NCBI RefSeq assembly: GCF_036924595.1 | Contig: NZ_JAZHRV010000001.1 | Location: forward strand, 7,219,501-7,283,500 | Direction: 5' to 3' | DNA: 64,000 nucleotides | Source: Bradyrhizobium algeriense | GTDB lineage: Bacteria; Pseudomonadota; Alphaproteobacteria; Rhizobiales; Xanthobacteraceae | Part shown: positions 1-64,000 of the stretch, piece after piece | Position numbering within the stretch: position 1 is the first letter of the stretch | Layout of the letters: every line of letters begins with the position of its first letter | Translations under genes and position numbers: made by a program | The notes under the pieces: model-generated | Database searches by the model: none | Told to the model about the DNA's origin: nothing | The model's input: the letters and a program-made list of their open reading frames with translations, nothing else

Positions 1-1272
1 TTGGTGCGCGTCTCGGGTTCGCAGGCCGGAAAGATCGTGACGGCACTTGCCGGCAAATTGCCGTCGCCGCGAATGGCCACCCGTGCGCTGCTTGGGAATG
101 TCGGCCAGCGGCCGATCGACGATGCGGTGGTGTTGTGGTTTCCGGGTCCGGCCAGCGCGACAGGAGAAGACGTCGCGGAATTTCATGTTCATGGCGGACG
201 CGCGGTGCTGGCGGCTTTGTTCGCGGCGCTGTCCGAATTCGAAGATGTGCGCCCGGCCGAGCCCGGAGAATTTACCCGGCGCGCTTTCGAGAACGGCAAG
301 CTCGATCTGACGGAAGCCGAAGGTCTCGACGATCTCATCCATGCTGACACCGATCGGCAGCGGCGCCAGGCGCTGCGCCAGTTGAAGGGACTGCTCGGCG
401 ATAGAGCGCGCGATTGGCGCGCGCGGATCATCGAAGCGTCTGCCTTGATCGAGGCCGGGATTGATTTTTCGGACGAGGGCGACGTGCCGGCGGAATTGAT
501 CGCGCCGGCGCTCGCGAAGGTCAAAGCGCTGCTGGTCGAGATCGAGGAAGTCCTGGCCGGGCAGGGGCGGAGCGAGCGGCTTCGCGATGGCCTCGTCGTT
601 GCGATCGCGGGGCCGCCGAATGTTGGCAAGTCGACGCTGATGAATCAGCTTGCGCGCCGTGAGGTCGCGATCGTGTCGCCGCATGCCGGCACCACGCGCG
701 ATGTCATCGAGGTGCAGCTCGATCTCGACGGCTATCCGGTGACGGTGATCGATACCGCGGGCATTCGTGAGACGGACGATCCAGTCGAGCAGGAGGGCGT
801 CCGTCGTGCCCGGGCGCGTGCGGCGGATGCTGACCTCGTGCTGTGGCTGGCCGACTCTTTGCAGGCGGCGTTCGATCACGATGGGCCCGCGCCAATATGG
901 CGAGTGCGAAATAAGATCGATCTCGAAGCAGCTCGGCCATTGGCCGAGGCTGGCGCGCCGGGCCTAAGGAGTTTCGAGATTTCGGCGAGCCGCGGCGACG
1001 GCGTGCCGGAGCTGATCGCGGCATTGGTCGATTTCGCCCAGCGCTACTTTGGCGGCACCGAGGGCGGACTGATCAGCCGAACCCGGCAACGGAAACTCTT
1101 GGAGGAGACGGCGACTTCGCTTCGACGCAGTGTCGCAGTAGTGAGGCAGGGCGAGGAGCTGGCGGCGGAAGAACTTCGATTGGCGGCACGCTCCCTGGGA
1201 AGGCTGCTCGGGCGTGTGGACGTCGAGGACATTCTCGACGTCATCTTCCGCGAGTTCTGTGTAGGTAAGTAA
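1..1272 (+). CDS. mnmE: tRNA modification GTPase MnmE (5' end cut by window edge)
   Basis: MnmE works with MnmG to add the carboxymethylaminomethyl (or aminomethyl) group to U34 of certain tRNAs. The visible 423 residues hold the end of the N-terminal tetrahydrofolate-binding domain, the helical domain and the inserted G domain: P-loop GPPNVGKST at 204-212, TTRD at 231-234, DTAG at 251-254 and NKID at 304-307. The protein ends in FCVGK; the family normally ends C(I/L/V)GK with a functional cysteine, so the C terminus is complete. The E. coli protein is about 454 residues, so some 20-30 N-terminal residues lie left of the window. The next gene, mnmG, encodes its partner. Confidence 0.97.
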
Positions 1273-1294
1273 TACTTCCTTAACCATGGTGACT

Positions 1295-1310
1295 TGTTTC
1301 ACGTGAAACG
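1295..1310. other. parS: parS centromere site 1
   Basis: TGTTTCACGTGAAACG differs from the perfect 16-bp palindrome only at its last base. It lies between mnmE and mnmG. ParB proteins of alphaproteobacteria and most other bacteria bind this sequence. It is one of four such sites within 2.3 kb upstream of and inside the segment leading to parAB. Confidence 0.9.
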
Positions 1311-1332
1311 TTCGGCCGGCTCCGGGATGTGC

Positions 1333-1348
1333 TGTTTCACGTGAAACA
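1333..1348. other. parS: parS centromere site 2 (perfect palindrome)
   Basis: TGTTTCACGTGAAACA is a perfect 16-bp inverted repeat matching the universal parS consensus. Its centre lies 38 bp from the centre of site 1, in the same mnmE-mnmG gap. It lies upstream of the mnmG start codon at 1403. Confidence 0.95.
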
Positions 1349-1402
1349 ATCTTGGCAGTTTCTCCCTTCCGCGTTTTTCAACTCCGGGATAGAAGTCGCC
1401 GC

Positions 1403-3286
1403 ATGATTTCCCAAGCAGACACCTTCGACGTCATCGTTATCGGTGGCGGCCACGCCGGCTGCGAGGCCGCGAGTGCAGCTGCGCGGATGGGTGCCAAGAC
1501 CGCACTGGTGACGCACCGCTTTGCGACCGTGGGAGCGATGTCCTGCAATCCCGCCATCGGAGGTCTCGGCAAGGGCCATCTGGTCCGCGAGGTCGATGCT
1601 CTGGATGGTTTGATGGGCCGGGTGGCCGATGCCGGTGGGATCCAGTTTCGGATGTTGAACCGCCGCAAGGGTCCGGCAGTCCGTGGACCGCGGGCTCAGG
1701 CGGACCGCAAGCTTTACGCCACCGCCATGCAGGCCGCGATCCGGGAGACCGCCAATCTCAGCGTGGTCGAAGGCGAGGCGGATGAGTTGATCGTCTCGAA
1801 TGGCCGGGTGACTGGAATTCGCTTGGGCGACGGCCGCGAGTGGAGTGCCGGTGCCGTGGTCATCACCACAGGTACCTTTTTGCGTGGTCTGATCCATCTC
1901 GGCGAAAAGAACTGGCCCGCTGGACGGGTCGGGGAGGCGCCGGCGATGGGGCTCTCGGCGTCCTTCGAGAGGATCGGCTTTACGCTCGGACGATTGAAGA
2001 CCGGCACACCGCCGCGGCTCGATGGCACGACGATCGACTGGTCCGCCATTGAAATGCAACCCGGTGACGATCCGCCGGAGCCGTTCTCGGTCATGACCGA
2101 TCGGATCACGACGCCGCAGATCCAGTGCGGGATCACCCGGACGACGCCGGCGACCCATGAGGTGATCCGGGCCAACGTGCACCGTTCGCCGATGTACTCC
2201 GGACAGATCAAGAGCAGCGGTCCGCGCTATTGTCCTTCTATCGAGGACAAGATCGTCCGGTTCGGTGATCGCGACGGTCACCAGATCTTCCTGGAGCCGG
2301 AAGGGCTCGACGACTCCACGGTCTATCCCAACGGCATCTCGACTTCGCTGCCGGAGGAGGTTCAGCTCGCGATCCTTGCGACCATTCCCGGACTTGAGCG
2401 GGTAAAGATGGTCCGGCCGGGCTATGCCATCGAATACGACCATGTCGACCCTCGTGAGCTCCAGCCGACGCTGCAGACCAGGCGCCTGCCGGGTCTCTTC
2501 CTGGCAGGACAGATCAACGGCACGACCGGATATGAGGAGGCGGCGGCTCAGGGAATCGTCGCGGGTCTGAACGCGGCATTGGCAGCCGGCGGTGCCAACC
2601 CAATTGTGTTCGATCGGGCGGATGGCTATCTCGGTGTGATGATCGACGATCTCGTAACCCGCGGGATCACTGAGCCGTACCGTATGTTCACGTCGCGGGC
2701 CGAGTATCGTTTGACGCTGCGGGCCGACAATGCCGACCAGCGCCTGACTGACAAGGGCATCGCCTTGGGCTGCGTAGGGCAGGCGCGCTCAGAGCGCCAT
2801 CGCGACAAGATGGCCGCGCTGGCGGCGGCCAAGGCGTTGGCGAAGTCCCTGACGATGACTCCCAACGAAGCGGGCAGACATGGCCTGGCTCTCAACCGGG
2901 ATGGCCATCGGCGTTCGGCGTTTGAGTTGCTGGCCTATCCGGAGATCGAGTGGGAGATGCTTCGCGGCATCTGGCCGGAGCTGTCGGCCGTCGGTCCCTC
3001 CATCGCAGTCCATCTCGAGATCGACGCCAAGTATGACGTCTATCTCAAGCGCCAGACCGCCGACGTCGATGCGTTCCGGCGGGACGAGGGACTGGTCCTG
3101 GCCGATATCGACTACGCCGATGTGCCCGGACTTTCCAATGAGGCGCGATCCAAGCTCGAGGCGGCGCGGCCGCGGACAGTAGGGCAGGCGGGCCGGCTCG
3201 ATGGTTTGACGCCGGCGGCGCTGGGTATCCTGGCGGCGTATCTGCGTCGTGAGGCGCGACGGAAGACCTCGAAGGCGAGCGCGTAA
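1403..3286 (+). CDS. mnmG: tRNA uridine-5-carboxymethylaminomethyl modification enzyme MnmG
   Basis: This is the FAD-dependent partner of MnmE in wobble-uridine (U34) modification. The start at ATG 1403 gives 627 residues, close to the 629 of E. coli; an upstream in-frame TTG at 1352 would add 17 residues with no family support. The dinucleotide-binding motif GGGHAG is at 14-19. The family's two functional cysteines are present: C48 in CNPAIGG and C277 in RYCPSIEDK. The gene follows mnmE and two parS sites and precedes rsmG, the classic gidA-gidB order. Confidence 0.97.
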
Positions 3287-3290
3287 AATC

Positions 3291-3306
3291 TGTTTCACGT
3301 GAAACG
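3291..3306. other. parS: parS centromere site 3
   Basis: TGTTTCACGTGAAACG begins 5 bp after the mnmG stop codon. It has the same one-base departure from the perfect palindrome as site 1. It lies directly beside a long palindromic repeat (3313-3391). Confidence 0.9.
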
Positions 3307-3312
3307 TTGATG

Positions 3313-3391
3313 TAGGATGGGTGGAGCGTAGCGATACCCATCGTCCAATGCGCGGGTCGTCTGATGGGTATCGCTTCGCCCCACCATCCTA
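3313..3391. repeat. intergenic palindromic repeat, family A
   Basis: A left arm at 3313-3342 (TAGGATGGGTGGAGCG...) and a right arm at 3363-3391 (...CCCCACCATCCTA) are near-perfect reverse complements separated by about 20 bp. They would fold into a long hairpin between mnmG and rsmG. No coding potential is apparent. Confidence 0.75.
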
Positions 3392-3401
3392 TGATTGATG
3401 T

Positions 3402-3485
3402 CGTCATTGCGAGGGGCGCAAGCGACGAAGCAATCCATGCTTGTTTCGTGGCGAGATGGATTGCTTCGCTTCGCTCGCAATGACG
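3402..3485. repeat. intergenic palindromic repeat, family B, copy 1
   Basis: The element starts CGTCATTGCGAGGGGCG and ends CGCTCGCAATGACGG, with internal complementary segments GCGACGAAGCAATCCAT and ATGGATTGCTTCGCTTCG. A second copy with the same ends and the same internal segments is at 13231-13341. It lies immediately upstream of the rsmG start. Confidence 0.8.
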
Positions 3486-3508
3486 GCCCCAAGGGCGACG
3501 GCGTTTCA

Positions 3509-4207
3509 ATGGTCAAAATTACTGCACAGGCAAGTCACCCCTTCTCGACGGCGGACAAGGCCGCAGCTCTCGCCCTCACCCCCGTTTCACGTGAAACAGA
3601 GGCGCGGCTCGATCGCTATGTTGACCTCCTCGTGGAGTGGCAGGCCAAAACCAATCTCGTCGCGTCATCGACGCTTCCGCACCTCTGGACCCGACACGTC
3701 GCCGATTCGCTCCAGCTTCTGAGTCTGGCTCCGACAGCGAAGGCCTGGGTCGATTTTGGCAGCGGCGGCGGTTTCCCTGGCGTGGTGTTGGCCTGCGCCC
3801 TGGCAGAGACGCCTGGTGCCAATGTCCATTTGGTCGAGCGCAACGCCAAAAAGGCGGCCTTCCTGCGTGAGGCGGTCCGCGTAACTTCTGCGGCTGCGAC
3901 CGTGCATTTGGCGGGAATCGGGGATAGTGTGGATAGAATCGGCAGTCGCGTTGATTGCGTCACTGCGCGGGCGCTGGCTCCGTTACATCAGCTTGTCGGT
4001 TTTGCGGAACCGTTTGTGAAAGAAGGCGCAAAAGCTTTGTTTCTCAAGGGCCAAGATGTAGAGGCTGAATTGACCGAGGCCACTAAATATTGGAATATTG
4101 AACCGCGACTCCATTCCAGCCGCACGGGCGGGCACGGCTGGATCGTCGAACTCGATCGGATCGAGCGGCGCAATCCCTCCGCGATCACATATGGCGATCG
4201 GGCATGA
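3509..4207 (+). CDS. rsmG: 16S rRNA (guanine-527 N7) methyltransferase RsmG
   Basis: RsmG methylates N7 of G527 in the 530 loop of 16S rRNA; its loss gives low-level streptomycin resistance in other bacteria. ATG 3509 gives 232 residues; longer in-frame starts would translate through the upstream palindromic repeat, so they are unlikely. The SAM-binding glycine-rich loop DFGSGGGFPG is at 82-91. Residues 26-30, VSRET, are encoded by an in-frame parS site (3583-3598). The stop codon overlaps the parA start in an ATGA arrangement, so the two are probably translationally coupled. Confidence 0.96.
   Translation: MVKITAQASHPFSTADKAAALALTPVSRETEARLDRYVDLLVEWQAKTNLVASSTLPHLWTRHVADSLQLLSLAPTAKAWVDFGSGGGFPGVVLACALAETPGANVHLVERNAKKAAFLREAVRVTSAAATVHLAGIGDSVDRIGSRVDCVTARALAPLHQLVGFAEPFVKEGAKALFLKGQDVEAELTEATKYWNIEPRLHSSRTGGHGWIVELDRIERRNPSAITYGDRA
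3583..3598. other. parS: parS centromere site 4, inside rsmG
   Basis: CGTTTCACGTGAAACA differs from the perfect palindrome only at its first base. It lies in the rsmG reading frame, where it encodes V-S-R-E-T. A VSRET-like sequence recurs in alphaproteobacterial RsmG proteins, consistent with a conserved ParB site kept inside the gene. Confidence 0.9.
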
Positions 4208-5055
4208 GCGAATTAGACGAGTTATATCAAGAAGATAGAGATCCCACTCCACCGCCCCATCCACGCATCCTGTCGCTGGCCAATCAGAAGGGCGGCGTCG
4301 GCAAGACGACCACGGCGATCAATCTTGGCACCGCACTCGCTGCAATTGGCGAGCGCGTCCTGATCGTCGATCTCGATCCGCAGGGCAACGCCTCGACCGG
4401 TCTCGGCATCGATCGCCGCAACCGCAACTGCTCGACCTATGACGTGCTGATCGGTGAAGCGCCGCTGCGCGAAGCGGTGGTTGCGACCGCGGTGCCGCGG
4501 CTGCACATCGCCTCCTCGACCATGGATCTGTCGGGCCTCGAGCTCGAACTCGGCACGACGCCCGGCCGCGCCTTCCGCCTGCGCGACGCGATCGCCGCGC
4601 TGAACAAGAACGCGGCGCCGGACACCGAGTACACCTATGTGCTGATCGATTGCCCGCCGTCGCTCAACCTCCTCACCGTCAATGCGATGGCGGCCTCTGA
4701 TGCGATCCTGGTGCCGCTGCAATGCGAGTTCTTCGCGCTCGAAGGTCTGTCGCAATTGTTGCAGACGGTGGAGCAGGTGCGCTCGACGCTCAATCCAAAC
4801 CTGTCGATCCACGGCATAGTGCTGACCATGTTCGACTCCCGCAACAATTTGTCGAACCAGGTTGTCGCCGACGTGCGGCAGTTCATGGGCGGCAAGGTCT
4901 ACGACACCATGATCCCGCGCAACGTGCGCATCTCCGAGGCGCCGTCCTACGGCAAGCCGGTGCTGGTCTACGACCTCAAATGCGTCGGCAGCGAAGCCTA
5001 TCTGAAGCTGGCGACGGAAGTGATCCAGCGCGAGCGCGAGCTGAGGACGCACTAG
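4204..5055 (+). CDS. parA: chromosome partitioning ATPase ParA
   Basis: ParA is the DNA-binding Walker ATPase that pulls ParB-parS complexes to segregate replicated origins. The 283-residue protein has the deviant Walker A motif KGGVGKTTT at 29-37, a Walker A' segment around VLIVDLDPQG, and a Walker B-like LIDCPPS. The short proline-rich N terminus and lack of a helix-turn-helix extension mark it as the chromosomal (Soj) type. It overlaps the end of rsmG by 4 bases and is followed by parB after about 160-180 bp. Confidence 0.97.
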   Translation: MSELDELYQEDRDPTPPPHPRILSLANQKGGVGKTTTAINLGTALAAIGERVLIVDLDPQGNASTGLGIDRRNRNCSTYDVLIGEAPLREAVVATAVPRLHIASSTMDLSGLELELGTTPGRAFRLRDAIAALNKNAAPDTEYTYVLIDCPPSLNLLTVNAMAASDAILVPLQCEFFALEGLSQLLQTVEQVRSTLNPNLSIHGIVLTMFDSRNNLSNQVVADVRQFMGGKVYDTMIPRNVRISEAPSYGKPVLVYDLKCVGSEAYLKLATEVIQRERELRTH

Positions 5056-5061
5056 TCGGGC

Positions 5062-5100
5062 GTAGGGTGGGCAAAGGCGTCTTTGCCGTGCCCGCCCTTA
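5062..5100. repeat. degraded palindromic repeat, family D fragment
   Basis: GTAGGGTGGGCAAAG followed by CTTTGCCGTGCCCGCCCT resembles the arms of the family D palindromes at 17212-17302 and 52645-52737. The element is shorter and partly decayed. It lies between parA and parB. Confidence 0.55.
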
Positions 5101-5238
5101 CTTGTCGCGAAAATCGGTGGGCACGCTTCCGCCTTCGCTCGTTGAGCTACGGCGGACAAGTCGCTTCCACCCGCGATTTAACAGAGTCGAAATTTCTAGT
5201 TCCGGAGTAGCGAAGTGAATCCTAGGGAGTTGGCGGCG

Positions 5239-6123
5239 ATGGCCGACGAAACGCGTTCGCGACTGGGTCGTGGTCTCGCAAGTCTGATCGGGGATGTCGG
5301 CGGCGAGGCCGCGCATGTCGACCGGCCGCGCAACCAGCGCAAGGTGCCGATCGAGTTCCTGAAGCCGAATCCGCGCAACCCGCGCCGGACCTTTTCCGAT
5401 GCCGAGCTCGGCGAACTCGCCGATTCGGTCAGGCAGCACGGCGTGATCCAGCCGATCGTGGTGCGGCCGGTGAAGGGTTCGCAGGATCGCTACGAGATCA
5501 TCGCCGGCGAGCGCCGCTGGCGCGCCGCGCAGCTCGCCAGCCTGCACGAAGTCCCGATCGTTCCCGTGGATGTCAGCGACTCTGACGCGCTCGAGATCAT
5601 GATTATCGAGAACGTGCAGCGTGAAGACCTCAACGCGATGGAAGAGGCACAGGGCTATCACGCGCTGGCCGATGAGTTCAAACGCAGCCAGGAAGAGATC
5701 GCAAAGGACGTCGGCAAGAGCCGCAGCCATGTCGCCAACATGATGCGGCTGACGAAGCTGCCGGCGGAGGTGCAGGCCTTTATCGCCAACGGCCAGTTGT
5801 CGGCGGGGCACGCCCGCGCCCTGATCGGCGTGCCCGATCCGCTGGCCGCGGCGAAACGTATTGTCGAGGAGGGGCTGAACGTCCGCCAGACCGAGGCGCT
5901 GGCGCATGAAGAGGGCGTGCCGGAACGCAAGCCGCAAAAGGCGCGGGCCGGCGGCGGCAAGACAAAAGATCCCGACACGATCGCGCTGGAGAAGCGCGTC
6001 AGCGATGCACTCGGTCTTGCCGTGACCGTCAACCACCGCGACCCCGGCGGCACCGTCCAGATCAGCTACCGCAATCTCGAACAGCTAGATGAGGTGATGC
6101 GACGGCTGGAGAAGGGCGGCTGA
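5239..6123 (+). CDS. parB: chromosome partitioning protein ParB
   Basis: ParB binds and spreads from parS, using CTP to form a sliding clamp. The start is uncertain: ATG 5239 has GGGAG about 9 bases upstream and begins MADETRSRLGRGLASLI, close to the usual family N terminus, giving 294 residues. GTG 5215, also with a good GGAG, would add 8. The CTP-binding motif GERR is at 90-93, followed by the helix-turn-helix region (SRSHVANMMRL) and a C-terminal dimerization domain. Its targets are the four parS sites between 1295 and 3598. Confidence 0.96.
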   Translation: MADETRSRLGRGLASLIGDVGGEAAHVDRPRNQRKVPIEFLKPNPRNPRRTFSDAELGELADSVRQHGVIQPIVVRPVKGSQDRYEIIAGERRWRAAQLASLHEVPIVPVDVSDSDALEIMIIENVQREDLNAMEEAQGYHALADEFKRSQEEIAKDVGKSRSHVANMMRLTKLPAEVQAFIANGQLSAGHARALIGVPDPLAAAKRIVEEGLNVRQTEALAHEEGVPERKPQKARAGGGKTKDPDTIALEKRVSDALGLAVTVNHRDPGGTVQISYRNLEQLDEVMRRLEKGG

Positions 6124-6132
6124 TCTTCCTAA

Positions 6133-6285
6133 CCTCGCCCCGCTTGCGGGGAGAGGTCGGCGCGAAGCGCCGGGTGAGGGGGCACCGGACCCTCAGCTAT
6201 CACCCGTGCCAGCGGATAGAACCCCTCACCCCAACCCTCTAAGAGCGAGCTTCGCTCGTCTCTCCCCGCAAGAGCGGGGCGAGGG
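6133..6285. repeat. intergenic palindromic repeat, family E
   Basis: The left part CCTCGCCCCGCTTGCGGGGAG and the right part CTCTCCCCGCAAGAGCGGG are complementary. Inside are further complementary stretches around GGTGAGGGGG and CCCCTCACC. The element fills the gap between the converging parB and holA genes and may end transcription from both sides. Confidence 0.7.
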
Positions 6286-6292
6286 AGAAGAG

Positions 6293-7321
6293 CTAGCCCC
6301 GCCGCTTCGCATTGGCGGCTATCGAGAGCAGCGCGCGCTGGGCGATCGCTGACGCCAGCGATGCCTGTTTGCGCATGTCGAGCGCGGCCGTTCCGAGCTG
6401 ATCGATGATGGCGGCGAGCCGCGCCGCGTTGAAATTGCGCAGCGCGATTTCGACGGCGCCCTTGCGCGAGAAATGCAGGCGCGGGTAGCCGCTTTCGAGC
6501 AGGGTGGAGACGGGGGTGCCTTCGGCCACCGCAAGCGCCGATTTGTGCAGCCATGCCGCCTGGCGCTGCGCGGCGGAGATGATCACGCCGGGATAGGTGC
6601 CGGCGACCATCGCTTTGGCAAATTCGCTTTCGACCAGGTCCGGCTTGCCGGCAAAGGCGCCGTCCACGATCGGGTCCAGCTTCAGCTCGGACGCATCGGA
6701 GACGACGGTCATGACATCGTCGAGCGCGATCTCGCCCTTGCCGTGGGCATAGAGCGCCAGCTTGCGCAGCTCGTTGCGCGAGGCCTGGCGGTCGCCGCCC
6801 AGCAGTGACATCAGCACGGCGCGCGCGTCAGCGGCGATCCGTAAATTGGAGGAGCGCAATTCCTCGTCGATCAATCTTGCGAGGTCGCGCTCGGTGTCGG
6901 GATAGCAGGCGATGGCGACCGCGGTCTTGGCGCGCTCGCAGGCCTTGCGCAGCGGCGATTCCGGCCGCAGCTCGCCGGCCTCGATCACTATACGGCAATC
7001 CTTTATCGGAGAATCGGCCAGCGTATCGACGCCGCTGGCAAAACTGCGGGAGCCGGCGCGCACACGAATGGCCCGGCGGCCGCCGAACATCGGGATCGTC
7101 ATGGCCTCGTCGACCAGCCGCGACGGCTCGGCCGACAGTTCGTCGCCGTCCAGCCGCACCAGCGAGAAGGGATCATTGGGGTCGTCGACGGCGGAGGCTA
7201 TCAGCGCGTCAGCACGCTCGCGGACCAGACCGGCATCGGGGCCGTAGAGCAGAATGATGGGGCGGCCGGCATCAGGCCGGGCGAGAAAAGCGTCGATGTC
7301 TTTTCCGCGGAGCGCGACCAC
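6293..7321 (-). CDS. holA: DNA polymerase III subunit delta (HolA)
   Basis: Delta opens the beta sliding clamp as part of the clamp loader. The protein has the HolA layout: an N-terminal nucleotide-fold region (PIILLYGPDAGLVRERA), a middle region and a C-terminal helical collar domain. GTG 7321 is chosen because GAAAGG lies 6 bases upstream, giving 342 residues. An in-frame ATG at 7342 would add 7, but that ATG is part of the palindromic repeat 7338-7430. The gene is the last of a minus-strand run leuS-lptE-holA. Confidence 0.93.
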   Translation of the reverse strand: MVALRGKDIDAFLARPDAGRPIILLYGPDAGLVRERADALIASAVDDPNDPFSLVRLDGDELSAEPSRLVDEAMTIPMFGGRRAIRVRAGSRSFASGVDTLADSPIKDCRIVIEAGELRPESPLRKACERAKTAVAIACYPDTERDLARLIDEELRSSNLRIAADARAVLMSLLGGDRQASRNELRKLALYAHGKGEIALDDVMTVVSDASELKLDPIVDGAFAGKPDLVESEFAKAMVAGTYPGVIISAAQRQAAWLHKSALAVAEGTPVSTLLESGYPRLHFSRKGAVEIALRNFNAARLAAIIDQLGTAALDMRKQASLASAIAQRALLSIAANAKRRG

Positions 7322-7337
7322 GACGGACCTTTCTGAC

Positions 7338-7430
7338 GTCATTCCGGGACACGCGTCTTCGCGTGGACCCGGAATCCAGAGATTGCTGCGCGAGATTCCG
7401 GGTTCGTGCTTCGCACGCCCCGGAATGACG
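7338..7430. repeat. intergenic palindromic repeat, family C, copy 1
   Basis: The element runs from GTCATTCCGGG to CCCCGGAATGACG and contains the internal complementary pair CCCGGAATC / GATTCCGGG. A second copy is at 28559-28651. It separates lptE and holA, and its left end contains an in-frame ATG for holA. Confidence 0.8.
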
Positions 7431-7435
7431 GAATG

Positions 7436-7987
7436 TCAGGTGCCGGCGTAGAAGAACGACGCCAGCCGGGTCTGGATGTTTTCGGCGATCTCGTTGGCGG
7501 CACGATCCTCGGCGTCGCGGAAGGCACGCTGGCGCGCGAAGCGCTGGAGCTGGCCGGGAATGTCATAGGACACGCGGGAGAAGGTCGTGCCCGTCATGAC
7601 CGACTTGTTGGTGGCGAGGTCGATCAGATTGTACTGCGCATCGATGCCGTAGTTTTCGCTCGACGGCAGCGCGGTAGCGGGATCGAGCATCAGCGAGGAG
7701 CGTGAGGTGTTAAAGCGCAGCACCAGCCGATGGGTCGGCGGCATGCCGGTGGCGTTGCCGTAGAGCTTGAACGCCAGCGCGTTGCGGATCTCCACCTGGA
7801 TCCGGGCCTCGCGGGAGGCATTGGGCTTGTCCACCGGCGGGACTTCCACGCCCATCAGCTTTTCCCGCAAGCCGGGCTTGCCGTCATTGCGTTCGGCATA
7901 CATCGGCTGGAAACAGCCGGCCGTGAGCGCCGCCAGAGCGGCGACGGCGATGAGCCGAACGGCGATCCGGGTCCTAGCCAACGACAT
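7436..7987 (-). CDS. lptE: LPS-assembly lipoprotein LptE
   Basis: LptE plugs the LptD barrel during lipopolysaccharide insertion into the outer membrane. The 183-residue protein has a lipoprotein signal peptide with lipobox LTAGC (cysteine about residue 25) and the LptE-like pattern of short strands after it. The gene overlaps the 3' end of leuS by 14 bases, and the leuS-lptE-holA order is typical of alphaproteobacteria, which supports the call although the family is weakly conserved. Confidence 0.88.
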
Positions 7988-10598
7988 TCACGATCCTCAT
8001 GGGAACAACGATTACCTTGCGGACGGCCTTGCCGCCGAGAGCGAGTTTTACCGCATCGAGCGACAAAACGGCAGCCTCAATTTCCGGATTTTGGGCGACC
8101 CGTGGCACGGTAACATCACCCCGCTTTTTGCCGTTAACCTGGACCACCAGCGTCACGGTGTCTTCAACCAGCAAATCGCGTTCGATTTGGGGCCAATCGG
8201 CCTCCGAAATCAGCCCGGACTGCCCCAGGACCTGCCAGCATTCCTCGGCCAGATGCGGCATCATCGGCGCGAAAAGTTGAACCAGGATGATTGCGGCCTC
8301 CCGAACCGCCCAGGCGGTGTCCGGCGACGGTGTTCCGCCCCTGCCCAGCACCTCGGCCAGCGCGTTGGTGAATTCACGGATATGGGCAAGGCAGACGTTG
8401 AAATGCAGCCGCTCGATTCCGGACGACACCTTGTCCAGCGCGCCGTGGGCCGCCTTGCGCAAGCCGAGCGCGTCCGCGCCGAACGAAGCCGGCCGGCTGG
8501 CCGGGGCCATTTTGGCAATCTCGGCCGATTCGTTCACCAGCCGCCACAGCCGCTGCACGAAGCGCGAGGCGCCCTGCACGCGCTCGTCGCTCCAGATCAC
8601 GTCGCGGTCGGGCGGGGAGTCCGACAGCATGAACCAGCGCGCGACGTCGGCGCCGTAGGTCGCGATGATGTCGTCGGGGTCGACGGTGTTTTTCCTCGAC
8701 TTCGACATCTTCTCGATCGGGCCGATGGTGATATCTTCGCCGGTTTCCAGCAGGATGGCGCGCTTGCCATTGCCGCCGGCTTCGATCTTGACCTCGGCCG
8801 GCGTGACGTAGCCGCCGTCAGCTTTTTGATAGGTCTCATGTACCACCATGCCCTGCGTATATTGGCCGGCGAACGGCTCGTCATAGGCGATGTGACCGGT
8901 AGCCTTCATGGCGCGGGTGAAGAAGCGCGCGTAGAGCAGATGCAAGATCGCATGCTCGACGCCGCCGATATACTGATCGACCGGCATCAACCGATCGACG
9001 ATGGCCCGTGTGGTTGGAGCCGTCTCGTTCCACGGATCCGTGAAGCGCGCGAAGTACCATGCCGAGTCGACAAAGGTATCCATCGTGTCGGTTTCGCGTT
9101 GCGCCTTGCCGCCGCATTTCGGGCAGCTGACGTGTTTCCAGGTCGGGTGATGGTCGAGCGCGTTGCCGGGCTTGTCGAAGGTCACATCCTCCGGCAGCAC
9201 CACCGGCAGGTCCGCATCGGGCACCGGTACGACGTCACACTTCGGGCAGTGGATCACCGGGATTGGACAACCCCAATAGCGCTGGCGTGAAACGCCCCAG
9301 TCGCGCAGACGGAAGTTTATCTTGCGCTCGCCGACCGGCAGGTTGCCGCGAACTTCAGTTTCCAGCCGTTTCGCGACGTCTTCCTTGGCCTCTTCGATGG
9401 TCATGCCATCGAGAAAGCGTGAATTGATCATACGGCCGTCGCCGTCATAGGCGGTATCGGTGATGAAGAAGGTCTTTGGATCCTGGCCCTCCGGGCAAAC
9501 CACCGGCGTGTTGCCGAGCCCGTATTTGTTCACAAAATCGAGGTCGCGCTGGTCGTGCGCCGGACAGCCGAAGATCGCGCCGGTGCCGTATTCCATCAGC
9601 ACAAAGTTGGCGACATAGACCGGCAGCTTCCAGCTCGGGTCGAACGGATGGATCGCTTTAATGCCGGTGTCAAAACCCTGCTTCTCCTGGGTATCGATGA
9701 TTTCCTGCGCGGTACCGTGACGCTTTGCTTCGGCAATGAACTCCGCGAGCTTTGGATTCTTCGCAGCCGCGGCCTGCGCCAGCGGGTGATCCGGTGCGAT
9801 CGCCATGAACTTGGCACCGAACAGGGTGTCGTGTCGCGTGGTGAAGACTTTCAGATCGTTATCGCCATTCGGCGCGGTCGCAGGATCGAGCGCGAAGCGG
9901 ACCAGCATGCCTTCGCTGCGGCCGATCCAGTTGCGCTGCATGACGCGCACCCGATCGGGCCAGCGGTCGAGCGTGTCAAGCGCGTCGAGCAACTCTTGCG
10001 AGTACTTCGTGATCTTGAAGACCCACTGATTCATCTCGCGCTGCTCGACAACAGCGCCGGAGCGCCAGCCGCGGCCGTCGATCACCTGCTCGTTGGCGAG
10101 CACGGTCATGTCGACCGGATCCCAGTTGATCTTGCGCTTCTCGCGCTCGGCGAGACCGGCGCGCAGGAAGTCGTTGAACAGTTTTTGCTGATGCTTGTAG
10201 TAGCCAGGGTCGCAGGTTGCGAATTCGCGCGACCAGTCCAGCGACAGTCCGATCGACTGCAACTGCTTCTTCATCGCGGCGATGTTGTCGTAGGTCCAAG
10301 CCTTGGGCGCGACCTTGCGCTCGATCGCGGCATTTTCCGCCGGCAGCCCGAACGCATCCCAACCCATCGGGTGCATCACATTGTGGCCCTTCGCCCGCAT
10401 GTAGCGGGCCAGCACGTCACCCAGCGTATAGTTGCGGACGTGCCCGATATGGATGCGCCCGGACGGGTAGGGGAACATCTCGAGCACGTAATATTTCGGC
10501 CGCGGATCGTCGTTTTTGCAGACGAAAATCGACTTTTCTGCCCACTGGCGTTGCCAGCGCGGCTCGGAATCACGGGCGTTGTAACGTTCAGAGGTCAT
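7974..10598 (-). CDS. leuS: leucyl-tRNA synthetase
   Basis: LeuRS charges tRNA-Leu and edits mischarged products. ATG 10598 gives 874 residues, near the usual 860-880; an upstream in-frame start at 10676 adds 26 residues without family similarity. The class I signatures are HIGH at 50-53 and KMSKS at 630-634. A zinc-ribbon-like CPKCD...CPKCGG pair and the CP1 editing domain sit between them. The 3' end overlaps lptE. Confidence 0.97.
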
Positions 10599-10727
10599 GA
10601 AATCGCAGCGCTTTTTGTGGATTCGGTCCGGTCCAGAGGACGGCGGACTAGGCCACAAAAGCGGCTGCGGGGTCAACGGGTTGGGACGGTGGGAACGGCC
10701 ATTTGACCGGAGGCGCGGAGCGTCCGC

Positions 10728-12419
10728 TCACCCCGCCATCGCTATGCCCGCCTCGTCCACCAGCTTGGCGAACCCGTGCTCGACCACGGTGTTGCGGCCG
10801 CGGTGTTTGGCGGCGTAGAGGGCGGCATCCGCCGCTTCGATCAGGTCGCCGGGAGTTTGGGCGTCGCTCGGCAGCGTCGCGGCCACGCCGACGCTGACGG
10901 TGACGATGCAGTGGCTGGAGGTGATATGCGGCAGGCCGAGGCCTTGAATGGTCGCGCGCACGGTTTCGCCGATCTCCAGCGCCTTCTGCGGGCTCGTGTT
11001 CGGCAGCAGCAGGCAGAATTCCTCGCCGCCATAGCGGCCGGCAAAGCCCATTGTGTCGGCGGCGATGCCGGCCAGCGCTTCGCCGAGCCGGGTGAGGCAG
11101 GCGTCGCCCTCGGGGTGGCCATAGGTGTCGTTGTAAAGCTTGAAGTGATCGACATCGATCATCAACAGCGACAGCTCGCAATGATACTGCTGCGCCTTCA
11201 ACCATTCGAAATCGAGCCGGCTTTGGAAGCCGCGGCGGTTGGCGAGGCCCGACAGCATGTCGATCGACGCCATCACGGTGAGCCGGTCGTTGGTGGCGAC
11301 AAGTTCACGCTCGCGCTGGCTGAGTTGCGCCGCCATCGCGTTGAAGGCGCGCGCCAGCGGCATGAATTCCAGCGGCAGCCGGCTGCGCGAGACGCGGGCC
11401 GACCAGTCGCCTTCGCCGAACCGCCTGGCCATGCCGGTCATGACTTCGATCGGATTGATGATGAGCTTCTCTGCCCCGATCAGCGCGCCGAGCAGCACGA
11501 ACAGGCAGACGAATCCCAATTGAAGATAGGCGGTGCGGATGTCGCGATTGATTGCGGCCGTCACCTTGGCCTCGTCGACGCTGACGATCAGGCGCGATTG
11601 CGTCCCGGGAATGCGCGCGAAACTGATGGCGCGCTTGGAGCCGTCGTTAGCGGTAAAGGAAAGCGAGCCCGTATCGGAGTTGGAGCTGAGCGCCTTGTAG
11701 GTGATGGCCGACAGTAGCGGCACGTTGTCGAGCGGCCGGCCAATCATGCTGGCCTGGTCCGGTGGCGCCGCCAGCACAACGCCGGTGCTATCGATCAGGA
11801 GAGATGAAATGCCCGGCCGTCCGCCGAGGTTGGCCATGATCTTCGACAGCCAGTCGAGATTGATGCCGGCGACCGCTACCGAATCTTCGTCCGGATTGAT
11901 CGCGGAGACCGGATAGGCCGCCATCATGATCGGCCGGTTGTTGGTTTTGCCGAACAGGTAGTCGCTGAAAACGAAATCGCGGGTTTCCTGCGCCTTCTTG
12001 AAATAGTCGCGATCGCCGATGTTGAGGCCGACCTGAATGTTCAGGGTGGAACACTGCACCACGCCGTCCTTGCTCACGAGCATGATGCTGCGGATCCAGG
12101 GCAGGTTGGCGGGCAGGCTGGCGCGCAGGATTTCGCAACTGCGCCCGATGCCGCTGGAGGCGCGGATATAGGCGGCGGATTTCAGCATCGTCTCGACGGA
12201 GGAGATCACCTCGCGCTGGGTCTCGGCGCTGTGGTGGGTGATATTGGCGTATTCTTCCGAAGCGATCGCGATCTGCTTGGCGCGGGTGTCTTCGAGCGAG
12301 CGGACGCGCTCCAGCATCAAGGGCGCCACCAGCATCACTGCCAGCATGGCAAGCCGCGCCCGGATTCCCAGAAGCTTCTTGAGTTTGACCCGATTGCGGT
12401 TGAAAGTAACGCCAGACAT
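10728..12419 (-). CDS. membrane diguanylate cyclase with Cache, HAMP and GGDEF domains
   Basis: The C-terminal GGDEF domain, with GGEEF at about 464-468 (preceded by RY), predicts synthesis of cyclic-di-GMP. No RxxD inhibitory I-site is seen just upstream of the motif, so product feedback may be absent. The N terminus has one membrane helix, then a periplasmic Cache-like sensor region (about 55-300), a second helix and a HAMP linker. ATG 12419 is preferred over GTG 12431 because the GTG lies in the GGGGGA ribosome-binding region. The ligand is unknown. The gene diverges from the YggS-type gene. Confidence 0.9.
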   Translation of the reverse strand: MSGVTFNRNRVKLKKLLGIRARLAMLAVMLVAPLMLERVRSLEDTRAKQIAIASEEYANITHHSAETQREVISSVETMLKSAAYIRASSGIGRSCEILRASLPANLPWIRSIMLVSKDGVVQCSTLNIQVGLNIGDRDYFKKAQETRDFVFSDYLFGKTNNRPIMMAAYPVSAINPDEDSVAVAGINLDWLSKIMANLGGRPGISSLLIDSTGVVLAAPPDQASMIGRPLDNVPLLSAITYKALSSNSDTGSLSFTANDGSKRAISFARIPGTQSRLIVSVDEAKVTAAINRDIRTAYLQLGFVCLFVLLGALIGAEKLIINPIEVMTGMARRFGEGDWSARVSRSRLPLEFMPLARAFNAMAAQLSQRERELVATNDRLTVMASIDMLSGLANRRGFQSRLDFEWLKAQQYHCELSLLMIDVDHFKLYNDTYGHPEGDACLTRLGEALAGIAADTMGFAGRYGGEEFCLLLPNTSPQKALEIGETVRATIQGLGLPHITSSHCIVTVSVGVAATLPSDAQTPGDLIEAADAALYAAKHRGRNTVVEHGFAKLVDEAGIAMAG

Positions 12420-12536
12420 CCTGTCCCCCACAGCGGAGGGTAGAGCGAAGGTTTCAAAAAGCCTTTCCCGAACTTGGTAAAATTCGAGGAAATGCCGTAA
12501 AATTTCCGGCCGAAATCAGGACGTGAAGCGAGAGAG

Positions 12537-13214
12537 ATGGCGACACCGCTAACCAAGTCTTTACCAACCGGCCTGGCTCAGGTGGAGCAGGACATCGCGC
12601 GCGCGTGCAAGGAAGCGCGCCGCGAGCGTGCGTCGGTGACGCTGATCGCGGTGTCGAAGACATTTGAAGCAACAGCGATTTCGCCTGTCATCGATGCCGG
12701 GCAGCGCGTGTTCGGCGAAAATCGCGTGCAGGAAGCCAAGGCGAAATGGCCGGCGCTGGTGTCGGCCTGTCCCGAAATTGCGCTGCATCTGATCGGGCCG
12801 TTGCAATCCAACAAGGCGAAGGAGGCCGTGGCGCTGTTCGACGCCATCCATTCGGTCGACCGTCCCAGTATTTGCGAAGCGTTAGCCAAGGAAATCAATT
12901 CCCAGAACAAGCGGCCAGAATTGTTCGTTCAAGTGAACACTGGTGAAGAGCCGCAAAAGGCCGGCGTCGCGCCGGGCGAGGCGGATGCCTTCATTGCGAA
13001 CTGTCGTGACAAATACGGCCTGGTCATTTCCGGCTTGATGTGCATCCCGCCGGTCGACGAAGCGCCGGCGCCGCATTTCGCGTTGACGGCCAAGATCGCC
13101 GCGCGCAACGGGCTGAAAAACCTGTCGATGGGCATGAGCGCCGATTTCGCGGTAGCGATCCAGCTCGGCGCCACACATGTGCGCGTGGGGTCGGCGATTT
13201 TCGGGCACCGCTGA
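12537..13214 (+). CDS. YggS/PROSC-family pyridoxal phosphate homeostasis protein
   Basis: This single-domain protein of the alanine-racemase fold type III binds PLP and buffers vitamin B6 and amino-acid pools; no catalytic reaction is established for the family. The PLP lysine is K41 in AVSKTF, followed by the hallmark FGENRVQEA and HLIGPLQSNK. The C-terminal LSMGMSADFAVAIQLGATHVR is the phosphate-binding region. The length of 225 residues is normal. It is monocistronic as far as can be seen, with a palindromic repeat directly downstream. Confidence 0.93.
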   Translation: MATPLTKSLPTGLAQVEQDIARACKEARRERASVTLIAVSKTFEATAISPVIDAGQRVFGENRVQEAKAKWPALVSACPEIALHLIGPLQSNKAKEAVALFDAIHSVDRPSICEALAKEINSQNKRPELFVQVNTGEEPQKAGVAPGEADAFIANCRDKYGLVISGLMCIPPVDEAPAPHFALTAKIAARNGLKNLSMGMSADFAVAIQLGATHVRVGSAIFGHR

Positions 13215-13230
13215 ACGCGCTTGCCTCTCC

Positions 13231-13341
13231 GTCATTGCCTGCGACAAACGCGAAGCGTTTGCGCAAGGGAGCGAAGCGACGAAGCAATCCATCTATCCAC
13301 GGATAGAAAGAGTGGATTGCTTCGCTTCGCGCGCAATGACG
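13231..13341. repeat. intergenic palindromic repeat, family B, copy 2
   Basis: The element starts GTCATTGCCTGCGAC and ends GCGCGCAATGACG, with GCGACGAAGCAATCCAT and TGGATTGCTTCGCTTCG inside. It matches the copy at 3402-3485 but carries a longer central insert. It lies between the convergent YggS-type gene and the hydratase gene. Confidence 0.8.
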
Positions 13342-13351
13342 TGGAAGGAGC

Positions 13352-14137
13352 TTAGCTGAACCCCACCGACACCTTTCCGAGCGCGCCGAAATCAACCGCG
13401 CAAAAATCGCCCGACTGTATCGGCAGCGGTGGGTGGCAGGTGCCGGTCGTGACGACACGGCCGGCCTTCAACGTCACGCCAAGCTGGCGCAGTTCATTGG
13501 CGAGCCAGGTCAGTGCAATCCTGGGATCGCCGAGCACATTCTTGCCGTGACCCGTGAATTGCTGGCCGCGCATCGTGATGACCGGCCGTTCCTCGACAAG
13601 ATCGAGCGAGCGCCAGTCCACAACTGCCGGCGGGCCGAGCACGAACAGATGCGCGCAGGCGTTGTCGGCAATGATCTGCGCGGCACCGGCGCCGACGAAA
13701 TCGGCAAACCGCGAATCCGGAATCTCGATAGCGGGATGCAGCGTGTCGACCGCGTCGAGCACCTGCTGCACGGTATAGGGCGTGGTACGCGCCGGCAGAT
13801 CCACGCGCATGCGAAAGGCGAATTCCGGCTCAGCGACGCGCATTTCGTTGCCCGCCATCGAAGCCGTTCCGCCATCTGATATCACCGTCTCGGCCAGGAT
13901 ACGCCCGGCCATCGGGCCGTCGACGTTGATGTGCTTTTGTCCGGCCTCGCTGGTGGCAGCGATCTTCCAGCCGAACAAACTATCGGATGAATATTGCTCG
14001 ATTCCCGCCTGGATCGCATAGCCTTCGATGCGGTCGCGTGGCCGCAGCTTTTCGTCGAGGCCGGCAAATTTGGTGCCGGCGCGCCAGTGGTCATGCAGCG
14101 TCTTTGATGCCGCTGCTATCGCGTTCTTGTCGAGCAT
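13352..14137 (-). CDS. 2-keto-4-pentenoate hydratase-like protein (FAH superfamily)
   Basis: Members of this family hydrate 2-hydroxypenta-2,4-dienoates in meta-cleavage of aromatics, or decarboxylate oxalocrotonate. The 261-residue protein shows the typical HPAIEIPDSRF block and an acidic metal-binding segment AEPEFAFRM. No other ring-cleavage genes are nearby, so the physiological substrate is unknown. The start lies 15 bp from the end of the L,D-transpeptidase gene on the same strand, suggesting co-transcription. Confidence 0.85.
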   Translation of the reverse strand: MLDKNAIAAASKTLHDHWRAGTKFAGLDEKLRPRDRIEGYAIQAGIEQYSSDSLFGWKIAATSEAGQKHINVDGPMAGRILAETVISDGGTASMAGNEMRVAEPEFAFRMRVDLPARTTPYTVQQVLDAVDTLHPAIEIPDSRFADFVGAGAAQIIADNACAHLFVLGPPAVVDWRSLDLVEERPVITMRGQQFTGHGKNVLGDPRIALTWLANELRQLGVTLKAGRVVTTGTCHPPLPIQSGDFCAVDFGALGKVSVGFS

Positions 14138-14152
14138 TGGTTTGATTCCCCA

Positions 14153-14722
14153 TCAGCCGATCATGATCTTGGTCTGCGGGCCCATCCGCCGCAACAGTCG
14201 CAGCATGGCGGATTTCGTCATCGAAATGCACCCGGCCGTCGGCGAGAAATTGGGGCGTGCCAGATGCAGGAACACGGCGCTGCCGCGGCCGGCTATCCGT
14301 GGGCCGGCGTTGTGATCGATTTCGACGATGAAATCGTAGAGGTGGTCCTCGCGCGTCAGCCGGTCGCCTGGCTGGTCGCGGACCAGACGGATCGGCTGAT
14401 TGTAACGGCGGTCCTGCGGGTCCTCGCACCAGGCGTCTTCGGGCCGGATCGGCCGCACCGGAAGATAGGTCCGCGGCCGAGGATGGCGGTCGGCGCGCCA
14501 CCACAATTGCAGCGGGCGGTACGTGCCCTTCGGGGTGCCGCCGTCGCCCTCCCGTTTGTTGGCGAGGATGCCGCCGCGGCCAAGTGCCACCGGCACGGTC
14601 CAACCGTCGGCCGTCAGCCAGCCCCGGCGCGGATCGCCGGCCGCCCGGTGGACCCTGATTGCCGTCAGCGGCCGATCACGCGTGGCTGTCTTATAAGTGA
14701 TTGTAATAGCGTTGCTTTCCAT
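14153..14722 (-). CDS. YkuD-type L,D-transpeptidase-like protein without signal peptide
   Basis: The C-terminal half carries the YkuD catalytic pattern: a histidine in FLHLARPNFSPT followed by the nucleophile cysteine in AGCISM. Family members make 3-3 peptidoglycan cross-links or attach proteins to the wall. ATG 14722 gives 189 residues; an in-frame upstream start at 14785 adds 21 residues but still no signal peptide. Without visible export signals its substrate is uncertain. The hydratase gene follows 15 bp downstream. Confidence 0.82.
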   Translation of the reverse strand: MESNAITITYKTATRDRPLTAIRVHRAAGDPRRGWLTADGWTVPVALGRGGILANKREGDGGTPKGTYRPLQLWWRADRHPRPRTYLPVRPIRPEDAWCEDPQDRRYNQPIRLVRDQPGDRLTREDHLYDFIVEIDHNAGPRIAGRGSAVFLHLARPNFSPTAGCISMTKSAMLRLLRRMGPQTKIMIG

Positions 14723-14988
14723 GCCTGTGCCCGAATCTTGGGGTTGCCTTTCCCGCCACAATTGCCCTACGCCATTACAGGACATTCATCCAAACGCGCC
14801 TCAAATTTGGGATAGACTGCGGTTCGGCTTGAGAATCTGTAACAATCTCTTACCTCAATACGAATCAGTACCCTGATGACCCGGCTTGCTTGTGAAGTTT
14901 GCCTGCGAATCAGGTTGTCACCGACCAAGACCCGGCTTGAGACGCTTCCACTTGTGTCCGCCGCCTGCCCTCAAGAGGATCGTATCCT

Positions 14989-15675
14989 ATGCCCAATGCC
15001 CGCAAGATCCTGATCGTGGATGACGACACCGATCTGCGCGACACACTGGTCGAGCAACTATCGTTGCACGAGGAGTTCGAAGCTTCCGCGGTCGACACCG
15101 GCGCCAAGGGCGCCAGCGCCGCCAAGGCCAATTCCCCCGATCTGGTGCTGATGGATGTCGGCTTGCCGGATACCGATGGGCGGGAAGTCGTGCGCAGCCT
15201 CCGCAAGGGGGGCTTCAAGGCGCCGATCATCATGCTGACCGGCCACGACACTGACTCAGACACCATCTTGGGGCTCGAATCCGGCGCCAATGATTACGTC
15301 GCAAAGCCGTTCCGGTTCGCGGTCCTGCTCGCCCGGATCAGGGCGCAGCTCCGCCAGCACGAGGCCAGCGAGGACGCGGTGTTTTCCGTCGGTCCCTACA
15401 GCTTTCGGCCCGGCTCCAAGATGCTGACCGCCGCCAATGCCAGAAAAGTTCGACTGACCGAGAAGGAAACCGCGATCCTGCGTTTCCTGTATCGCGCCGG
15501 CCAGTTACCGGTTTCGCGCGAGACGTTGCTGCAGGAAGTCTGGGGCTACAATTCGGGCGTCACCACGCACACGCTGGAAACCCATATCTACCGTCTCAGG
15601 CAGAAGATCGAGAAGGATGCTGCCAATCCGGAAATCCTGGTGACGGAAGCCGGTGGCTACAAGCTGGTGCCGTGA
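14989..15675 (+). CDS. OmpR/PhoB-family response regulator, CenR-like
   Basis: The 228-residue protein has a receiver domain with acidic pocket D11-D13, phospho-acceptor D56 (LMDVGLPD) and the conserved lysine in AKPF, followed by a winged-helix DNA-binding domain ending in the HTLETHIYRLRQKIE recognition segment. The block IMLTGHDTDSDTILGLESG and the C-terminal ETHIYRLRQK resemble CenR, an envelope regulator of alphaproteobacteria; that assignment is from memory of the family, not a search. No kinase gene is adjacent. A cyclic-nucleotide-binding protein gene follows. Confidence 0.9.
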   Translation: MPNARKILIVDDDTDLRDTLVEQLSLHEEFEASAVDTGAKGASAAKANSPDLVLMDVGLPDTDGREVVRSLRKGGFKAPIIMLTGHDTDSDTILGLESGANDYVAKPFRFAVLLARIRAQLRQHEASEDAVFSVGPYSFRPGSKMLTAANARKVRLTEKETAILRFLYRAGQLPVSRETLLQEVWGYNSGVTTHTLETHIYRLRQKIEKDAANPEILVTEAGGYKLVP

Positions 15676-15726
15676 TACGATTCGCAGCTACGTTTCGTAA
15701 TTTTCGTGCATCCCGGTCACAGGTCC

Positions 15727-16167
15727 ATGTCGATCGAAGATGATGTAGCCCTGCTCGAGCGGGTCCCGACATTGCGCCTGTTGGGAACGGCTGCCTTGCG
15801 CATGCTGGCGATCGGCTCGGAGCAGCGCGATTTCTCGCCCGGCGATTATTTGTTCAACGCCGGCGACGAGGCGGATGCGGGCTATATCGTTCAACGCGGC
15901 GCGATCCGCGTCGAGGACGGCGGCGCCGAAGTCGTTGCGGGCCCCGGTGCCCTGATCGGCGAGTTGGCGCTTATCGTCGCGATGAAGCGGCCGTCGAGTG
16001 CGGTCGCGCTTGATCATTCCTCGGTCATCCGGGTGGCGCGCAGCTTGTTTCAACGCGTGCTCGAAAGCGATCCGGGCGCGGCGCGCCGCCTGCGCGACGA
16101 GCTCGCCACCCGCACCAGCCAGCTCGCCAGCGATATTTTGATGGCCGGCGCCAAGCTGAGTATCTAG
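15727..16167 (+). CDS. stand-alone cyclic-nucleotide-binding (CRP-like) domain protein
   Basis: The 146 residues form one cNMP-binding domain: FSPGDYLFNAGDEAD at about 34-50, then the phosphate-cassette region ALIGELALIVAMKRPSSAVA. There is no helix-turn-helix after it, so it is not itself a CRP-type transcription factor. ATG 15727 is preferred to 15706, since the conserved fold begins soon after. It lies about 50 bp behind the CenR-like gene in the same direction and is probably co-expressed with it; the ligand is unknown. Confidence 0.8.
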   Translation: MSIEDDVALLERVPTLRLLGTAALRMLAIGSEQRDFSPGDYLFNAGDEADAGYIVQRGAIRVEDGGAEVVAGPGALIGELALIVAMKRPSSAVALDHSSVIRVARSLFQRVLESDPGAARRLRDELATRTSQLASDILMAGAKLSI

Positions 16168-16323
16168 CGCAGGATGAGATCAGGTTGGGCCGCGACGACG
16201 GACCGCCTCGTGTCCCGGACGCACGCGGCATGAGTACCGCGAGCCGGTGCTCATTCTACTTTGCATGGGGTTGTTTTCGCTTTTTTGCCTGGGCATCGGG
16301 CGCTCCAGGGAGGGAAGGCGAAG

Positions 16324-17139
16324 CTACACGTCCAGCGTCACCGTCACCGGCACGTGGTCGGACGGTCGCTCCCAGCTGCGGGCGTCTCGCGTAATCTTGA
16401 AATCGCTGACACCGTCTTTCAGCGCGCGCGAGACCCAGATGTGGTCGAGTCGCCGGCCGCGGTCGCCCACCGTCCAGTCGGCGGCGCGGTAGCTCCACCA
16501 GGTATAGACCTTTTCCGAAAGCGGGATCCGCTCGCGCGCGACGTCGAACCATTCGCCATGGGTCTGCGCCGCCAGCAGCTTCTCGCATTCGATCGGCGTG
16601 TGCGAGACGACCTTCAAAAGCTGCTTGTGCGACCACACGTCGTTCTCATGGGGCGCGACATTGAGGTCGCCGACCAGGATATGCCGGTCGTCGCCGCGCG
16701 GATGCAGCGGTTCGCACGCCTTCATCTCGTCGAGAAATTTCAGCTTGTGATCGAACTTCGGATTGAGCGCGGGATCGGGAATGTCGCCGCCGGCCGGAAC
16801 GTAGAAATTGTGCAGCACCAGTGGTTTCGCAAGCTGCGCCTTCTCGCCGAACGCCACCGAGATGTGGCGCGAATCGATGTTGTCGCAGAAGGTTCGGATA
16901 TCGGTGGCCTCGAACGGCAGTTTCGAGACGATGGCGACGCCGTGATAACCCTTCTGTCCGTTCAGCGCGACATGCTCGTAGCCGAGACGCTTGAATCGCT
17001 TCAGCGGGAAGGCGTCGTCGATGCATTTTGTTTCCTGCAGGCACAGCACGTCCGGCCGCGCCGATTTGAGGAATTTGGCGACGATGTCGATGCGCAGGCG
17101 CACCGAATTGATATTCCACGTTGTCAGGGAAAACCGCAT
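16324..17139 (-). CDS. xth: exodeoxyribonuclease III
   Basis: This Mg-dependent apurinic/apyrimidinic endonuclease and 3' exonuclease acts in base-excision repair. The 271-residue protein starts MRFSLTTWNINSVR and shows the family motifs in order: LQETK, the YVPAG segment, GDLNVAPHENDVW, the RRLDHIWVS block and SDHVPV at the end. All catalytic positions of the exonuclease/endonuclease/phosphatase fold appear present. It lies downstream of the LolA-like gene on the same strand, separated by a palindromic repeat. Confidence 0.95.
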   Translation of the reverse strand: MRFSLTTWNINSVRLRIDIVAKFLKSARPDVLCLQETKCIDDAFPLKRFKRLGYEHVALNGQKGYHGVAIVSKLPFEATDIRTFCDNIDSRHISVAFGEKAQLAKPLVLHNFYVPAGGDIPDPALNPKFDHKLKFLDEMKACEPLHPRGDDRHILVGDLNVAPHENDVWSHKQLLKVVSHTPIECEKLLAAQTHGEWFDVARERIPLSEKVYTWWSYRAADWTVGDRGRRLDHIWVSRALKDGVSDFKITRDARSWERPSDHVPVTVTLDV

Positions 17140-17211
17140 GAGGGCCGTGTCTTAACACGGTTCGTGATGACGTCGCCTGCTTGTCCACAGCTGGAATTTC
17201 GCAGCAATTTT

Positions 17212-17302
17212 GTAGGGTGGGCAAAGGAGCGCTAGCGACGTGCCCACCATCTATCGAATTGCGGCACTGTTGGTGGGCACGCTGCGCTTTGCCCACCCTA
17301 CG
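17212..17302. repeat. intergenic palindromic repeat, family D, copy 1
   Basis: GTAGGGTGGGCAAAGGAGCG on the left pairs with CGCTTTGCCCACCCTACG on the right, and a second pair GTGCCCACCAT / TGGTGGGCAC lies inside. The same nested arms recur at 52645-52737 and in part at 5062-5100. It lies between xth and the LolA-like gene. Confidence 0.8.
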
Positions 17303-17328
17303 ATTTCGGCGGGGCGAAAGCCCGCCGT

Positions 17329-18141
17329 TCAGTTCGCCGGCGTAGTGTAGTTGGTGAAGTCGATCTTGAAGAGGCCGGGATCGACCTTCTTGGACGAATC
17401 CAGATTGTAGACCGCAATCGTGGTGTCGTAACCCTGCGGGTCGGTTACCGTCCATTGCTTGAGCTGGCCGTCCTTGACGCCGACCATCAGCATCAGCCGG
17501 CTGGTGCCGATCAGGGCCTGCTTCTCCTCGATGGTGACGCTGATGTAGATGTCATCGGCCGTGACGTTGACGACATTGGTGTCCTTCAGCAGGTCGATCC
17601 GGTCCGACAGCAGGAAGCGCAGCGGCGTTTGCGACAGCGGATAGATGTCCTGGGTCGCAAGCTTCGTATCCCGCACCGCCAGCGACGAGCCGTCGGCGAT
17701 GATCGCGATCGGACTGGGCGCATCGTACTCGAAACGCACCTTGCCCGGCTTCTGGATGTAGAAATCGCCCTTGGTCTTGCTGCCGTCGGGGCCGACCTGG
17801 ACGAAATTTCCGACCAGCGTCTGCAGCGAGGACAGATAGGAACTGACCCGGGCAGCCTGCGCCTTCTGGCTGGCGTCGAAGGTTGCAAAAATATTAGCCG
17901 GGACATTGCGGTTTGGGTCGGGAATCACCGGGTTCGGCGGCGTCTGGGTGGCGCCGGTGGTCGTCGGCCCCTTTTCCTGTGCGCTCATCTGCACGCTGCC
18001 GTCGCGGGCCTTGGCCTTCGGCGCGGGCTTCGGAACCGGCACGGTCTGCGAGCGCGCAGGCGTCGCAAAGCCTGCGATGGATATGGCGATTAAAAGGGCC
18101 AGTCCGGAGCGCAGCCCGCGATGGGTGGGTTGTTGTGTCAT
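17329..18141 (-). CDS. LolA-like outer-membrane lipoprotein carrier protein
   Basis: LolA ferries lipoproteins across the periplasm. The 270-residue protein starts at ATG 18141 (an upstream ATG at 18165 adds 8), has a signal peptide ending near PARSQ, then a proline/lysine-rich linker of about 50 residues, then the LolA fold (YLSSLQTLVGNFVQVGPDG, GKVRFEYDAPSPIAIIADG, TPLRFLLSD). The linker makes it longer than enterobacterial LolA. It lies downstream of ftsK on the same strand, an order also seen in E. coli and relatives (ftsK-lolA). Confidence 0.85.
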   Translation of the reverse strand: MTQQPTHRGLRSGLALLIAISIAGFATPARSQTVPVPKPAPKAKARDGSVQMSAQEKGPTTTGATQTPPNPVIPDPNRNVPANIFATFDASQKAQAARVSSYLSSLQTLVGNFVQVGPDGSKTKGDFYIQKPGKVRFEYDAPSPIAIIADGSSLAVRDTKLATQDIYPLSQTPLRFLLSDRIDLLKDTNVVNVTADDIYISVTIEEKQALIGTSRLMLMVGVKDGQLKQWTVTDPQGYDTTIAVYNLDSSKKVDPGLFKIDFTNYTTPAN

Positions 18142-18266
18142 CAGGTATTTCGGATCTCTATTCAACGAGGCACCCCGCTGCCGGCCATTTTATCGTGCTT
18201 TCGACCAAAGGAGGTATCGTTTTTCCGTGAAAATCGTTGCGCCGAAACCCCGTTTGGCGCCGGTAT

Positions 18267-20708
18267 CTAGAATCCGCCCTCTTCTTCCGCGACCAGAATT
18301 TCGCGCTTGCCGGCGTGATTCGCCTGCCCAACGATGCCTTCGAGTTCCATCCGTTCCATCAACGACGCGGCGCGGTTGTAGCCGATCTGCAGCCGGCGCT
18401 GAATATAGGAGGTCGAGGCCTTGCGGTCGCGCTTGACGATCGCAACCGCCTGCGAGAACAGGTCGCCGCCGCCATCGCCGCCCATGCCGGTGGAATCGAA
18501 CACCGCGCCGTCCTCGTCGGTCGGCTCTTCCGCGGTGACCGCCTCCAGATATTCCGGCTGGCCCTGCGTCTTGAGGTGACGCACGACCTTCTCGACTTCC
18601 TCGTCGGAGACGAATGGCCCGTGCACGCGGCTGATGCGTCCGCCGCCGGCCATATAGAGCATGTCGCCCTGGCCGAGCAGTTGCTCGGCGCCCATTTCGC
18701 CGAGGATGGTGCGACTGTCGATTTTCGAGGTGACCTGAAACGAGATACGGGTCGGGAAGTTCGCCTTGATGGTGCCGGTGATGACGTCGACCGAGGGACG
18801 CTGGGTTGCGAGGATCACGTGCAGGCCGGCGGCGCGCGCCATCTGGGCGAGACGCTGCACCGCGCCTTCGATGTCCTTGCCGGCCACCATCATCAGGTCG
18901 GCCATTTCGTCGACGATGATGACGATAAAGGGCAGCGGTTCGAGGTCGAGCTTTTCGTCCTCGTAGATCGCCTTGCCGGTTTCCTTGTCGAAGCCGGTAT
19001 GCACCGTGCGCGTCAGTTCTTCGCCCTTGCCCTTGGCTTCGACGAGGCGCTGGTTATAACCGTCGATGTTGCGCACACCGAGCTTGGCCATTTTCTTGTA
19101 GCGCTCTTCCATCTCGCGCACGGCCCATTTCAGCGCCACCACCGCCTTCTTCGGGTCGGTCACGACCGGCGTCAGCAGATGCGGGATGCCGTCATAGACG
19201 GAGAGTTCGAGCATTTTTGGATCGACCATGATCAGGCGGCACTGATCCGGCCGCAAGCGGTAGACCAGGCTCAGGATCATGGTGTTGATCGCGACTGATT
19301 TGCCGGAGCCGGTGGTACCGGCGATCAGCATATGCGGCGTGCGCGCCAGATCGATGATGATGGATTCGCCGCCGATATTCTTACCGAGGCAGAGCGGAAG
19401 TTTCGCGTGCGACTCGTCCTTCGTGGTCAGCAATTCGCGCAGGTAAACCTTTTCGCGATGCACATTCGGCAGTTCGATGCCGATGGCGTTGCGGCCGGCG
19501 ACCACGGCGACGCGGGCCGAGAGCGCGCTCATCGAGCGGGCGATATCGTCGGCAAGGCCGATCACGCGCGAGGATTTGATGCCGGGCGCCGGTTCGAGTT
19601 CGTAGAGCGTCACGACCGGGCCGGGGTTGGCCTTGACGATCTCGCCGCGGACGCCGAAATCGCCGAGCACGCCTTCCAGCGCGCGCGAATTGGCCTCCAG
19701 CTCGGCCTTGCTGAGCGGTTGCCGATCCGATGCCTTTGGTGCCGTCAGCACCGAGACCGAAGGCAGTTCGAATTTGTCGGATTTGCGTGCCGCCGTGCGC
19801 GGCGCGGCCTTCTTGCGCGGAGCGCGAGCGGCCGGGACTTCCTCGTCCTCGTCTTCCTCTTCTTCCTCGTCCTCGAATTCCTCTTCCCGCGGGGCCAGTG
19901 CCGGTGCAGCGCGGCCTTTGAGGCTCGGTTCCTGACGTTCGAACGAGGCGGTGCGAGGCGGCGGCGAACTCGACACCAGCGATCGATAGGCCGCGCTCAT
20001 CAGCCAAGCGAGCCGCGCCTTTGCGCTCATCAGCGCGTGATACACCCATCCGAGCGAAACCGAACTGCGATCCCCTTCTTCCTCGAAGGGCGCGTCATCG
20101 TCCTCGATCGGTGTCAGCTCTTCATCTCTCGGACGCGAGCCCCAGCCGCTGGCAAACAGGAAGGCCGCGCACATCGCCACGAACAGGATGATGCCGAGAA
20201 CGAGACGATAGGTGAAGCCGGCCGGACCGAATACCACGGCCGGCGCCCGCACCAGCGCGTCGCCGACGACGCCGCCAAGGCCGGTCGGCAGCGCCCACGT
20301 TCCGCCATGCGGCCAGCAGCTTGCAAAGCCCGCCGCGATCACCGTGCAGAGAATCCAGCATCCAAGGCGCAGCGCTTCGCGGTCGAAGGTGCGATGGGTC
20401 AGCATGCGCCAGCCCCACACCGCGATGGGGAGGATCAGCATGATCGCGCCGAGGCCGAGAATCTGCATCAGGAGATCGGCGCCGATCGCGCCGGGATAGC
20501 CGAGAACGTTGCGGATCGGGCGTGAAGTCGCGTGGCTCAGGCTCGGGTCCTGCACCGACCACGTCATCAACGCTGCCGCCGCCACGCCGGACAGCCCGAT
20601 CAGGCCGAGGCCTGCAAGCTCGCGCAGCCGTCGCGCGAGGGCGTCGCGGATCGAGACCGGCAGATGGCCGACCAGGGGAATGACACGTTCGATCGCTGGC
20701 ATGCTCAT
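18267..20708 (-). CDS. ftsK: DNA translocase FtsK
   Basis: FtsK pumps chromosome ends through the closing septum and activates XerCD recombination at dif. The 813-residue protein has four or so N-terminal membrane helices (about 30-190), a linker with a strongly acidic run followed by a basic stretch (about 270-315), the RecA-type motor with Walker A GTTGSGKS (lysine near 470) and Walker B ([11 protein letters not shown]), and the C-terminal gamma winged helix ([22 protein letters not shown]). The linker is short compared with E. coli FtsK. Confidence 0.96.
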
Positions 20709-20721
20709 GGGGGCCCTGCGA

Positions 20722-21945
20722 TTAATCCAGAATTTCGACCAGCCGGTGCAATGCCTCGGCCGTTGATTCGCTGTCGGAGACCAGCGCGAGGCGGATGTAG
20801 CCTGCGCCGGGATTGAAGCCGTCGTTCTGCGGTCGCGACAGATAACTTCCCGGGATCACGCGGACGCCCGCGTCCCGATAGAGTTTGACCGCCACAGCCT
20901 CGTCGCCGCCGCGCTCGGAGACGTCGAGCCAGACGCAGAAGCCGCCAGCGGGTCGCACATAGCCGTAGCGGCTGCCGAGAATCTGGTCGGCGAGATCGAA
21001 CTTGATACGGTAAAGTCTGCGGTTTTCTTCGACGTGCATTTCGTCGCTATAGGCGGCGACCGCGACGTGCTGCAGCGGCACCGGCACCTGGGGTGCCGCG
21101 ACATTGCGCAATTCGTGAAAGGCCGCGAGAAACTTTCGGTCGCCCGCGGCAAAGCCGACGCGCATGCCGGGCAGGTTCGAGCGCTTCGACAGCGACTGGA
21201 ACGCAACCACGTTGGCAAAATCGGGACCAGCGCATTCCAGCGCGCTGCCCGGCGCCTGCCTTGTGTAGATTTCCGAATAGCACTCGTCGCTCAGGATCAT
21301 GAAGCCATGGCGGTCGGCGAGCTTCTTCAAGCGCATAAAGTAGTCGCGCGAGGCGACCGAACCTTGCGGATTGGCGGGCGAGGCGATGAACATCGCCACG
21401 GTTCGGGCCAGCGTCGCCTCGTCGAGCGCGTCGAGATCCGGCAAAAATCCGTTGGCGAGAGTGGTCGGCAGGTAAATCAGTTCGCAACCGGCGGCGCGGG
21501 CGCCCGCGCCATAGGCCGGATAAAACGGGTTGGGCATCAGGATCGCGGGCCTGCCCTTGCGCGGGCCAACATAACGGGCGGCGGTGATCGCCGCGAAAAA
21601 CAGCCCCTCGCGGCTGCCGCTCAGCACCAGGATTTCGCTCTCGGGATCGATCAGCCGCGGGAGCTGGAACCTGGTCGAAAGCCAATTGGCTGCTGCCCGC
21701 CGGAACGGCTCGATCCCCTTGGCCAGGGGATAGCGGCCGAAATCAGCAATGTGCTTCGCCAGAACCGGCCCGACAAAATCCGGCACAGGGTGCTGCGGCT
21801 CGCCCAATGACAGCGTAATCAATGGCTTGGCGGGCTGGTACGGCGCCAGCAGCTCGGTGGTGCGCAGAAAGGGCGAACGCTCGGCCTGACCGGCAGGTAC
21901 GCTGCCGGCGCCCTGCGCCACGCCGGAAGAGGCAGTCATCGCCAT
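20722..21945 (-). CDS. class I/II PLP aminotransferase (DapC-like)
   Basis: The 407-residue fold-type I aminotransferase shows the substrate-pocket [10 protein letters not shown], the ASPANPQG turn, DECYSEIY and the PLP lysine in [13 protein letters not shown]. The overall pattern resembles succinyldiaminopimelate aminotransferases (lysine and peptidoglycan precursor pathway), but specificity cannot be read from the sequence. The gene ends 13 bp before ftsK on the same strand, so the two may be co-transcribed. Confidence 0.85.
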
Positions 21946-22071
21946 GTCTGAAACGCCAGCACTTTCAATAGCGGTCGAGGGACCAAACCTCCGACCGGAA
22001 ACACATCAAACCACCATAGATACGGCGAGGTTAAGACGCGATTAACCATCGACCGACCTGTACAATTTGCG

Positions 22072-22102
22072 CGGTATTACCATATCTAAAGTCGGTATTA
22101 CC
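22072..22102. promoter_or_regulatory. direct repeat of CGGTATTACC, candidate antitoxin operator
   Basis: CGGTATTACC occurs at 22072-22081 and again at 22093-22102, 21 bp apart (two helical turns). Each copy is nearly self-complementary (GGTA-T-TACC). The pair directly precedes the AbrB-like antitoxin gene, as expected for autoregulation by such proteins; binding is an inference. Confidence 0.5.
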
Positions 22103-22103
22103 G

Positions 22104-22349
22104 GTGCAGGGGTCTGCCCTGGCAACGACAGTCACAAGTAAGGGCCAAGTGACGATTCCAAAGCCGGTGCGCGAGCACCTCGGGATCGCTCCGGGTAGCC
22201 AGGTCGAGTTCCGGCGCGCCGCCGACGGCAGCATCGTGATCGAAAAAGTCGAAGCGACAAAGGAACCCAGTCGCCTTGCCAAGCTGGTCGGTATAGCCGG
22301 ACCCGGTCCCTCCACGGATGAAATCATGGCGATCACGCGCGGGGATTAG
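22104..22349 (+). CDS. AbrB/MazE-type antitoxin-like DNA-binding protein
   Basis: The protein contains a swapped-hairpin AbrB domain, visible as TTVTSKGQVTIPKPVREHLGI, followed by a C-terminal tail of about 35 residues of the kind that wraps a toxin. The start is doubtful: GTG 22104 has no ribosome-binding site, whereas CTG 22119-22121 has AGGGG at good spacing and sits where homologues usually begin. It may be an ATG lost by mutation. The next gene is a truncated PIN-type toxin, so the antitoxin may be an orphan. Confidence 0.75.
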   Translation: MQGSALATTVTSKGQVTIPKPVREHLGIAPGSQVEFRRAADGSIVIEKVEATKEPSRLAKLVGIAGPGPSTDEIMAITRGD

Positions 22350-22352
22350 TCC

Positions 22353-22478
22353 GTGACGCTCGTTGATTCGAACATCCTGCTGGACGTCTTCACGCAGACT
22401 GAAGGCTGGTGGGAGTGGTCGCTTGCACAACTCGAGGACGCGGCTCGTCGCGGCCCTCTGCTTACTTTCCGGCCGTGA
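22353..22478 (+). pseudogene. truncated PIN-domain (VapC-like) toxin remnant
   Basis: A 41-codon frame starts at GTG 22353, 3 bp after the antitoxin stop. It begins with LVDSNILLDVFT, the first acidic motif of PIN ribonucleases, and continues through WWEWSLAQLEDAARRG, then hits a stop at 22476. A working PIN domain needs about 130 residues and three or four acidic residues, and no continuation was recognised downstream. This reads as a toxin gene that lost its 3' two-thirds. Confidence 0.65.
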
Positions 22479-22542
22479 CGTTGATCACGCCGGAAAGCGA
22501 CGCGCGTACCTAGTTCCGGCCCGGGTTCGGCAAATCCGCTGC

Positions 22543-22578
22543 ACAAAAAGAAAGGGGCTCCAACTTGCGCTGGAGCCC
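22543..22578 (-). terminator. rho-independent terminator of amtB (copy 1)
   Basis: Read on the minus strand, GGGGCTCCAGC and its complement form an 11-bp GC-rich stem with a 4-base loop (22553-22578). The stem is followed by a T-rich run (TTTCTTTTT). It lies about 105 bp past the amtB stop codon. Confidence 0.85.
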
Positions 22579-22683
22579 CTCAACGGTCAGGGCATTGCCG
22601 GGTATGTGCCCGAACCGGAGTTGTGGATGCGACCCCGGGGCAACGACTACGTTGTCCCTTGGGGGATCGCATCCCGGGAGAAC

Positions 22684-24126
22684 TTACATGTTGTAGGCGC
22701 GCTCCGTGTGCTCGGTGACGTCGAGGCCTTCACGCTCGGTTTCGACGTTGACGCGCAGGCCGACGATCACGTCGACCACCTTGTAGAGGATCGCCGAACC
22801 GATGCCCGACCACACCAGCGTGGTGGAGACGCCCCAGAGCTGCGAGGTCATCTGCGCAACGAAGTCGTAGTCGGCGATCTTGCCGGCGGCGTAATCCATG
22901 ACGCCGGTACCGCCGAGGGCCGGATTCACCAGGATGCCGGTGCCGAGCGCGCCGATGATGCCGCCGATGCAGTGGACGCCGAACACGTCGAGCGAGTCGT
23001 CATAGCCGAGCGAGTTCTTCACCACGGTGCAGAAGAACAGGCAGACGACGCCGACCACGAGACCAAGCACGATCGCGCCCATCGGACCGGAATAGCCGGC
23101 CGCAGGCGTGACCGCCACGAGGCCCGCCACCGCGCCCGACAACGCGCCGAGCACCGAAGGATGACCCTTGACGATCCATTCCGCGAACATCCAGGCCATC
23201 GCCGCCGCTGCGGTTGCAACGAAGGAGTTGGTCATGGCGAGCGCGGCGCCGCCGGAGGCTTCGAGGTTCGATCCGGCGTTGAAGCCGAACCAGCCGACCC
23301 AGAGCAGCGAAGCGCCGATCATGGTCATGGTCAGCGAGTGCGGAGCCATCAGCTCCTTGCCGTAGCCGACGCGCTTGCCGATCAGGAGCGCACCAACAAG
23401 GCCGGCGATACCGGCGTTGATATGCACCACGGTGCCGCCGGCGAAGTCGATTGCGCCCTTCTTGAAGATCCAGCCGGCATCGGCGTTGATCTCGTCGAGC
23501 TTGGCCTGCGCCGCGGTCTTCGCCGCACCGTCAGCCGCCGCGGCGAGCGCCTTGGCTGCATCCGTGATCAGATCCGGACCGGGCCAGTACCAGACCATAT
23601 GCGCGATCGGCAGATAGATCAGGGTCACCCAGAGCGGAACGAACAAGGCAACCGCCGCGAACTTCATGCGTTCGGCGAAGGCGCCGACGATGAGGGCAGG
23701 CGTGATCGCCGCGAAGGTCATCTGGAAGCAGATATAGATGAGCTCGGTGATGTTGGCATCGACGCTGAAGGTTGCGGCTTTCGATTCCAGGGTTACGCCC
23801 ATCAGGAAGGCCTTGGAGAAGCCGCCGATGAAGTCGGAACCGCCGGTGAAGGCGAGGCTGTAGCCGTAGAGCGACCAGAGCAGGACGACGATGCAGACGG
23901 TGTAGAACACCTGCATCAGGACCGAGAGCATGTTCTTGGAACGGACGAGACCGCCGTAGAACAGCGCCAGGCCGGGAATGGTCATCAACAGCACCAGCAC
24001 TGTCGACGTCAGCATCCAGGCGTTGTCGCCCTTGTTGACGGTTGGTTCGGCGTAGGCCGCGGTCGCGGCGAACAGGCCGACTGCGAGGGCCGCCAGTCCC
24101 GCGCTATAGGGACGTTTAAACGTCAT
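22684..24126 (-). CDS. amtB: ammonium transporter AmtB (copy 1)
   Basis: Amt proteins are trimeric inner-membrane channels for ammonium. The 480-residue protein has a cleavable signal sequence ending near AAYAE, about eleven membrane helices, and the two pore histidines in DFAGGTVVHINAG and DVFGVHCIGG. A soluble insert of roughly 40 residues rich in Ala, Lys and Asp separates two helices around residue 190, absent from the neighbouring paralogue. It is the last gene of a glnK-amtB-glnK-amtB run, 38 bp behind glnK, whose product would close the channel when nitrogen is plentiful. Confidence 0.96.
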   Translation of the reverse strand: MTFKRPYSAGLAALAVGLFAATAAYAEPTVNKGDNAWMLTSTVLVLLMTIPGLALFYGGLVRSKNMLSVLMQVFYTVCIVVLLWSLYGYSLAFTGGSDFIGGFSKAFLMGVTLESKAATFSVDANITELIYICFQMTFAAITPALIVGAFAERMKFAAVALFVPLWVTLIYLPIAHMVWYWPGPDLITDAAKALAAAADGAAKTAAQAKLDEINADAGWIFKKGAIDFAGGTVVHINAGIAGLVGALLIGKRVGYGKELMAPHSLTMTMIGASLLWVGWFGFNAGSNLEASGGAALAMTNSFVATAAAAMAWMFAEWIVKGHPSVLGALSGAVAGLVAVTPAAGYSGPMGAIVLGLVVGVVCLFFCTVVKNSLGYDDSLDVFGVHCIGGIIGALGTGILVNPALGGTGVMDYAAGKIADYDFVAQMTSQLWGVSTTLVWSGIGSAILYKVVDVIVGLRVNVETEREGLDVTEHTERAYNM

Positions 24127-24164
24127 TTGGTTTTACTCCTGAGTGGTAAGGTTTGAGCGCGAAA

Positions 24165-24503
24165 TCAGAGGGCCGCAGCATCCGCCTCACCCGTGCGGAT
24201 GCGCACCGCATGGTCGAGGTTGATGACGAAGATCTTGCCGTCGCCGATCTGGCCGGTCTTGGCAGCGGAGGTGATGGCGTCGATGGTCTTGTCGACCTGA
24301 TCCGAGGCGACAGCGACCTCGATCTTGATCTTGGGCAGGAAGCTCACGGCATATTCGGCGCCGCGATAGATTTCCGTATGGCCCTTCTGGCGGCCATACC
24401 CTTTGACTTCCGTCACCGTAAGACCATGAACGCCAATGGCGGTCAGGGCATCACGAACTTCTTCGAGCTTGAATGGCTTGATGATCGCCATAACAATTTT
24501 CAT
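24165..24503 (-). CDS. glnK: nitrogen regulatory protein P-II GlnK (copy 1)
   Basis: The 112-residue PII protein starts at ATG 24503. It has the T-loop [17 protein letters not shown] with the uridylylation tyrosine Y51, and the C-terminal signature GKIFV...AVRIRTGE. It senses ATP/ADP and 2-oxoglutarate, is modified by GlnD, and binds AmtB. A longer frame from 24566 would add 21 residues outside the family. A sigma-54-like promoter lies about 105 bp upstream. Confidence 0.96.
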   Translation of the reverse strand: MKIVMAIIKPFKLEEVRDALTAIGVHGLTVTEVKGYGRQKGHTEIYRGAEYAVSFLPKIKIEVAVASDQVDKTIDAITSAAKTGQIGDGKIFVINLDHAVRIRTGEADAAAL

Positions 24504-24607
24504 GGGTCCTATCCCCGCTTGGGCCCGGTTCAGACCGACCGGGCGTTCTCGACTGAGGTTCACCACGCGGAGATGTTCACTACGCGGGCACAGCCATGAC
24601 CCTTAGA

Positions 24608-24623
24608 ATCAAATGCCGTGCCA
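24608..24623 (-). promoter_or_regulatory. candidate sigma-54 promoter for glnK-amtB (copy 1)
   Basis: On the minus strand the sequence TGGCACGGCATTTGAT matches the -24 element TGGCACG exactly and has the right 4-bp spacing to TTG of the -12 element; the usual GC after TT reads GA. It would start transcription about 95 bp before glnK. PII-Amt operons of this group are commonly NtrC/RpoN controlled, but the weak -12 box leaves doubt. Confidence 0.5.
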
Positions 24624-24719
24624 GATCGGGACCGTTTCCTAACAGACTATGAATCCGGCCCTTTTCGCCCTTAGCGGGAATTGCACGTTCCTGCGCCATT
24701 CCGTCGCGCCCAAAGCGTA

Positions 24720-24752
24720 GTCAGGCCTGCCCAAATCGCGGGCAGGCCTGAC
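24720..24752 (-). terminator. strong hairpin after amtB (copy 2), terminator-like
   Basis: GTCAGGCCTGCCC and its exact complement form a 13-bp stem with a 7-base loop about 55 bp past the amtB stop. No T-run follows on the minus strand, so it is not a textbook terminator. It could stop RNA decay or separate the two glnK-amtB units. Confidence 0.45.
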
Positions 24753-24807
24753 AGGCATCACAATCCTGCTCAGCGGCCGGGCAAGAAAACGGTAATGGGG
24801 TGGGGAT

Positions 24808-26112
24808 CTATTGCAGCGCTTCGCCGTGCTGCGAGATATCGAGGCCTTCCAGCTCCTGCTGCATCGACACCCGCAGCGGGGCGAACACGCCAACGAACTT
24901 GAGCAGCACAAAGGTAACGCCGCCGGACCACACCAGCGTCGCGGCGATCCCATAGAGCTGGATCAGGACCTGTTGCGCATTGCCCTCGATCAGACCTGGG
25001 GTGCCGCCGATCGCGTTCACCGCGAACACGCCGGCGAGCAATGTGCCGGTTAATCCGCCAATGCCGTGGACGCCGAACACGTCGAGCGAGTCGTCATATT
25101 TGAGGCGCTGCTTGAGCCAGGTGCAGGCCCAGAAACAGAGCGTTCCCGCGACGACGCCGATCAGGACGCCGTGCCACGGCGCAACGAATCCGGAGGCCGG
25201 CGTGATGGTGCCAAGCCCCGCGACGGCGCCCGATATCATGCCGAGCACCGACGGCTTGCGCCGTGTCCCCCATTCGATCGCGGCCCAGGTCAGCGCGCCG
25301 GCGCAGGCGGCCAGATGGGTTGCTGTGATCGCCATCACCGCGCGCGAGTTCGCGCCCAGCGCCGATCCGCCATTGAAGCCGAACCAGCCGACCCACAACA
25401 ATCCGGTGCCAATCACGGCAAGTGACAGGTCGAACGGCGCGAGGTTCTCGCTGCCATAGCCGTGACGCGGGCCCATCACCTTCGCCGCAACCAGTCCGCC
25501 GATGCCGGCGGAAAGATGAACGACGAGGCCGCCGGCGAAATCCAGCACGCCCCAGGTGGCAAGGAATCCGCCACCCCACACCCAGTGCGCGAGCGGCACA
25601 TAGACGAACATGAACCAGCCGACGGAGAACAGGAGATAGGCCGAGAATCGCATCCGGTCCGCCACGGCGCCTGCCACCAGCGCTACCGTGATGATCGCAA
25701 ACGTCATCTGATACAGCATGAAGAGCGCTTCCGGTATCGTCTTCGCCGCCGGGTTGACGCTCTCCATCGTCATTCCGATCAAAAACCAGCGGTCGAGCGT
25801 GCCGATCCAGGGACCGTCGCCGACGAAGGCCAGCGAATAGCCGAACGCCACCCAGAGAATCGAGATGATCGCAACGGAAGCGAGGCTCTGCGCCATTGTC
25901 GCCAGCACGTTCTTCTTGCGCACCATGCCGGAATAGAACAGCGCCAGACCCGGTATCGTCATCATCAATACCAGCGCGGTGGCAACGATCATCCACGCGG
26001 TGTCGGCGGCATTGATCGTGGACGTCTCGGCCAAGGCCGGCGTCGCGAGTGAGCTCGCCGCAAGAGCGATGAGCGCAGCATTCCCCGCTGCACGATACGA
26101 TGGTGCCCCCAT
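24808..26112 (-). CDS. amtB: ammonium transporter AmtB (copy 2)
   Basis: This second Amt paralogue has 434 residues from ATG 26112; the longer frame from 26268 would overlap glnK and adds an unrelated N terminus. It has a signal peptide ending near ATPALAE, about eleven membrane helices, and the pore histidines in DFAGGLVVHLSAG and DVFGVHGIGG. It lacks the soluble insert of copy 1. It follows glnK copy 2 after about 90 bp on the same strand. Confidence 0.95.
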   Translation of the reverse strand: MGAPSYRAAGNAALIALAASSLATPALAETSTINAADTAWMIVATALVLMMTIPGLALFYSGMVRKKNVLATMAQSLASVAIISILWVAFGYSLAFVGDGPWIGTLDRWFLIGMTMESVNPAAKTIPEALFMLYQMTFAIITVALVAGAVADRMRFSAYLLFSVGWFMFVYVPLAHWVWGGGFLATWGVLDFAGGLVVHLSAGIGGLVAAKVMGPRHGYGSENLAPFDLSLAVIGTGLLWVGWFGFNGGSALGANSRAVMAITATHLAACAGALTWAAIEWGTRRKPSVLGMISGAVAGLGTITPASGFVAPWHGVLIGVVAGTLCFWACTWLKQRLKYDDSLDVFGVHGIGGLTGTLLAGVFAVNAIGGTPGLIEGNAQQVLIQLYGIAATLVWSGGVTFVLLKFVGVFAPLRVSMQQELEGLDISQHGEALQ

Positions 26113-26203
26113 GGAATTCCCCCGGCCTGTTGTCGTTTTGTTGTCGTTTCTTGGCTTCTCGCGATCGGCGTCGTTGCCACCGCGCCTTGAACTCAGTGAA
26201 GCC

Positions 26204-26695
<492 letters not shown>

Positions 26696-26789
26696 TCACT
26701 GTACAGGCGGTAGGATCGTCCGCCAAAATACGGTTTCACCGCCAGCCACTCCGCCGGCTCTCCCATTTCCACGGCTCAAGGAAATAATA

Positions 26790-27671
26790 ATGTCGAACCG
26801 ATCGTGGTTTTATGCATCCAGCGGCCAGCAACAGGGCCCTTATCCGGAAGCCCAGCTTCGCGACCTCATTACCCGGGGCACGGTCAGCGCGGATACGTTG
26901 GTCTGGACCGAGGGGATGTCGGGCTGGCAACGGGCAGGGGAAATCCCCGGTCTGGTACCTGGCGGATCCGGCCCGCCCGCTTTCGCGCAGCCCGGTGGCC
27001 CGCCACAAATGGCCGGAAGCTATAGCGGGGGCCCGCTGTCGATTGATTTCGGAATTCTGGAGTTTGTCTGGCGCAGCCTCGTACTCGTGATCGGCCTCAT
27101 CTTCATCATCCCGGGACCATGGGTCGTGGTGTGGTACGCAAAATGGTTCGTTCCCTGCGTCCAAGTGCCGGGACGGCCGAACCTCGGCTTCGCAGGCGAG
27201 CCGATGACGATCGTTCCCTGGTATTTCGGAGCTGCCGTCATCATTATCGGGGTTGGCCTGACCGGCATCGAGTGGCTCGGCAATCTGGTGAACATCGGCC
27301 AGCTGGTTCTCTACTGGCTTTTCCTGAAATGGTTTATCGCGAACCTTTCGTCCAATGGGCAGCCGCTCGGGCTCAGCTTCTCCGGTTCGGTGTGGGCTTA
27401 TATCGGCTGGTCCATTCTGGCCGTGATTTCCATCATCACGATCGTCGGCTGGGCCTGGGTTTACGTCGCCTGGCTGCGATGGTTTTGTCGGAACATCGAG
27501 GGCACGCGGCGTGAAGTCCTCTTCATCGGCAGCGGATTGGAGTTTCTGTGGCGCGCGCTCGTGTCTGTGATCGGCTTCTTCTTCATCATCCCGATACCTT
27601 GGGTATATCGATGGATGTCGCAGTGGCTGGCGTCACAGACCGTTTTGGCGGAGCGCGGCGCGACCGCGTAA
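26790..27671 (+). CDS. GYF_2-domain membrane protein with internal repeats
   Basis: The 293-residue protein opens with a GYF_2 (DUF4339) domain, seen as WFYASSGQQQGPYPEAQL...GTVSADTLVWTEGMSGWQ (residues about 6-48), then a Pro/Gly linker and several membrane helices. Two helical segments are clearly repeated: EFVWRSLVLVIGLIFIIPGP near 91-110 and EFLWRALVSVIGFFFIIPIP near 251-270, each followed by a W-rich tail, with a more divergent middle copy. The C-terminal part has no assigned role. The gene is divergent from glnK and ends 3 bp from the convergent tesB. Confidence 0.75.
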   Translation: MSNRSWFYASSGQQQGPYPEAQLRDLITRGTVSADTLVWTEGMSGWQRAGEIPGLVPGGSGPPAFAQPGGPPQMAGSYSGGPLSIDFGILEFVWRSLVLVIGLIFIIPGPWVVVWYAKWFVPCVQVPGRPNLGFAGEPMTIVPWYFGAAVIIIGVGLTGIEWLGNLVNIGQLVLYWLFLKWFIANLSSNGQPLGLSFSGSVWAYIGWSILAVISIITIVGWAWVYVAWLRWFCRNIEGTRREVLFIGSGLEFLWRALVSVIGFFFIIPIPWVYRWMSQWLASQTVLAERGATA

Positions 27672-27674
27672 GCT

Positions 27675-28535
27675 TCACTTGCGCTGGCGCACCGAGCCTT
27701 CCTGGGCCACCGATGCCACCAGCGTGCCGTCGGGCTTGAAGATCAGGCCGCGGGTCAATCCGCGGCCGTCTTGCGCGCTCGGCGAGTCCTGCGCGTAGAG
27801 CAGCCATTCATCGGCGCGGAACGGCCGGTGAAACCACATCGCGTGATCGAGGCTCGCCGGCATCATGCGCTTGTCGAACAGGGTGCGGCCGTAGCGCGCC
27901 ATCACCGCATCGAGCAGCGAGAAATCCGATGCATAGGCCAGCGCGCACAGATGTAGCGCCGGATCGTCGGGCAGCTTGGCCGCGGTGCGAATCCAGACAT
28001 GGATGCGGCCGTCGTCGATCTTCTGACCGAAATAGCGGCCGAGTTCGACCGGGCGCAATTCGATCGGCCGGTCGGATTCGTAATAGCGGCGGATGAATTC
28101 CGGCATCTCCTTGAACATCGGCTGCTTCGACACTTCTTCCGCCGTGAGTTTTTCCGGCGGCGGGACATCCGGCATCTTTTCCTGATGGTTGAACGCGCCT
28201 TCCTCGTCCGCATGGAACGACACCATGATCGAGAAGATCGCGTTGCCATGCTGGATCGCGGTGACGCGACGGGTCGAATAGCTCTTGCCGTCGCGCAGGC
28301 GTTCGACCTGGTAGATGATCGGGATCTGCGGATCGCCGGGCAAGATGAAATAGCAATGGATCGAATGCGGCAGGCGGCCCTCGACGGTGCGGCATGCCGC
28401 CACCATCGCCTGTCCGATCACCTGGCCGCCGAACACCCGCTGCCAGCTCGTCTTCGGGCTGTTGCCTCGAAACAGGTTCACCTCGAGCTGTTCGAGATCG
28501 AGGATGGAAATCAGGTCAATCAGGCCCTTGGACAT
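27675..28535 (-). CDS. tesB: acyl-CoA thioesterase II (TesB)
   Basis: TesB hydrolyses medium- and long-chain acyl-CoA. The 286-residue protein is a tandem double hotdog: N-terminal half with SWQRVFGGQVIGQAMVAA and HSIHCYFILPGD, C-terminal half with LHLCALAYASDFSLLDA and SLDHAMWFHRPF. The end, GRGLTRGLIFKPDGTLVASV, carries the family's C-terminal glutamine region (VAQEGS). It converges on the GYF-domain gene with a 3-bp gap. Confidence 0.95.
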   Translation of the reverse strand: MSKGLIDLISILDLEQLEVNLFRGNSPKTSWQRVFGGQVIGQAMVAACRTVEGRLPHSIHCYFILPGDPQIPIIYQVERLRDGKSYSTRRVTAIQHGNAIFSIMVSFHADEEGAFNHQEKMPDVPPPEKLTAEEVSKQPMFKEMPEFIRRYYESDRPIELRPVELGRYFGQKIDDGRIHVWIRTAAKLPDDPALHLCALAYASDFSLLDAVMARYGRTLFDKRMMPASLDHAMWFHRPFRADEWLLYAQDSPSAQDGRGLTRGLIFKPDGTLVASVAQEGSVRQRK

Positions 28536-28558
28536 GGTGGTGCGCTTTCAATTTCGGG

Positions 28559-28651
28559 GTCATTCCGGGGCGCCTCGAAGAGGCGAACCTGGAATCTCGT
28601 GCCAAAACCTCTGGATTCCGGGTTCGCGCTGGCGCGCGCCCCGGAATGACG
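28559..28651. repeat. intergenic palindromic repeat, family C, copy 2
   Basis: The element begins GGTCATTCCGGGGCG and ends GCCCCGGAATGACGG, with the internal complementary pair CTGGAATC / GGATTCCGGG. It matches the copy at 7338-7430 at both ends. It lies upstream of tesB and of the divergent monooxygenase gene. Confidence 0.8.
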
Positions 28652-28743
28652 GTCAGCTTAAGTACCTTGTTTCTCGGCCCTGTTTCGCCCAGCTAATATC
28701 AGGTAGCAAGCGTAGTCTGACGAAGTAACCGGGCAAGGACCGC

Positions 28744-29964
28744 ATGGCGGCACAGCGAAGTATTGTCATCTGCGGCGGCGCCTTTGCCGGGCTGGCGCTG
28801 GCGCTGGCGTTCCGTCAGGGCCTTGGCAAGGATATTCCCGTTATCGTGGCCGATCCGGCGCTTGCCACCCGGCCGAGCCGCGATCCGCGGGCGACCGCCA
28901 TTGTGGCCGCGTGCCGGCGGCTGTTCGAGGCGCTCGGCGTCTGGGACCAGGTGGCCGCCGATTCGCAAGCCATCCTCGACATGGTCGTCACCGATTCCAA
29001 ACTGGCGGATGCCACCCGTCCGGTGTTCCTGACCTTTGCCGGCCATGTCGAACCCGGCGAACCCTTCGCCCACATGGTCGAAAACCGCCGGCTGATCGAT
29101 GCGCTGGTGGCCCGCGCCGAGGCTGAAGGCGTCGATCTCCGCGCCACGGCGGTTTCGACCTACGATTCGCGTTCCGATGGCATCACCGTGACGCTCGCGG
29201 ACGGCAATGTCATCGAGGCAAGCCTGCTGGTCGCCGCTGACGGCGCGCGCTCAAAACTACGCGAGCGCGCCGGCATTGCCACCCATGGCTGGGACTACGA
29301 TCAATCCGGCATCGTCGTCACCGTTGGCCACGAGCGGGATCATCACGGCCGCGCCGAAGAGCATTTTCTCCCGGCGGGGCCATTCGCGATCCTGCCGCTG
29401 ACCGGAAAGCGCTCGTCGCTGGTGTGGACCGAGGATCGCGCCGAGGCCGCACGCATTACCGCGCTCGGCGAAGCCGAATTCCACGATGAACTCGAGAAGC
29501 GCTTCGGGCTGCACCTCGGCGAGATCAAGGCGCTCGACAAGCCGCGCGCGTTTCCGCTCGGCTATTTCGTCGCCCGCTCATTCATTGCCGAGCGGCTGGC
29601 GCTGGTCGGCGACGCCGCGCACGTCATTCATCCGATCGCGGGGCAGGGCCTCAACATGGGCCTGAAGGACATCGCGGCGCTGGCCGAAGTAGTGGTCGAT
29701 GCGGCGCGGCTCGGCATCGATCCCGGGCAGGCCGACGTGCTCGACCGCTACCAGCGCTGGCGGCGCTTCGACACCATGGCGATGGGGCTTGCCACCAATT
29801 CGCTGAACTTCCTGTTCTCGAACGAATCGACGCTGCTGCGCACCGTACGCGATATCGGGCTTGGCCTCGTCGATCGCGCGCCGCCGCTGAAGAGCCTGTT
29901 CATCCGCCAGGCCGCAGGGCTGTCGGGCGAAGTGCCGCGGCTGCTGAAGGGCGAGGCGCTTTAA
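28744..29964 (+). CDS. UbiH/COQ6-family FAD-dependent monooxygenase
   Basis: The 406-residue flavoprotein has the N-terminal nucleotide motif CGGAFAGLALALAF, the middle motif VAADGARSKLRE and the C-terminal FAD signature GDAAHVIHPIAGQGLNMGLKD that marks the ubiquinone-hydroxylase family. Such enzymes hydroxylate the benzoquinone ring during ubiquinone synthesis; which position cannot be told here. It is alone on its strand and ends at a perfect 23-bp hairpin shared with the convergent Trm112-like gene. Confidence 0.9.
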   Translation: MAAQRSIVICGGAFAGLALALAFRQGLGKDIPVIVADPALATRPSRDPRATAIVAACRRLFEALGVWDQVAADSQAILDMVVTDSKLADATRPVFLTFAGHVEPGEPFAHMVENRRLIDALVARAEAEGVDLRATAVSTYDSRSDGITVTLADGNVIEASLLVAADGARSKLRERAGIATHGWDYDQSGIVVTVGHERDHHGRAEEHFLPAGPFAILPLTGKRSSLVWTEDRAEAARITALGEAEFHDELEKRFGLHLGEIKALDKPRAFPLGYFVARSFIAERLALVGDAAHVIHPIAGQGLNMGLKDIAALAEVVVDAARLGIDPGQADVLDRYQRWRRFDTMAMGLATNSLNFLFSNESTLLRTVRDIGLGLVDRAPPLKSLFIRQAAGLSGEVPRLLKGEAL

Positions 29965-29973
29965 CGGGCGAAT

Positions 29974-30034
29974 GGCGAATAGTGAGTAGCGAATGGAGGT
30001 TTTGCTATTCGCCATTCGCTACTCACTATTCGCC
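29974..30034. repeat. perfect 23-bp inverted repeat between convergent genes
   Basis: The arms at 29974-29996 (GGCGAATAGTGAGTAGCG...) and 30012-30034 are exact reverse complements with a 15-base loop. The element lies 10 bp past the monooxygenase stop and 7 bp before the 3' end of the Trm112-like gene, so it may act as a two-way transcription barrier. Confidence 0.85.
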
Positions 30035-30040
30035 AACGCG

Positions 30041-30238
30041 TCACTCGATCTTACGCGCCTCTTCCGGCAGCATGATCGGGATGCCGTCGCGGATCGGATA
30101 AGCGAGCTTGGCCGAGCGGGAGATCAGCTCCTGCCGGGTCGAATCGAACTCGAGCGGGCCCTTGGTCACCGGACAGACCAGGATCTCCAGCAGCTTCGGA
30201 TCGACGGTGCTGTCGAGGCGTTCGGGCGTGGCGTTCAT
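30041..30238 (-). CDS. Trm112/YcaR-family small protein
   Basis: The 65-residue protein starts at ATG 30238 and matches the UPF0434/Trm112 pattern: [17 protein letters not shown]...[20 protein letters not shown]. In eukaryotes Trm112 activates methyltransferases; the bacterial role is not settled. Only one cysteine remains, so the zinc site of some members is absent, as is common in this group. A longer frame to 30454 is not conserved. Confidence 0.88.
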
Positions 30239-30287
30239 TTGCTGTCTCCGGCTAGCGCTGGTCCATATCATACAGGATCGCGAGGTG

Positions 30288-30824
30288 TCATGACGCTGAC
30301 ATCCGCACCAGTTCGTCGACCACGGCCTGTTGTCGCGCCTTCGGCAACGGCTGATCCGATAGCGCAAAGCCGAGAAACGCCCAATAGAGAATTTGGGCGC
30401 GGGCACGTGCAATTTCCGCCGATAACCCGGACTGGGCCAGAAGGCCCTCCACATAGCTCAACCGACGCCGATCGATCGCCTGCACGGCGGCGCGGGCAGC
30501 GGGGTCGATGCTTGCCCAGGTGCGGACCGCCCGTTCCAGCATCAGCCGCTCGCCGAACACGCGGCGCAGCAGCAGCGCGAGCGGGTTCTCGTCCTTCGAG
30601 GCCGCCTCGACATTGGCGATGATCTGCTCGGCCGCAACCTCGTGCCAGCGCGCAAGGATTGCGGCATGAAAGGCGGCGATATCGGCAAAGTGCCAGTAGA
30701 AGCTGCCGCGCGACACGCCCATCGCCTTGGCCAAAGGTTCCGCCTTCAGCGCGGTGAAGCCGCGGCTCGCCAATGCTTTCAGGCCCTGATCGAGCCAGTC
30801 CTTTGCCGATAGCTGATCGTTCAT
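30288..30824 (-). CDS. TetR-family transcriptional repressor
   Basis: The protein from ATG 30824 has 178 residues; the N-terminal helix-turn-helix reads [26 protein letters not shown], typical of TetR regulators, and the rest is a helical ligand domain. It is divergent from a small membrane-protein gene, and the 90-bp space between them holds two dyad operators (30847-30903). The likely effect is repression of both promoters, relieved by an unknown ligand. Confidence 0.9.
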
Positions 30825-30846
30825 GATCGGTCCTGCAATGCGCACC

Positions 30847-30903
30847 ATACACTACTGTATTGACAGGCGCCAGAATGCGGCGCATAACAATACAGTAGTG
30901 TAT
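30847..30903. promoter_or_regulatory. paired TetR operators around a strong promoter
   Basis: A 16-bp arm at 30847-30862 (ATACACTACTGTATTG) and its exact reverse complement at 30888-30903 flank 25 bp. Each arm holds its own dyad, TACA-N4-TGTA, as TetR dimers prefer. A plus-strand promoter lies between: TTGACA at 30860-30865, 17 bp, CATAAC at 30883-30888. The left operator covers the -35 and the right one the start of transcription. Confidence 0.85.
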
Positions 30904-30914
30904 GGAGGCGTTCG

Positions 30915-31265
30915 ATGCGCGATCTCATTCTGCAATGTGCTGGCGTCGCCGGAATAGTGGTTGCCCTGATTCACGGTGCGCTGGGCGAAACCAAGGTGTT
31001 TGCCAAAGCCACCATCCAGCCGGAGAGCCTGCGGACCCTGATCCGCCTCGTATGGCAGGCGGGTACGGTGGCCTGGATCGGCGGCGGCGTGCTGCTGATT
31101 GCCGCGCCCTCGTTTGGATCGGAGAGCGCGCGGCACTGGATCGTCGTGACGATCGTCGCGGTCTACGCCTTTGCCGCCGCTGCCAACGCCTGGTGGTCCC
31201 GCGGTCGCGGCTTTGGCTGGAAAGCGCTCGGCGCCGTCGTCGTGCTCGCCGTGGCGGGGTATTGA
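30915..31265 (+). CDS. small membrane protein, TetR-controlled
   Basis: The 116-residue protein has about four hydrophobic helices (near 7-23, 45-64, 73-90 and 102-116), separated by short polar loops such as GALGETKVFAKATIQPESLR. No family was recognised. GGAGG lies 7 bases before ATG 30915. It is divergent from the TetR gene and read from the operator-flanked promoter, which suggests it is the regulator's main target, perhaps a transport or stress-related membrane protein. Confidence 0.75.
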   Translation: MRDLILQCAGVAGIVVALIHGALGETKVFAKATIQPESLRTLIRLVWQAGTVAWIGGGVLLIAAPSFGSESARHWIVVTIVAVYAFAAAANAWWSRGRGFGWKALGAVVVLAVAGY

Positions 31266-31269
31266 CGCA

Positions 31270-31944
31270 TTACTGCAGCCCGGTGTCGCCGCTGGTGCGC
31301 TTCTTGGCGAGATCCATTTCGGTCACCGCGATCAGGATTTCGGCGCGGGTTTTCAGGTCGGGCGCCTCCAGCATCGCCTGCTTCTCCGCCGGACCATAGG
31401 GCGACATCATGGCGAGCGCGTTGACCAGTGCCTCGTTCGGCGCGCTCTCGATACCTTCCCAATCCACCTTCAGATTGTTGGCTTCGAGAAAATCCGTCAG
31501 CACATCGAGCAAGGCCGCGCGGTCGACGGCTTCTTCGCCTTTGCGCGCCACGAAATCGTCGGCATAGGGAAAGAAATCCACCTTGCATTGCCGGTACGCG
31601 GTCAGCGCTGAGATTTCCTCGACCACCTTGAAGCGCGCGACGCCGGTCAGTTCCAGGATGTAGCGGCCGTCACCGGATTCGGCGAGCTGCGTGATGCGGC
31701 CGACGCAGCCGACCCGGAACAGCTCCGGCCTTGTCTCGTCCCTGCTGTGGGAAGTATCCGGCTGGATCATCCCGATCAGCCGGTGACCATCGCGTAGCGC
31801 GTCATCCACCATCGCCAGATAGCGCGGCTCGAAAATATTGAGCGGCATCTGGCCGCGCGGCAGCAACAGCGCGCCCGGCAATGGAAATACCGGAACGATT
31901 TCGGGAAGCTCGCCGGGTCCGCGGTATTCGGCATTGATCGGCAT
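31270..31944 (-). CDS. LON substrate-binding domain protein
   Basis: The 224-residue protein is made of the N-terminal domain of Lon protease alone: VPVFPLPGALLLPRGQMPLNIFEPRYLAM, then GCVGRITQLAESGDGRYILELTGVARF and a helical second half. It has no ATPase or protease domain. Stand-alone LON domains of this type are common in alphaproteobacteria; their role is unproven, probably substrate recognition. It follows the CnoX-like gene by 33 bp on the same strand, so the pair is likely an operon linked to protein quality control. Confidence 0.88.
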   Translation of the reverse strand: MPINAEYRGPGELPEIVPVFPLPGALLLPRGQMPLNIFEPRYLAMVDDALRDGHRLIGMIQPDTSHSRDETRPELFRVGCVGRITQLAESGDGRYILELTGVARFKVVEEISALTAYRQCKVDFFPYADDFVARKGEEAVDRAALLDVLTDFLEANNLKVDWEGIESAPNEALVNALAMMSPYGPAEKQAMLEAPDLKTRAEILIAVTEMDLAKKRTSGDTGLQ

Positions 31945-31977
31945 TTGCAGTCCCGTTGGTTCGGTGGAATACGCGCC

Positions 31978-32901
31978 TCACGAGAACAGAATCGTCGACA
32001 GCCGCTTTCGTCCCTCGACGGTCGCTTCGTCGGCGCCGCCCCACGCCTCGAAGAACTGCACCAGCTGCTTGCGCGCGCCGTCATCGTTCCACTTGCGGTC
32101 GCGCCTGACGATTTCCAGCAACTGGTTGGTCGCCTCGGTGCGCTTGCCGAGCGCGTTGAGCGCGGTGGCCAGGTCGAAGCGCGCCTGATGGTCGAGCGGG
32201 TCTGCGGCGACCTTCTGTTCGAGCTCGGTCACCGGGCCGACCGACTGGGCCTGCTCGGCAAGGTCGATCGAGGCCTGCACCGCCTTGACGGCGGCGTCAT
32301 TGCGCTTCGATTCCGGCACCATCGCCAACGTCTGCTTGGCCTGTTCGACGGCGCCCGTCGTCACATAGCATTTCGCCAGCCCTGCCATGGCCGCGATATT
32401 GGTGGCATCGAAACCCAGTATCTCGGCATAGATCCGGGCTGCCGCGGCGGGGTCGCCTTCCGCCAGCACGGCCTCGGCCTCCTGCAGGATCTCTGCGATA
32501 TTCGGCTCGCCCGGCGCCGTCATGCCCTTGGTGAGCTTGTCGATGAAGGCGTTGATCTGGCTCTCCGGTACCGCGCCCATGAAGCCGTCTGCGGGCTGGC
32601 CGCCCACGAACGCGATCACGGCCGGGATTGACTGAATGCCCATCTGGCCGGGGATGGCCGGATGCTCGTCGATATTCATCTTGACCAGCTTGACCTTGCC
32701 CTTGGCCGCGCGGACTGCCTTTTCGAGAACGGGCGTGAGCTGGCGGCACGGGCCGCACCAAGGCGCCCAGAAGTCGATCAGCACCGGCTGACGCTTCGAT
32801 TCCTCGATGACATCCTTTACGAAGGTCTGGGTAGTCGTCTCCTTGATCAGATCGGGTGCTGCCTGCGGCGCCGGGCCGCCGCCCTGCTCAACTATCGTCA
32901 C
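31978..32901 (-). CDS. CnoX/YbbN-like thioredoxin with TPR tail
   Basis: The N-terminal thioredoxin domain carries the active site WCGPC (cysteines at about 49 and 52), and the C-terminal 150 residues are TPR-like helices (EAEAVLAEGDPAAAARIYAEI). This is the chaperedoxin (CnoX) arrangement, which protects GroEL clients from oxidation. E. coli CnoX lacks the CxxC pair, while this protein keeps it, so it should also be redox active. GTG 32901 with GAGG 6 bases upstream gives 307 residues; the frame to 33012 is an unconserved extension. A LON-domain gene follows. Confidence 0.88.
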   Translation of the reverse strand: MTIVEQGGGPAPQAAPDLIKETTTQTFVKDVIEESKRQPVLIDFWAPWCGPCRQLTPVLEKAVRAAKGKVKLVKMNIDEHPAIPGQMGIQSIPAVIAFVGGQPADGFMGAVPESQINAFIDKLTKGMTAPGEPNIAEILQEAEAVLAEGDPAAAARIYAEILGFDATNIAAMAGLAKCYVTTGAVEQAKQTLAMVPESKRNDAAVKAVQASIDLAEQAQSVGPVTELEQKVAADPLDHQARFDLATALNALGKRTEATNQLLEIVRRDRKWNDDGARKQLVQFFEAWGGADEATVEGRKRLSTILFS

Positions 32902-33405
32902 GGTATCCTCGCCTGATGTCTTGAGAAGATGTCTTGGAGTTAGAATCTTGGCGTTAGAAGATGTCTTGGAATTCGGACCCGTTCTAGCACGGCTAGGGGT
33001 GAAGTTCCTCATCCGCTAGATGGCGGCTTGGTCACAAAATTCAATCGGCAGGCGCCGGCCGCGTCATCGAGGGTCGGAACCCTGCCGGAACGTCGACACC
33101 CCGTCTGGGCAGGCCAAATACCTTCGATTGCGACGTGCGGGACGAATGGACAGCGTTGGGAGGCTGGTTCAAAAAAATGGCTCGAATCGCCCCGTATCGC
33201 GCCCGCGGCCTGGCCTTGGGTTCCCGGCGTGGGCTTACGAGGCCGACAAACCCCGTTTAGGCGTTGTTTCGGACCGATTCGCTCCCATTTGTTAATGAAA
33301 TCGGATGATCCGCGCGCCAACAGATCGCACGCGGACTGTTGCATTCACGGTCCGCATTTGGCATAGGTCTGCCGTTGACGGCGAGCGTTCGCCGCCATCT
33401 CGGAT
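32902..33405. other. gene-free stretch before tRNA-Gly
   Basis: About 500 bp with no supported coding frame, hairpin or known promoter. It holds the 5' side of the CnoX-like gene and whatever drives the tRNA. Short open frames here lack ribosome-binding sites and family resemblance. Confidence 0.5.
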
Positions 33406-33480
<75 letters not shown>

Positions 33481-33511
33481 GATTTTCTTCTATGGCAAAT
33501 TACCGGATCAT

Positions 33512-33545
33512 CGACAGGCCGCCTTTTGGCGGCCTTGTCGTTTTG
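33512..33545 (+). terminator. terminator after tRNA-Gly
   Basis: CGACAGGCCGCC and GGCGGCCTTGTCG form a 12-bp stem with one bulged T and a TTTT loop, followed by GTTTT. It starts 32 bases after the tRNA CCA end. Confidence 0.8.
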
Positions 33546-33662
33546 GGCACGGTCGTTTTTGGTGCCGTGATGTGATTCAGCTCTCCCTTGGCTCGAGCGG
33601 CGCGTGTAATTCTCCCGGGCAAGAGGTTGTGGGGTCTCTTCATCACTCGGCGGGGCAATTTC

Positions 33663-35978
33663 ATGGGCCGGAAAATCATTCTGCTGTCCGACGGCACCGG
33701 CAATTCTTCAGCAAAAGTCTGGCGAACCAATGTCTGGCGCACCTTCGAGGCGCTGGATCTTTCCGGCAACGACCAGATCGCGTTCTATGACGACGGCGTC
33801 GGTACCTCGTCGTTCAAGCCGATGGCGATCCTCGGCGGCGCGTTCGGTCTCGGCCTGCGGCGCAACGTCATCGCCCTCTACAAATTCGCCTGCCGCAACT
33901 ATCGCGATGCCGACGACGAGCTGTTCGGTTTCGGATTCAGCCGCGGTGCCTTCACGATCCGGATCGTGATGGGGTTGATCGACAGCCAGGGTCTCATCAA
34001 AGCCGACAATGAAGCCGAACTCCACAGCCTGGCGAGTGCGGCCTACCGCGCCTATCGCAGGGATCGCTACCATCATCTGAAGTTTGAAGCGCCCTATCAA
34101 TGGGTCCGCAACAAGTTCGGGCCGCATTATCCTCCGAAAGAGGTTCGCAGGAACGTCAAGATCAGGTTCGTCGGCGTCTGGGACACGGTTGCCGCCTACG
34201 GCATGCCGGTCGACGAGATGACCCGCGGCATTCATCAGTATATCTGGCCGATTGAACTGCCGAACAACCGTCTCTCCCCTCGTGTCATGCGCGCCTGTCA
34301 GGCGCTGGCGCTCGACGAGGAGCGGACCACGTTCCACCCGCAGCTTTGGGACGAAACCGCCGGCATCAATGGCAACTCCGCTGCGCCCGACGTCAACGGG
34401 CGGCGCTTCATCAAGGACGAACGTATCAGCCAGGTCTGGTTTGCCGGCGTGCACACCAATGTCGGCGGCGGGTATCCCGACGATGCGCTCGCCTACATCC
34501 CTTTCGTCTGGATGATTACCGAGGCCAAACGATGCGGGCTCAAATTCAAATCGGATTATGCAAACGAGCCGCCCAATCCTGATCTGATGATATCCGATCC
34601 CGACACGTTCAAGAACGCGATTTCCAAGCGGGACAAGGACGGACGGCTCTACGACCCGCGCAAGGGTCTCGGCGGCTACTACCGCTACGGGCCGCGCAAA
34701 CTGGTCCCATTCCTGTATCCGGAGACCAGGAAACAGGAAGACGACGAGGTCGGCGTCGGAATCGCAAAAATTCACGAAAGCGTCTTCAGGCGCATCGAAA
34801 ACCACGCGCATGCTTACGCGCCGGTTGGCCTTCCGCCCTATTATCGCGTCGTCAAGGAAGACGGCGAGATCGTATCGCCCGACAAGTTCAGGATCGCGTC
34901 GGCCACAGAACCGTTTGAAGCCAGCACGGCTGCGGCGCAGCGTGCGCTGGCGCAGGAGCATGTTTGGAACGAGGTCTGGAAGCGCCGCATCACCTATTTC
35001 GCCACCGTCGGCGCGACGTTGTGGCTGGTGCTGTTTCCGCTGGTGAGCGGCGCGCAACGCTATGATGAATATACAAGCCCGATTCGCTGGGTGTCGGACT
35101 TTGTGCGCTTTGTCGGCGGATTTCTTCCAGGCTTTGCATCGACGTGGATCGACGGCTATGCACGCGCGCCGGGCTGGTTCCTTGTTCTGGCTGGCCTGGT
35201 TTCCGGCTTGCTATATGTGTCCTCGCGAATTGCAGGTCGCACATCAAATCTGATGGCTTCGATCTGGCGAAAGACGCCGGAAGCACCATCAGGCCTGCCC
35301 GACAACTGGATCTATCGTCTCCGCAGCAGCCCGCTTTACATCGGCTTCCACGACCATCTGAAACGCACGATCGCACCGGCGTTCTTCGCGGTGGTGTTCT
35401 TCTATCTCGGATTTGCAGCGGTGAATCATCTCGCCTACGATGGCCTGGACGTGGCCGGATACACCTGCGTTCACGGCGATGCCGATCCAAAGCCCGCAGT
35501 GCTTGAAATCAACCAGAGCAAGCGTGTTGAATTCAAAACGTCGGAACTGTGCAAGGCAACAGGCATCCTGCTCGAACATCGCGCGCGCTACTATGTGACC
35601 ATCCAGCCGGGTGAGCCATGGTTCAATGGCGTCGCTCGCATCGGCACTCCGGTCGGAGGCTTCTCCGCCAAAGACCAGCCGGCCTGGTACGAGCGTGTAT
35701 ATCTCTCCCTGTTTCTGCCCTTGCGGCGGGAGCTATCCAAGGATTGGTTCCGCATCGTGCTGCGTTTTGGGCATGTCGGCGGCGAAGAGAGCTCCTACGA
35801 GCCTGATCCTTACGACGACATCATCCAGTTCAATATCGCGCCCACGATTGCGCCCAATCGCAAACAAGAACTGTTCGTCTTCGTCAACGACGCCGTGATC
35901 GGTGTGCCGGGTCTCCATGACCTGCTCTACCGCAACAATCGCGGCACTGCATACCTTACCGTAAAGCGAACAAGATAG
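33663..35978 (+). CDS. DUF2235 alpha/beta-hydrolase with membrane segments
   Basis: The 771-residue protein starts at ATG 33663 with KIILLSDGTGNS and has the lipase-type elbow GFSRG at 91-95 (serine 93), the WDTVAAYG block and GVHTNVGGGYPDD, all diagnostic of DUF2235. Relatives include Tle1-type phospholipases delivered by type VI secretion. Here a long C-terminal part has hydrophobic helices near 460-475, 510-520 and 570-590. No secretion genes or immunity gene adjoin it, so an effector role is unproven; a membrane-bound house lipase is as likely. It follows tRNA-Gly. Confidence 0.85.
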   Translation: MGRKIILLSDGTGNSSAKVWRTNVWRTFEALDLSGNDQIAFYDDGVGTSSFKPMAILGGAFGLGLRRNVIALYKFACRNYRDADDELFGFGFSRGAFTIRIVMGLIDSQGLIKADNEAELHSLASAAYRAYRRDRYHHLKFEAPYQWVRNKFGPHYPPKEVRRNVKIRFVGVWDTVAAYGMPVDEMTRGIHQYIWPIELPNNRLSPRVMRACQALALDEERTTFHPQLWDETAGINGNSAAPDVNGRRFIKDERISQVWFAGVHTNVGGGYPDDALAYIPFVWMITEAKRCGLKFKSDYANEPPNPDLMISDPDTFKNAISKRDKDGRLYDPRKGLGGYYRYGPRKLVPFLYPETRKQEDDEVGVGIAKIHESVFRRIENHAHAYAPVGLPPYYRVVKEDGEIVSPDKFRIASATEPFEASTAAAQRALAQEHVWNEVWKRRITYFATVGATLWLVLFPLVSGAQRYDEYTSPIRWVSDFVRFVGGFLPGFASTWIDGYARAPGWFLVLAGLVSGLLYVSSRIAGRTSNLMASIWRKTPEAPSGLPDNWIYRLRSSPLYIGFHDHLKRTIAPAFFAVVFFYLGFAAVNHLAYDGLDVAGYTCVHGDADPKPAVLEINQSKRVEFKTSELCKATGILLEHRARYYVTIQPGEPWFNGVARIGTPVGGFSAKDQPAWYERVYLSLFLPLRRELSKDWFRIVLRFGHVGGEESSYEPDPYDDIIQFNIAPTIAPNRKQELFVFVNDAVIGVPGLHDLLYRNNRGTAYLTVKRTR

Positions 35979-36311
35979 CGGGCGCGTGACGGGTCTGTCC
36001 CATCGAATGGAACAGACCTGGGTGGATCCACCTTTCTGTGGAAGCTTGCCCACGCGGTGGGCGCTTCTCATTCGCGCTGCGCGTTCTGCGCAAATATTGC
36101 GATGCAGCGCGTCCGTCGCAAAAAATCTCAGAACCAGACCGGACGAGGAATTTTCCCTTCAGTCTGTTTTTGTCTGACGGAGCCGCGTACCTCCCGTAGC
36201 GGATGTGCTACCAGTTTGCGGTCTGTTTCTCTTCACCAGACCAAGCTCGCCTCTAGAACCTTTTCAAAATAATAACAGGCGCAGCCGCCAGGCTGCACAG
36301 GGAGTGACGCG
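35979..36311. other. gene-free stretch before the PQQ-type dehydrogenase
   Basis: A 333-bp space with locally AT-richer sequence near 36100-36270 that probably contains the promoter of the dehydrogenase. No clear operator, hairpin or coding frame was recognised; short frames present here lack support. Confidence 0.5.
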
Positions 36312-37571
36312 ATGAAATCGGCCTTCAATCGATCTATTCTTGCGCTCGCAGCCATCCTCGTTGTCGCGGGGGCCAGTCAGGCCAACGCGCAGCAGAAGCC
36401 TCTGAAAAAATACGAGTCCGGCACCAAGGATTTCTGGACCAACCCGCCGCCGGATTGGTTCCTCGGCGACGAGACCGAGGCTCAGAAGGGCCAGGCGCCA
36501 CCATCCGGTCCGCCGACCGGCGCCTCGGACGCCGAACTTGCGGCGATGATGAAGAAGATCAAGCTGCCAGAGGGCTTCAGTATCGAAGTCTATGCCTCCA
36601 ACGTGCTGGAGGCGCGGCAGATGGCCTGGGGCGACAAGGGCACGCTGTTCGTCGGCTCCTTCAGCCTCGGCAACGTCTATGCGATCAAGGACAATGGCGG
36701 AAAGAGAGAGGTCAAGACTGTCCTCAAGGGCCTCAACATGCCGACCGGCCTCGCCTTTCTCGATGGCGCGCTCTACGTCGTCGCGATCAACAAGCTGATC
36801 AAATACGAAAACGCCGAAGCCAATCTCGACAATCTCGGCGCCGGCAAGGTGGTGTATGACGACATGCCGTCCTACGTCGCGCATGGTTGGAAATACATCG
36901 CCGTCGACAAGGACGGCTGGTTCTACATGCCGTTCGGACCTCCCTTCAACATCGGCATCCCGCCCACCAGCCTCTCGCAGATCCGCCGCGTCGATCCCAA
37001 GACCGGCAATGCCGAGATCTGGGCGCTCGGTGTCCGCAACAGCGTCGGCGGCGACGTCGATCCACGCTCGGGGCGATACTGGTTCACCGAGAACGCGCGC
37101 GACTGGATCAGCGACGACATGCCGAGCGACAAGCTCAACATGATCTCGAAGATCGGCGAGCATTTCGGCTATCCCTACTGCCATCAGGGCGATATGCCGG
37201 ACCCGAAATTCGCGATGGGTCACAAGTGCTCGGAGTTCACGCCGCCCGTGGTCAATCTCGGCGCGCACGTGGCGCCGCTCGGCATGAAGTTCTATACCGG
37301 CGATCAATTTCCGCCTGAGTACAAGAACAACATCCTGATCGCCGAACACGGCTCCTGGAACCGGTACAAGTACCAGGGCGCCCGGATCAAGCGCGTGATC
37401 GTCGATGCCGATGGCAAGAACGCCAAGTCGGAGATCTTGGCTTCCGGCTGGCTTGAAGGCGACACGGGTTACCTCGGTCGTCCGAACGATATCATCCTCG
37501 CCAAGGACGGTTCGATCCTGGTGGCCGACGACTGGGCCGGTGCGATCTATCGCATCAGCTACAAGAAGTAG
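36312..37571 (+). CDS. PQQ-dependent sugar/sorbosone dehydrogenase-like protein (periplasmic)
   Basis: The 419-residue protein has a signal peptide ending near ASQANAQ and a six-bladed beta-propeller of the glucose/sorbosone dehydrogenase type, seen in the repeated ARQMAWGDKGTLFVGS, MPTGLAFLDGALYVV, WALGVRNSVGGDVDPRSG and GRPNDIILAKDGSILVADD blades. Such enzymes oxidise sugars or aldehydes in the periplasm with PQQ. A dihaem cytochrome gene follows 82 bp later in the same direction and is the likely electron acceptor. Confidence 0.85.
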   Translation: MKSAFNRSILALAAILVVAGASQANAQQKPLKKYESGTKDFWTNPPPDWFLGDETEAQKGQAPPSGPPTGASDAELAAMMKKIKLPEGFSIEVYASNVLEARQMAWGDKGTLFVGSFSLGNVYAIKDNGGKREVKTVLKGLNMPTGLAFLDGALYVVAINKLIKYENAEANLDNLGAGKVVYDDMPSYVAHGWKYIAVDKDGWFYMPFGPPFNIGIPPTSLSQIRRVDPKTGNAEIWALGVRNSVGGDVDPRSGRYWFTENARDWISDDMPSDKLNMISKIGEHFGYPYCHQGDMPDPKFAMGHKCSEFTPPVVNLGAHVAPLGMKFYTGDQFPPEYKNNILIAEHGSWNRYKYQGARIKRVIVDADGKNAKSEILASGWLEGDTGYLGRPNDIILAKDGSILVADDWAGAIYRISYKK

Positions 37572-37653
37572 GACGTCAACGATCAGGGGCTGCGGTTATC
37601 CGGGAACGGGTGGCCGCAGCCCTGTTGTTTGGGTGTGGGGCAGAGGAGTTCGC

Positions 37654-38238
37654 ATGCGAAATGCACTGGTCGGGACCGTGCTGGCGTTGGCAATCGCCAG
37701 CGGTTCGCCTGTCCGCGCCGCCGATATCGCGGCCGGCAAGGAGAAGGCCGAGCTGTGCGTCGGCTGCCACGGCGAGGGCGGCATTTCGCAGATGGAGAAC
37801 ACCCCCTCGCTCGCAGCCCAGCCCGATCTCTTCATCCAATGGCAGCTCGTGTTCTTCCGCGCCGGCACCCGCAAGAACGAACAGATGCAGCCGATCGTCG
37901 AGCAGCTCAACAATGAGGACATCCGCAACCTCGGCGCCTATTACGCCTCGCTTCCGCCGCCGAAGACGCCCAAGCCCGACGACAACCCGGACCTTTCAAG
38001 TAAGGGCGCGCAGGCGGCGGCCGGACGGCGCTGCGCCTCATGTCACATGGATAGCTACGCCGGCACCAAGGCGGTCGCCCGCGTCGCCGGCCAGCGCGAG
38101 GAATATCTCGTGAAGGCGCTGCGCGACTACAAATCGGGCGTGCGGGCCGGCGGCGCCATGGCAGCGATGGCGGATGTGGCCTTCCCCCTCAGCGAGGAAG
38201 AGATCGAAGCGCTCGCGCATTATCTCGCGCATTTGTAG
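37654..38238 (+). CDS. dihaem cytochrome c (c4-like)
   Basis: The 194-residue protein has a signal peptide ending near PVRAAD and two haem-binding motifs, CVGCH at 35-39 and CASCH at 127-131, in two similar halves, each with downstream methionines as possible axial ligands. GAGGAG precedes ATG 37654; the longer frame from 37405 is not used. It most likely accepts electrons from the upstream PQQ-type dehydrogenase and passes them to the respiratory chain. Confidence 0.93.
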   Translation: MRNALVGTVLALAIASGSPVRAADIAAGKEKAELCVGCHGEGGISQMENTPSLAAQPDLFIQWQLVFFRAGTRKNEQMQPIVEQLNNEDIRNLGAYYASLPPPKTPKPDDNPDLSSKGAQAAAGRRCASCHMDSYAGTKAVARVAGQREEYLVKALRDYKSGVRAGGAMAAMADVAFPLSEEEIEALAHYLAHL

Positions 38239-38243
38239 GTGGC

Positions 38244-38376
38244 GTAGTCCCGGGTGAAGCGAAGCGCAACCCGGGATAACCCGCCCAGCGCGAACAAACG
38301 AATGTCCCCGGATTACGCGGAGCCTGTCATCGGGCGCGCATTCGCGCGACCCGTAGGCTTCTCCGGGCTACGGGGT
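38244..38376. repeat. intergenic palindromic repeat, family F
   Basis: GTAGTCCCGGGTGAAGCG at the left and GCTTCTCCGGGCTACGG at the right are roughly complementary, with internal CCCGGGATAACCCG / CCCCGGATTACGCGG segments. It fills the gap between the convergent cytochrome and ketopantoate-reductase-like genes. Confidence 0.7.
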
Positions 38377-38380
38377 CCAA

Positions 38381-39301
38381 CTAGCCCCTCTGCTTCTCAT
38401 ACGCCTTGAGGTGCGTGTAGGCGATGCGCAGCTTCGGCACCGGGATCTTGGCGGCGTCGGCGCGCGCAACGAGATCGCCGATCACATGGTCGGCCTCGAC
38501 CGGCAGGCCTGCTTTGATGTCGCGGAACATCGAGGCGGTCATAGGCGAGCCTTCGGTCGTCAACAAGCCGCTGGTGCGCTGGAAGAATGGGCCGGTCGGC
38601 GCGTGGCCCGACGCCTTTGCAATCGCGCTGCATTCGTCGAGCATGCCGAGCAGAAAATCCTTGCCGCCGGCGACCGCCAGGATGTTGCCCACCGAAGTGC
38701 GCATCAGGCAGGTCGACGCGGCGAGCGAAGCGAGGAAAACCCACTTCTCCCACATATCCTGCATGATGTGTTCGCTGGCCACCGCGCCGACCTTGGCGCC
38801 CTCAAACACTTTCGCGATCGCGCGCACCCGCTCCGACATCGAGCCGTCGCGTTCGCCGAAATTGAGCGACTGCATCGGCGCGAGCTGAACCACCTCGCGG
38901 GCCTCGTTGAGCGTCACCGCGATCGCGCAGAGGCCGCCGAGCACGCGGTCGGCTCCGAATTTCTCGTCCAGCACGTTAAGGTGCAGCATGCCGTTGAGCA
39001 GCGGGATGATCGCCGTTTTCGGCCCGATCGCGGGGGCAAAGGACTTGATCGCGTCTTCCAGGTCGAACGCCTTGCAGCTCAGCAGCACGACGTCGAATTT
39101 CTCGGCGAGCTTGTCGGCCTGCACCGTCGGCGGGCTCTTGAGCGTCACGTCGCCGGCGGGACCCCTGATGACGAGGCCTGCGCTTGCGAGCTCGGAAGCG
39201 CGCTTCGGCCGCACCAGGAACGTCACGTCGTTGCCTGCCTGCAGCAGCCTGCCGCCGAAATAGCCGCCGATGGCGCCGGCGCCGACCACGAGAATACGCA
39301 T
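38381..39301 (-). CDS. ketopantoate reductase (PanE/ApbA)-family protein
   Basis: The 306-residue protein opens with the NADP-binding motif GAGAIGGYFGGRLLQAG and shows the family segments LLSCKAFDLEDAI, PLLNGMLHL, and a catalytic lysine in MWEKWVFLA, with a C-terminal helical domain containing FRDIKAGLPVEADHVIGD. True PanE makes pantoate for coenzyme A; many bradyrhizobial paralogues of this length have other or unknown substrates, so the family rather than the pathway is asserted. Confidence 0.88.
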   Translation of the reverse strand: MRILVVGAGAIGGYFGGRLLQAGNDVTFLVRPKRASELASAGLVIRGPAGDVTLKSPPTVQADKLAEKFDVVLLSCKAFDLEDAIKSFAPAIGPKTAIIPLLNGMLHLNVLDEKFGADRVLGGLCAIAVTLNEAREVVQLAPMQSLNFGERDGSMSERVRAIAKVFEGAKVGAVASEHIMQDMWEKWVFLASLAASTCLMRTSVGNILAVAGGKDFLLGMLDECSAIAKASGHAPTGPFFQRTSGLLTTEGSPMTASMFRDIKAGLPVEADHVIGDLVARADAAKIPVPKLRIAYTHLKAYEKQRG

Positions 39302-39487
39302 GGATCAACTTCCTTTATTGTTGGCTTTGTTGTCGGCCTTATTGTTGGTCTTGGCGGGAGCCCAATAGCGAGGTTGGCGGATGACGAGCCGGAAAACTCC
39401 CGGCCACCATTACCACTGACTGTCAGCTATTTGCCACTCGCTATTCGCCTGCCTACCATGTCCCGCCGAACGGCTTGTGGCGGGTGG

Positions 39488-40093
39488 CTATTTCCCCGAG
39501 ACCATTTCTTCGACTTCGCGAAGTTGCTCCTTGCCGAAAAACATTTCCTTGCCGACGAAGAAGGTCGGCGAGCCGAACGCACCACGCTCGACGGCGGATT
39601 GGGTGTTCTCGATCAGCTTCGCCTTTACGTCGGCGTCCTGTGAGCGCGCCAGCAGTTTTGCTGCATCGAGGCCGGACGAGGCCAGCGCCTTGGCCGCCAC
39701 TTCAGGGTCATCCATTTTCTTCGGCTCGACCCACATGTGATGAAAGGCGGCCTCGACATATTTCTCGAACACGCCCTCGAACTGCGCCGCAACCGCCGCA
39801 CGCATCAGGTTCAGCGTGTTGACCGGAAAAAATGGATTCCAGACATAAGGCTTGACCCCAAACCGCTTCAGGAAGCGCTCGGTCTCCAGCGCGTGGAATT
39901 CGCGCTTGTTCTTGATGCCGGCGAGCGTTTCGGCGGGCGACTTGTTGTTGGTGGCCTTGAAAATGCCACCGAGCAGGATCGGCACATATTCGAACTTCAC
40001 GTTCGCGCGCTTTTCGATCGCCGGTATAGCTTCGTGGCTGAGGAAAGCGTTGGGGCTGCCGAAATCGAACAGGAATTGCGGATTTGAACTCAC
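39488..40093 (-). CDS. DsbA-fold 2-hydroxychromene-2-carboxylate isomerase-like protein
   Basis: The protein from GTG 40093 (AAGGAG 6 bases upstream) has 201 residues and the kappa-class GST/HCCA isomerase pattern: FDFGSPNAFLSHEAIPAI, the PYVWNPFFPVNTLNLMR substrate loop and GSPTFFVGKEMFFGKEQL. Family members isomerise glutathione-linked intermediates in naphthalene breakdown or act on related substrates. The nearby GST-like gene is compatible with glutathione-linked chemistry, but it is not in the same transcription unit. Confidence 0.88.
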   Translation of the reverse strand: MSSNPQFLFDFGSPNAFLSHEAIPAIEKRANVKFEYVPILLGGIFKATNNKSPAETLAGIKNKREFHALETERFLKRFGVKPYVWNPFFPVNTLNLMRAAVAAQFEGVFEKYVEAAFHHMWVEPKKMDDPEVAAKALASSGLDAAKLLARSQDADVKAKLIENTQSAVERGAFGSPTFFVGKEMFFGKEQLREVEEMVSGK

Positions 40094-40194
40094 GGCAGTC
40101 TCCTTATGTTTTGGCGCATTGTGGCGCAAGGTTGGCGGTGCGTCCACAGTATTATGACGAGCGTAATATTGTGGAAATGCGCGGTTTGCCTACG

Positions 40195-41559
40195 TCACAC
40201 CATCCGCCGAAGCGGGCGGCGACGCCAGACCAGTGTGTAATAGCCGAGCTGCAGGACGAACATGGCGCAGAACACGATCGGATAGGCGGCCCAGATTCCT
40301 TCCAGCCCGATGGTCCGGCTCAGGATCATGGCAGAGGGTATTTCGATGGCGACGATGGCGAAGATCGACAGCAGCATGGGGCTCAAGGCCACGCCGCCTG
40401 CGCGCATCGCGCCTGAGAACACGGTCGCCATGCCGAACGGCACCGAACTCCACAAAGCGATGATGAGCAGTCTTCTCGCGAGTTCGAGCACGGCTGTGTC
40501 GGTAATGAAGACGCCCAGCACCGCACGGGGAAACAGATAGATCAACGCCACCAGGCCGCCGGTCAGGACGAGATTGAGGAGCAGGCCGGTCCGGACGATG
40601 GCGTCCAGCCGGCCGGCATGCCCGCTGCCGATCGCCTGCGCGCCGAGGATCGAAACCGAGATCGAAATCGATATCGCGGTGAACTGCGCATAGCCCATGA
40701 TCTGGTTGACGGCGCCATAGGCTGCGGTGGCGTCAGAACCGAAGCCGTTGACGAGGCCGAGCAGCACCAGCTCGGCGATCGCCATCACCACCATCCCGAC
40801 CGCGCTCGGGATGCCGATGCCGAGGATTTTACCGAGCAGCGCGCCATCCAGCCGAAGCCTGCGCAGAAATTCGGCGTCCGGCGCCAGCGGACTCTTCTTG
40901 TGACGGAGATATAGACCGAGCACGAATAGCGTCAGCGCGGTGGAAATAGCCGACGCCCATGCCGGGGCCGTCACGCCGGTGGCGGGAAATCCGAACCAGC
41001 CGCGGATAAGGAGTGGCGTCAGGATCAGGCCGATCGCGGTCGATACGGCCAGCGCCAGCAGGGGCGTCAGCGTGTCACCGACGCCCCGCAGCATCGCGGT
41101 CGTCAGCAGGAAGACGAAGCCGAGCGGCATCGTCAGCAGCATGACGCGCGCGTAAGCGCTGGCCAGGTCGAGGACATCGGGCGGCGTGGCGAGCGCGGCC
41201 ATCAATTGCCGGCTGAACAGGCCGCCGAACAGCGCCACTGACATGGCGAGGAGGAGGGCGACCGCCAGCGTCGCGCCGGCGACCGCCTTCACCGTGTCAC
41301 GCTCGCCCGCGCCCCAGGCCTGTCCGATCAGGACGGTTGCTCCCGTGCTGAGGCCCATGACGAAGGCGAACAGGAAGAACATGACGGGAAAGCACACCGA
41401 GACCGCCGCCAGCGCGTCGACCCCGATCATCTGGCCGAGTAATGCGTTGCTCACGGTGCCGAACAGCGATTGCAGCGCGTTGCTCAGCATCAGGGGCGCG
41501 AGGAAGACGAGGAATGTCTTCCAGAGAGAGGGGGATTTCGGCACGGCGTTTATTCCCAT
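40195..41559 (-). CDS. MATE-family multidrug/cation efflux protein
   Basis: The 454-residue membrane protein has twelve hydrophobic helices in two halves with the MATE hallmark segments (VNQIMGYAQFTAISISISVS and QMIGVDALAAVSVCFPVMF). These antiporters export drugs using Na+ or H+ gradients. Substrates cannot be told from sequence. The gene is monocistronic as far as seen. Confidence 0.92.
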   Translation of the reverse strand: MGINAVPKSPSLWKTFLVFLAPLMLSNALQSLFGTVSNALLGQMIGVDALAAVSVCFPVMFFLFAFVMGLSTGATVLIGQAWGAGERDTVKAVAGATLAVALLLAMSVALFGGLFSRQLMAALATPPDVLDLASAYARVMLLTMPLGFVFLLTTAMLRGVGDTLTPLLALAVSTAIGLILTPLLIRGWFGFPATGVTAPAWASAISTALTLFVLGLYLRHKKSPLAPDAEFLRRLRLDGALLGKILGIGIPSAVGMVVMAIAELVLLGLVNGFGSDATAAYGAVNQIMGYAQFTAISISISVSILGAQAIGSGHAGRLDAIVRTGLLLNLVLTGGLVALIYLFPRAVLGVFITDTAVLELARRLLIIALWSSVPFGMATVFSGAMRAGGVALSPMLLSIFAIVAIEIPSAMILSRTIGLEGIWAAYPIVFCAMFVLQLGYYTLVWRRRPLRRMV

Positions 41560-41642
41560 TGTAGACGTGACGGATCGTTGCCGCGCACCGGAGCGGTGGC
41601 GGATGAGAGGCCCTGGAAATTCGGCTAGAGTCCGAAGCGCGC

Positions 41643-42251
41643 CTATGGCTCGGCGCGATCGCTGAAGGCGAGCTTGACGACGTGGTCGCGGATATCGTCG
41701 GGCCAGCCGGCGACCAGACCGACGAATCGCCGCCGGTCATCGGCGAACAACGCCCGCGAGGCTTCCTCGAAACCTGCGAGATTGCCGGCCATGACAGACA
41801 TGAAGCGATAGGCGGCATCCCTTGCCGCGCGGGCGCGATCCGCATCGCCATTGGCGCGGCGCGCTTCTTCCACCAGCTTTCGCAACGCCACCGACGCGCC
41901 GCCGGGCTGCGTGCCGAGCCACTCCCAATGGCGCGGCAACAACGTCACCTCGCGCGCGACAACGCCGAGCTTCGGCCGTCCGCGCCCACGCGGCTCCGCT
42001 GACGCCGCCTCTTCGGTTTCGACATCCACAGGCGCGGCGGGTTGCGGCAAGCGGGCAATGATCTCGCGTTCGGTGCCGCGAAGATCGAGATCGATCGGGG
42101 AGCCGGTCGCGTCGCTGAATATGATGATCGGCGGCGCGGCCGGCCGGCGGGACGCCTGCACGACCGCTATGGCGACCTCGGCGAGCGGACCCGCCGCCAG
42201 GCGTTGCGGGCCCATGAAGGCCGTGAAATGGGGGCGGGTCTTGTCAGCCAT
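41643..42251 (-). CDS. DUF2239 family protein
   Basis: The 202-residue protein starts at ATG 42251; the longer frame to 42386 reads through the operator-like palindrome upstream. It matches the DUF2239 pattern, with an N-terminal beta-rich part, a Pro/Glu/Arg linker and the segment GRPKLGVVAREVTLLPRHW followed by helices. The phrase VTLLPRHWEWL suggests a basic ribbon or helix that might touch DNA, but no function is known. It is driven by a promoter embedded in an inverted repeat. Confidence 0.75.
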   Translation of the reverse strand: MADKTRPHFTAFMGPQRLAAGPLAEVAIAVVQASRRPAAPPIIIFSDATGSPIDLDLRGTEREIIARLPQPAAPVDVETEEAASAEPRGRGRPKLGVVAREVTLLPRHWEWLGTQPGGASVALRKLVEEARRANGDADRARAARDAAYRFMSVMAGNLAGFEEASRALFADDRRRFVGLVAGWPDDIRDHVVKLAFSDRAEP

Positions 42252-42279
42252 TGGAGTAGCTCTGGATTTTCGGTAGCCA

Positions 42280-42326
42280 ATATTTACCCGGATAATTTTG
42301 TTTGTCAATATCATCCGGGTAAATAT
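42280..42326 (-). promoter_or_regulatory. promoter flanked by a 14-bp inverted repeat (DUF2239 gene)
   Basis: ATATTTACCCGGAT at 42280-42293 and its exact reverse complement at 42313-42326 are separated by 19 bp. On the minus strand a TTGACA box (42303-42308) lies between them, 17 bp before an AT-rich -10-like AAATAT (42280-42285). Such an arrangement suggests control by a dimeric regulator that is not encoded next door, or by the DUF2239 protein itself. Confidence 0.7.
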
Positions 42327-42400
42327 ATGGCGCCGCCAATGGCCGTCTCGACTTTCCGTCCCCCGGCTGGCACCAACGGCGGCCAATTGAAGGGAACGCC

Positions 42401-43066
42401 ATGCTGACGGTTCATCATCTCAACAATTCCCGCTCGCAGCGCGTGCTGTGGCTGCTCGAAGAGCTCGGTGTTCCCTACGAGATCGTCCGCTATCAGCGCC
42501 AGCCGGACATGCGGGCGCCGAAGGAGCTGCGCGCCATTCATCCGCTCGGCAAATCGCCCGTCATTACCGACAATGGCAACACCATCGCCGAGTCCGGCGC
42601 GATCTGCGAATACATCATCGGCACCTATGGCAATGGCCGCCTGATCCCGCCGCCGAACACGCCGGAGCGGCTGCGCTACACCTATTGGCTGCACTATGCC
42701 GAAGGCTCGGCGATGTCGCCGCTGCTGCTGAAGCTGCTGTTCACGCTGATGCCGAAGCGCGCGCCGGCCTTGCTGCGGCCGCTGGTGCGCAAGGTCTCCA
42801 ACACGGCGCTGACCACGTTGGTCAATCCGCAGCTCAAGCAGCACATGGATTATTGGGAGGGCGAGCTGGCAAAAAGCGAATGGTTCGCCGGCAGTGAATT
42901 CACCGGCGCCGACATCCAGATGAGCTTTCCGCTGGAAGCCGCCGCGGCACGTGGCGGGCTGGAGGTGGGTCATCCCAAGGCGATGGCGTTTCTCGAACGC
43001 ATTCACGCCCGGCCGGCCTATGCGCGCGCGCTGGAAAAGGGCGGGCCGTATGTGATCGGGCGGTAA
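42401..43066 (+). CDS. glutathione S-transferase-like protein
   Basis: The 221-residue protein has an N-terminal thioredoxin-like domain (LTVHHLNNSRSQRVLWLL, KSPVITDNGNTIAESGAI with the glutathione-binding E-S pair) and a C-terminal all-helical domain. The length and motifs fit the common soluble GST fold. Substrates are unknown. It is divergent from the DUF2239 gene and lies upstream of the accessory peptidase operon on the same strand. Confidence 0.92.
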   Translation: MLTVHHLNNSRSQRVLWLLEELGVPYEIVRYQRQPDMRAPKELRAIHPLGKSPVITDNGNTIAESGAICEYIIGTYGNGRLIPPPNTPERLRYTYWLHYAEGSAMSPLLLKLLFTLMPKRAPALLRPLVRKVSNTALTTLVNPQLKQHMDYWEGELAKSEWFAGSEFTGADIQMSFPLEAAAARGGLEVGHPKAMAFLERIHARPAYARALEKGGPYVIGR

Positions 43067-43117
43067 CCACCTGGAATTGCGCTACGTCAGAGGCGCGCTG
43101 GTGAAGGAGCGCGATCA

Positions 43118-43339
43118 ATGACCGTCGACGTTGACCCGGGTTGGTTATCTAAACGGACTGCGTTCCCCGAAGCGTTCGCCAATTCTGCGTCGTTATGGCC
43201 CAAGAACTGCTTGCGAAGAATGCTGGCCAAATTGTTTGAACTGGAGATATGCTATTCCAAGTTGTGTGACGCGCAACCAGTTGAAGAGCGCGTCGGGCTG
43301 GTGCGACTGTCTGAAGACATAATCGAAGGAACTAAATAG
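43118..43339 (+). CDS. small unknown protein, first gene of the peptidase/MBL operon
   Basis: The 73-residue frame has a good ribosome-binding site (AAGGAG 9 bases before ATG 43118) and ends 11 bp before the peptidase gene. The predicted protein is mostly helical with the segment LAKLFELEICYSKLCDAQPV and an acidic end (VRLSEDIIEG). No signal peptide or known family was recognised. Its placement suggests an accessory or control role for the two enzymes that follow; it could be an inhibitor, but that is a guess. Confidence 0.55.
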   Translation: MTVDVDPGWLSKRTAFPEAFANSASLWPKNCLRRMLAKLFELEICYSKLCDAQPVEERVGLVRLSEDIIEGTK

Positions 43340-43350
43340 CGGGGGGTCCA

Positions 43351-45363
43351 GTGACTGCGCCCAATTTCATTCCAGATCCAATTTCAAGACGCATTAGAAT
43401 TTTTTCATTCGATCCCGGTCTGGCCAGCCAATACGATATGGCCGGAATCGGAGAAATTACGATCAAAGTTCCGTGGGAAGAACTGCAGCGCGGTCCGATC
43501 GGGGAGTACATCGAGGTTATCGACGTTGATCACGCCAGCGGAGTTTTGTACCGGCCCGTCGATCTCAGTGATCCCAAGCTGCTTGCACAGGATGGCTTAG
43601 CGCCCTCCGAGTCTAATCCCCAATTTCATCAACAGATGGTCTACGCAGTTGCGATGACCACCATCGGACATTTCGAGCGCGCGCTTGGCAGGGTCGCCCT
43701 CTGGTCCGCCCACCGCAAGCGCTATCCAGACGGCGGCTACGACGAATACTTCGTCCGGAGACTGCGCATATATCCGCATGCGCTGCGCGACCGGAACGCC
43801 TACTACAGTCCCGAGAAGAAAGCGTTGTTGTTCGGCTATTTTCCAGTGGAAATCAAAGACGAATTCAACGCACCCGGCACCATGATCTTCACGTGCCTCT
43901 CACACGATATCATTGCGCATGAGACGACCCATGCGCTGCTCGACGGAGTGCACCCGCGCTTCAACGAACCCGTCAACGTGGACGTGCTTGCCTTCCACGA
44001 AGCATTTGCCGATATCGTGGCACTATTCCAGCATTTCGCTTATCCCGGAGTGCTGCGCGACCAGATATCCCGCACCCGCGGCAATCTTGCCAATGAGAAT
44101 ATGCTCGCCCAACTGGCCCAGCAATTCGGACGCGCCGCAGGTCGCGGGGGCGCGTTGCGTGACGCGCTCGGCAGAAAGAATGAAAAAACCGGCAAATGGG
44201 AGCCGCTACCGCCCGATGCCAACGCACTAGAAAGAATCTCCGAACCGCACGATCGCGGAGCTGTGCTCGTGGCAGCGGTATTCGGCGCCTTCTCGAAGGT
44301 CTATCGGGCGCGCACGTTGGATCTCTTCAGAATCGCGACAGAAGGCACCGGCGTGTTGCGCGAGGGTGATATTCATCCGGATCTGGCGAAACGCCTCGCC
44401 GAAGAGGCGGCCCGAATCGCATCGTACATACTGCAGATGTGCATCCGGGCAATCGACTACTGCCCACCGGTCGACATCACATTCGGCGATTATCTGCGGG
44501 GCATCATTACGGCTGACTACGACCTGAATCCAGACGACGAATTCGGGTATCGGCTGGCGTTCGTGGAAAGCTTTCGGCAATGGGGAATCCATCCGCGCGG
44601 TATGCGGAGCATGTCCATCGAAAGCTTGATGTGGCCGACAGGCGAGGAAGCGATGCAGGACGAGGACGTCCCAATAGATCCCGCGGAATTGAAATCACTC
44701 TTCGAAGAACTCCAAGAGACCGATGCGCCAGACTCTCCTGGAAAAAGGAGGAAGGCCCGGTCCCCCAAGGACCACCTCAAGCCCTGGCACCTGGACAGCG
44801 ATCGTTTCAAGACTTGGCAGGGCATCGACGAAAATGCCCGGGTGCTGTGGGCATGGCTGGTCAAGGGCAAAGGCGAAAGGTTTGCGAAGGCGGCCGGCAT
44901 CATCCTTGATAATAGAGATGGTCCTGTTCCCGCCACAGTGTTTCGCCCCGTCGAAGCATCCGAAGGGCCTGCTCAGGTGGAGGTGCATTCGGTCCGGACT
45001 GCCCTTCGGCGTACCGCGAAGGGAGCGACGGCAAATGTCCTGGTCGTCGAGATAACGCAGCGACGTCGCGGATACTTCGATCCTCAAAAACAAAAGGAAA
45101 TGGATAGTCGCCGCAGCATTCCCAAGGATGAGGAAGGCGACTTCCGATACCGCGCCGGCTGCACTTTGCTGATTGATCCCGCGAGCATGACCGTCCGGCG
45201 GGTCATCAGGACAGCCGGAACGATCGCGGATAATAACGAACTCGAACGGCAACGGCGGTTTTTGGTGGATGGAGGACTGGAGCCCAACAATGCCTACTCG
45301 CCGGCCGTGAGCGTGCTGCGTTCAAAAGAGCCTTTTGCCATCCTGCACAGGCACGGAGGCTGA
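43351..45363 (+). CDS. cytoplasmic gluzincin-type zinc peptidase, unknown family
   Basis: The 670-residue protein starts at GTG 43351 behind a GGGGGG ribosome-binding site. It has the zinc motif HETTH at 190-194 and a second-shell HEAFADI whose glutamate (217) is the likely third ligand, 27 residues after the first histidine as in thermolysin-like enzymes. EPHDRGAVLVAAVFGAF near 290 resembles the later catalytic-histidine region of that clan. A basic linker near 460 leads to a C-terminal domain of about 190 residues without recognised relatives. No signal peptide or membrane segment is seen, unlike classical secreted relatives. The MBL gene follows 1 bp later. Confidence 0.72.
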   Translation: MTAPNFIPDPISRRIRIFSFDPGLASQYDMAGIGEITIKVPWEELQRGPIGEYIEVIDVDHASGVLYRPVDLSDPKLLAQDGLAPSESNPQFHQQMVYAVAMTTIGHFERALGRVALWSAHRKRYPDGGYDEYFVRRLRIYPHALRDRNAYYSPEKKALLFGYFPVEIKDEFNAPGTMIFTCLSHDIIAHETTHALLDGVHPRFNEPVNVDVLAFHEAFADIVALFQHFAYPGVLRDQISRTRGNLANENMLAQLAQQFGRAAGRGGALRDALGRKNEKTGKWEPLPPDANALERISEPHDRGAVLVAAVFGAFSKVYRARTLDLFRIATEGTGVLREGDIHPDLAKRLAEEAARIASYILQMCIRAIDYCPPVDITFGDYLRGIITADYDLNPDDEFGYRLAFVESFRQWGIHPRGMRSMSIESLMWPTGEEAMQDEDVPIDPAELKSLFEELQETDAPDSPGKRRKARSPKDHLKPWHLDSDRFKTWQGIDENARVLWAWLVKGKGERFAKAAGIILDNRDGPVPATVFRPVEASEGPAQVEVHSVRTALRRTAKGATANVLVVEITQRRRGYFDPQKQKEMDSRRSIPKDEEGDFRYRAGCTLLIDPASMTVRRVIRTAGTIADNNELERQRRFLVDGGLEPNNAYSPAVSVLRSKEPFAILHRHGG

Positions 45364-45364
45364 C

Positions 45365-46960
45365 ATGGCCCGTCAACCAAAGAAGACTGCTGGAAAAAAA
45401 TCCCCGAAACGGTCAACCAAGAAAACAGCGACAAACAACAGGCCGGAAGCAAACTTGATGCCTCCCAAAGGAGGCGTGGCGATTAGAATGTACCGGATTG
45501 GTCATGGCGACTGCTTTTTGCTGGCCTTCAGCGGCAAAGAAAAACCGATCTTTGTGCTGATCGATTGCGGATACAAGCCCGGTTCTCCCAAGTTCATCAA
45601 CGATGTCACCACGCCCGATAAAGTTGTCGCAGATATCAAGGCTGTCACTGGTGGCCATATCGATGTTGCGGTTATTACCCATGAGCATCAAGACCACGTC
45701 AATGCGATCACAAAGTCGAGGTTTGACGGCTTTACGATCGGCCAGACCTGGTTCGCGTGGACCGAAAGCGAGGACGACAAGCTGGCGAAACGTCTGCGAA
45801 AAAATTATGGTGATCGCCTCAAGACATTGGTTGCCGCTAGCATCAGGCTTGCTGCAACCAACCCGTCGCTCGCACTTAAGATGAACGAGTACATCGCTCT
45901 GGCAGTTGGCGGCGAGCAGCCCGCAGGCTCCAGTATCCCAAACGCTTTCTCGGCGGCCGGCTCGTGGACCAACAAGGACGCGATGAAGCTTTTCCGCGAT
46001 TTATCGCAATCCGAAGTAAAGTGCCTCTATCCTCACAAAGAGATCATTAAATTGCCGGGGGCGGAATCGGTGCGGGTGTTCGCGCTGGGACCACCCTACG
46101 ACGAAACCGCACTCAAGGATCTCGACCCTCATGATGGTGAAGGTTTTCCGCAGCAAGGCCGACACATGGCTGCATCATTGGCGTCGTTCGGCGCTGCGGT
46201 CAATGCGGCCCCCGGCTCCGTCGTGGCGGGACCGTTCTCAGCTCGCCACGCGGTTTCGATCGATAAGCTTTCGAAAGAGCTGGAGTTGCAGTCCTGGTTC
46301 GACAAGAACTACGGTCTCAAAAGAACGGCGTCGAACCATTTTAATCCCGAGCAGGATGAAGTTCCGGCAAATGCGGATTTTCGCAGGATTGACCATGACT
46401 GGCTGCAATCGGCGGAGACCCTTGCCCTTGCTATGGGCAATGACACCAACAATGCGAGTCTTGTCCTGGCGTTCGAACTGGGAAAGGGCGGCAAGGTCCT
46501 GCTATTCGCGGCCGATGCACAACGTGGAAACTGGGCGTCATGGGCCGCCGGATCATTCAAGGATGGCAACGAAACGGTCGAGGTACGCGATCTTCTCGGC
46601 CGAACGGTACTTTACAAGACCGGTCATCACGGAAGTCACAATGCGACGCTGAGCGGAGACGCATCTTCGGCCACTCCAAACTTGAGCTGGCTGGGACGGG
46701 GCGGCCACTCGAGTGAGTTTACCGCCATGATAACTGCTGTGAGAGCTTGGGCTATCCAGCCGACTGTAGGCTGGGACCATCCGCTGAAATCGATCAGGGA
46801 GGCCCTGCTGGACAAGTGTTCAGGCCGAGTCTTTCAAACCGATACCGATTTTACGAAGATGGTGCCGCTTGACGGAACTAGTAAGCGCCCATGGGCGGCA
46901 TTTCAAGCGCGATCAACTGGCGGAGAATTGTACTTCGACTATCATATCGAGCCCGGCTAA
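45365..46960 (+). CDS. ComEC-like metallo-beta-lactamase-fold hydrolase
   Basis: The 531-residue protein starts at ATG 45365, with GGAGG inside the end of the peptidase gene and only 1 bp between stop and start. A lysine-rich N terminus (residues about 2-22) precedes the fold. The metal motif is HEHQDH at 106-111, later FAADAQRG supplies an aspartate and HHGSH at 421-425 another histidine, the pattern of the ComEC/Rec2 branch. It lacks ComEC's membrane domain. The substrate could be nucleic acid or a nucleotide; no export signal is seen. It is the third gene of the operon. Confidence 0.75.
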   Translation: MARQPKKTAGKKSPKRSTKKTATNNRPEANLMPPKGGVAIRMYRIGHGDCFLLAFSGKEKPIFVLIDCGYKPGSPKFINDVTTPDKVVADIKAVTGGHIDVAVITHEHQDHVNAITKSRFDGFTIGQTWFAWTESEDDKLAKRLRKNYGDRLKTLVAASIRLAATNPSLALKMNEYIALAVGGEQPAGSSIPNAFSAAGSWTNKDAMKLFRDLSQSEVKCLYPHKEIIKLPGAESVRVFALGPPYDETALKDLDPHDGEGFPQQGRHMAASLASFGAAVNAAPGSVVAGPFSARHAVSIDKLSKELELQSWFDKNYGLKRTASNHFNPEQDEVPANADFRRIDHDWLQSAETLALAMGNDTNNASLVLAFELGKGGKVLLFAADAQRGNWASWAAGSFKDGNETVEVRDLLGRTVLYKTGHHGSHNATLSGDASSATPNLSWLGRGGHSSEFTAMITAVRAWAIQPTVGWDHPLKSIREALLDKCSGRVFQTDTDFTKMVPLDGTSKRPWAAFQARSTGGELYFDYHIEPG

Positions 46961-46996
46961 GAAGGGCCGATCTCGTCAATCGCCTGCAATATCGGA

Positions 46997-48391
46997 TCAC
47001 GGCTGCACCGCCGCGATGACTTCCTTCACCAGCCGGGCAACGCCGCGCATGTCGCCGGTCGGATCGACGCTGTCCCCGAGCCGCACCACGACGAGGCGCT
47101 GCGACGGCATGATCACGATGCGCTGGCCGAGAAGGCCGGACGCGAAAAACGAATCGCCGGGCATGCCTAGATGGACGCGGCCCCTGGCATCGGGATGATC
47201 GCTGCGGTTGGTGTAGAACCCCGCGGCGTAATCGCTGTCCAATGTAGCTGCGGCGCAGAAGTCCACCCAGTCTTCGTGAAGGATCCGCTTTCCGCCGACC
47301 ACGCCGTCGTTCAGATAGAGCAGGCCGAATTTTGCCCAGTCGCGCGCGCTCGCGAGCATGTAGTTTGCACCCTGCAACGTGCCGACGCCGTCGAACTCGA
47401 GTGTGACGGTGCGCATGCCGAGCGGACTGAACAATTCGCGCCAGGCAAAAGCGAGCGTCCGCTCGGGTCCCCCGGCGGCATCCCTGATGATACGCGCGAG
47501 GATCTGCGTGGTGGCGCTGGAATAGTGAAATCGCTTGCCGATCGGCGCGATCAGCCGTGTATTGACGGCATAAGCGGAAGTATCGTCTTCCAGAAACATC
47601 CGGCTCGATCGATCGAAGCCGGAATTGGTCTCGTCGAGATCGAGGCCCGAGGTCATGCGCATGAGATGCTCGACCTCAATCTCGCGGCGTGGATCCTCAC
47701 TGGCGCGCCATTCCGGGATCGGTGCGGGCATCGACGGCGTGACCAGGCCCTGCTGCGTCAATACGCCGATCAACGCGTTGATTACCGATTTGGTCATGGA
47801 AAAGCCGAACAGCGGCGTCTCCACACCGATGCCGGGCGCATAACGCTCGGCAATCACCTTGCCGTCATGCACCACCACGACGGCCTTGGTTCGCCGGAAC
47901 GGAGGCGTGGCAGGTTCTTCGAAAGCATGGTCGAGCGCGGCCTTCAGCGCGGGATCGGTCGGTTCGACTACGGCGGGCCCGGCAATCTCCGGCAAGAGCG
48001 GCGGTGTCTTCGACACCCTCAGCGTCTCGACATCGTTCTTCAGCAGATACGGCTCTTTCGCGCCGTGCTGCTCGACGCAGCCGAGCCCGTCATGGAATGA
48101 TGCGCGGCCCCTGAACAGGCCGAGCGTCGAGGCCTCGACGGCTCTCGCCTTGCGATCGACCTCGAACTTCATGACATGACGCAAGCGGCGGAAGCCCGGC
48201 CGATCCATCGTTTCGGCGAATACGGCCTGCGGATCGAGGCCGGAAACAAAGGCCTTCGTGCAAACCATGTGCGCGACGGAGCCCGTGGCGAGGCGAACAG
48301 TGCGGTCGGGCCGGAAGTGCACGCCCAGCCCGGTGAGCGCAGCCAACACGACGGCGACGGTAGCGACGAGGATCCATTTCCACGAAGTCAC
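46997..48391 (-). CDS. serine hydrolase of the beta-lactamase/S12 family, membrane anchored
   Basis: The 464-residue protein from GTG 48391 (GGAG 9 bases upstream) has one N-terminal membrane helix and then a penicillin-binding-like domain with the nucleophile motif SMTK, the YSS tyrosine motif and a late HLG segment (VHLGMPGDS). Such enzymes include esterases, D-amino-acid peptidases and nylon-oligomer hydrolases; the substrate here is unknown. The frame to 48502 adds an Arg/Cys-rich stretch that is not translated in homologues as far as can be judged. Confidence 0.85.
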   Translation of the reverse strand: MTSWKWILVATVAVVLAALTGLGVHFRPDRTVRLATGSVAHMVCTKAFVSGLDPQAVFAETMDRPGFRRLRHVMKFEVDRKARAVEASTLGLFRGRASFHDGLGCVEQHGAKEPYLLKNDVETLRVSKTPPLLPEIAGPAVVEPTDPALKAALDHAFEEPATPPFRRTKAVVVVHDGKVIAERYAPGIGVETPLFGFSMTKSVINALIGVLTQQGLVTPSMPAPIPEWRASEDPRREIEVEHLMRMTSGLDLDETNSGFDRSSRMFLEDDTSAYAVNTRLIAPIGKRFHYSSATTQILARIIRDAAGGPERTLAFAWRELFSPLGMRTVTLEFDGVGTLQGANYMLASARDWAKFGLLYLNDGVVGGKRILHEDWVDFCAAATLDSDYAAGFYTNRSDHPDARGRVHLGMPGDSFFASGLLGQRIVIMPSQRLVVVRLGDSVDPTGDMRGVARLVKEVIAAVQP

Positions 48392-48428
48392 GCAGTTCTC
48401 CGGCGTTGCGCGGCGGCCGCTTTCGTTT

Positions 48429-49325
48429 CTATCGCGACGTCGGCGCCGCACCCACCGAGGGCAGCGCCTGCACGGTGACGTCGGGTGGCGGCACGTCGTC
48501 ATCTGGCACGAAGAAATCCGACATCAGCGGCACCGAGCGATCGACACGGTAGTGCTCGAAGTCCCTGACGCCAGAGGCGTACAGTACTTTGTCGTCGATG
48601 CAGAACTGCCCGGTGAATTCCCGCGCCGGTCTTGTCAGAATGGCGTGCGCGGCATCGCCCATGATCTCGGGCGTGCGGCTGGCGCGCATCACGGCCTCGC
48701 CGCCGAGCAGGTTGCCGACCGCGGCGGTCGCGATGGTGGTGCGCGGCCACAGCGCGTTGACCGCCACACCAGCGGATCTCAATTCGCCTGACAGCCCCAG
48801 CACGCACATGCTCATGCCGAACTTCGCCATCGTGTAGGCGGTGGAATGCTCGAACCATTTTGCCTTCATGTCGAGCGGCGGCGACAGCATCAAGATGTGT
48901 GGATTGGCCGCCTTCTTCAGATGCGGGATGCAATATTTCGACACCATGAAGGTGCCCCGGGTGTTAATGCCCATCATCAGATCGAACCGCTTCATGTCGG
49001 TTGCTTGCGAGTTGGTCAGGCTGATGGCGCTGGCGTTGTTGACGCAGATATCGATGCCGCCGAATTCGGCGACGGTCTGCTCGATCGCCGCGATCACCTG
49101 CGCCTCGTCGCGGATATCGCACAGCACCGGCAGCGCCTTGCCGCCGGCGGCGCGAATTTCCTCCGCCGCGGTGTAGATGGTGCCCTTCAGTTTCGGATGC
49201 GGCTCCGCGGTCTTCGCCGCAATAGCAACATTGGCGCCGTCACGCGCGGCGCGGAGTGCGATGGCCAGTCCGATGCCGCGGCTGGCGCCGGATACGAACA
49301 GCGTCTTGCCTTTGAGGGATGTCAT
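48429..49325 (-). CDS. short-chain dehydrogenase/reductase, HSDL2-like
   Basis: The 298-residue SDR begins SLKGKTLFVSGASRGIG, with NNASAISL, a catalytic YTMAK and a preceding serine (LMLSPP). The insert AKTAEPHPKLKGTIYTAAEEI after the first strand is typical of the group that includes human HSDL2. The C terminus is Pro-rich and lacks the sterol-carrier domain of the human protein. It is on the same strand as the serine hydrolase, 37 bp upstream of it, so the two may share a transcript. Confidence 0.88.
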   Translation of the reverse strand: MTSLKGKTLFVSGASRGIGLAIALRAARDGANVAIAAKTAEPHPKLKGTIYTAAEEIRAAGGKALPVLCDIRDEAQVIAAIEQTVAEFGGIDICVNNASAISLTNSQATDMKRFDLMMGINTRGTFMVSKYCIPHLKKAANPHILMLSPPLDMKAKWFEHSTAYTMAKFGMSMCVLGLSGELRSAGVAVNALWPRTTIATAAVGNLLGGEAVMRASRTPEIMGDAAHAILTRPAREFTGQFCIDDKVLYASGVRDFEHYRVDRSVPLMSDFFVPDDDVPPPDVTVQALPSVGAAPTSR

Positions 49326-49385
49326 CTGAAACTCTCCTGTGAGAGGGGACGCATACTACGGCGCGTCCCTCACAAGTGCACGTCC

Positions 49386-51128
49386 TCATTGGCCCACCGC
49401 TGCCGCGCCTCTTGTGCGCGGATCGGGGGCACCGAGCAGATCGTTCGGCGTGACGGCGATCGAATTGGCCGAGGTCTGGCCGAGCGGCTCGATCACCTTG
49501 TGGCCTTTCGCCCTCAATTCGGCCAATACCTCGTCGGAAAAGCCGCGTTCCACACGCACTTCATCGGGCATCCATTGGTGATGGACCCGCGGGGCCGCCA
49601 CCGCGGCGGCGACGTCCATCTTGTAGTCGAGCACGTCGATCACGACCTGCAGCACCGCCGATATGATACGGCTGCCGCCCGGCGAGCCCGTGACCAGCAC
49701 TGGCTTGCCGTCCTTCAGCACGATGGTCGGCGACATCGACGATAATGGCCGCTTTCCCGGGCCGGGCAGATTGGCTTCGAAACCGACCAGGCCAAAGGCG
49801 TTCGCCGCGCCGGGTGCTGCGGTGAAATCGTCGAGCTCATTGTTGAGCAGCACGCCGGTACCCTCGGCGACCAGGCCAACACCATAGGGAAAATTCAGCG
49901 TGTAGGTGTTGCTGACCGCGTTGCCGCTGGAGTCGACCACAGAGTAATGCGTGGTGTTGCTGCCCTCGCGCGGGCTCACTGCCAGCACATCGGCCGCCGG
50001 CGTTGCGCGCGCAAGGTCAATGCCGGCGCGTTGCCGGGCCGCGTAATCCTTGGTGATCAGCACATTGACCGGCGCGTTGACGAAGGCGGGATCGCCGAGA
50101 TAGCGCGCGCGGTCGGCGTAGGCGCGCTTCATGGCCTCGATCATGACGTGCAGCGAAGGCGCGGAGCCCTGCTTCATGTCGGCCATCGCAAATCCTTCAA
50201 GAATGTTCAGCGACTGCAGCAATACCGTGCCGCCGGAGGAGGGCAGCGGCATCGATACGACGTCGTAGCCGCGGTAGTTGCCGCGCACCGGGCTGCGAAT
50301 GACAGCCTGATAGGATTTGAGATCGTCCACCGTCATGAGACCGCCGCCGTCGCGGACGGCCTTTGCCAGCCGTTCGGCGACCGGCCCCTCATAAAATCCG
50401 CGCGGCCCCTGTCCGGCAATCGCCGACAGCGTTGCCGCGAGATCGGACTGGATCAACCGGTCGCCCTCTTGCAGCCGCGTGCCGTCGCTGCGGGAGAACG
50501 CCTTCGCTGAATTCGGCCAGCGCCCCATTCGGCGGTACATATCGGACAGCGTGTCGGCCATATCGTCGGCGACCACAAAACCGTCGCGCGCCAGTTCGAT
50601 GGCGGGTGTGAGGATTTGCGCGAGTGTGAAACGGCCGGAGCCGTATTTCTCCAGCGCCACTGCCAGCCCGGCTACCGTGCCGGGCACGCCGATACCAAGC
50701 GCGGAATTGCGCGACTTGTCGGCATCCGGTTTGCCGTCCGGTCCCAGAAAGATATCGCGCGTAATCGCTGATGGTGCAGTCTCGCGATAATCGATGGCGA
50801 CATCTTCGTTGCGCCCGGCCGAATGAATCACCATGAAGCCGCCGCCGCCGATGTTTCCGGCGCGCGGATAGGTGACGGCAAGCGCAAAGCCGGTGGCGAC
50901 CGCGGCATCGACCGCGTTGCCGCCTTGCTTGAGGATGTCGGCGCCGACTTGCGCGGCAAGCCTTTCCTGCGCCACCACCAGACCATGCTCGACCGTGATG
51001 GCGCGAACGGTGGAGAGATCGGGGGGCGCGTAAGAGCGGCGTTCCTGGGCAAAGGCTGTCGCCCCGAAGGCAAACGCAAGTACGAATGTGGCAGCTACTC
51101 GGCGCCACCGGATTGAAAAGACCGCCAT
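49386..51128 (-). CDS. ggt: gamma-glutamyltranspeptidase, periplasmic
   Basis: The enzyme transfers the gamma-glutamyl group of glutathione to amino acids or water. The 580-residue precursor has a signal peptide ending near ATAFAQ, then the large-subunit region, and the autocleavage/catalytic threonine in GSNTTHYSVVDSSGNAVS that opens the small subunit. The PGPGKRPLSSMSPTIV and GSPGGSRIIS segments near the end bind the gamma-glutamyl substrate. It lies upstream of the SDR gene on the same strand. Confidence 0.93.
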   Translation of the reverse strand: MAVFSIRWRRVAATFVLAFAFGATAFAQERRSYAPPDLSTVRAITVEHGLVVAQERLAAQVGADILKQGGNAVDAAVATGFALAVTYPRAGNIGGGGFMVIHSAGRNEDVAIDYRETAPSAITRDIFLGPDGKPDADKSRNSALGIGVPGTVAGLAVALEKYGSGRFTLAQILTPAIELARDGFVVADDMADTLSDMYRRMGRWPNSAKAFSRSDGTRLQEGDRLIQSDLAATLSAIAGQGPRGFYEGPVAERLAKAVRDGGGLMTVDDLKSYQAVIRSPVRGNYRGYDVVSMPLPSSGGTVLLQSLNILEGFAMADMKQGSAPSLHVMIEAMKRAYADRARYLGDPAFVNAPVNVLITKDYAARQRAGIDLARATPAADVLAVSPREGSNTTHYSVVDSSGNAVSNTYTLNFPYGVGLVAEGTGVLLNNELDDFTAAPGAANAFGLVGFEANLPGPGKRPLSSMSPTIVLKDGKPVLVTGSPGGSRIISAVLQVVIDVLDYKMDVAAAVAAPRVHHQWMPDEVRVERGFSDEVLAELRAKGHKVIEPLGQTSANSIAVTPNDLLGAPDPRTRGAAAVGQ

Positions 51129-51256
51129 CGAAAATCCGCCGCAGTTGGAGCCTGTGTGACGCTTGGCAACAGCCCCCAGCGCCGGTGACGCATGCTATAT
51201 GAGTTCGCATTCAACGGGCAAAACGGCTCGCGAGACTTTTGAAGGAAATTTCTCAC

Positions 51257-52648
51257 ATGACGGTGATCGCTTCCGAGGCAGCCGGCGCCGAGATACCGCG
51301 GGAATATCCGCGCCGCGCCGCCGTCATCAGCTGGATATTCTTCGATTGGGCCGCGCAGCCTTATTTCACGCTGATCACCACTTTTGTATTTGCGCCTTAT
51401 TTCGCGGGTTTTGTTGCGCCGGATCCGGCGCAGGGGCAGGCGCTGTGGGGATTTGCCACCGCGGCCGCCGGCCTGATGATCGCGCTGTTGTCGCCGGTTC
51501 TGGGCGCGATTGCCGATGCCAGCGGACGCCGCAAGCCGTGGATCGCCGGCTTCGGTTCGCTGCTGGTAATCGGCGCCTCGCTGATGTGGTTCGGAAAGCC
51601 TGGTGACCCCAGTGTCATCCCGGCGCTGTTGCTCGCCTATGCGATAGCGAGCGTCGGCGTCGAATTCGCCACCGTCTTCAACAACGCGATGATGCCGGCG
51701 CTGGTGCCGCCGGATCGAATCGGGCGATTGTCCGGCACCGGGTGGGCCACCGGCTATGTCGGCGGCATCCTCAGCCTGATCCTGGTGCTCGGCTTTCTGG
51801 CTGCGAACCCCGAAACCGGGCGCACGCTTTTCGGCCTGGCGCCGCTGTTCGGCCTCGACCCGGTCAGCCACCAGGGCGATCGGATCACCGGCCCTTTGAC
51901 CGGCATCTGGTTCGTCATTTTCGTGACCCCGATGTTCCTGTTGACGCCGGATTACCCGGCAAAGCTTCCGATCCGCGAGGCGTTGCGCGCAGGACTGAGC
52001 GGGCTGAAGCGGACGCTCGGCGAATTGCCGAAGCAGAAATCGGTGGCGACATTTTTGCTCGCCAACATGATCTATACCGACGGACTGGTGTCGTTGTTTG
52101 CGTTCGGGGGCATCTACGCCGCCGGCACTTTTGGCTGGCATACGATCCAGATTGGAAGTTTTGGAATTCTGCTGGCCATCGCCGGCACGTTCGGGGCGTG
52201 GTTCGGCGGCAAGCTCGACGACAAATTCGGACCCAAGCGCGTCATTGCCGGCAGCCTGCTGATCCTGCTGTTCGCGTGCGGTGCGATTCTGCTGGTCGAC
52301 AAGGACTCGATTCTGTTCGTGAAGGTCGCGCCACCCGCACCAGGCGGCGCGCTGTTCTCGGGCGCCGCCGAGCGCGCGTATCTCGTGCTCGGATGCCTGA
52401 TCGGCGCCGCCGGCGGTCCGCTGCAGGCGGCGTCGCGCACGCTTCTGATACGCCTCGCGCCAAAGGATCGCATCACGCAGTATTTCGGATTGTTCGCGCT
52501 GACCGGCAAGGTGACGTCGTTCATCGGCCCGCTGCTGATCGGTGTGATCACGGCAGTCACGGCGAGCCAGAAGGCCGGCATGGCGCTGCTGGCGGTGTTT
52601 TTCCTTGCAGGCCTGGCTCTGCTGACGCAGGTGAGGGAGAATTCGTAG
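51257..52648 (+). CDS. major facilitator transporter, UMF1/Atg22-like
   Basis: The 463-residue protein from ATG 51257 (a TTG at 51239 would add 6) has about twelve membrane helices and the group signature [21 protein letters not shown] plus [18 protein letters not shown]. Members are related to the fungal vacuolar effluxer Atg22, which exports amino acids, but the bacterial substrates are unknown. It is alone on its strand between ggt and purH, and ends at a palindromic repeat. Confidence 0.88.
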
Positions 52649-52737
52649 GGTAGGCAGAGCGCAACGTGCCCACCATCTCGCAGCGTGCTCGGTGGCAGAT
52701 GGTGGGCACGTCGCTTCGCTCCTTTGCCCACCCTACG
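52645..52737. repeat. intergenic palindromic repeat, family D, copy 2
   Basis: GTAGGGTAGGCAGAGCG on the left and CTTTGCCCACCCTACG on the right are complementary, with an inner pair GTGCCCACCAT / ATGGTGGGCAC. Its left end overlaps the stop codon of the transporter gene by a few bases. It lies between two convergent genes and may end both transcripts. Confidence 0.8.
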
Positions 52738-52747
52738 GCATCGTCGC

Positions 52748-54340
52748 TCAATGTCTGAAATGCCGCACGCCCGTGAACACCATGGCGATGCCGTGCTCGT
52801 CGGCGGCCTTGATGACTTCGTCATCGCGGATCGAACCGCCGGGCTGGATCACGGCGGTGGCGCCGGCTTCGATGCAGGCCAGCATGCCATCGGCGAACGG
52901 GAAGAACGCATCGGAAGCGACGACCGAGCCTTTGGTGAGCGGCTCGGCGAGTTTTGCATCGGCCGCGGCATCCTGCGCCTTGCGGGCGGCGATGCGCGCG
53001 GAATCGACCCGGCTCATCTGGCCGGCGCCGATGCCGACGGTGGCGAGATCCTTGGCGTAGATGATGGTGTTGGACTTGACGTGCTTGGCGACGCGGAACG
53101 CGAATTTGAGATCGCGCAGCTCGGCGTCGGTCGGCGCGCGTTTGGTCACCGTCTTCAGCATGAGGTCGTCGACGACAGCGTTGTCACGGCTCTGCACCAG
53201 CAGGCCGCCAGCAACGGTTTTCGCGGTCAAGCCCATCGCGCGCGGATCGGGCAGGCTGCCGGCGAGGAGGAGCCGGAGGTTCTTCCGCTTCGCGATGATC
53301 GCGATGGCTTCTTCCGTCGCGTCGGGCGCGATGATCACTTCGGTCAGGATTTCCGTGATGACGCGGGCGGCTTCGGCGTCGAGCGACCGATTGACGGCGA
53401 TGATGCCGCCATAGGGCGACTGCGTATCGCAGGCAAACGCCTTGCGATAGGCGCTGACCAGATCGGGACCTTCGGCAACGCCGCAAGGGTTCGCATGTTT
53501 TACGATCACGCAGGCCGCGGTACGGGCGGGATCGAATTCGCCGATGCATTCGTACGCCGCGTCGGTATCATTGATGTTGTTGTAGGACAGTTCCTTGCCC
53601 TGCAATTGCCGCGCGGTGGCGACGCCGGGCCGCTTGTCAGGCGTGCGATAGAACGCGGCCGTCTGGTGCGGGTTCTCGCCGTAACGCAGCGACTGGATCA
53701 GCCGGCCGCCGAACGCGCGGAAATCCGGCGCGTCGTTCTTGAGCTGGAGCGTAAACCAGTTCGAGATCGCGGCGTCATAGGCTGCGGTGCGCGCATAGGC
53801 CTTTGCGGCAAGGCGACGGCGCAGCGCGAGCGTCGTTGCACCCTGGTTGGCGGTGAGTTCGTCGAGCACGGCCTGGTAATCCTGCGCCTCGACGACGACG
53901 GCGACATCGTCGTGGTTCTTCGCGGCCGCGCGGATCATCGCGGGACCGCCGATATCGATGTTCTCGATGCAGTCTTCGAAAGCGGCGCCTTTGTCGACGG
54001 TTTCCTCGAACGGGTAGAGGCTGACCACCAGCAGGTCGATCGGCGCGATGCCATGCGCCTTCATCGCATCGGCATGTTCCTTGTTGTCGCGGATCGCGAG
54101 CAGGCCGCCATGCACCTTGGGATGTAGGGTCTTGACCCGGCCGTCCATCATTTCGGGGAAGCCCGTCAGCTCCGAGACGTCCTTGACCGGTAGCCCGGCC
54201 GCCGCGATCGCCTTGGCGGTGCCGCCGGTGGAGACGAGCTCGACGCCATGTTCTGCAAGCGCCTTGGCAAATTCGATCAGGCCGGTCTTGTCGGAAACGG
54301 ACAACAGGGCGCGGGTTACACGGCGCGGATGGTCGGTCAT
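52748..54340 (-). CDS. purH: bifunctional AICAR transformylase/IMP cyclohydrolase PurH
   Basis: PurH carries out the last two steps of IMP synthesis. The 530-residue protein has the N-terminal IMP cyclohydrolase (MGS-like) domain beginning [19 protein letters not shown] with the STGGT phosphate site, and the C-terminal transformylase domain with [11 protein letters not shown] and the catalytic lysine-histidine pair there. The length is typical. No riboswitch-like structure was seen in the leader. Confidence 0.97.
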
Positions 54341-54451
54341 AAGGAGGTTCCTAGGCTGTAAGCCAGCCCGGTAGCACGGTTTTGCCGGTCGTGAAACCGG
54401 GCAAAAAACCCGCCAAATCCACGTGTGGAAATCTCACGGCCGACAGCGGCC

Positions 54452-56206
54452 CTAAAGCGGCAGTTCCGGCTCGCGCCGCGCATTGCGGCGGGCGTTCGTT
54501 CCGGCTGCCGTCGTCGCCGAGCGGACAAAACTCCAGCGGACCGAGGAGGCGTGGCGGGAATCCTGGCGGATCACGATCTGGGCGGTGCGGCGGGGGCCGT
54601 CATTGCCGGCCAGAAACACGCTGTCCTCGAGGTCGACCTTGTCGTCGAGCGCCTCGAAGGTCCAGACGTCGCGGTTGGGCAATACCAGCATGACGCCGCG
54701 CGCATCGCTGAGGCGGCTTGCCTTCACCGCGGGATGCAGGTGAAACCGCAGGGCAAAATCGGTCTCGGCGCCCTTGATGCGCGCCCCTGGCGCCGGCGAG
54801 ATGGTATCCTCGCCGTCGAGCCTGCCGCCGTCCTGAGAGATCATCAGCACGCGGCGGTGCACGACGCCGAATTTTGCAAGATACCCGTCATGGGACGTGG
54901 TCAGCAGATCGCCGTCGGCCATCGCCTCGCGGTAGCTTTCCACATTGGCCGGGCCGCTGACGACGGGCGCGCCCTGCAGCAGGCGCTTCATCGCCGACAG
55001 TTCGATGAACTGGCACGAGGACGTATCGTGATAGGTCAGGGTCGAATGCGCCGCGGTGCTGCGCGCAAAGCTGCGCCAATTGTCTCGGCCGGTCGAGGGC
55101 ATGCCGCAATTGACGACGATCCGGCTCGGTCCGGAAGACAATTCGAACGCGAGGCAACCGGCATGCGCTTCCTGGCTGACATTCGGCGACGGCGGCGGGC
55201 CGGTGTCCACGATGACGGTCGTCGCGCCGGCATCGAGGCGCTGGAAGCCGGTATACGGCATGTTCGCCATCGGTACGCCGTGGGTGTCGTCATAGGCGAG
55301 CAGGGTGGCCACCAGATCCGAAGGCGCGTTGCTCATGCCGTTGAACAGCGCAAAGCTGCCGTCGCCGTGACGGAAGAAGCGCAGCATCGGCATCATGCGG
55401 TCGATCGCATTCAAAAGCGCCGGCGGCGGCGCAATGTTGCGGGCGGCAAAGGTCTGCCGCAGCGGCAGCAAGTCGCTCAGCAGTTCGACCAGCGCGCCGG
55501 GATTGCGCGAGATGTGCCCGCCGTCGGGCAGGATCTGCCGCTGCAATTCGTCGGAAAGCCGTCGCGTGGCGGAACGGATGTGCCGCGCCTGATTGGCCAG
55601 GCACAGCGAGGCGTAGCACAGCGCGATCAGCACCTGCAGCCGCGGCACGCCGTCGGCGATGTCGAGCATCGCGTAGCGCAAATAGCGGATCTCGCGGGTC
55701 AGCCCGCGCAGATATTTGCGATAGAATTTTCCGTCGGTGTCGCCGAGCACCAGCGGCGCCTGCGACAACAGCGAGATCACGCGGCGCGCCAGCACGTCGG
55801 GGCGGCGTTCGAGCGGCCGCTTGCGCCCCGGGTTCGAGATCCAGTCGTCGACCAGCGAGCGGGCATTGGCGCGGGTCAGCGCGGTATCGGCGGCGCGCAG
55901 GTGGCGCAGCCAGCCGAAGCCGAGTAGCGCCACTTCCCAATCTTCCGAGGGCGGTTCGAGATCGAAGATCGAGCGGCCATGGCAGGTCACGATCTTGCCG
56001 GCGAACACGAAGCGGCCGGCATAGATCTCGGCGGCGCGGGTGGCGTCGGCGGTGCGCAGGTCGTGCGGCGCGATGGTCAGCCGGTCGGCGCGGCCGGGCC
56101 ACAGCCGCGACATCGCCACCGTAGCGCCGGTCGCCCGCGCGATCACGGTCCGCGCCGAGCGGCTCATGATAAGCGTCGAGATGCGTCTGCGTTGAGCGAC
56201 CGACAC
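54452..56206 (-). CDS. heparinase II/III-family protein
   Basis: The 584-residue protein has an N-terminal helical region (WLRHLRAADTALTRANAR, WISNPGRKR) and a C-terminal beta-rich heparinase II/III domain (NWRSFARSTAAHSTLTYHDTSS, HDGYLAKFGVVHRRVLMIS). The conserved tyrosine-histidine pair sits near HSTLTYHD. Such proteins cleave uronic-acid polysaccharides, but in alphaproteobacteria a copy beside purH and rsmB is common and its substrate is unknown. GTG 56206 has AAGG 6 bases upstream; ATG 56167 is the alternative. No classical signal peptide is seen. Confidence 0.85.
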   Translation of the reverse strand: MSVAQRRRISTLIMSRSARTVIARATGATVAMSRLWPGRADRLTIAPHDLRTADATRAAEIYAGRFVFAGKIVTCHGRSIFDLEPPSEDWEVALLGFGWLRHLRAADTALTRANARSLVDDWISNPGRKRPLERRPDVLARRVISLLSQAPLVLGDTDGKFYRKYLRGLTREIRYLRYAMLDIADGVPRLQVLIALCYASLCLANQARHIRSATRRLSDELQRQILPDGGHISRNPGALVELLSDLLPLRQTFAARNIAPPPALLNAIDRMMPMLRFFRHGDGSFALFNGMSNAPSDLVATLLAYDDTHGVPMANMPYTGFQRLDAGATTVIVDTGPPPSPNVSQEAHAGCLAFELSSGPSRIVVNCGMPSTGRDNWRSFARSTAAHSTLTYHDTSSCQFIELSAMKRLLQGAPVVSGPANVESYREAMADGDLLTTSHDGYLAKFGVVHRRVLMISQDGGRLDGEDTISPAPGARIKGAETDFALRFHLHPAVKASRLSDARGVMLVLPNRDVWTFEALDDKVDLEDSVFLAGNDGPRRTAQIVIRQDSRHASSVRWSFVRSATTAAGTNARRNARREPELPL

Positions 56207-56329
56207 GCCGTGCCTTGGTTAGGGAGGGAGGGGTATTCTGGCGAATCCTTTTAATCCGGAAACGCCGGGATGACACCATCTTGAAAACCGGCGAATCACC
56301 CCGAAGGGCGAGGAAATTCCAGCTTAAAA

Positions 56330-57679
56330 TCAGGATTTGACCAGGCGCGCCGCGTAAAATCCATCGAACCCGCCGAGCCGGGGGTCGGTATGGGGCAAAT
56401 GGCAGGGCAGGGTCCGTAAATCGCCGTTTGCGGTCACGATTTCGCTCAGCCCCGCGACCTCGCCCGCCTCGACCGGGGCCCGGCGCAGGCCGGATTCGGC
56501 GGCCAAAAGGGACGCGATCGCCTGTTCACCTTCCTCCGGCTCCAGCGAACAGGTGCAATAGACCAGCGTTCCGCCCGGCTTGAGCAGGCTGACCGCCCTT
56601 TGCAGCAATCGCTTCTGCAAAGCCGTCAATGCGGCAATGTCGGCTTCCTGACGCAGCCAGGCCACGTCGGGGTGACGCCGGATGGTGCCGGTGGAGGTGC
56701 AGGGCGCGTCCACCAGCACGCCGTCGAAGCCGCCATTGCCGCCACCGGGCCACTCGGCACCATCGGTCACGACGTCGTCGGCCTGCAGCGAAAGCCGCGC
56801 CAGATTGTCGCGCAGCCGCGCCATACGCGCCGGCGAGCGGTCGACCGCGGTGACGCGCGCGCCGGCTTGCGCCAGTTGCGCGGTTTTACCGCCGGGCGCG
56901 GCGCAGAGGTCGACAATGGTCTTGCCGCCGACGTCGCCGAACAACCGTGCCGGCAGCGCGGCGGCGGCGTCCTGCACCCACCACTGCCCCTCGGTGAAGC
57001 CGGGCAGCATGGTCACCGAACCCTGCAGCAAGGTGCGCACGGTGCCGGTCGGCAACGTCTCGCCGTGCAGGCGGCTCGCCCATTGTGCCGCGTCTGATTT
57101 CACGGTGATGTCGAGCGACGGCTCATAGCCGATGGCCAGCGCCATCTGCCGCGCCGTGGACTCGCCATACGCGCCGATCCAGCGCGCGAGCAGCCACGGC
57201 GGAATGTCGAGATTCTGCGATTTGACTTCGTCGATCAGCGGTTGCCCCTCGCGGGCGCAGCGGCGCAGCACCGCGTTGACGAGGCCGGCATATTTCGCCG
57301 CGCGTCGGTCCGATTGCACCAGCCGCACCGAGAGATCGACGGCGGCGTGATCGGGTACATCCATCCAGAGAATCTGTGCAGCACCGATCAGCAGCGCGCT
57401 TTGCGCGCGCGGCGCATCCGTCGGGATGCCGCGATCGAGCAGGCGCGAAAGCAAATGGCCGAGCGTGCCGAGCCGCCGCAGGATCGTCGCTACCAGCCGC
57501 CGCATCAGGGCGCGGTCGCGATCGGCCAGCGTCTTCAGGCCGGGATGCGCGCCGGCGCCGTCGAGCTGGTCGTCGAGGGTGCGGTGCTTGTGCAGTACGC
57601 CGTCGAGTATGTCAGCCGCGATCCGGCGCGCCGCGAGACCGGGCACTTCGGCAGGTACTGCGAATCGGGAAGGTGGCAT
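56330..57679 (-). CDS. rsmB: 16S rRNA (cytosine-967 C5) methyltransferase RsmB-like
   Basis: The protein has an N-terminal NusB-like domain (about 15-140) and a C-terminal SAM-dependent m5C methyltransferase. Motifs seen: VDLCAAPGGKTAQLA for SAM binding, DAPCTSTGTIRRHPD and the catalytic CTCSLEPEEGE. Both cysteines of the two-cysteine mechanism are present. The 449 residues match RsmB. It is upstream of the heparinase-like gene on the same strand. Confidence 0.92.
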   Translation of the reverse strand: MPPSRFAVPAEVPGLAARRIAADILDGVLHKHRTLDDQLDGAGAHPGLKTLADRDRALMRRLVATILRRLGTLGHLLSRLLDRGIPTDAPRAQSALLIGAAQILWMDVPDHAAVDLSVRLVQSDRRAAKYAGLVNAVLRRCAREGQPLIDEVKSQNLDIPPWLLARWIGAYGESTARQMALAIGYEPSLDITVKSDAAQWASRLHGETLPTGTVRTLLQGSVTMLPGFTEGQWWVQDAAAALPARLFGDVGGKTIVDLCAAPGGKTAQLAQAGARVTAVDRSPARMARLRDNLARLSLQADDVVTDGAEWPGGGNGGFDGVLVDAPCTSTGTIRRHPDVAWLRQEADIAALTALQKRLLQRAVSLLKPGGTLVYCTCSLEPEEGEQAIASLLAAESGLRRAPVEAGEVAGLSEIVTANGDLRTLPCHLPHTDPRLGGFDGFYAARLVKS

Positions 57680-57838
57680 GAATCAGCAATGTCTCGGAAA
57701 GCGGAAAGGTTCTGGCTCATGCCATTGGAATGAAAGCCTGCTTGGCATGCGAATATGCCAAATGTAAGAATCGCCACAGACAATTTCGCGAATGTGATGT
57801 CATCTGTGCGCCCATCCCTGTGCTAAGGGAGAATTGCG

Positions 57839-58048
57839 ATGACCGACAGTCCCTCATTTCCCGCGCAAACCGCGGAACGCAAGAAGCTGACGCCCGCCGC
57901 CGAGCGCGCGCTCGCCGAGGCCGAAGCCCGCCGCAAGGCCGCCGCGGCCAGCGCCACCCCGCAGCAGAAGGAGTTTCAGGGTCCGAAGGGCCTGGAACCG
58001 ACCCGCTATGGCGATTGGGAGCACAAAGGGATCGCGTCGGATTTTTGA
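57839..58048 (+). CDS. SDHAF4/DUF1674-family small protein
   Basis: The 69-residue protein ends in GPKGLEPTRYGDWEHKGIASDF-like sequence, the hallmark (positions about 48-69) of DUF1674, whose mitochondrial member SDHAF4 helps assemble succinate dehydrogenase by binding flavinated SdhA. The N-terminal two-thirds is a charged Ala/Glu/Lys helix. A good ribosome-binding site (AGGGAG) precedes ATG 57839. It stands alone, divergent from rsmB and away from sdh genes. Confidence 0.9.
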   Translation: MTDSPSFPAQTAERKKLTPAAERALAEAEARRKAAAASATPQQKEFQGPKGLEPTRYGDWEHKGIASDF

Positions 58049-58114
58049 GGCCCAAGGGAGCGCAGCGCAATGGGCCCTTGCCGGATTCCCCGACTCAGCC
58101 CTTAGTCGGGGAAT

Positions 58115-58714
58115 ATGTCCCCATACGAGAGAATAAATGCAGATCGGCCCACGCGCCGGGGTTCCTGGCGTCGCTGGTTTTCGGCGGCCCTGCCGTGGCT
58201 ATTCGTCCTCGGCGTCGCGGCGGGGACGATGCTGCCGGTGCGTGACTGGGTGCGGCGGTCGTTGCCGAGCTCAGCCGACAGCCAGGCCGCGCGCGATGCC
58301 GAGACCATCTGGAAGCGGGCCGGAAGGGCGGACGCGCGTCACGCCGTCGACGTCATCCGCACGATTGATGGAGACACGTTCGAGGCGCGGGTTCACTTGG
58401 AGCCGGGTCTCGATCTCAACACACGGGTGCGTCTGCGCGGCATCGACGCGCCTGAATTAAAGGCGTCCTGCCCGCAGGAATTGCAGTTGGCCGAGGCTGC
58501 GACCGGCGCTCTTCGCTCGCTGCTCGGGCAGGGCGATGTCGCGATCTTCAATATCGGGCCGGACAAATACACGGGCCGTGTCGTGGCTGATGTCGCGACG
58601 AGGCGAACCGCAAGCCTTTCGACAGCGATGATCGCGTCAGGCCATGCGCGCAGCTACAATGGTGGCCATCGCAACGGTTGGTGCGCGAACGCAAGTCAAC
58701 CGTTTGCGAAATAA
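58115..58714 (+). CDS. membrane-anchored thermonuclease-like (SNase) protein
   Basis: The 199-residue protein has one N-terminal membrane helix (about 23-42) and an SNase fold: IDGDTFEARVHLEP, RVRLRGIDAPEL with the catalytic arginine and glutamate, and DKYTGRVVADV with the second arginine. It should be a calcium-dependent nuclease facing the periplasm. The length between motifs is normal. It ends at a strong bidirectional terminator. Confidence 0.88.
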   Translation: MSPYERINADRPTRRGSWRRWFSAALPWLFVLGVAAGTMLPVRDWVRRSLPSSADSQAARDAETIWKRAGRADARHAVDVIRTIDGDTFEARVHLEPGLDLNTRVRLRGIDAPELKASCPQELQLAEAATGALRSLLGQGDVAIFNIGPDKYTGRVVADVATRRTASLSTAMIASGHARSYNGGHRNGWCANASQPFAK

Positions 58715-58742
58715 AAGAGCCGCGCGAACCGCGCGGCTCTTT
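58714..58742. terminator. bidirectional terminator between nuclease and L,D-transpeptidase genes
   Basis: AAAGAGCCGCGCG and its exact complement CGCGCGGCTCTTT make a 13-bp stem with a 3-base loop. The A and T ends give short U-runs on both strands. It sits between the two convergent genes. Confidence 0.85.
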
Positions 58743-58762
58743 GCATTCAGATCCGTGAGCAA

Positions 58763-59275
58763 TCAGCGCGTGACAGTCACCATCGTTCCGACCGGTACGC
58801 GTTGGTAGAGATCGGAGATGTCGTCGTTGAGCATGCGGATGCAACCGTAGGACACGAAGCCACCGACCGAACCCGGCACGTTGGTGCCGTGAATGGCGTA
58901 TTCGCCGCCGGCCAGCGTCATCGCCGCCACGCCCATCGGGTTGCGCGGCGAGCCGCCGGGAATGACGTCGGGCATCTCGGGCTTGTCGCGCCTGACTTCG
59001 CTCGGTGGCGACCACGCCGGGTTGAGGTACTTGCCGTCGATACGGGTGGTGCCCGCCCACTGCTTGCCGGCCTTGCCGACGCCGACCGGATAGCGCATGG
59101 CGCGGCCGGATTCGAGAACGAGATAGAGACGCCGCTCATGGGTCTTCACCACGATCGTGCCCGGCGCGTAGTCGCCGTTGATACCGACCAGTTCCGGCCG
59201 CGCTTGCGCGGCTGACGACATCACAACGCTCATACCAATGGTGGCGGCCAGCGCCACCGCAATTCTCATCAACAT
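58763..59275 (-). CDS. periplasmic L,D-transpeptidase (ErfK/YbiS/YcfS type)
   Basis: The protein from ATG 59275 (GGAG 6 bases upstream; a TTG at 59287 is possible) has 170 residues with a signal peptide ending near SSAAQA, and the YkuD domain with IHGTNVPGSVGGFVSYGCIRM holding the catalytic histidine and cysteine. These enzymes form 3-3 cross-links or anchor outer-membrane proteins to peptidoglycan. Unlike the Ldt-like protein at 14153-14722 this one is clearly exported. It is convergent with the thermonuclease gene. Confidence 0.93.
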   Translation of the reverse strand: MLMRIAVALAATIGMSVVMSSAAQARPELVGINGDYAPGTIVVKTHERRLYLVLESGRAMRYPVGVGKAGKQWAGTTRIDGKYLNPAWSPPSEVRRDKPEMPDVIPGGSPRNPMGVAAMTLAGGEYAIHGTNVPGSVGGFVSYGCIRMLNDDISDLYQRVPVGTMVTVTR

Positions 59276-59644
59276 GCCCAGCTCCAATCCGCCCGGCCAA
59301 TCAGGGCCCTCAAATGTCCTTTCAAGCCTTGGCTCACGCCTCTCGACCTAAACCTTGGCGCCTCACCGTCTCGCCCGCGCATCTTTAAGCGCGGGCGTTA
59401 ACCGGATGGTTTCCAACCGGCCTCGAGACGGGTTTCGCTGGGCGGAACAAAGAAAAAGTTCGGATTAAAGTAAATGACCTGAAAACAACACTTGGCGGGG
59501 AAGATGCGGGTCAAGGGGACTACCCGTCTGAGACGTTGTTAGTGGTCCGAGATCGGCGCAAACCCGCTAGCTTTCCGGAAGCTTGCTGATAGCATCCGAA
59601 GAGGGATAACGCCGAGAAGCACACGGTCTGCGGGTGGTGGGGTA
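59276..59644. other. gene-free stretch between L,D-transpeptidase and TIR genes
   Basis: About 370 bp, more AT-rich in the second half (near 59440-59600), which may hold the promoter of the TIR pair. No confident hairpin, operator or frame was recognised. Confidence 0.5.
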
Positions 59645-60061
59645 ATGCCGGAGAGACTAGTCTTCATAAGTCATGCCGGCGAGGACACCTGGATCGCCAA
59701 GCAAATAGCGCGGGAAGTCGCCGATTGTGGTGGGCGACCGTTCCTCGATCAAGCGGACATAGATATTGGCGCGGAGTTTGAGGACGATATTCGGAGCTTC
59801 CTGGACCAGGCTCATGAGCTGATCGTGCTATTTACCCCTTGGTCTCTTGACCGTCCGTATGTCTGGGCGGAGATTGGCGCTGCGTGGCTTCGCGGAATTC
59901 CCATTGTTGTGGTGCTTTTGGGGCTCACGCCTGCGGATTTCCAGAGCCGGCCCAATACGCCCGTGTTTTTGAAAAAGCGTGATATGCTGCATTTGAATCA
60001 GATCGACCAGTACCTAGATCAATTGCGCGAGCGCGTTGATGGAGGGCGCGATAATGGCTGA
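59645..60061 (+). CDS. stand-alone TIR-domain protein 1
   Basis: The 138-residue protein is essentially one TIR domain. FISHAGED at 7-14 is the first conserved strand and loop, and VWAEIGAAW carries a conserved glutamate (76) at the position of the NADase catalytic glutamate. Bacterial TIR proteins often cleave NAD+ or make cyclic ADP-ribose signals during phage defence. No other domain is attached, so a partner must sense the trigger if it works this way. Its 3' end overlaps the next TIR gene by 8 bases. Confidence 0.85.
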   Translation: MPERLVFISHAGEDTWIAKQIAREVADCGGRPFLDQADIDIGAEFEDDIRSFLDQAHELIVLFTPWSLDRPYVWAEIGAAWLRGIPIVVVLLGLTPADFQSRPNTPVFLKKRDMLHLNQIDQYLDQLRERVDGGRDNG

Positions 60062-60479
60062 CTCCCGGAACTTCGATGTTTTCATCTCGTATGCGCACAA
60101 GGATAGGACGTGGGCGTCAAAATTCGCCCACGAGCTTGAGGCGCACGGTGTGCATGCATGGTTTGACGAGGCAGAGATTGCAATCGGAGACCGGTGGTCC
60201 GAGAAGCTCGAGGAGGCTCTGCGCCAGACGCCCGTTATCGCCGTTTTGGTCAGTCAGGATTACCTCAGCAGCCCGTCGTCAGTATTCGAACTGGGAGCCG
60301 CTGTTGCTGGCAACAAGAAGATAATTCCTATCGTAACGCAAGAAATCGAACGGCCCTTGCTGCCATCCCTTCTCCGTGATCGGCGGCTGCTGCAGGAGAC
60401 ATCTCCGCAGGCTGCCGGAAAACTGGTCGCGGAAGTGGTCGGGAATCTGGCGTCCCATGGTCCGATCACGGCCGGTTAG
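60054..60479 (+). CDS. stand-alone TIR-domain protein 2
   Basis: ATG 60054 lies inside the end of TIR gene 1, with GGAGGG about 8 bases upstream, and gives 141 residues; an upstream in-frame start at 60036 adds 6. The protein has DVFISYAHKD at about 8-17, FDEAEIAIGDRW, and SVFELGAAV with the conserved glutamate (79). It is a different TIR subtype from protein 1, sharing little beyond the core motifs. Overlap of the genes suggests coupled translation and a hetero-complex, which is an inference. Confidence 0.85.
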   Translation: MADSRNFDVFISYAHKDRTWASKFAHELEAHGVHAWFDEAEIAIGDRWSEKLEEALRQTPVIAVLVSQDYLSSPSSVFELGAAVAGNKKIIPIVTQEIERPLLPSLLRDRRLLQETSPQAAGKLVAEVVGNLASHGPITAG

Positions 60480-60639
60480 AGCCTCGATCGGACGCTGAAA
60501 TATGCGGCGGCGATTCTTTCGGTTTCGCATTCACTTCAATGGCAGTCCGGCCTTCAGCACGTCACGCCGGACACGGCAATGAATGCTGCAGTGGCCGCGA
60601 CGAAGATGTAGTAGCACCAAGATCGCGGTCGCAGATCAG

Positions 60640-62592
<1,953 letters not shown>

Positions 62593-62962
62593 CTTTCCCT
62601 CCCACTCGTTACGGCCGGATATTTGGGCGGCCGTAAGTCGCCCTGATTGTTACAGCGATTATGCGTCGCGGGACGATGCCCGGACAAGGCGGAACGTGTG
62701 CGACCTTGGTCGGTCAGCCGGTTCCCGGCCTTGCTACGGATCAAAGTCGCATCATTTTGCGCGGGCCGGCTCAGGGCGAAATCAACGTTATCGCCGGAAT
62801 GGCACCCATGATCGGTATCTAATAACCGTTAATGACGGAATCGGGACTCGCAAAGCAGTTCATTACCCCCTAAATGGCCTCCCCGGGGCCGGACGGTCCT
62901 CCGGAACCAAGCCACAACAACGGGCATTGCCGGCAGACAGGCGGAGCAAGGCGATAACGGTC
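62593..62962. other. gene-free stretch between acs and topoisomerase genes
   Basis: About 370 bp between divergent genes. It should hold both promoters; no consensus element, operator or hairpin stood out. Short frames here are not supported. Confidence 0.5.
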
Positions 62963-64000
62963 ATGATGGATCAGCAGAGTTTCGAGGCTGCGCGGCCCGT
63001 TTCCGCCGATCCCGCCGTTGCATTGGCCGAAGCGCTCGGGCAACTGCCAAAGCCGACGCTGAAAGCGCCCGCGGCAAAGCCGCACATCGTTGTCAAAACC
63101 TCCGTCGCAGATCTGGCCGAGGAACTTGGCCTCAAGCTCGGCGACCAAAACGGGCTGACCATCCGCCGCGTCAAGCGCGGCAAGGGCTATTCATTCCATC
63201 GCGCCAACGGCACGCAGATCCGTCACGCCGGCACCATCCGCCGCCTACATTCGATGGCGGTGCCGCCGGCCTATCGCGACGTGCGCTATTCGGCCGATCC
63301 GAGTTCGCATCTGCAGGCCGTCGGCATCGATGCGGCCGGCCGCTTGCAGTACCGCTACCATGTAGATTGGGAAAAGGTCCGCGAGCAGCGCAAGGCGCAT
63401 CGCCTGGCGCGGCTGGTGGCGGCTTTGCCGAAGATCCGTCGCAAGGTCTCGGCCTATCTGTCCGGCGACGAGCCGACGCGCGAGTTCGCGCTTTCGGCGG
63501 TGATCGAACTGATCGCCCGCACCGCGATCCGGCCGGGCAACGAATCCTATGCCCGCCTCAACGGCACCCGCGGCGCCACCACGATGTTGAAGTCCAACGT
63601 CACGCTGGAAAACGACTGCTTCGTCCTGACCTTCAAGGCCAAAGGCGGCAAGGCCGTGCGCAAGGAATGCGACGCCGCCAAGCTGGTGCGCGCCATCGGC
63701 ATCCTGCGCACCGTGCCGGGCAAGCGCATGTTCCAGTATCGCGACAATTCCGGCAACGTTCGCACGGTCTCGACCACGACCGTGAATGCGTTCCTGCGCG
63801 AGATCGCCGGCATCAAGATTTCGCTGAAGGATTTCCGCACCCTGATGGCGTCAGCCGTGGTGCTGGAATCGCTGTCGCGGATTACGCCCGCAGCAAGCGA
63901 GCGCGGCCGCAAGAAGCAGGTGCTGGATGCGGTGCGCGCCGCCGCGGATGAGCTGTCGAACACGCCGGCGATCTGCCGCAAGAGCTATGTCCACGACACC
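62963..64000 (+). CDS. type IB DNA topoisomerase (poxvirus-like), 3' end cut by window edge
   Basis: An open frame runs without a stop from ATG 62963 (or 62966) to the window end, 346 codons so far. It has the bacterial topoisomerase IB features: an N-terminal domain with IRRVKRGKGYSFHRANG, VPPAYRDVRYSADP, then the catalytic domain with RTAIRPGNESYARLNGTRG, TFKAKGGKAVRK, LKDFRTLMASAVV, and the active-site tyrosine in CRKSYVHDT (about residue 342). This enzyme relaxes supercoils by a 3'-phosphotyrosyl link. Only the last residues are missing. AAGG lies 11 bases before the ATG. Confidence 0.92.
   Translation, partial: MMDQQSFEAARPVSADPAVALAEALGQLPKPTLKAPAAKPHIVVKTSVADLAEELGLKLGDQNGLTIRRVKRGKGYSFHRANGTQIRHAGTIRRLHSMAVPPAYRDVRYSADPSSHLQAVGIDAAGRLQYRYHVDWEKVREQRKAHRLARLVAALPKIRRKVSAYLSGDEPTREFALSAVIELIARTAIRPGNESYARLNGTRGATTMLKSNVTLENDCFVLTFKAKGGKAVRKECDAAKLVRAIGILRTVPGKRMFQYRDNSGNVRTVSTTTVNAFLREIAGIKISLKDFRTLMASAVVLESLSRITPAASERGRKKQVLDAVRAAADELSNTPAICRKSYVHDT

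Follow-up and report, generated by a model that had tools for sequence, protein, structure and literature searches.

The locus analyzed here raises the question of whether a zinc peptidase and an MBL-fold protein encoded side by side form a unit of their own and, if so, what that unit does. The two genes lie in a 64,000-nucleotide stretch of the Bradyrhizobium algeriense genome (contig NZ_JAZHRV010000001.1, positions 7,219,501 to 7,283,500), referred to below as the window. A first-pass annotation of the sequence had described them, together with a third, smaller gene, as an operon encoding a candidate undescribed system.

A conserved gene pair at a polymorphic site

ORF and translation checks confirmed the annotated coordinates and lengths, as well as gaps of 11 bp between the small ORF and the peptidase gene and of 1 bp between the peptidase and MBL genes. 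The elements of the locus are as follows.

43118-43339: 73-aa ORF, not conserved
43351..45363, + strand: peptidase gene, 670 aa, GTG start, gluzincin of predicted M36/M4 fold
45365..46960, + strand: MBL-fold gene, 531 aa, ATG start, predicted ComEC-type nuclease fold
43069..46996, no strand assigned: accessory block between the GST and serine hydrolase genes, missing from the site in sister genomes

The comparison does not support the 73-aa ORF as a gene, because its single relative among the compared loci (L035, also B. algeriense) shares the same ATG but carries a 1-bp indel past codon 4 that disrupts the reading frame. The three-gene operon was consequently dropped in favor of a two-gene unit of peptidase and MBL, both of them real ORFs. 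The flanking genes, encoding a GST upstream and a serine hydrolase on the opposite strand, are as annotated, and the lower GC content ascribed to the block was recovered, with values of 0.58 for the peptidase gene and 0.55 for the MBL gene versus 0.64 in the GST gene upstream and 0.628 across the window. Comparison with sister genomes revealed a presence/absence polymorphism of this 3.9-kb block at the equivalent site: at L139 (genome G023) and L145 (G024) only 3 bases separate the counterparts of window positions 43068 and 46997, and at L144 the junction joins 43066 and 47001 with 9 bases in between. The window copy is surrounded by ordinary metabolic genes.

Had homologues never been adjacent elsewhere, the idea of a system would have lost its basis; close homologues, however, adjoin in nearly every examined locus. 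The peptidase gene is followed by the MBL gene at 78 of 80 genome loci from many phyla, the remaining two running into contig ends, and the two proteins co-evolve (r 0.794). The pair is present in Chloroflexi and archaeal genomes as well. Its distribution is patchy, with the peptidase matched in 23 of 120 searched genomes (the window's own counted); in seven of these 23 no MBL was found adjoining the peptidase match, and these seven include two distant full-length peptidases (in G031 and G053) with no MBL within about 6 kb. Plasmid records matched the peptidase in 64 cases and the MBL in 26. Viral contigs searched with both proteins yielded no relatives, and phage records yielded two partial matches.

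The peptidase

The following features were delimited in the peptidase, with conservation assessed across 65 relatives.

43387..44625, + strand: catalytic domain, residues 13-425
43918..43932, + strand: HETTH zinc motif, residues 190-194 (H190, E191 and H194 in 65/65)
43996..44013, + strand: HEAFAD, residues 216-221 (65/65)
44248..44250, + strand: H300 (65/65)
44668..45360, + strand: C-terminal domain, residues about 440-670, from the predicted structure

The predicted structure adopts the M36/M4 (fungalysin/thermolysin) fold, within which the HExxH motif and downstream Glu of M4/M36 enzymes are present. By analogy with thermolysin anatomy, we take E217 to be the third zinc ligand and assign D221 as well, and H300 is, judging from its motif, presumably the counterpart of the thermolysin catalytic His. 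Fold matches scarcely cover the C-terminal domain, which is modeled as a helix followed by a strand-strand-helix-strand-strand-helix arrangement, and a Pfam search with the 65 peptidases returned no family name for it.

The annotation had also held that assignment of the peptidase to a characterized housekeeping family would undo the proposal, and the window peptidase matched no family in Pfam, NCBIfam or PADLOC. PF01447 and PF02128 did not match it, and gave best E-values of 0.0075 and 0.096 among the 65 relatives; one tandem homologue (P0024) passes PF01447 with 28.4 bits versus a gathering score of 22.4. A search of the peptidase profile against PDB sequences returned no match up to an E-value of 1. 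No FTP/PepSY propeptide was matched in the 65 relatives, and the reported lack of an export signal agrees with inspection by eye, in which neither the peptidase nor the MBL shows a visible N-terminal hydrophobic stretch. Longer forms of the peptidase are fused to a subtilisin domain in 6 of 8 tested cases. Among 19 tandem arrangements, loss of the catalytic Glu from the first copy was seen in 12, whereas 5 retain it and 2 lack the motif altogether.

The MBL protein

Features of the MBL protein were assessed in the same manner across 68 relatives.

45680..45697, + strand: HEHQDH metal motif, residues 106-111 (H106, H108, D110 and H111 in 68/68)
45698..46072, + strand: long stretch 1 between core motifs, residues 112-236, mostly helical in the model
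46097..46447, + strand: long stretch 2 between core motifs, residues 245-361, largely of low confidence in the model
46232..46237, + strand: Pro290-Phe291, candidate cleavage or plug site (F in 68/68, PF in 65/68)
46514..46516, + strand: D384 (68/68), presumably the metal-site Asp of MBL anatomy
46625..46639, + strand: HHGSH motif, residues 421-425 (H421, H422 and S424 in 68/68, H425 in 62/68)

The annotated metal motifs of both proteins are thus present, and the invariance of active-site residues across 65 peptidases and 68 MBLs exceeds chance. The predicted model shows a ComEC-type MBL fold with an intact metal site, in which residues 35-531 form a single MBL domain carrying long inserted stretches, in keeping with the noted absence of the ComEC membrane domain. 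About 240 residues remain unaligned to ComEC in the structural match, and the MBL profile aligned to PDB sequences mainly over the N-terminal metal-motif region (best E-value 1.4e-4). Stretch 1 spans 125 aa (110-159 across the 68 relatives) and, judging from an inferred comparison with the spacing in ComEC, probably holds extra residues; its weakly predicted part contains no conserved residue. Stretch 2 spans 117 aa (90-128 across the relatives), with pLDDT below 50 at residues 267-274, 281-292 and 330-332, and we propose that it acts as a gating loop. When the segments with pLDDT below 50 (these three and residues 22-25) were examined for conservation, Pro290 and Phe291 were the sole columns conserved at 60% or more. 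For M4-type enzymes, a Pro preceding the Phe may be a non-ideal cleavage site. The Lys-rich N terminus of the window protein did not hold up as a family trait: a tail of at least 15 aa occurs in 36 of 68 MBLs and reaches at least 30% K+R in only 12 of these 36, and a general Lys-rich DNA-binding tail was accordingly discarded.

Genomic context of the pair

The neighborhoods of relatives are rich in defence genes, as had been anticipated for a defence system. Defence-type genes are named at 10 of 14 annotated plasmid loci, with no clear ones at the other four, among them L178, where cytochrome oxidase and Rubisco genes adjoin. PADLOC families matched by adjacent neighbors (a set chosen by eye) numbered 71, by farther neighbors 68, and by 73 control genes 0, the controls coming from seven genomes of one genus and the loci from many phyla. 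The expected excess of adjacent over farther neighbors was not seen (71 vs 68). No third gene and no sensor gene is conserved at the loci, and in some relatives AAA ATPases, subtilisin domains or lipases adjoin the peptidase.

Matches of the MBL to known defence models are remote. The protein scored 25.8 bits against the Avs1a model (NCBIfam NF041809), below the cut-off of 420, and matched PADLOC LmuA (PDLC03854) at 8.6e-13 over residues 39-141 only; no LmuB SMC-type gene adjoins the pair among the ORFs listed at 38-52 kb. At an E-value of 0.001 the Avs1a model had matches in 51 of 289 genomes from the class, and rings in 9 of 14 control genomes as well, but no match exceeded the cut-off. At 1e-20 the LmuA model had no match in the window's genome, and one LmuA-like MBL was found in 240 genomes of the class. 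Weak similarity to MBL models from defence systems thus lacks specificity.

Proposed mechanism and alternative readings

We read the pair as a module in which the protease activates the nuclease and which serves cell-autonomous, probably abortive, defence, and put the probability of this reading at about 0.55. For such a module we infer DNase activity, masking, cleavage, a trigger and phage defence along the following lines. The MBL would be made as an inactive pro-nuclease with a ComEC-type DNase core, its active site masked by the extra residues of the two long stretches. Infection might be sensed by the peptidase itself or by AAA ATPase, subtilisin-domain or lipase partners, upon which the cytoplasmic M36/M4-type peptidase would cleave the MBL loop, possibly ahead of Phe291. 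The released nuclease would then cut DNA, halting cell and phage, and a patatin or Tle1-like phospholipase could add membrane damage in those relatives where such a gene adjoins the pair.

In a different reading, which we consider improbable, the MBL resembles the phosphorylcholine esterase Pce rather than a nuclease, and the pair belongs to a lipid or phosphodiester module whose hydrolases, patatin/Tle1-like phospholipases included, are activated by the peptidase. Slightly less probable still is that the peptidase is an antidote that degrades a constitutively active MBL nuclease, so that a phage block of host proteolysis or expression would free the nuclease in toxin-antitoxin fashion. Shared operon, gene order and co-evolution fit this equally well, and the disordered loop with its invariant Phe could serve as a degradation signal; the long stretches, found in all 68 aligned MBLs, are nonetheless better explained as a mask, and the protease-MBL pairs tested to date act by activation (PMC12799240).

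We regard it as quite unlikely that peptidase, MBL and lipase are interbacterial effector cargo that a secretion system would export into other cells. In favor of this, the known effectors of secretion systems include Tle1-like and patatin enzymes, RHS genes are located about 8 kb away at L168, and a peptidoglycan-binding domain occurs in one protein encoded upstream. Against this, no neighboring gene recurs at the frequency expected of an immunity gene, the pair extends to Chloroflexi and archaea, and several island partners are annotated as intracellular defence genes. A housekeeping or regulatory proteolysis operon devoid of a conflict role, to which the metabolic neighbors in the window and at L178 might point, is very improbable given the patchy presence, plasmid carriage, polymorphic site and defence-rich neighborhoods.

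Relationship to known systems

Masked MBL pro-nucleases activated by trypsin- and caspase-type proteases were described in 2025 (Tuck et al., PMC12799240). Relative to ComEC, these gated nucleases carry two disordered insertions that mask the active site, and site-specific cleavage switches on the DNase and results in phage defence; other protease families are mentioned as partners, unnamed in the main text (PMC12799240). Of the original proposal, a conserved conflict module of protease and putative nuclease is supported by the 78/80 adjacency, the defence-rich neighborhoods and the lack of a family match for the peptidase, whereas "undescribed system" is too strong, because such pro-nucleases with other proteases are already published. 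The metalloprotease pair is a variant at most, because its partner is neither trypsin-like nor caspase-like; the literature searched contained no description of a metalloprotease partner for a masked MBL pro-nuclease.

As in the Hachiman/AVAST pro-nucleases and similar Lamassu/DRT pairs (PMC12799240), a ComEC-type MBL is combined here with a co-evolving protease gene, defence islands, long inter-motif stretches and one loop predicted to be disordered, and the MBLs share remote sequence similarity (the LmuA match). In contrast to their trypsin-like protease, the partner here is an M36/M4-fold zinc peptidase that, in the window, carries no fused defence protein and is encoded first. The conserved loop residue is Phe rather than Ile, the MBL has 531 aa versus the 42-kDa HamM, and stretch 1 is predicted to be mostly ordered helix, unlike the two disordered insertions of gated nucleases. 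In Canu (CanABC, PMC12799240), too, the gene for the protease precedes that for the MBL nuclease, but this system pairs a caspase bearing an Ig-like domain with CanB, whereas here a metalloprotease is encoded and no third gene is conserved; the conserved loop residue is a Gly in Canu and a Phe here. Secreted M4/M36 peptidases differ from the window protein, which has no export signal visible by eye, no FTP/PepSY match, a distinct C-terminal domain, no Pfam match and an MBL gene that adjoins it at 78 of 80 loci. With the ComEC MBL domain (9ic4) the MBL shares fold and metal motifs, but it lacks the membrane channel domain and has about 240 residues beyond the aligned core.

A broader interpretation, which we offer tentatively and consider possible rather than probable, is that the pair represents a third line of nuclease immunity under protease control, driven by a metalloprotease and found in many bacterial phyla and archaeal genomes. 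This line might have zymogen cascades of its own, in which subtilisin fusions would cut one after another ahead of the nuclease and the first copies of tandem peptidases lacking the Glu would serve as pseudo-protease regulators.

If the main reading is true, pro-nuclease activation in bacterial immunity would extend beyond trypsin and caspase partners, and a class of peptidases familiar as secreted enzymes would also have been recruited intracellularly. Since the unit is compact and common (at least 7997 related peptidases) and its peptidase has no match in Pfam, NCBIfam or PADLOC, it allows a simple two-gene test of the "protease plus masked nuclease" rule, and it offers a large pool of unannotated candidate defence loci.

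The peptidase and MBL genes form a conserved pair

The zinc peptidase and the metallo-beta-lactamase-fold (MBL) protein of the window, the latter with a predicted ComEC-type nuclease fold, are encoded by two genes separated by a single base:

43351-45363, + strand: peptidase gene, 670 aa
45365-46960, + strand: MBL-fold protein gene, 531 aa

The pairing is general, extending beyond the window. GTDB contigs were scanned with 18 peptidases, which yielded 283 confirmed stretches out of 292, and the best 80 of the 283 were analyzed; by record title, these derive from Alpha-, Gamma- and Deltaproteobacteria, Acidobacteria, Gemmatimonadetes, Bacteroidetes, Chloroflexi, Planctomycetes, Verrucomicrobia and archaea. 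Conservation of the pairing elsewhere, which the first-pass annotation had named as a check, was borne out, with the MBL gene next, 3' of the peptidase and on the same strand, in 77 of these best 80 loci. In locus L079 both proteins share one frame, or, alternatively, that MAG carries a frameshift, and in L036 and L087 the contig ends 71 and 480 bases past the peptidase frame (short in L087, at 501 aa) and the MBL gene was not seen. Pairwise distances among peptidases correlate with those among MBLs (0.794 over 76 loci, L079 and L039 left out; at most 0.097 in 2000 shuffles), and the nearest neighbor is identical for both proteins in 42 of the 76. The two genes are very probably functionally linked. 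Locus L043 also contains a second, distant pair in the same order (L043:18073-21458), about 4 kb from the first and on the opposite strand.

The peptidase itself varies in architecture. Among the 120 listed homologues, 19 (P0018, P0020, P0028, P0042 and 15 others) are tandem duplications of approximately 1125-1173 aa; the HExxH glutamate of the first copy is lost in 12 (HQ, HS, HT or HN) and kept in five, two having no motif, and that of the second copy is present in all 19. In six loci (L033, L067, L084, L086, L088, L114) a subtilisin (Peptidase_S8) domain is fused N-terminal to the zinc peptidase, giving two proteases per chain, and the MBL gene still lies downstream.

The pair is accessory in the genus and among relatives

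In the window, the genes of the block are less GC-rich (peptidase 0.58, MBL 0.55) than their surroundings (upstream GST gene 0.64, window 0.628), as had been noted from the sequence. A 73-aa ORF that stops 11 bases 5' of the peptidase gene had been counted as a third member; its single relative, in B. algeriense, is broken by a 1-bp indel after codon 4, and no further relatives were found among the other loci compared, so it was excluded from the unit.

The block is accessory, and at this site most likely an insertion. From the 77 genomes of the genus with a match to the GST gene, among 80 searched, 30 GST loci were taken and 28 compared, the window itself and L142, which stops 100 bases past the gene, being set aside; no peptidase was found by blastn within 1.5 kb downstream of the GST gene in any of the 28. 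The counterparts of window positions 43068 and 46997 are separated by 3 bases in L139 and L145, by 9 in L144, and by 87 to 203 in L151, L140, L141 and L150, and in seven other sister loci the GST gene is followed by an SDR gene, the serine hydrolase gene missing as well. In the B. algeriense locus L035 the block is present at the corresponding position, 97% identical to that of the window. The serine hydrolase gene (window 46997-48502) is variable too, being lost in L035 and seven sister loci; in those seven, the SDR gene behind the GST gene corresponds to window ~48428.

Of 120 relatives' genomes searched, own genome counted, 23 have a peptidase match, which the MBL gene adjoins in 16, including G039, with a broken peptidase frame, and G070, with a shortened MBL next to an ORF resembling a transposase by eye. 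No MBL was found beside the match in the other seven, where the peptidases are distant and full length (G031, G053), fragmentary (G038) or very weak matches (G094, G100, G106, G107). Plasmid records matched the peptidase in 64 cases and the MBL in 26. At least 7997 peptidases (7997 of 7997 scored) and at least 2036 MBLs (of 7997 scored) passed E 0.001, both totals being lower bounds and not comparable with each other. A partial peptidase, 43% identical, occurs at MT836994.1:4534-5889, a 9.5-kb unannotated record labelled Bacteriophage sp. that may be bacterial.

Neighborhoods are rich in defence genes

Among 809 proteins within ±6 positions of the pair in 84 loci, a patatin-like phospholipase cluster adjoins it in 16 loci, always at ±1 and on the peptidase's strand in 15; in L034 the second gene downstream, encoded on the opposite strand, is annotated as a patatin that does not belong to that cluster. 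A DUF2235/Tle1-like cluster occurs in eight loci and a ThiF/JAB cluster in seven. Scanning of 73 adjacent proteins identified 15 Patatin, 3 Tle1-like, 3 JAB, 2 SIR2 and 2 ThiF domains.

Seventeen of the matching plasmid records were inspected together with 8 to 20 kb of flanking sequence, three being unannotated. By our reading of the annotation, defence-type genes are named in 10 of the 14 annotated stretches: a CBASS cyclase (L168, L172), DUF1837 and helicase genes directly after the MBL gene (L169, L172), SIR2 (L033), E1/JAB or multiubiquitin genes (L032, L034, L171, L175) and MoxR-type systems (L167, L179); none is named in the annotated stretches of L170, L174, L178 and L180. The DUF1837 and DEAD/DEAH helicase genes (L169:15588-19165, L172:15586-19163), 114 and 130 bp behind a patatin-peptidase-MBL set, correspond to a Hachiman-like HamA-HamB pair. 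In Hymenobacter, an AAA ATPase gene annotated for double-strand break repair (L032:5571-7964, L171:9610-11979) ends 24 and 15 bp, respectively, before the peptidase gene, and its product is a possible sensor.

Enrichment near defence genes, also proposed at first pass, was assessed with PADLOC. At E 1e-10, 71 families were matched by the 73 adjacent proteins, 68 by 73 farther proteins, and none by 73 proteins picked at arbitrary positions across seven genomes within the genus, a control taxonomically narrower than the other two sets. The loci are therefore defence-rich, the adjacent genes no more so than the farther ones. At E 0.001, all of 68 MBLs matched the LmuA model, 62 RTasMBL, 47 Avs1a and 44 one PDC-M48B model, the matches of the window MBL being confined to its N-terminal metal-motif region. 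Such weak scores are not defence-specific: at this threshold, the Avs1a model also has matches in 51 of the 289 genomes searched within the class and in 9 of 14 control genomes (0 above cut-off).

Relation to protease-gated nucleases

As shown in PMC12799240, trypsin-like proteases in Hachiman and AVAST cleave gating insertions in ComEC-type MBL pro-nucleases, and the canu nuclease is switched on by a caspase complex. The main text of that paper does not contain the terms 'metalloprotease', 'gluzincin', 'thermolysin', 'M48', 'subtilisin' or 'serine peptidase'. In the relevant passages of two conflict-system surveys (PMC7159879, PMC8195603), metallopeptidases are mentioned, as is, in one place, a subtilisin beside NucA, and the present pair is not described; a literature search found no other paper that appears to describe it. 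Since the protease is trypsin-like or a caspase in the described gated pairs and a zinc peptidase here, the pair falls outside them by protease class, and we set it beside them as a variant that would work in the same way. The pair is a conserved, accessory and often defence-associated predicted protease-nuclease unit, in which, with a probability of roughly 0.55, the peptidase activates a masked nuclease for defence.
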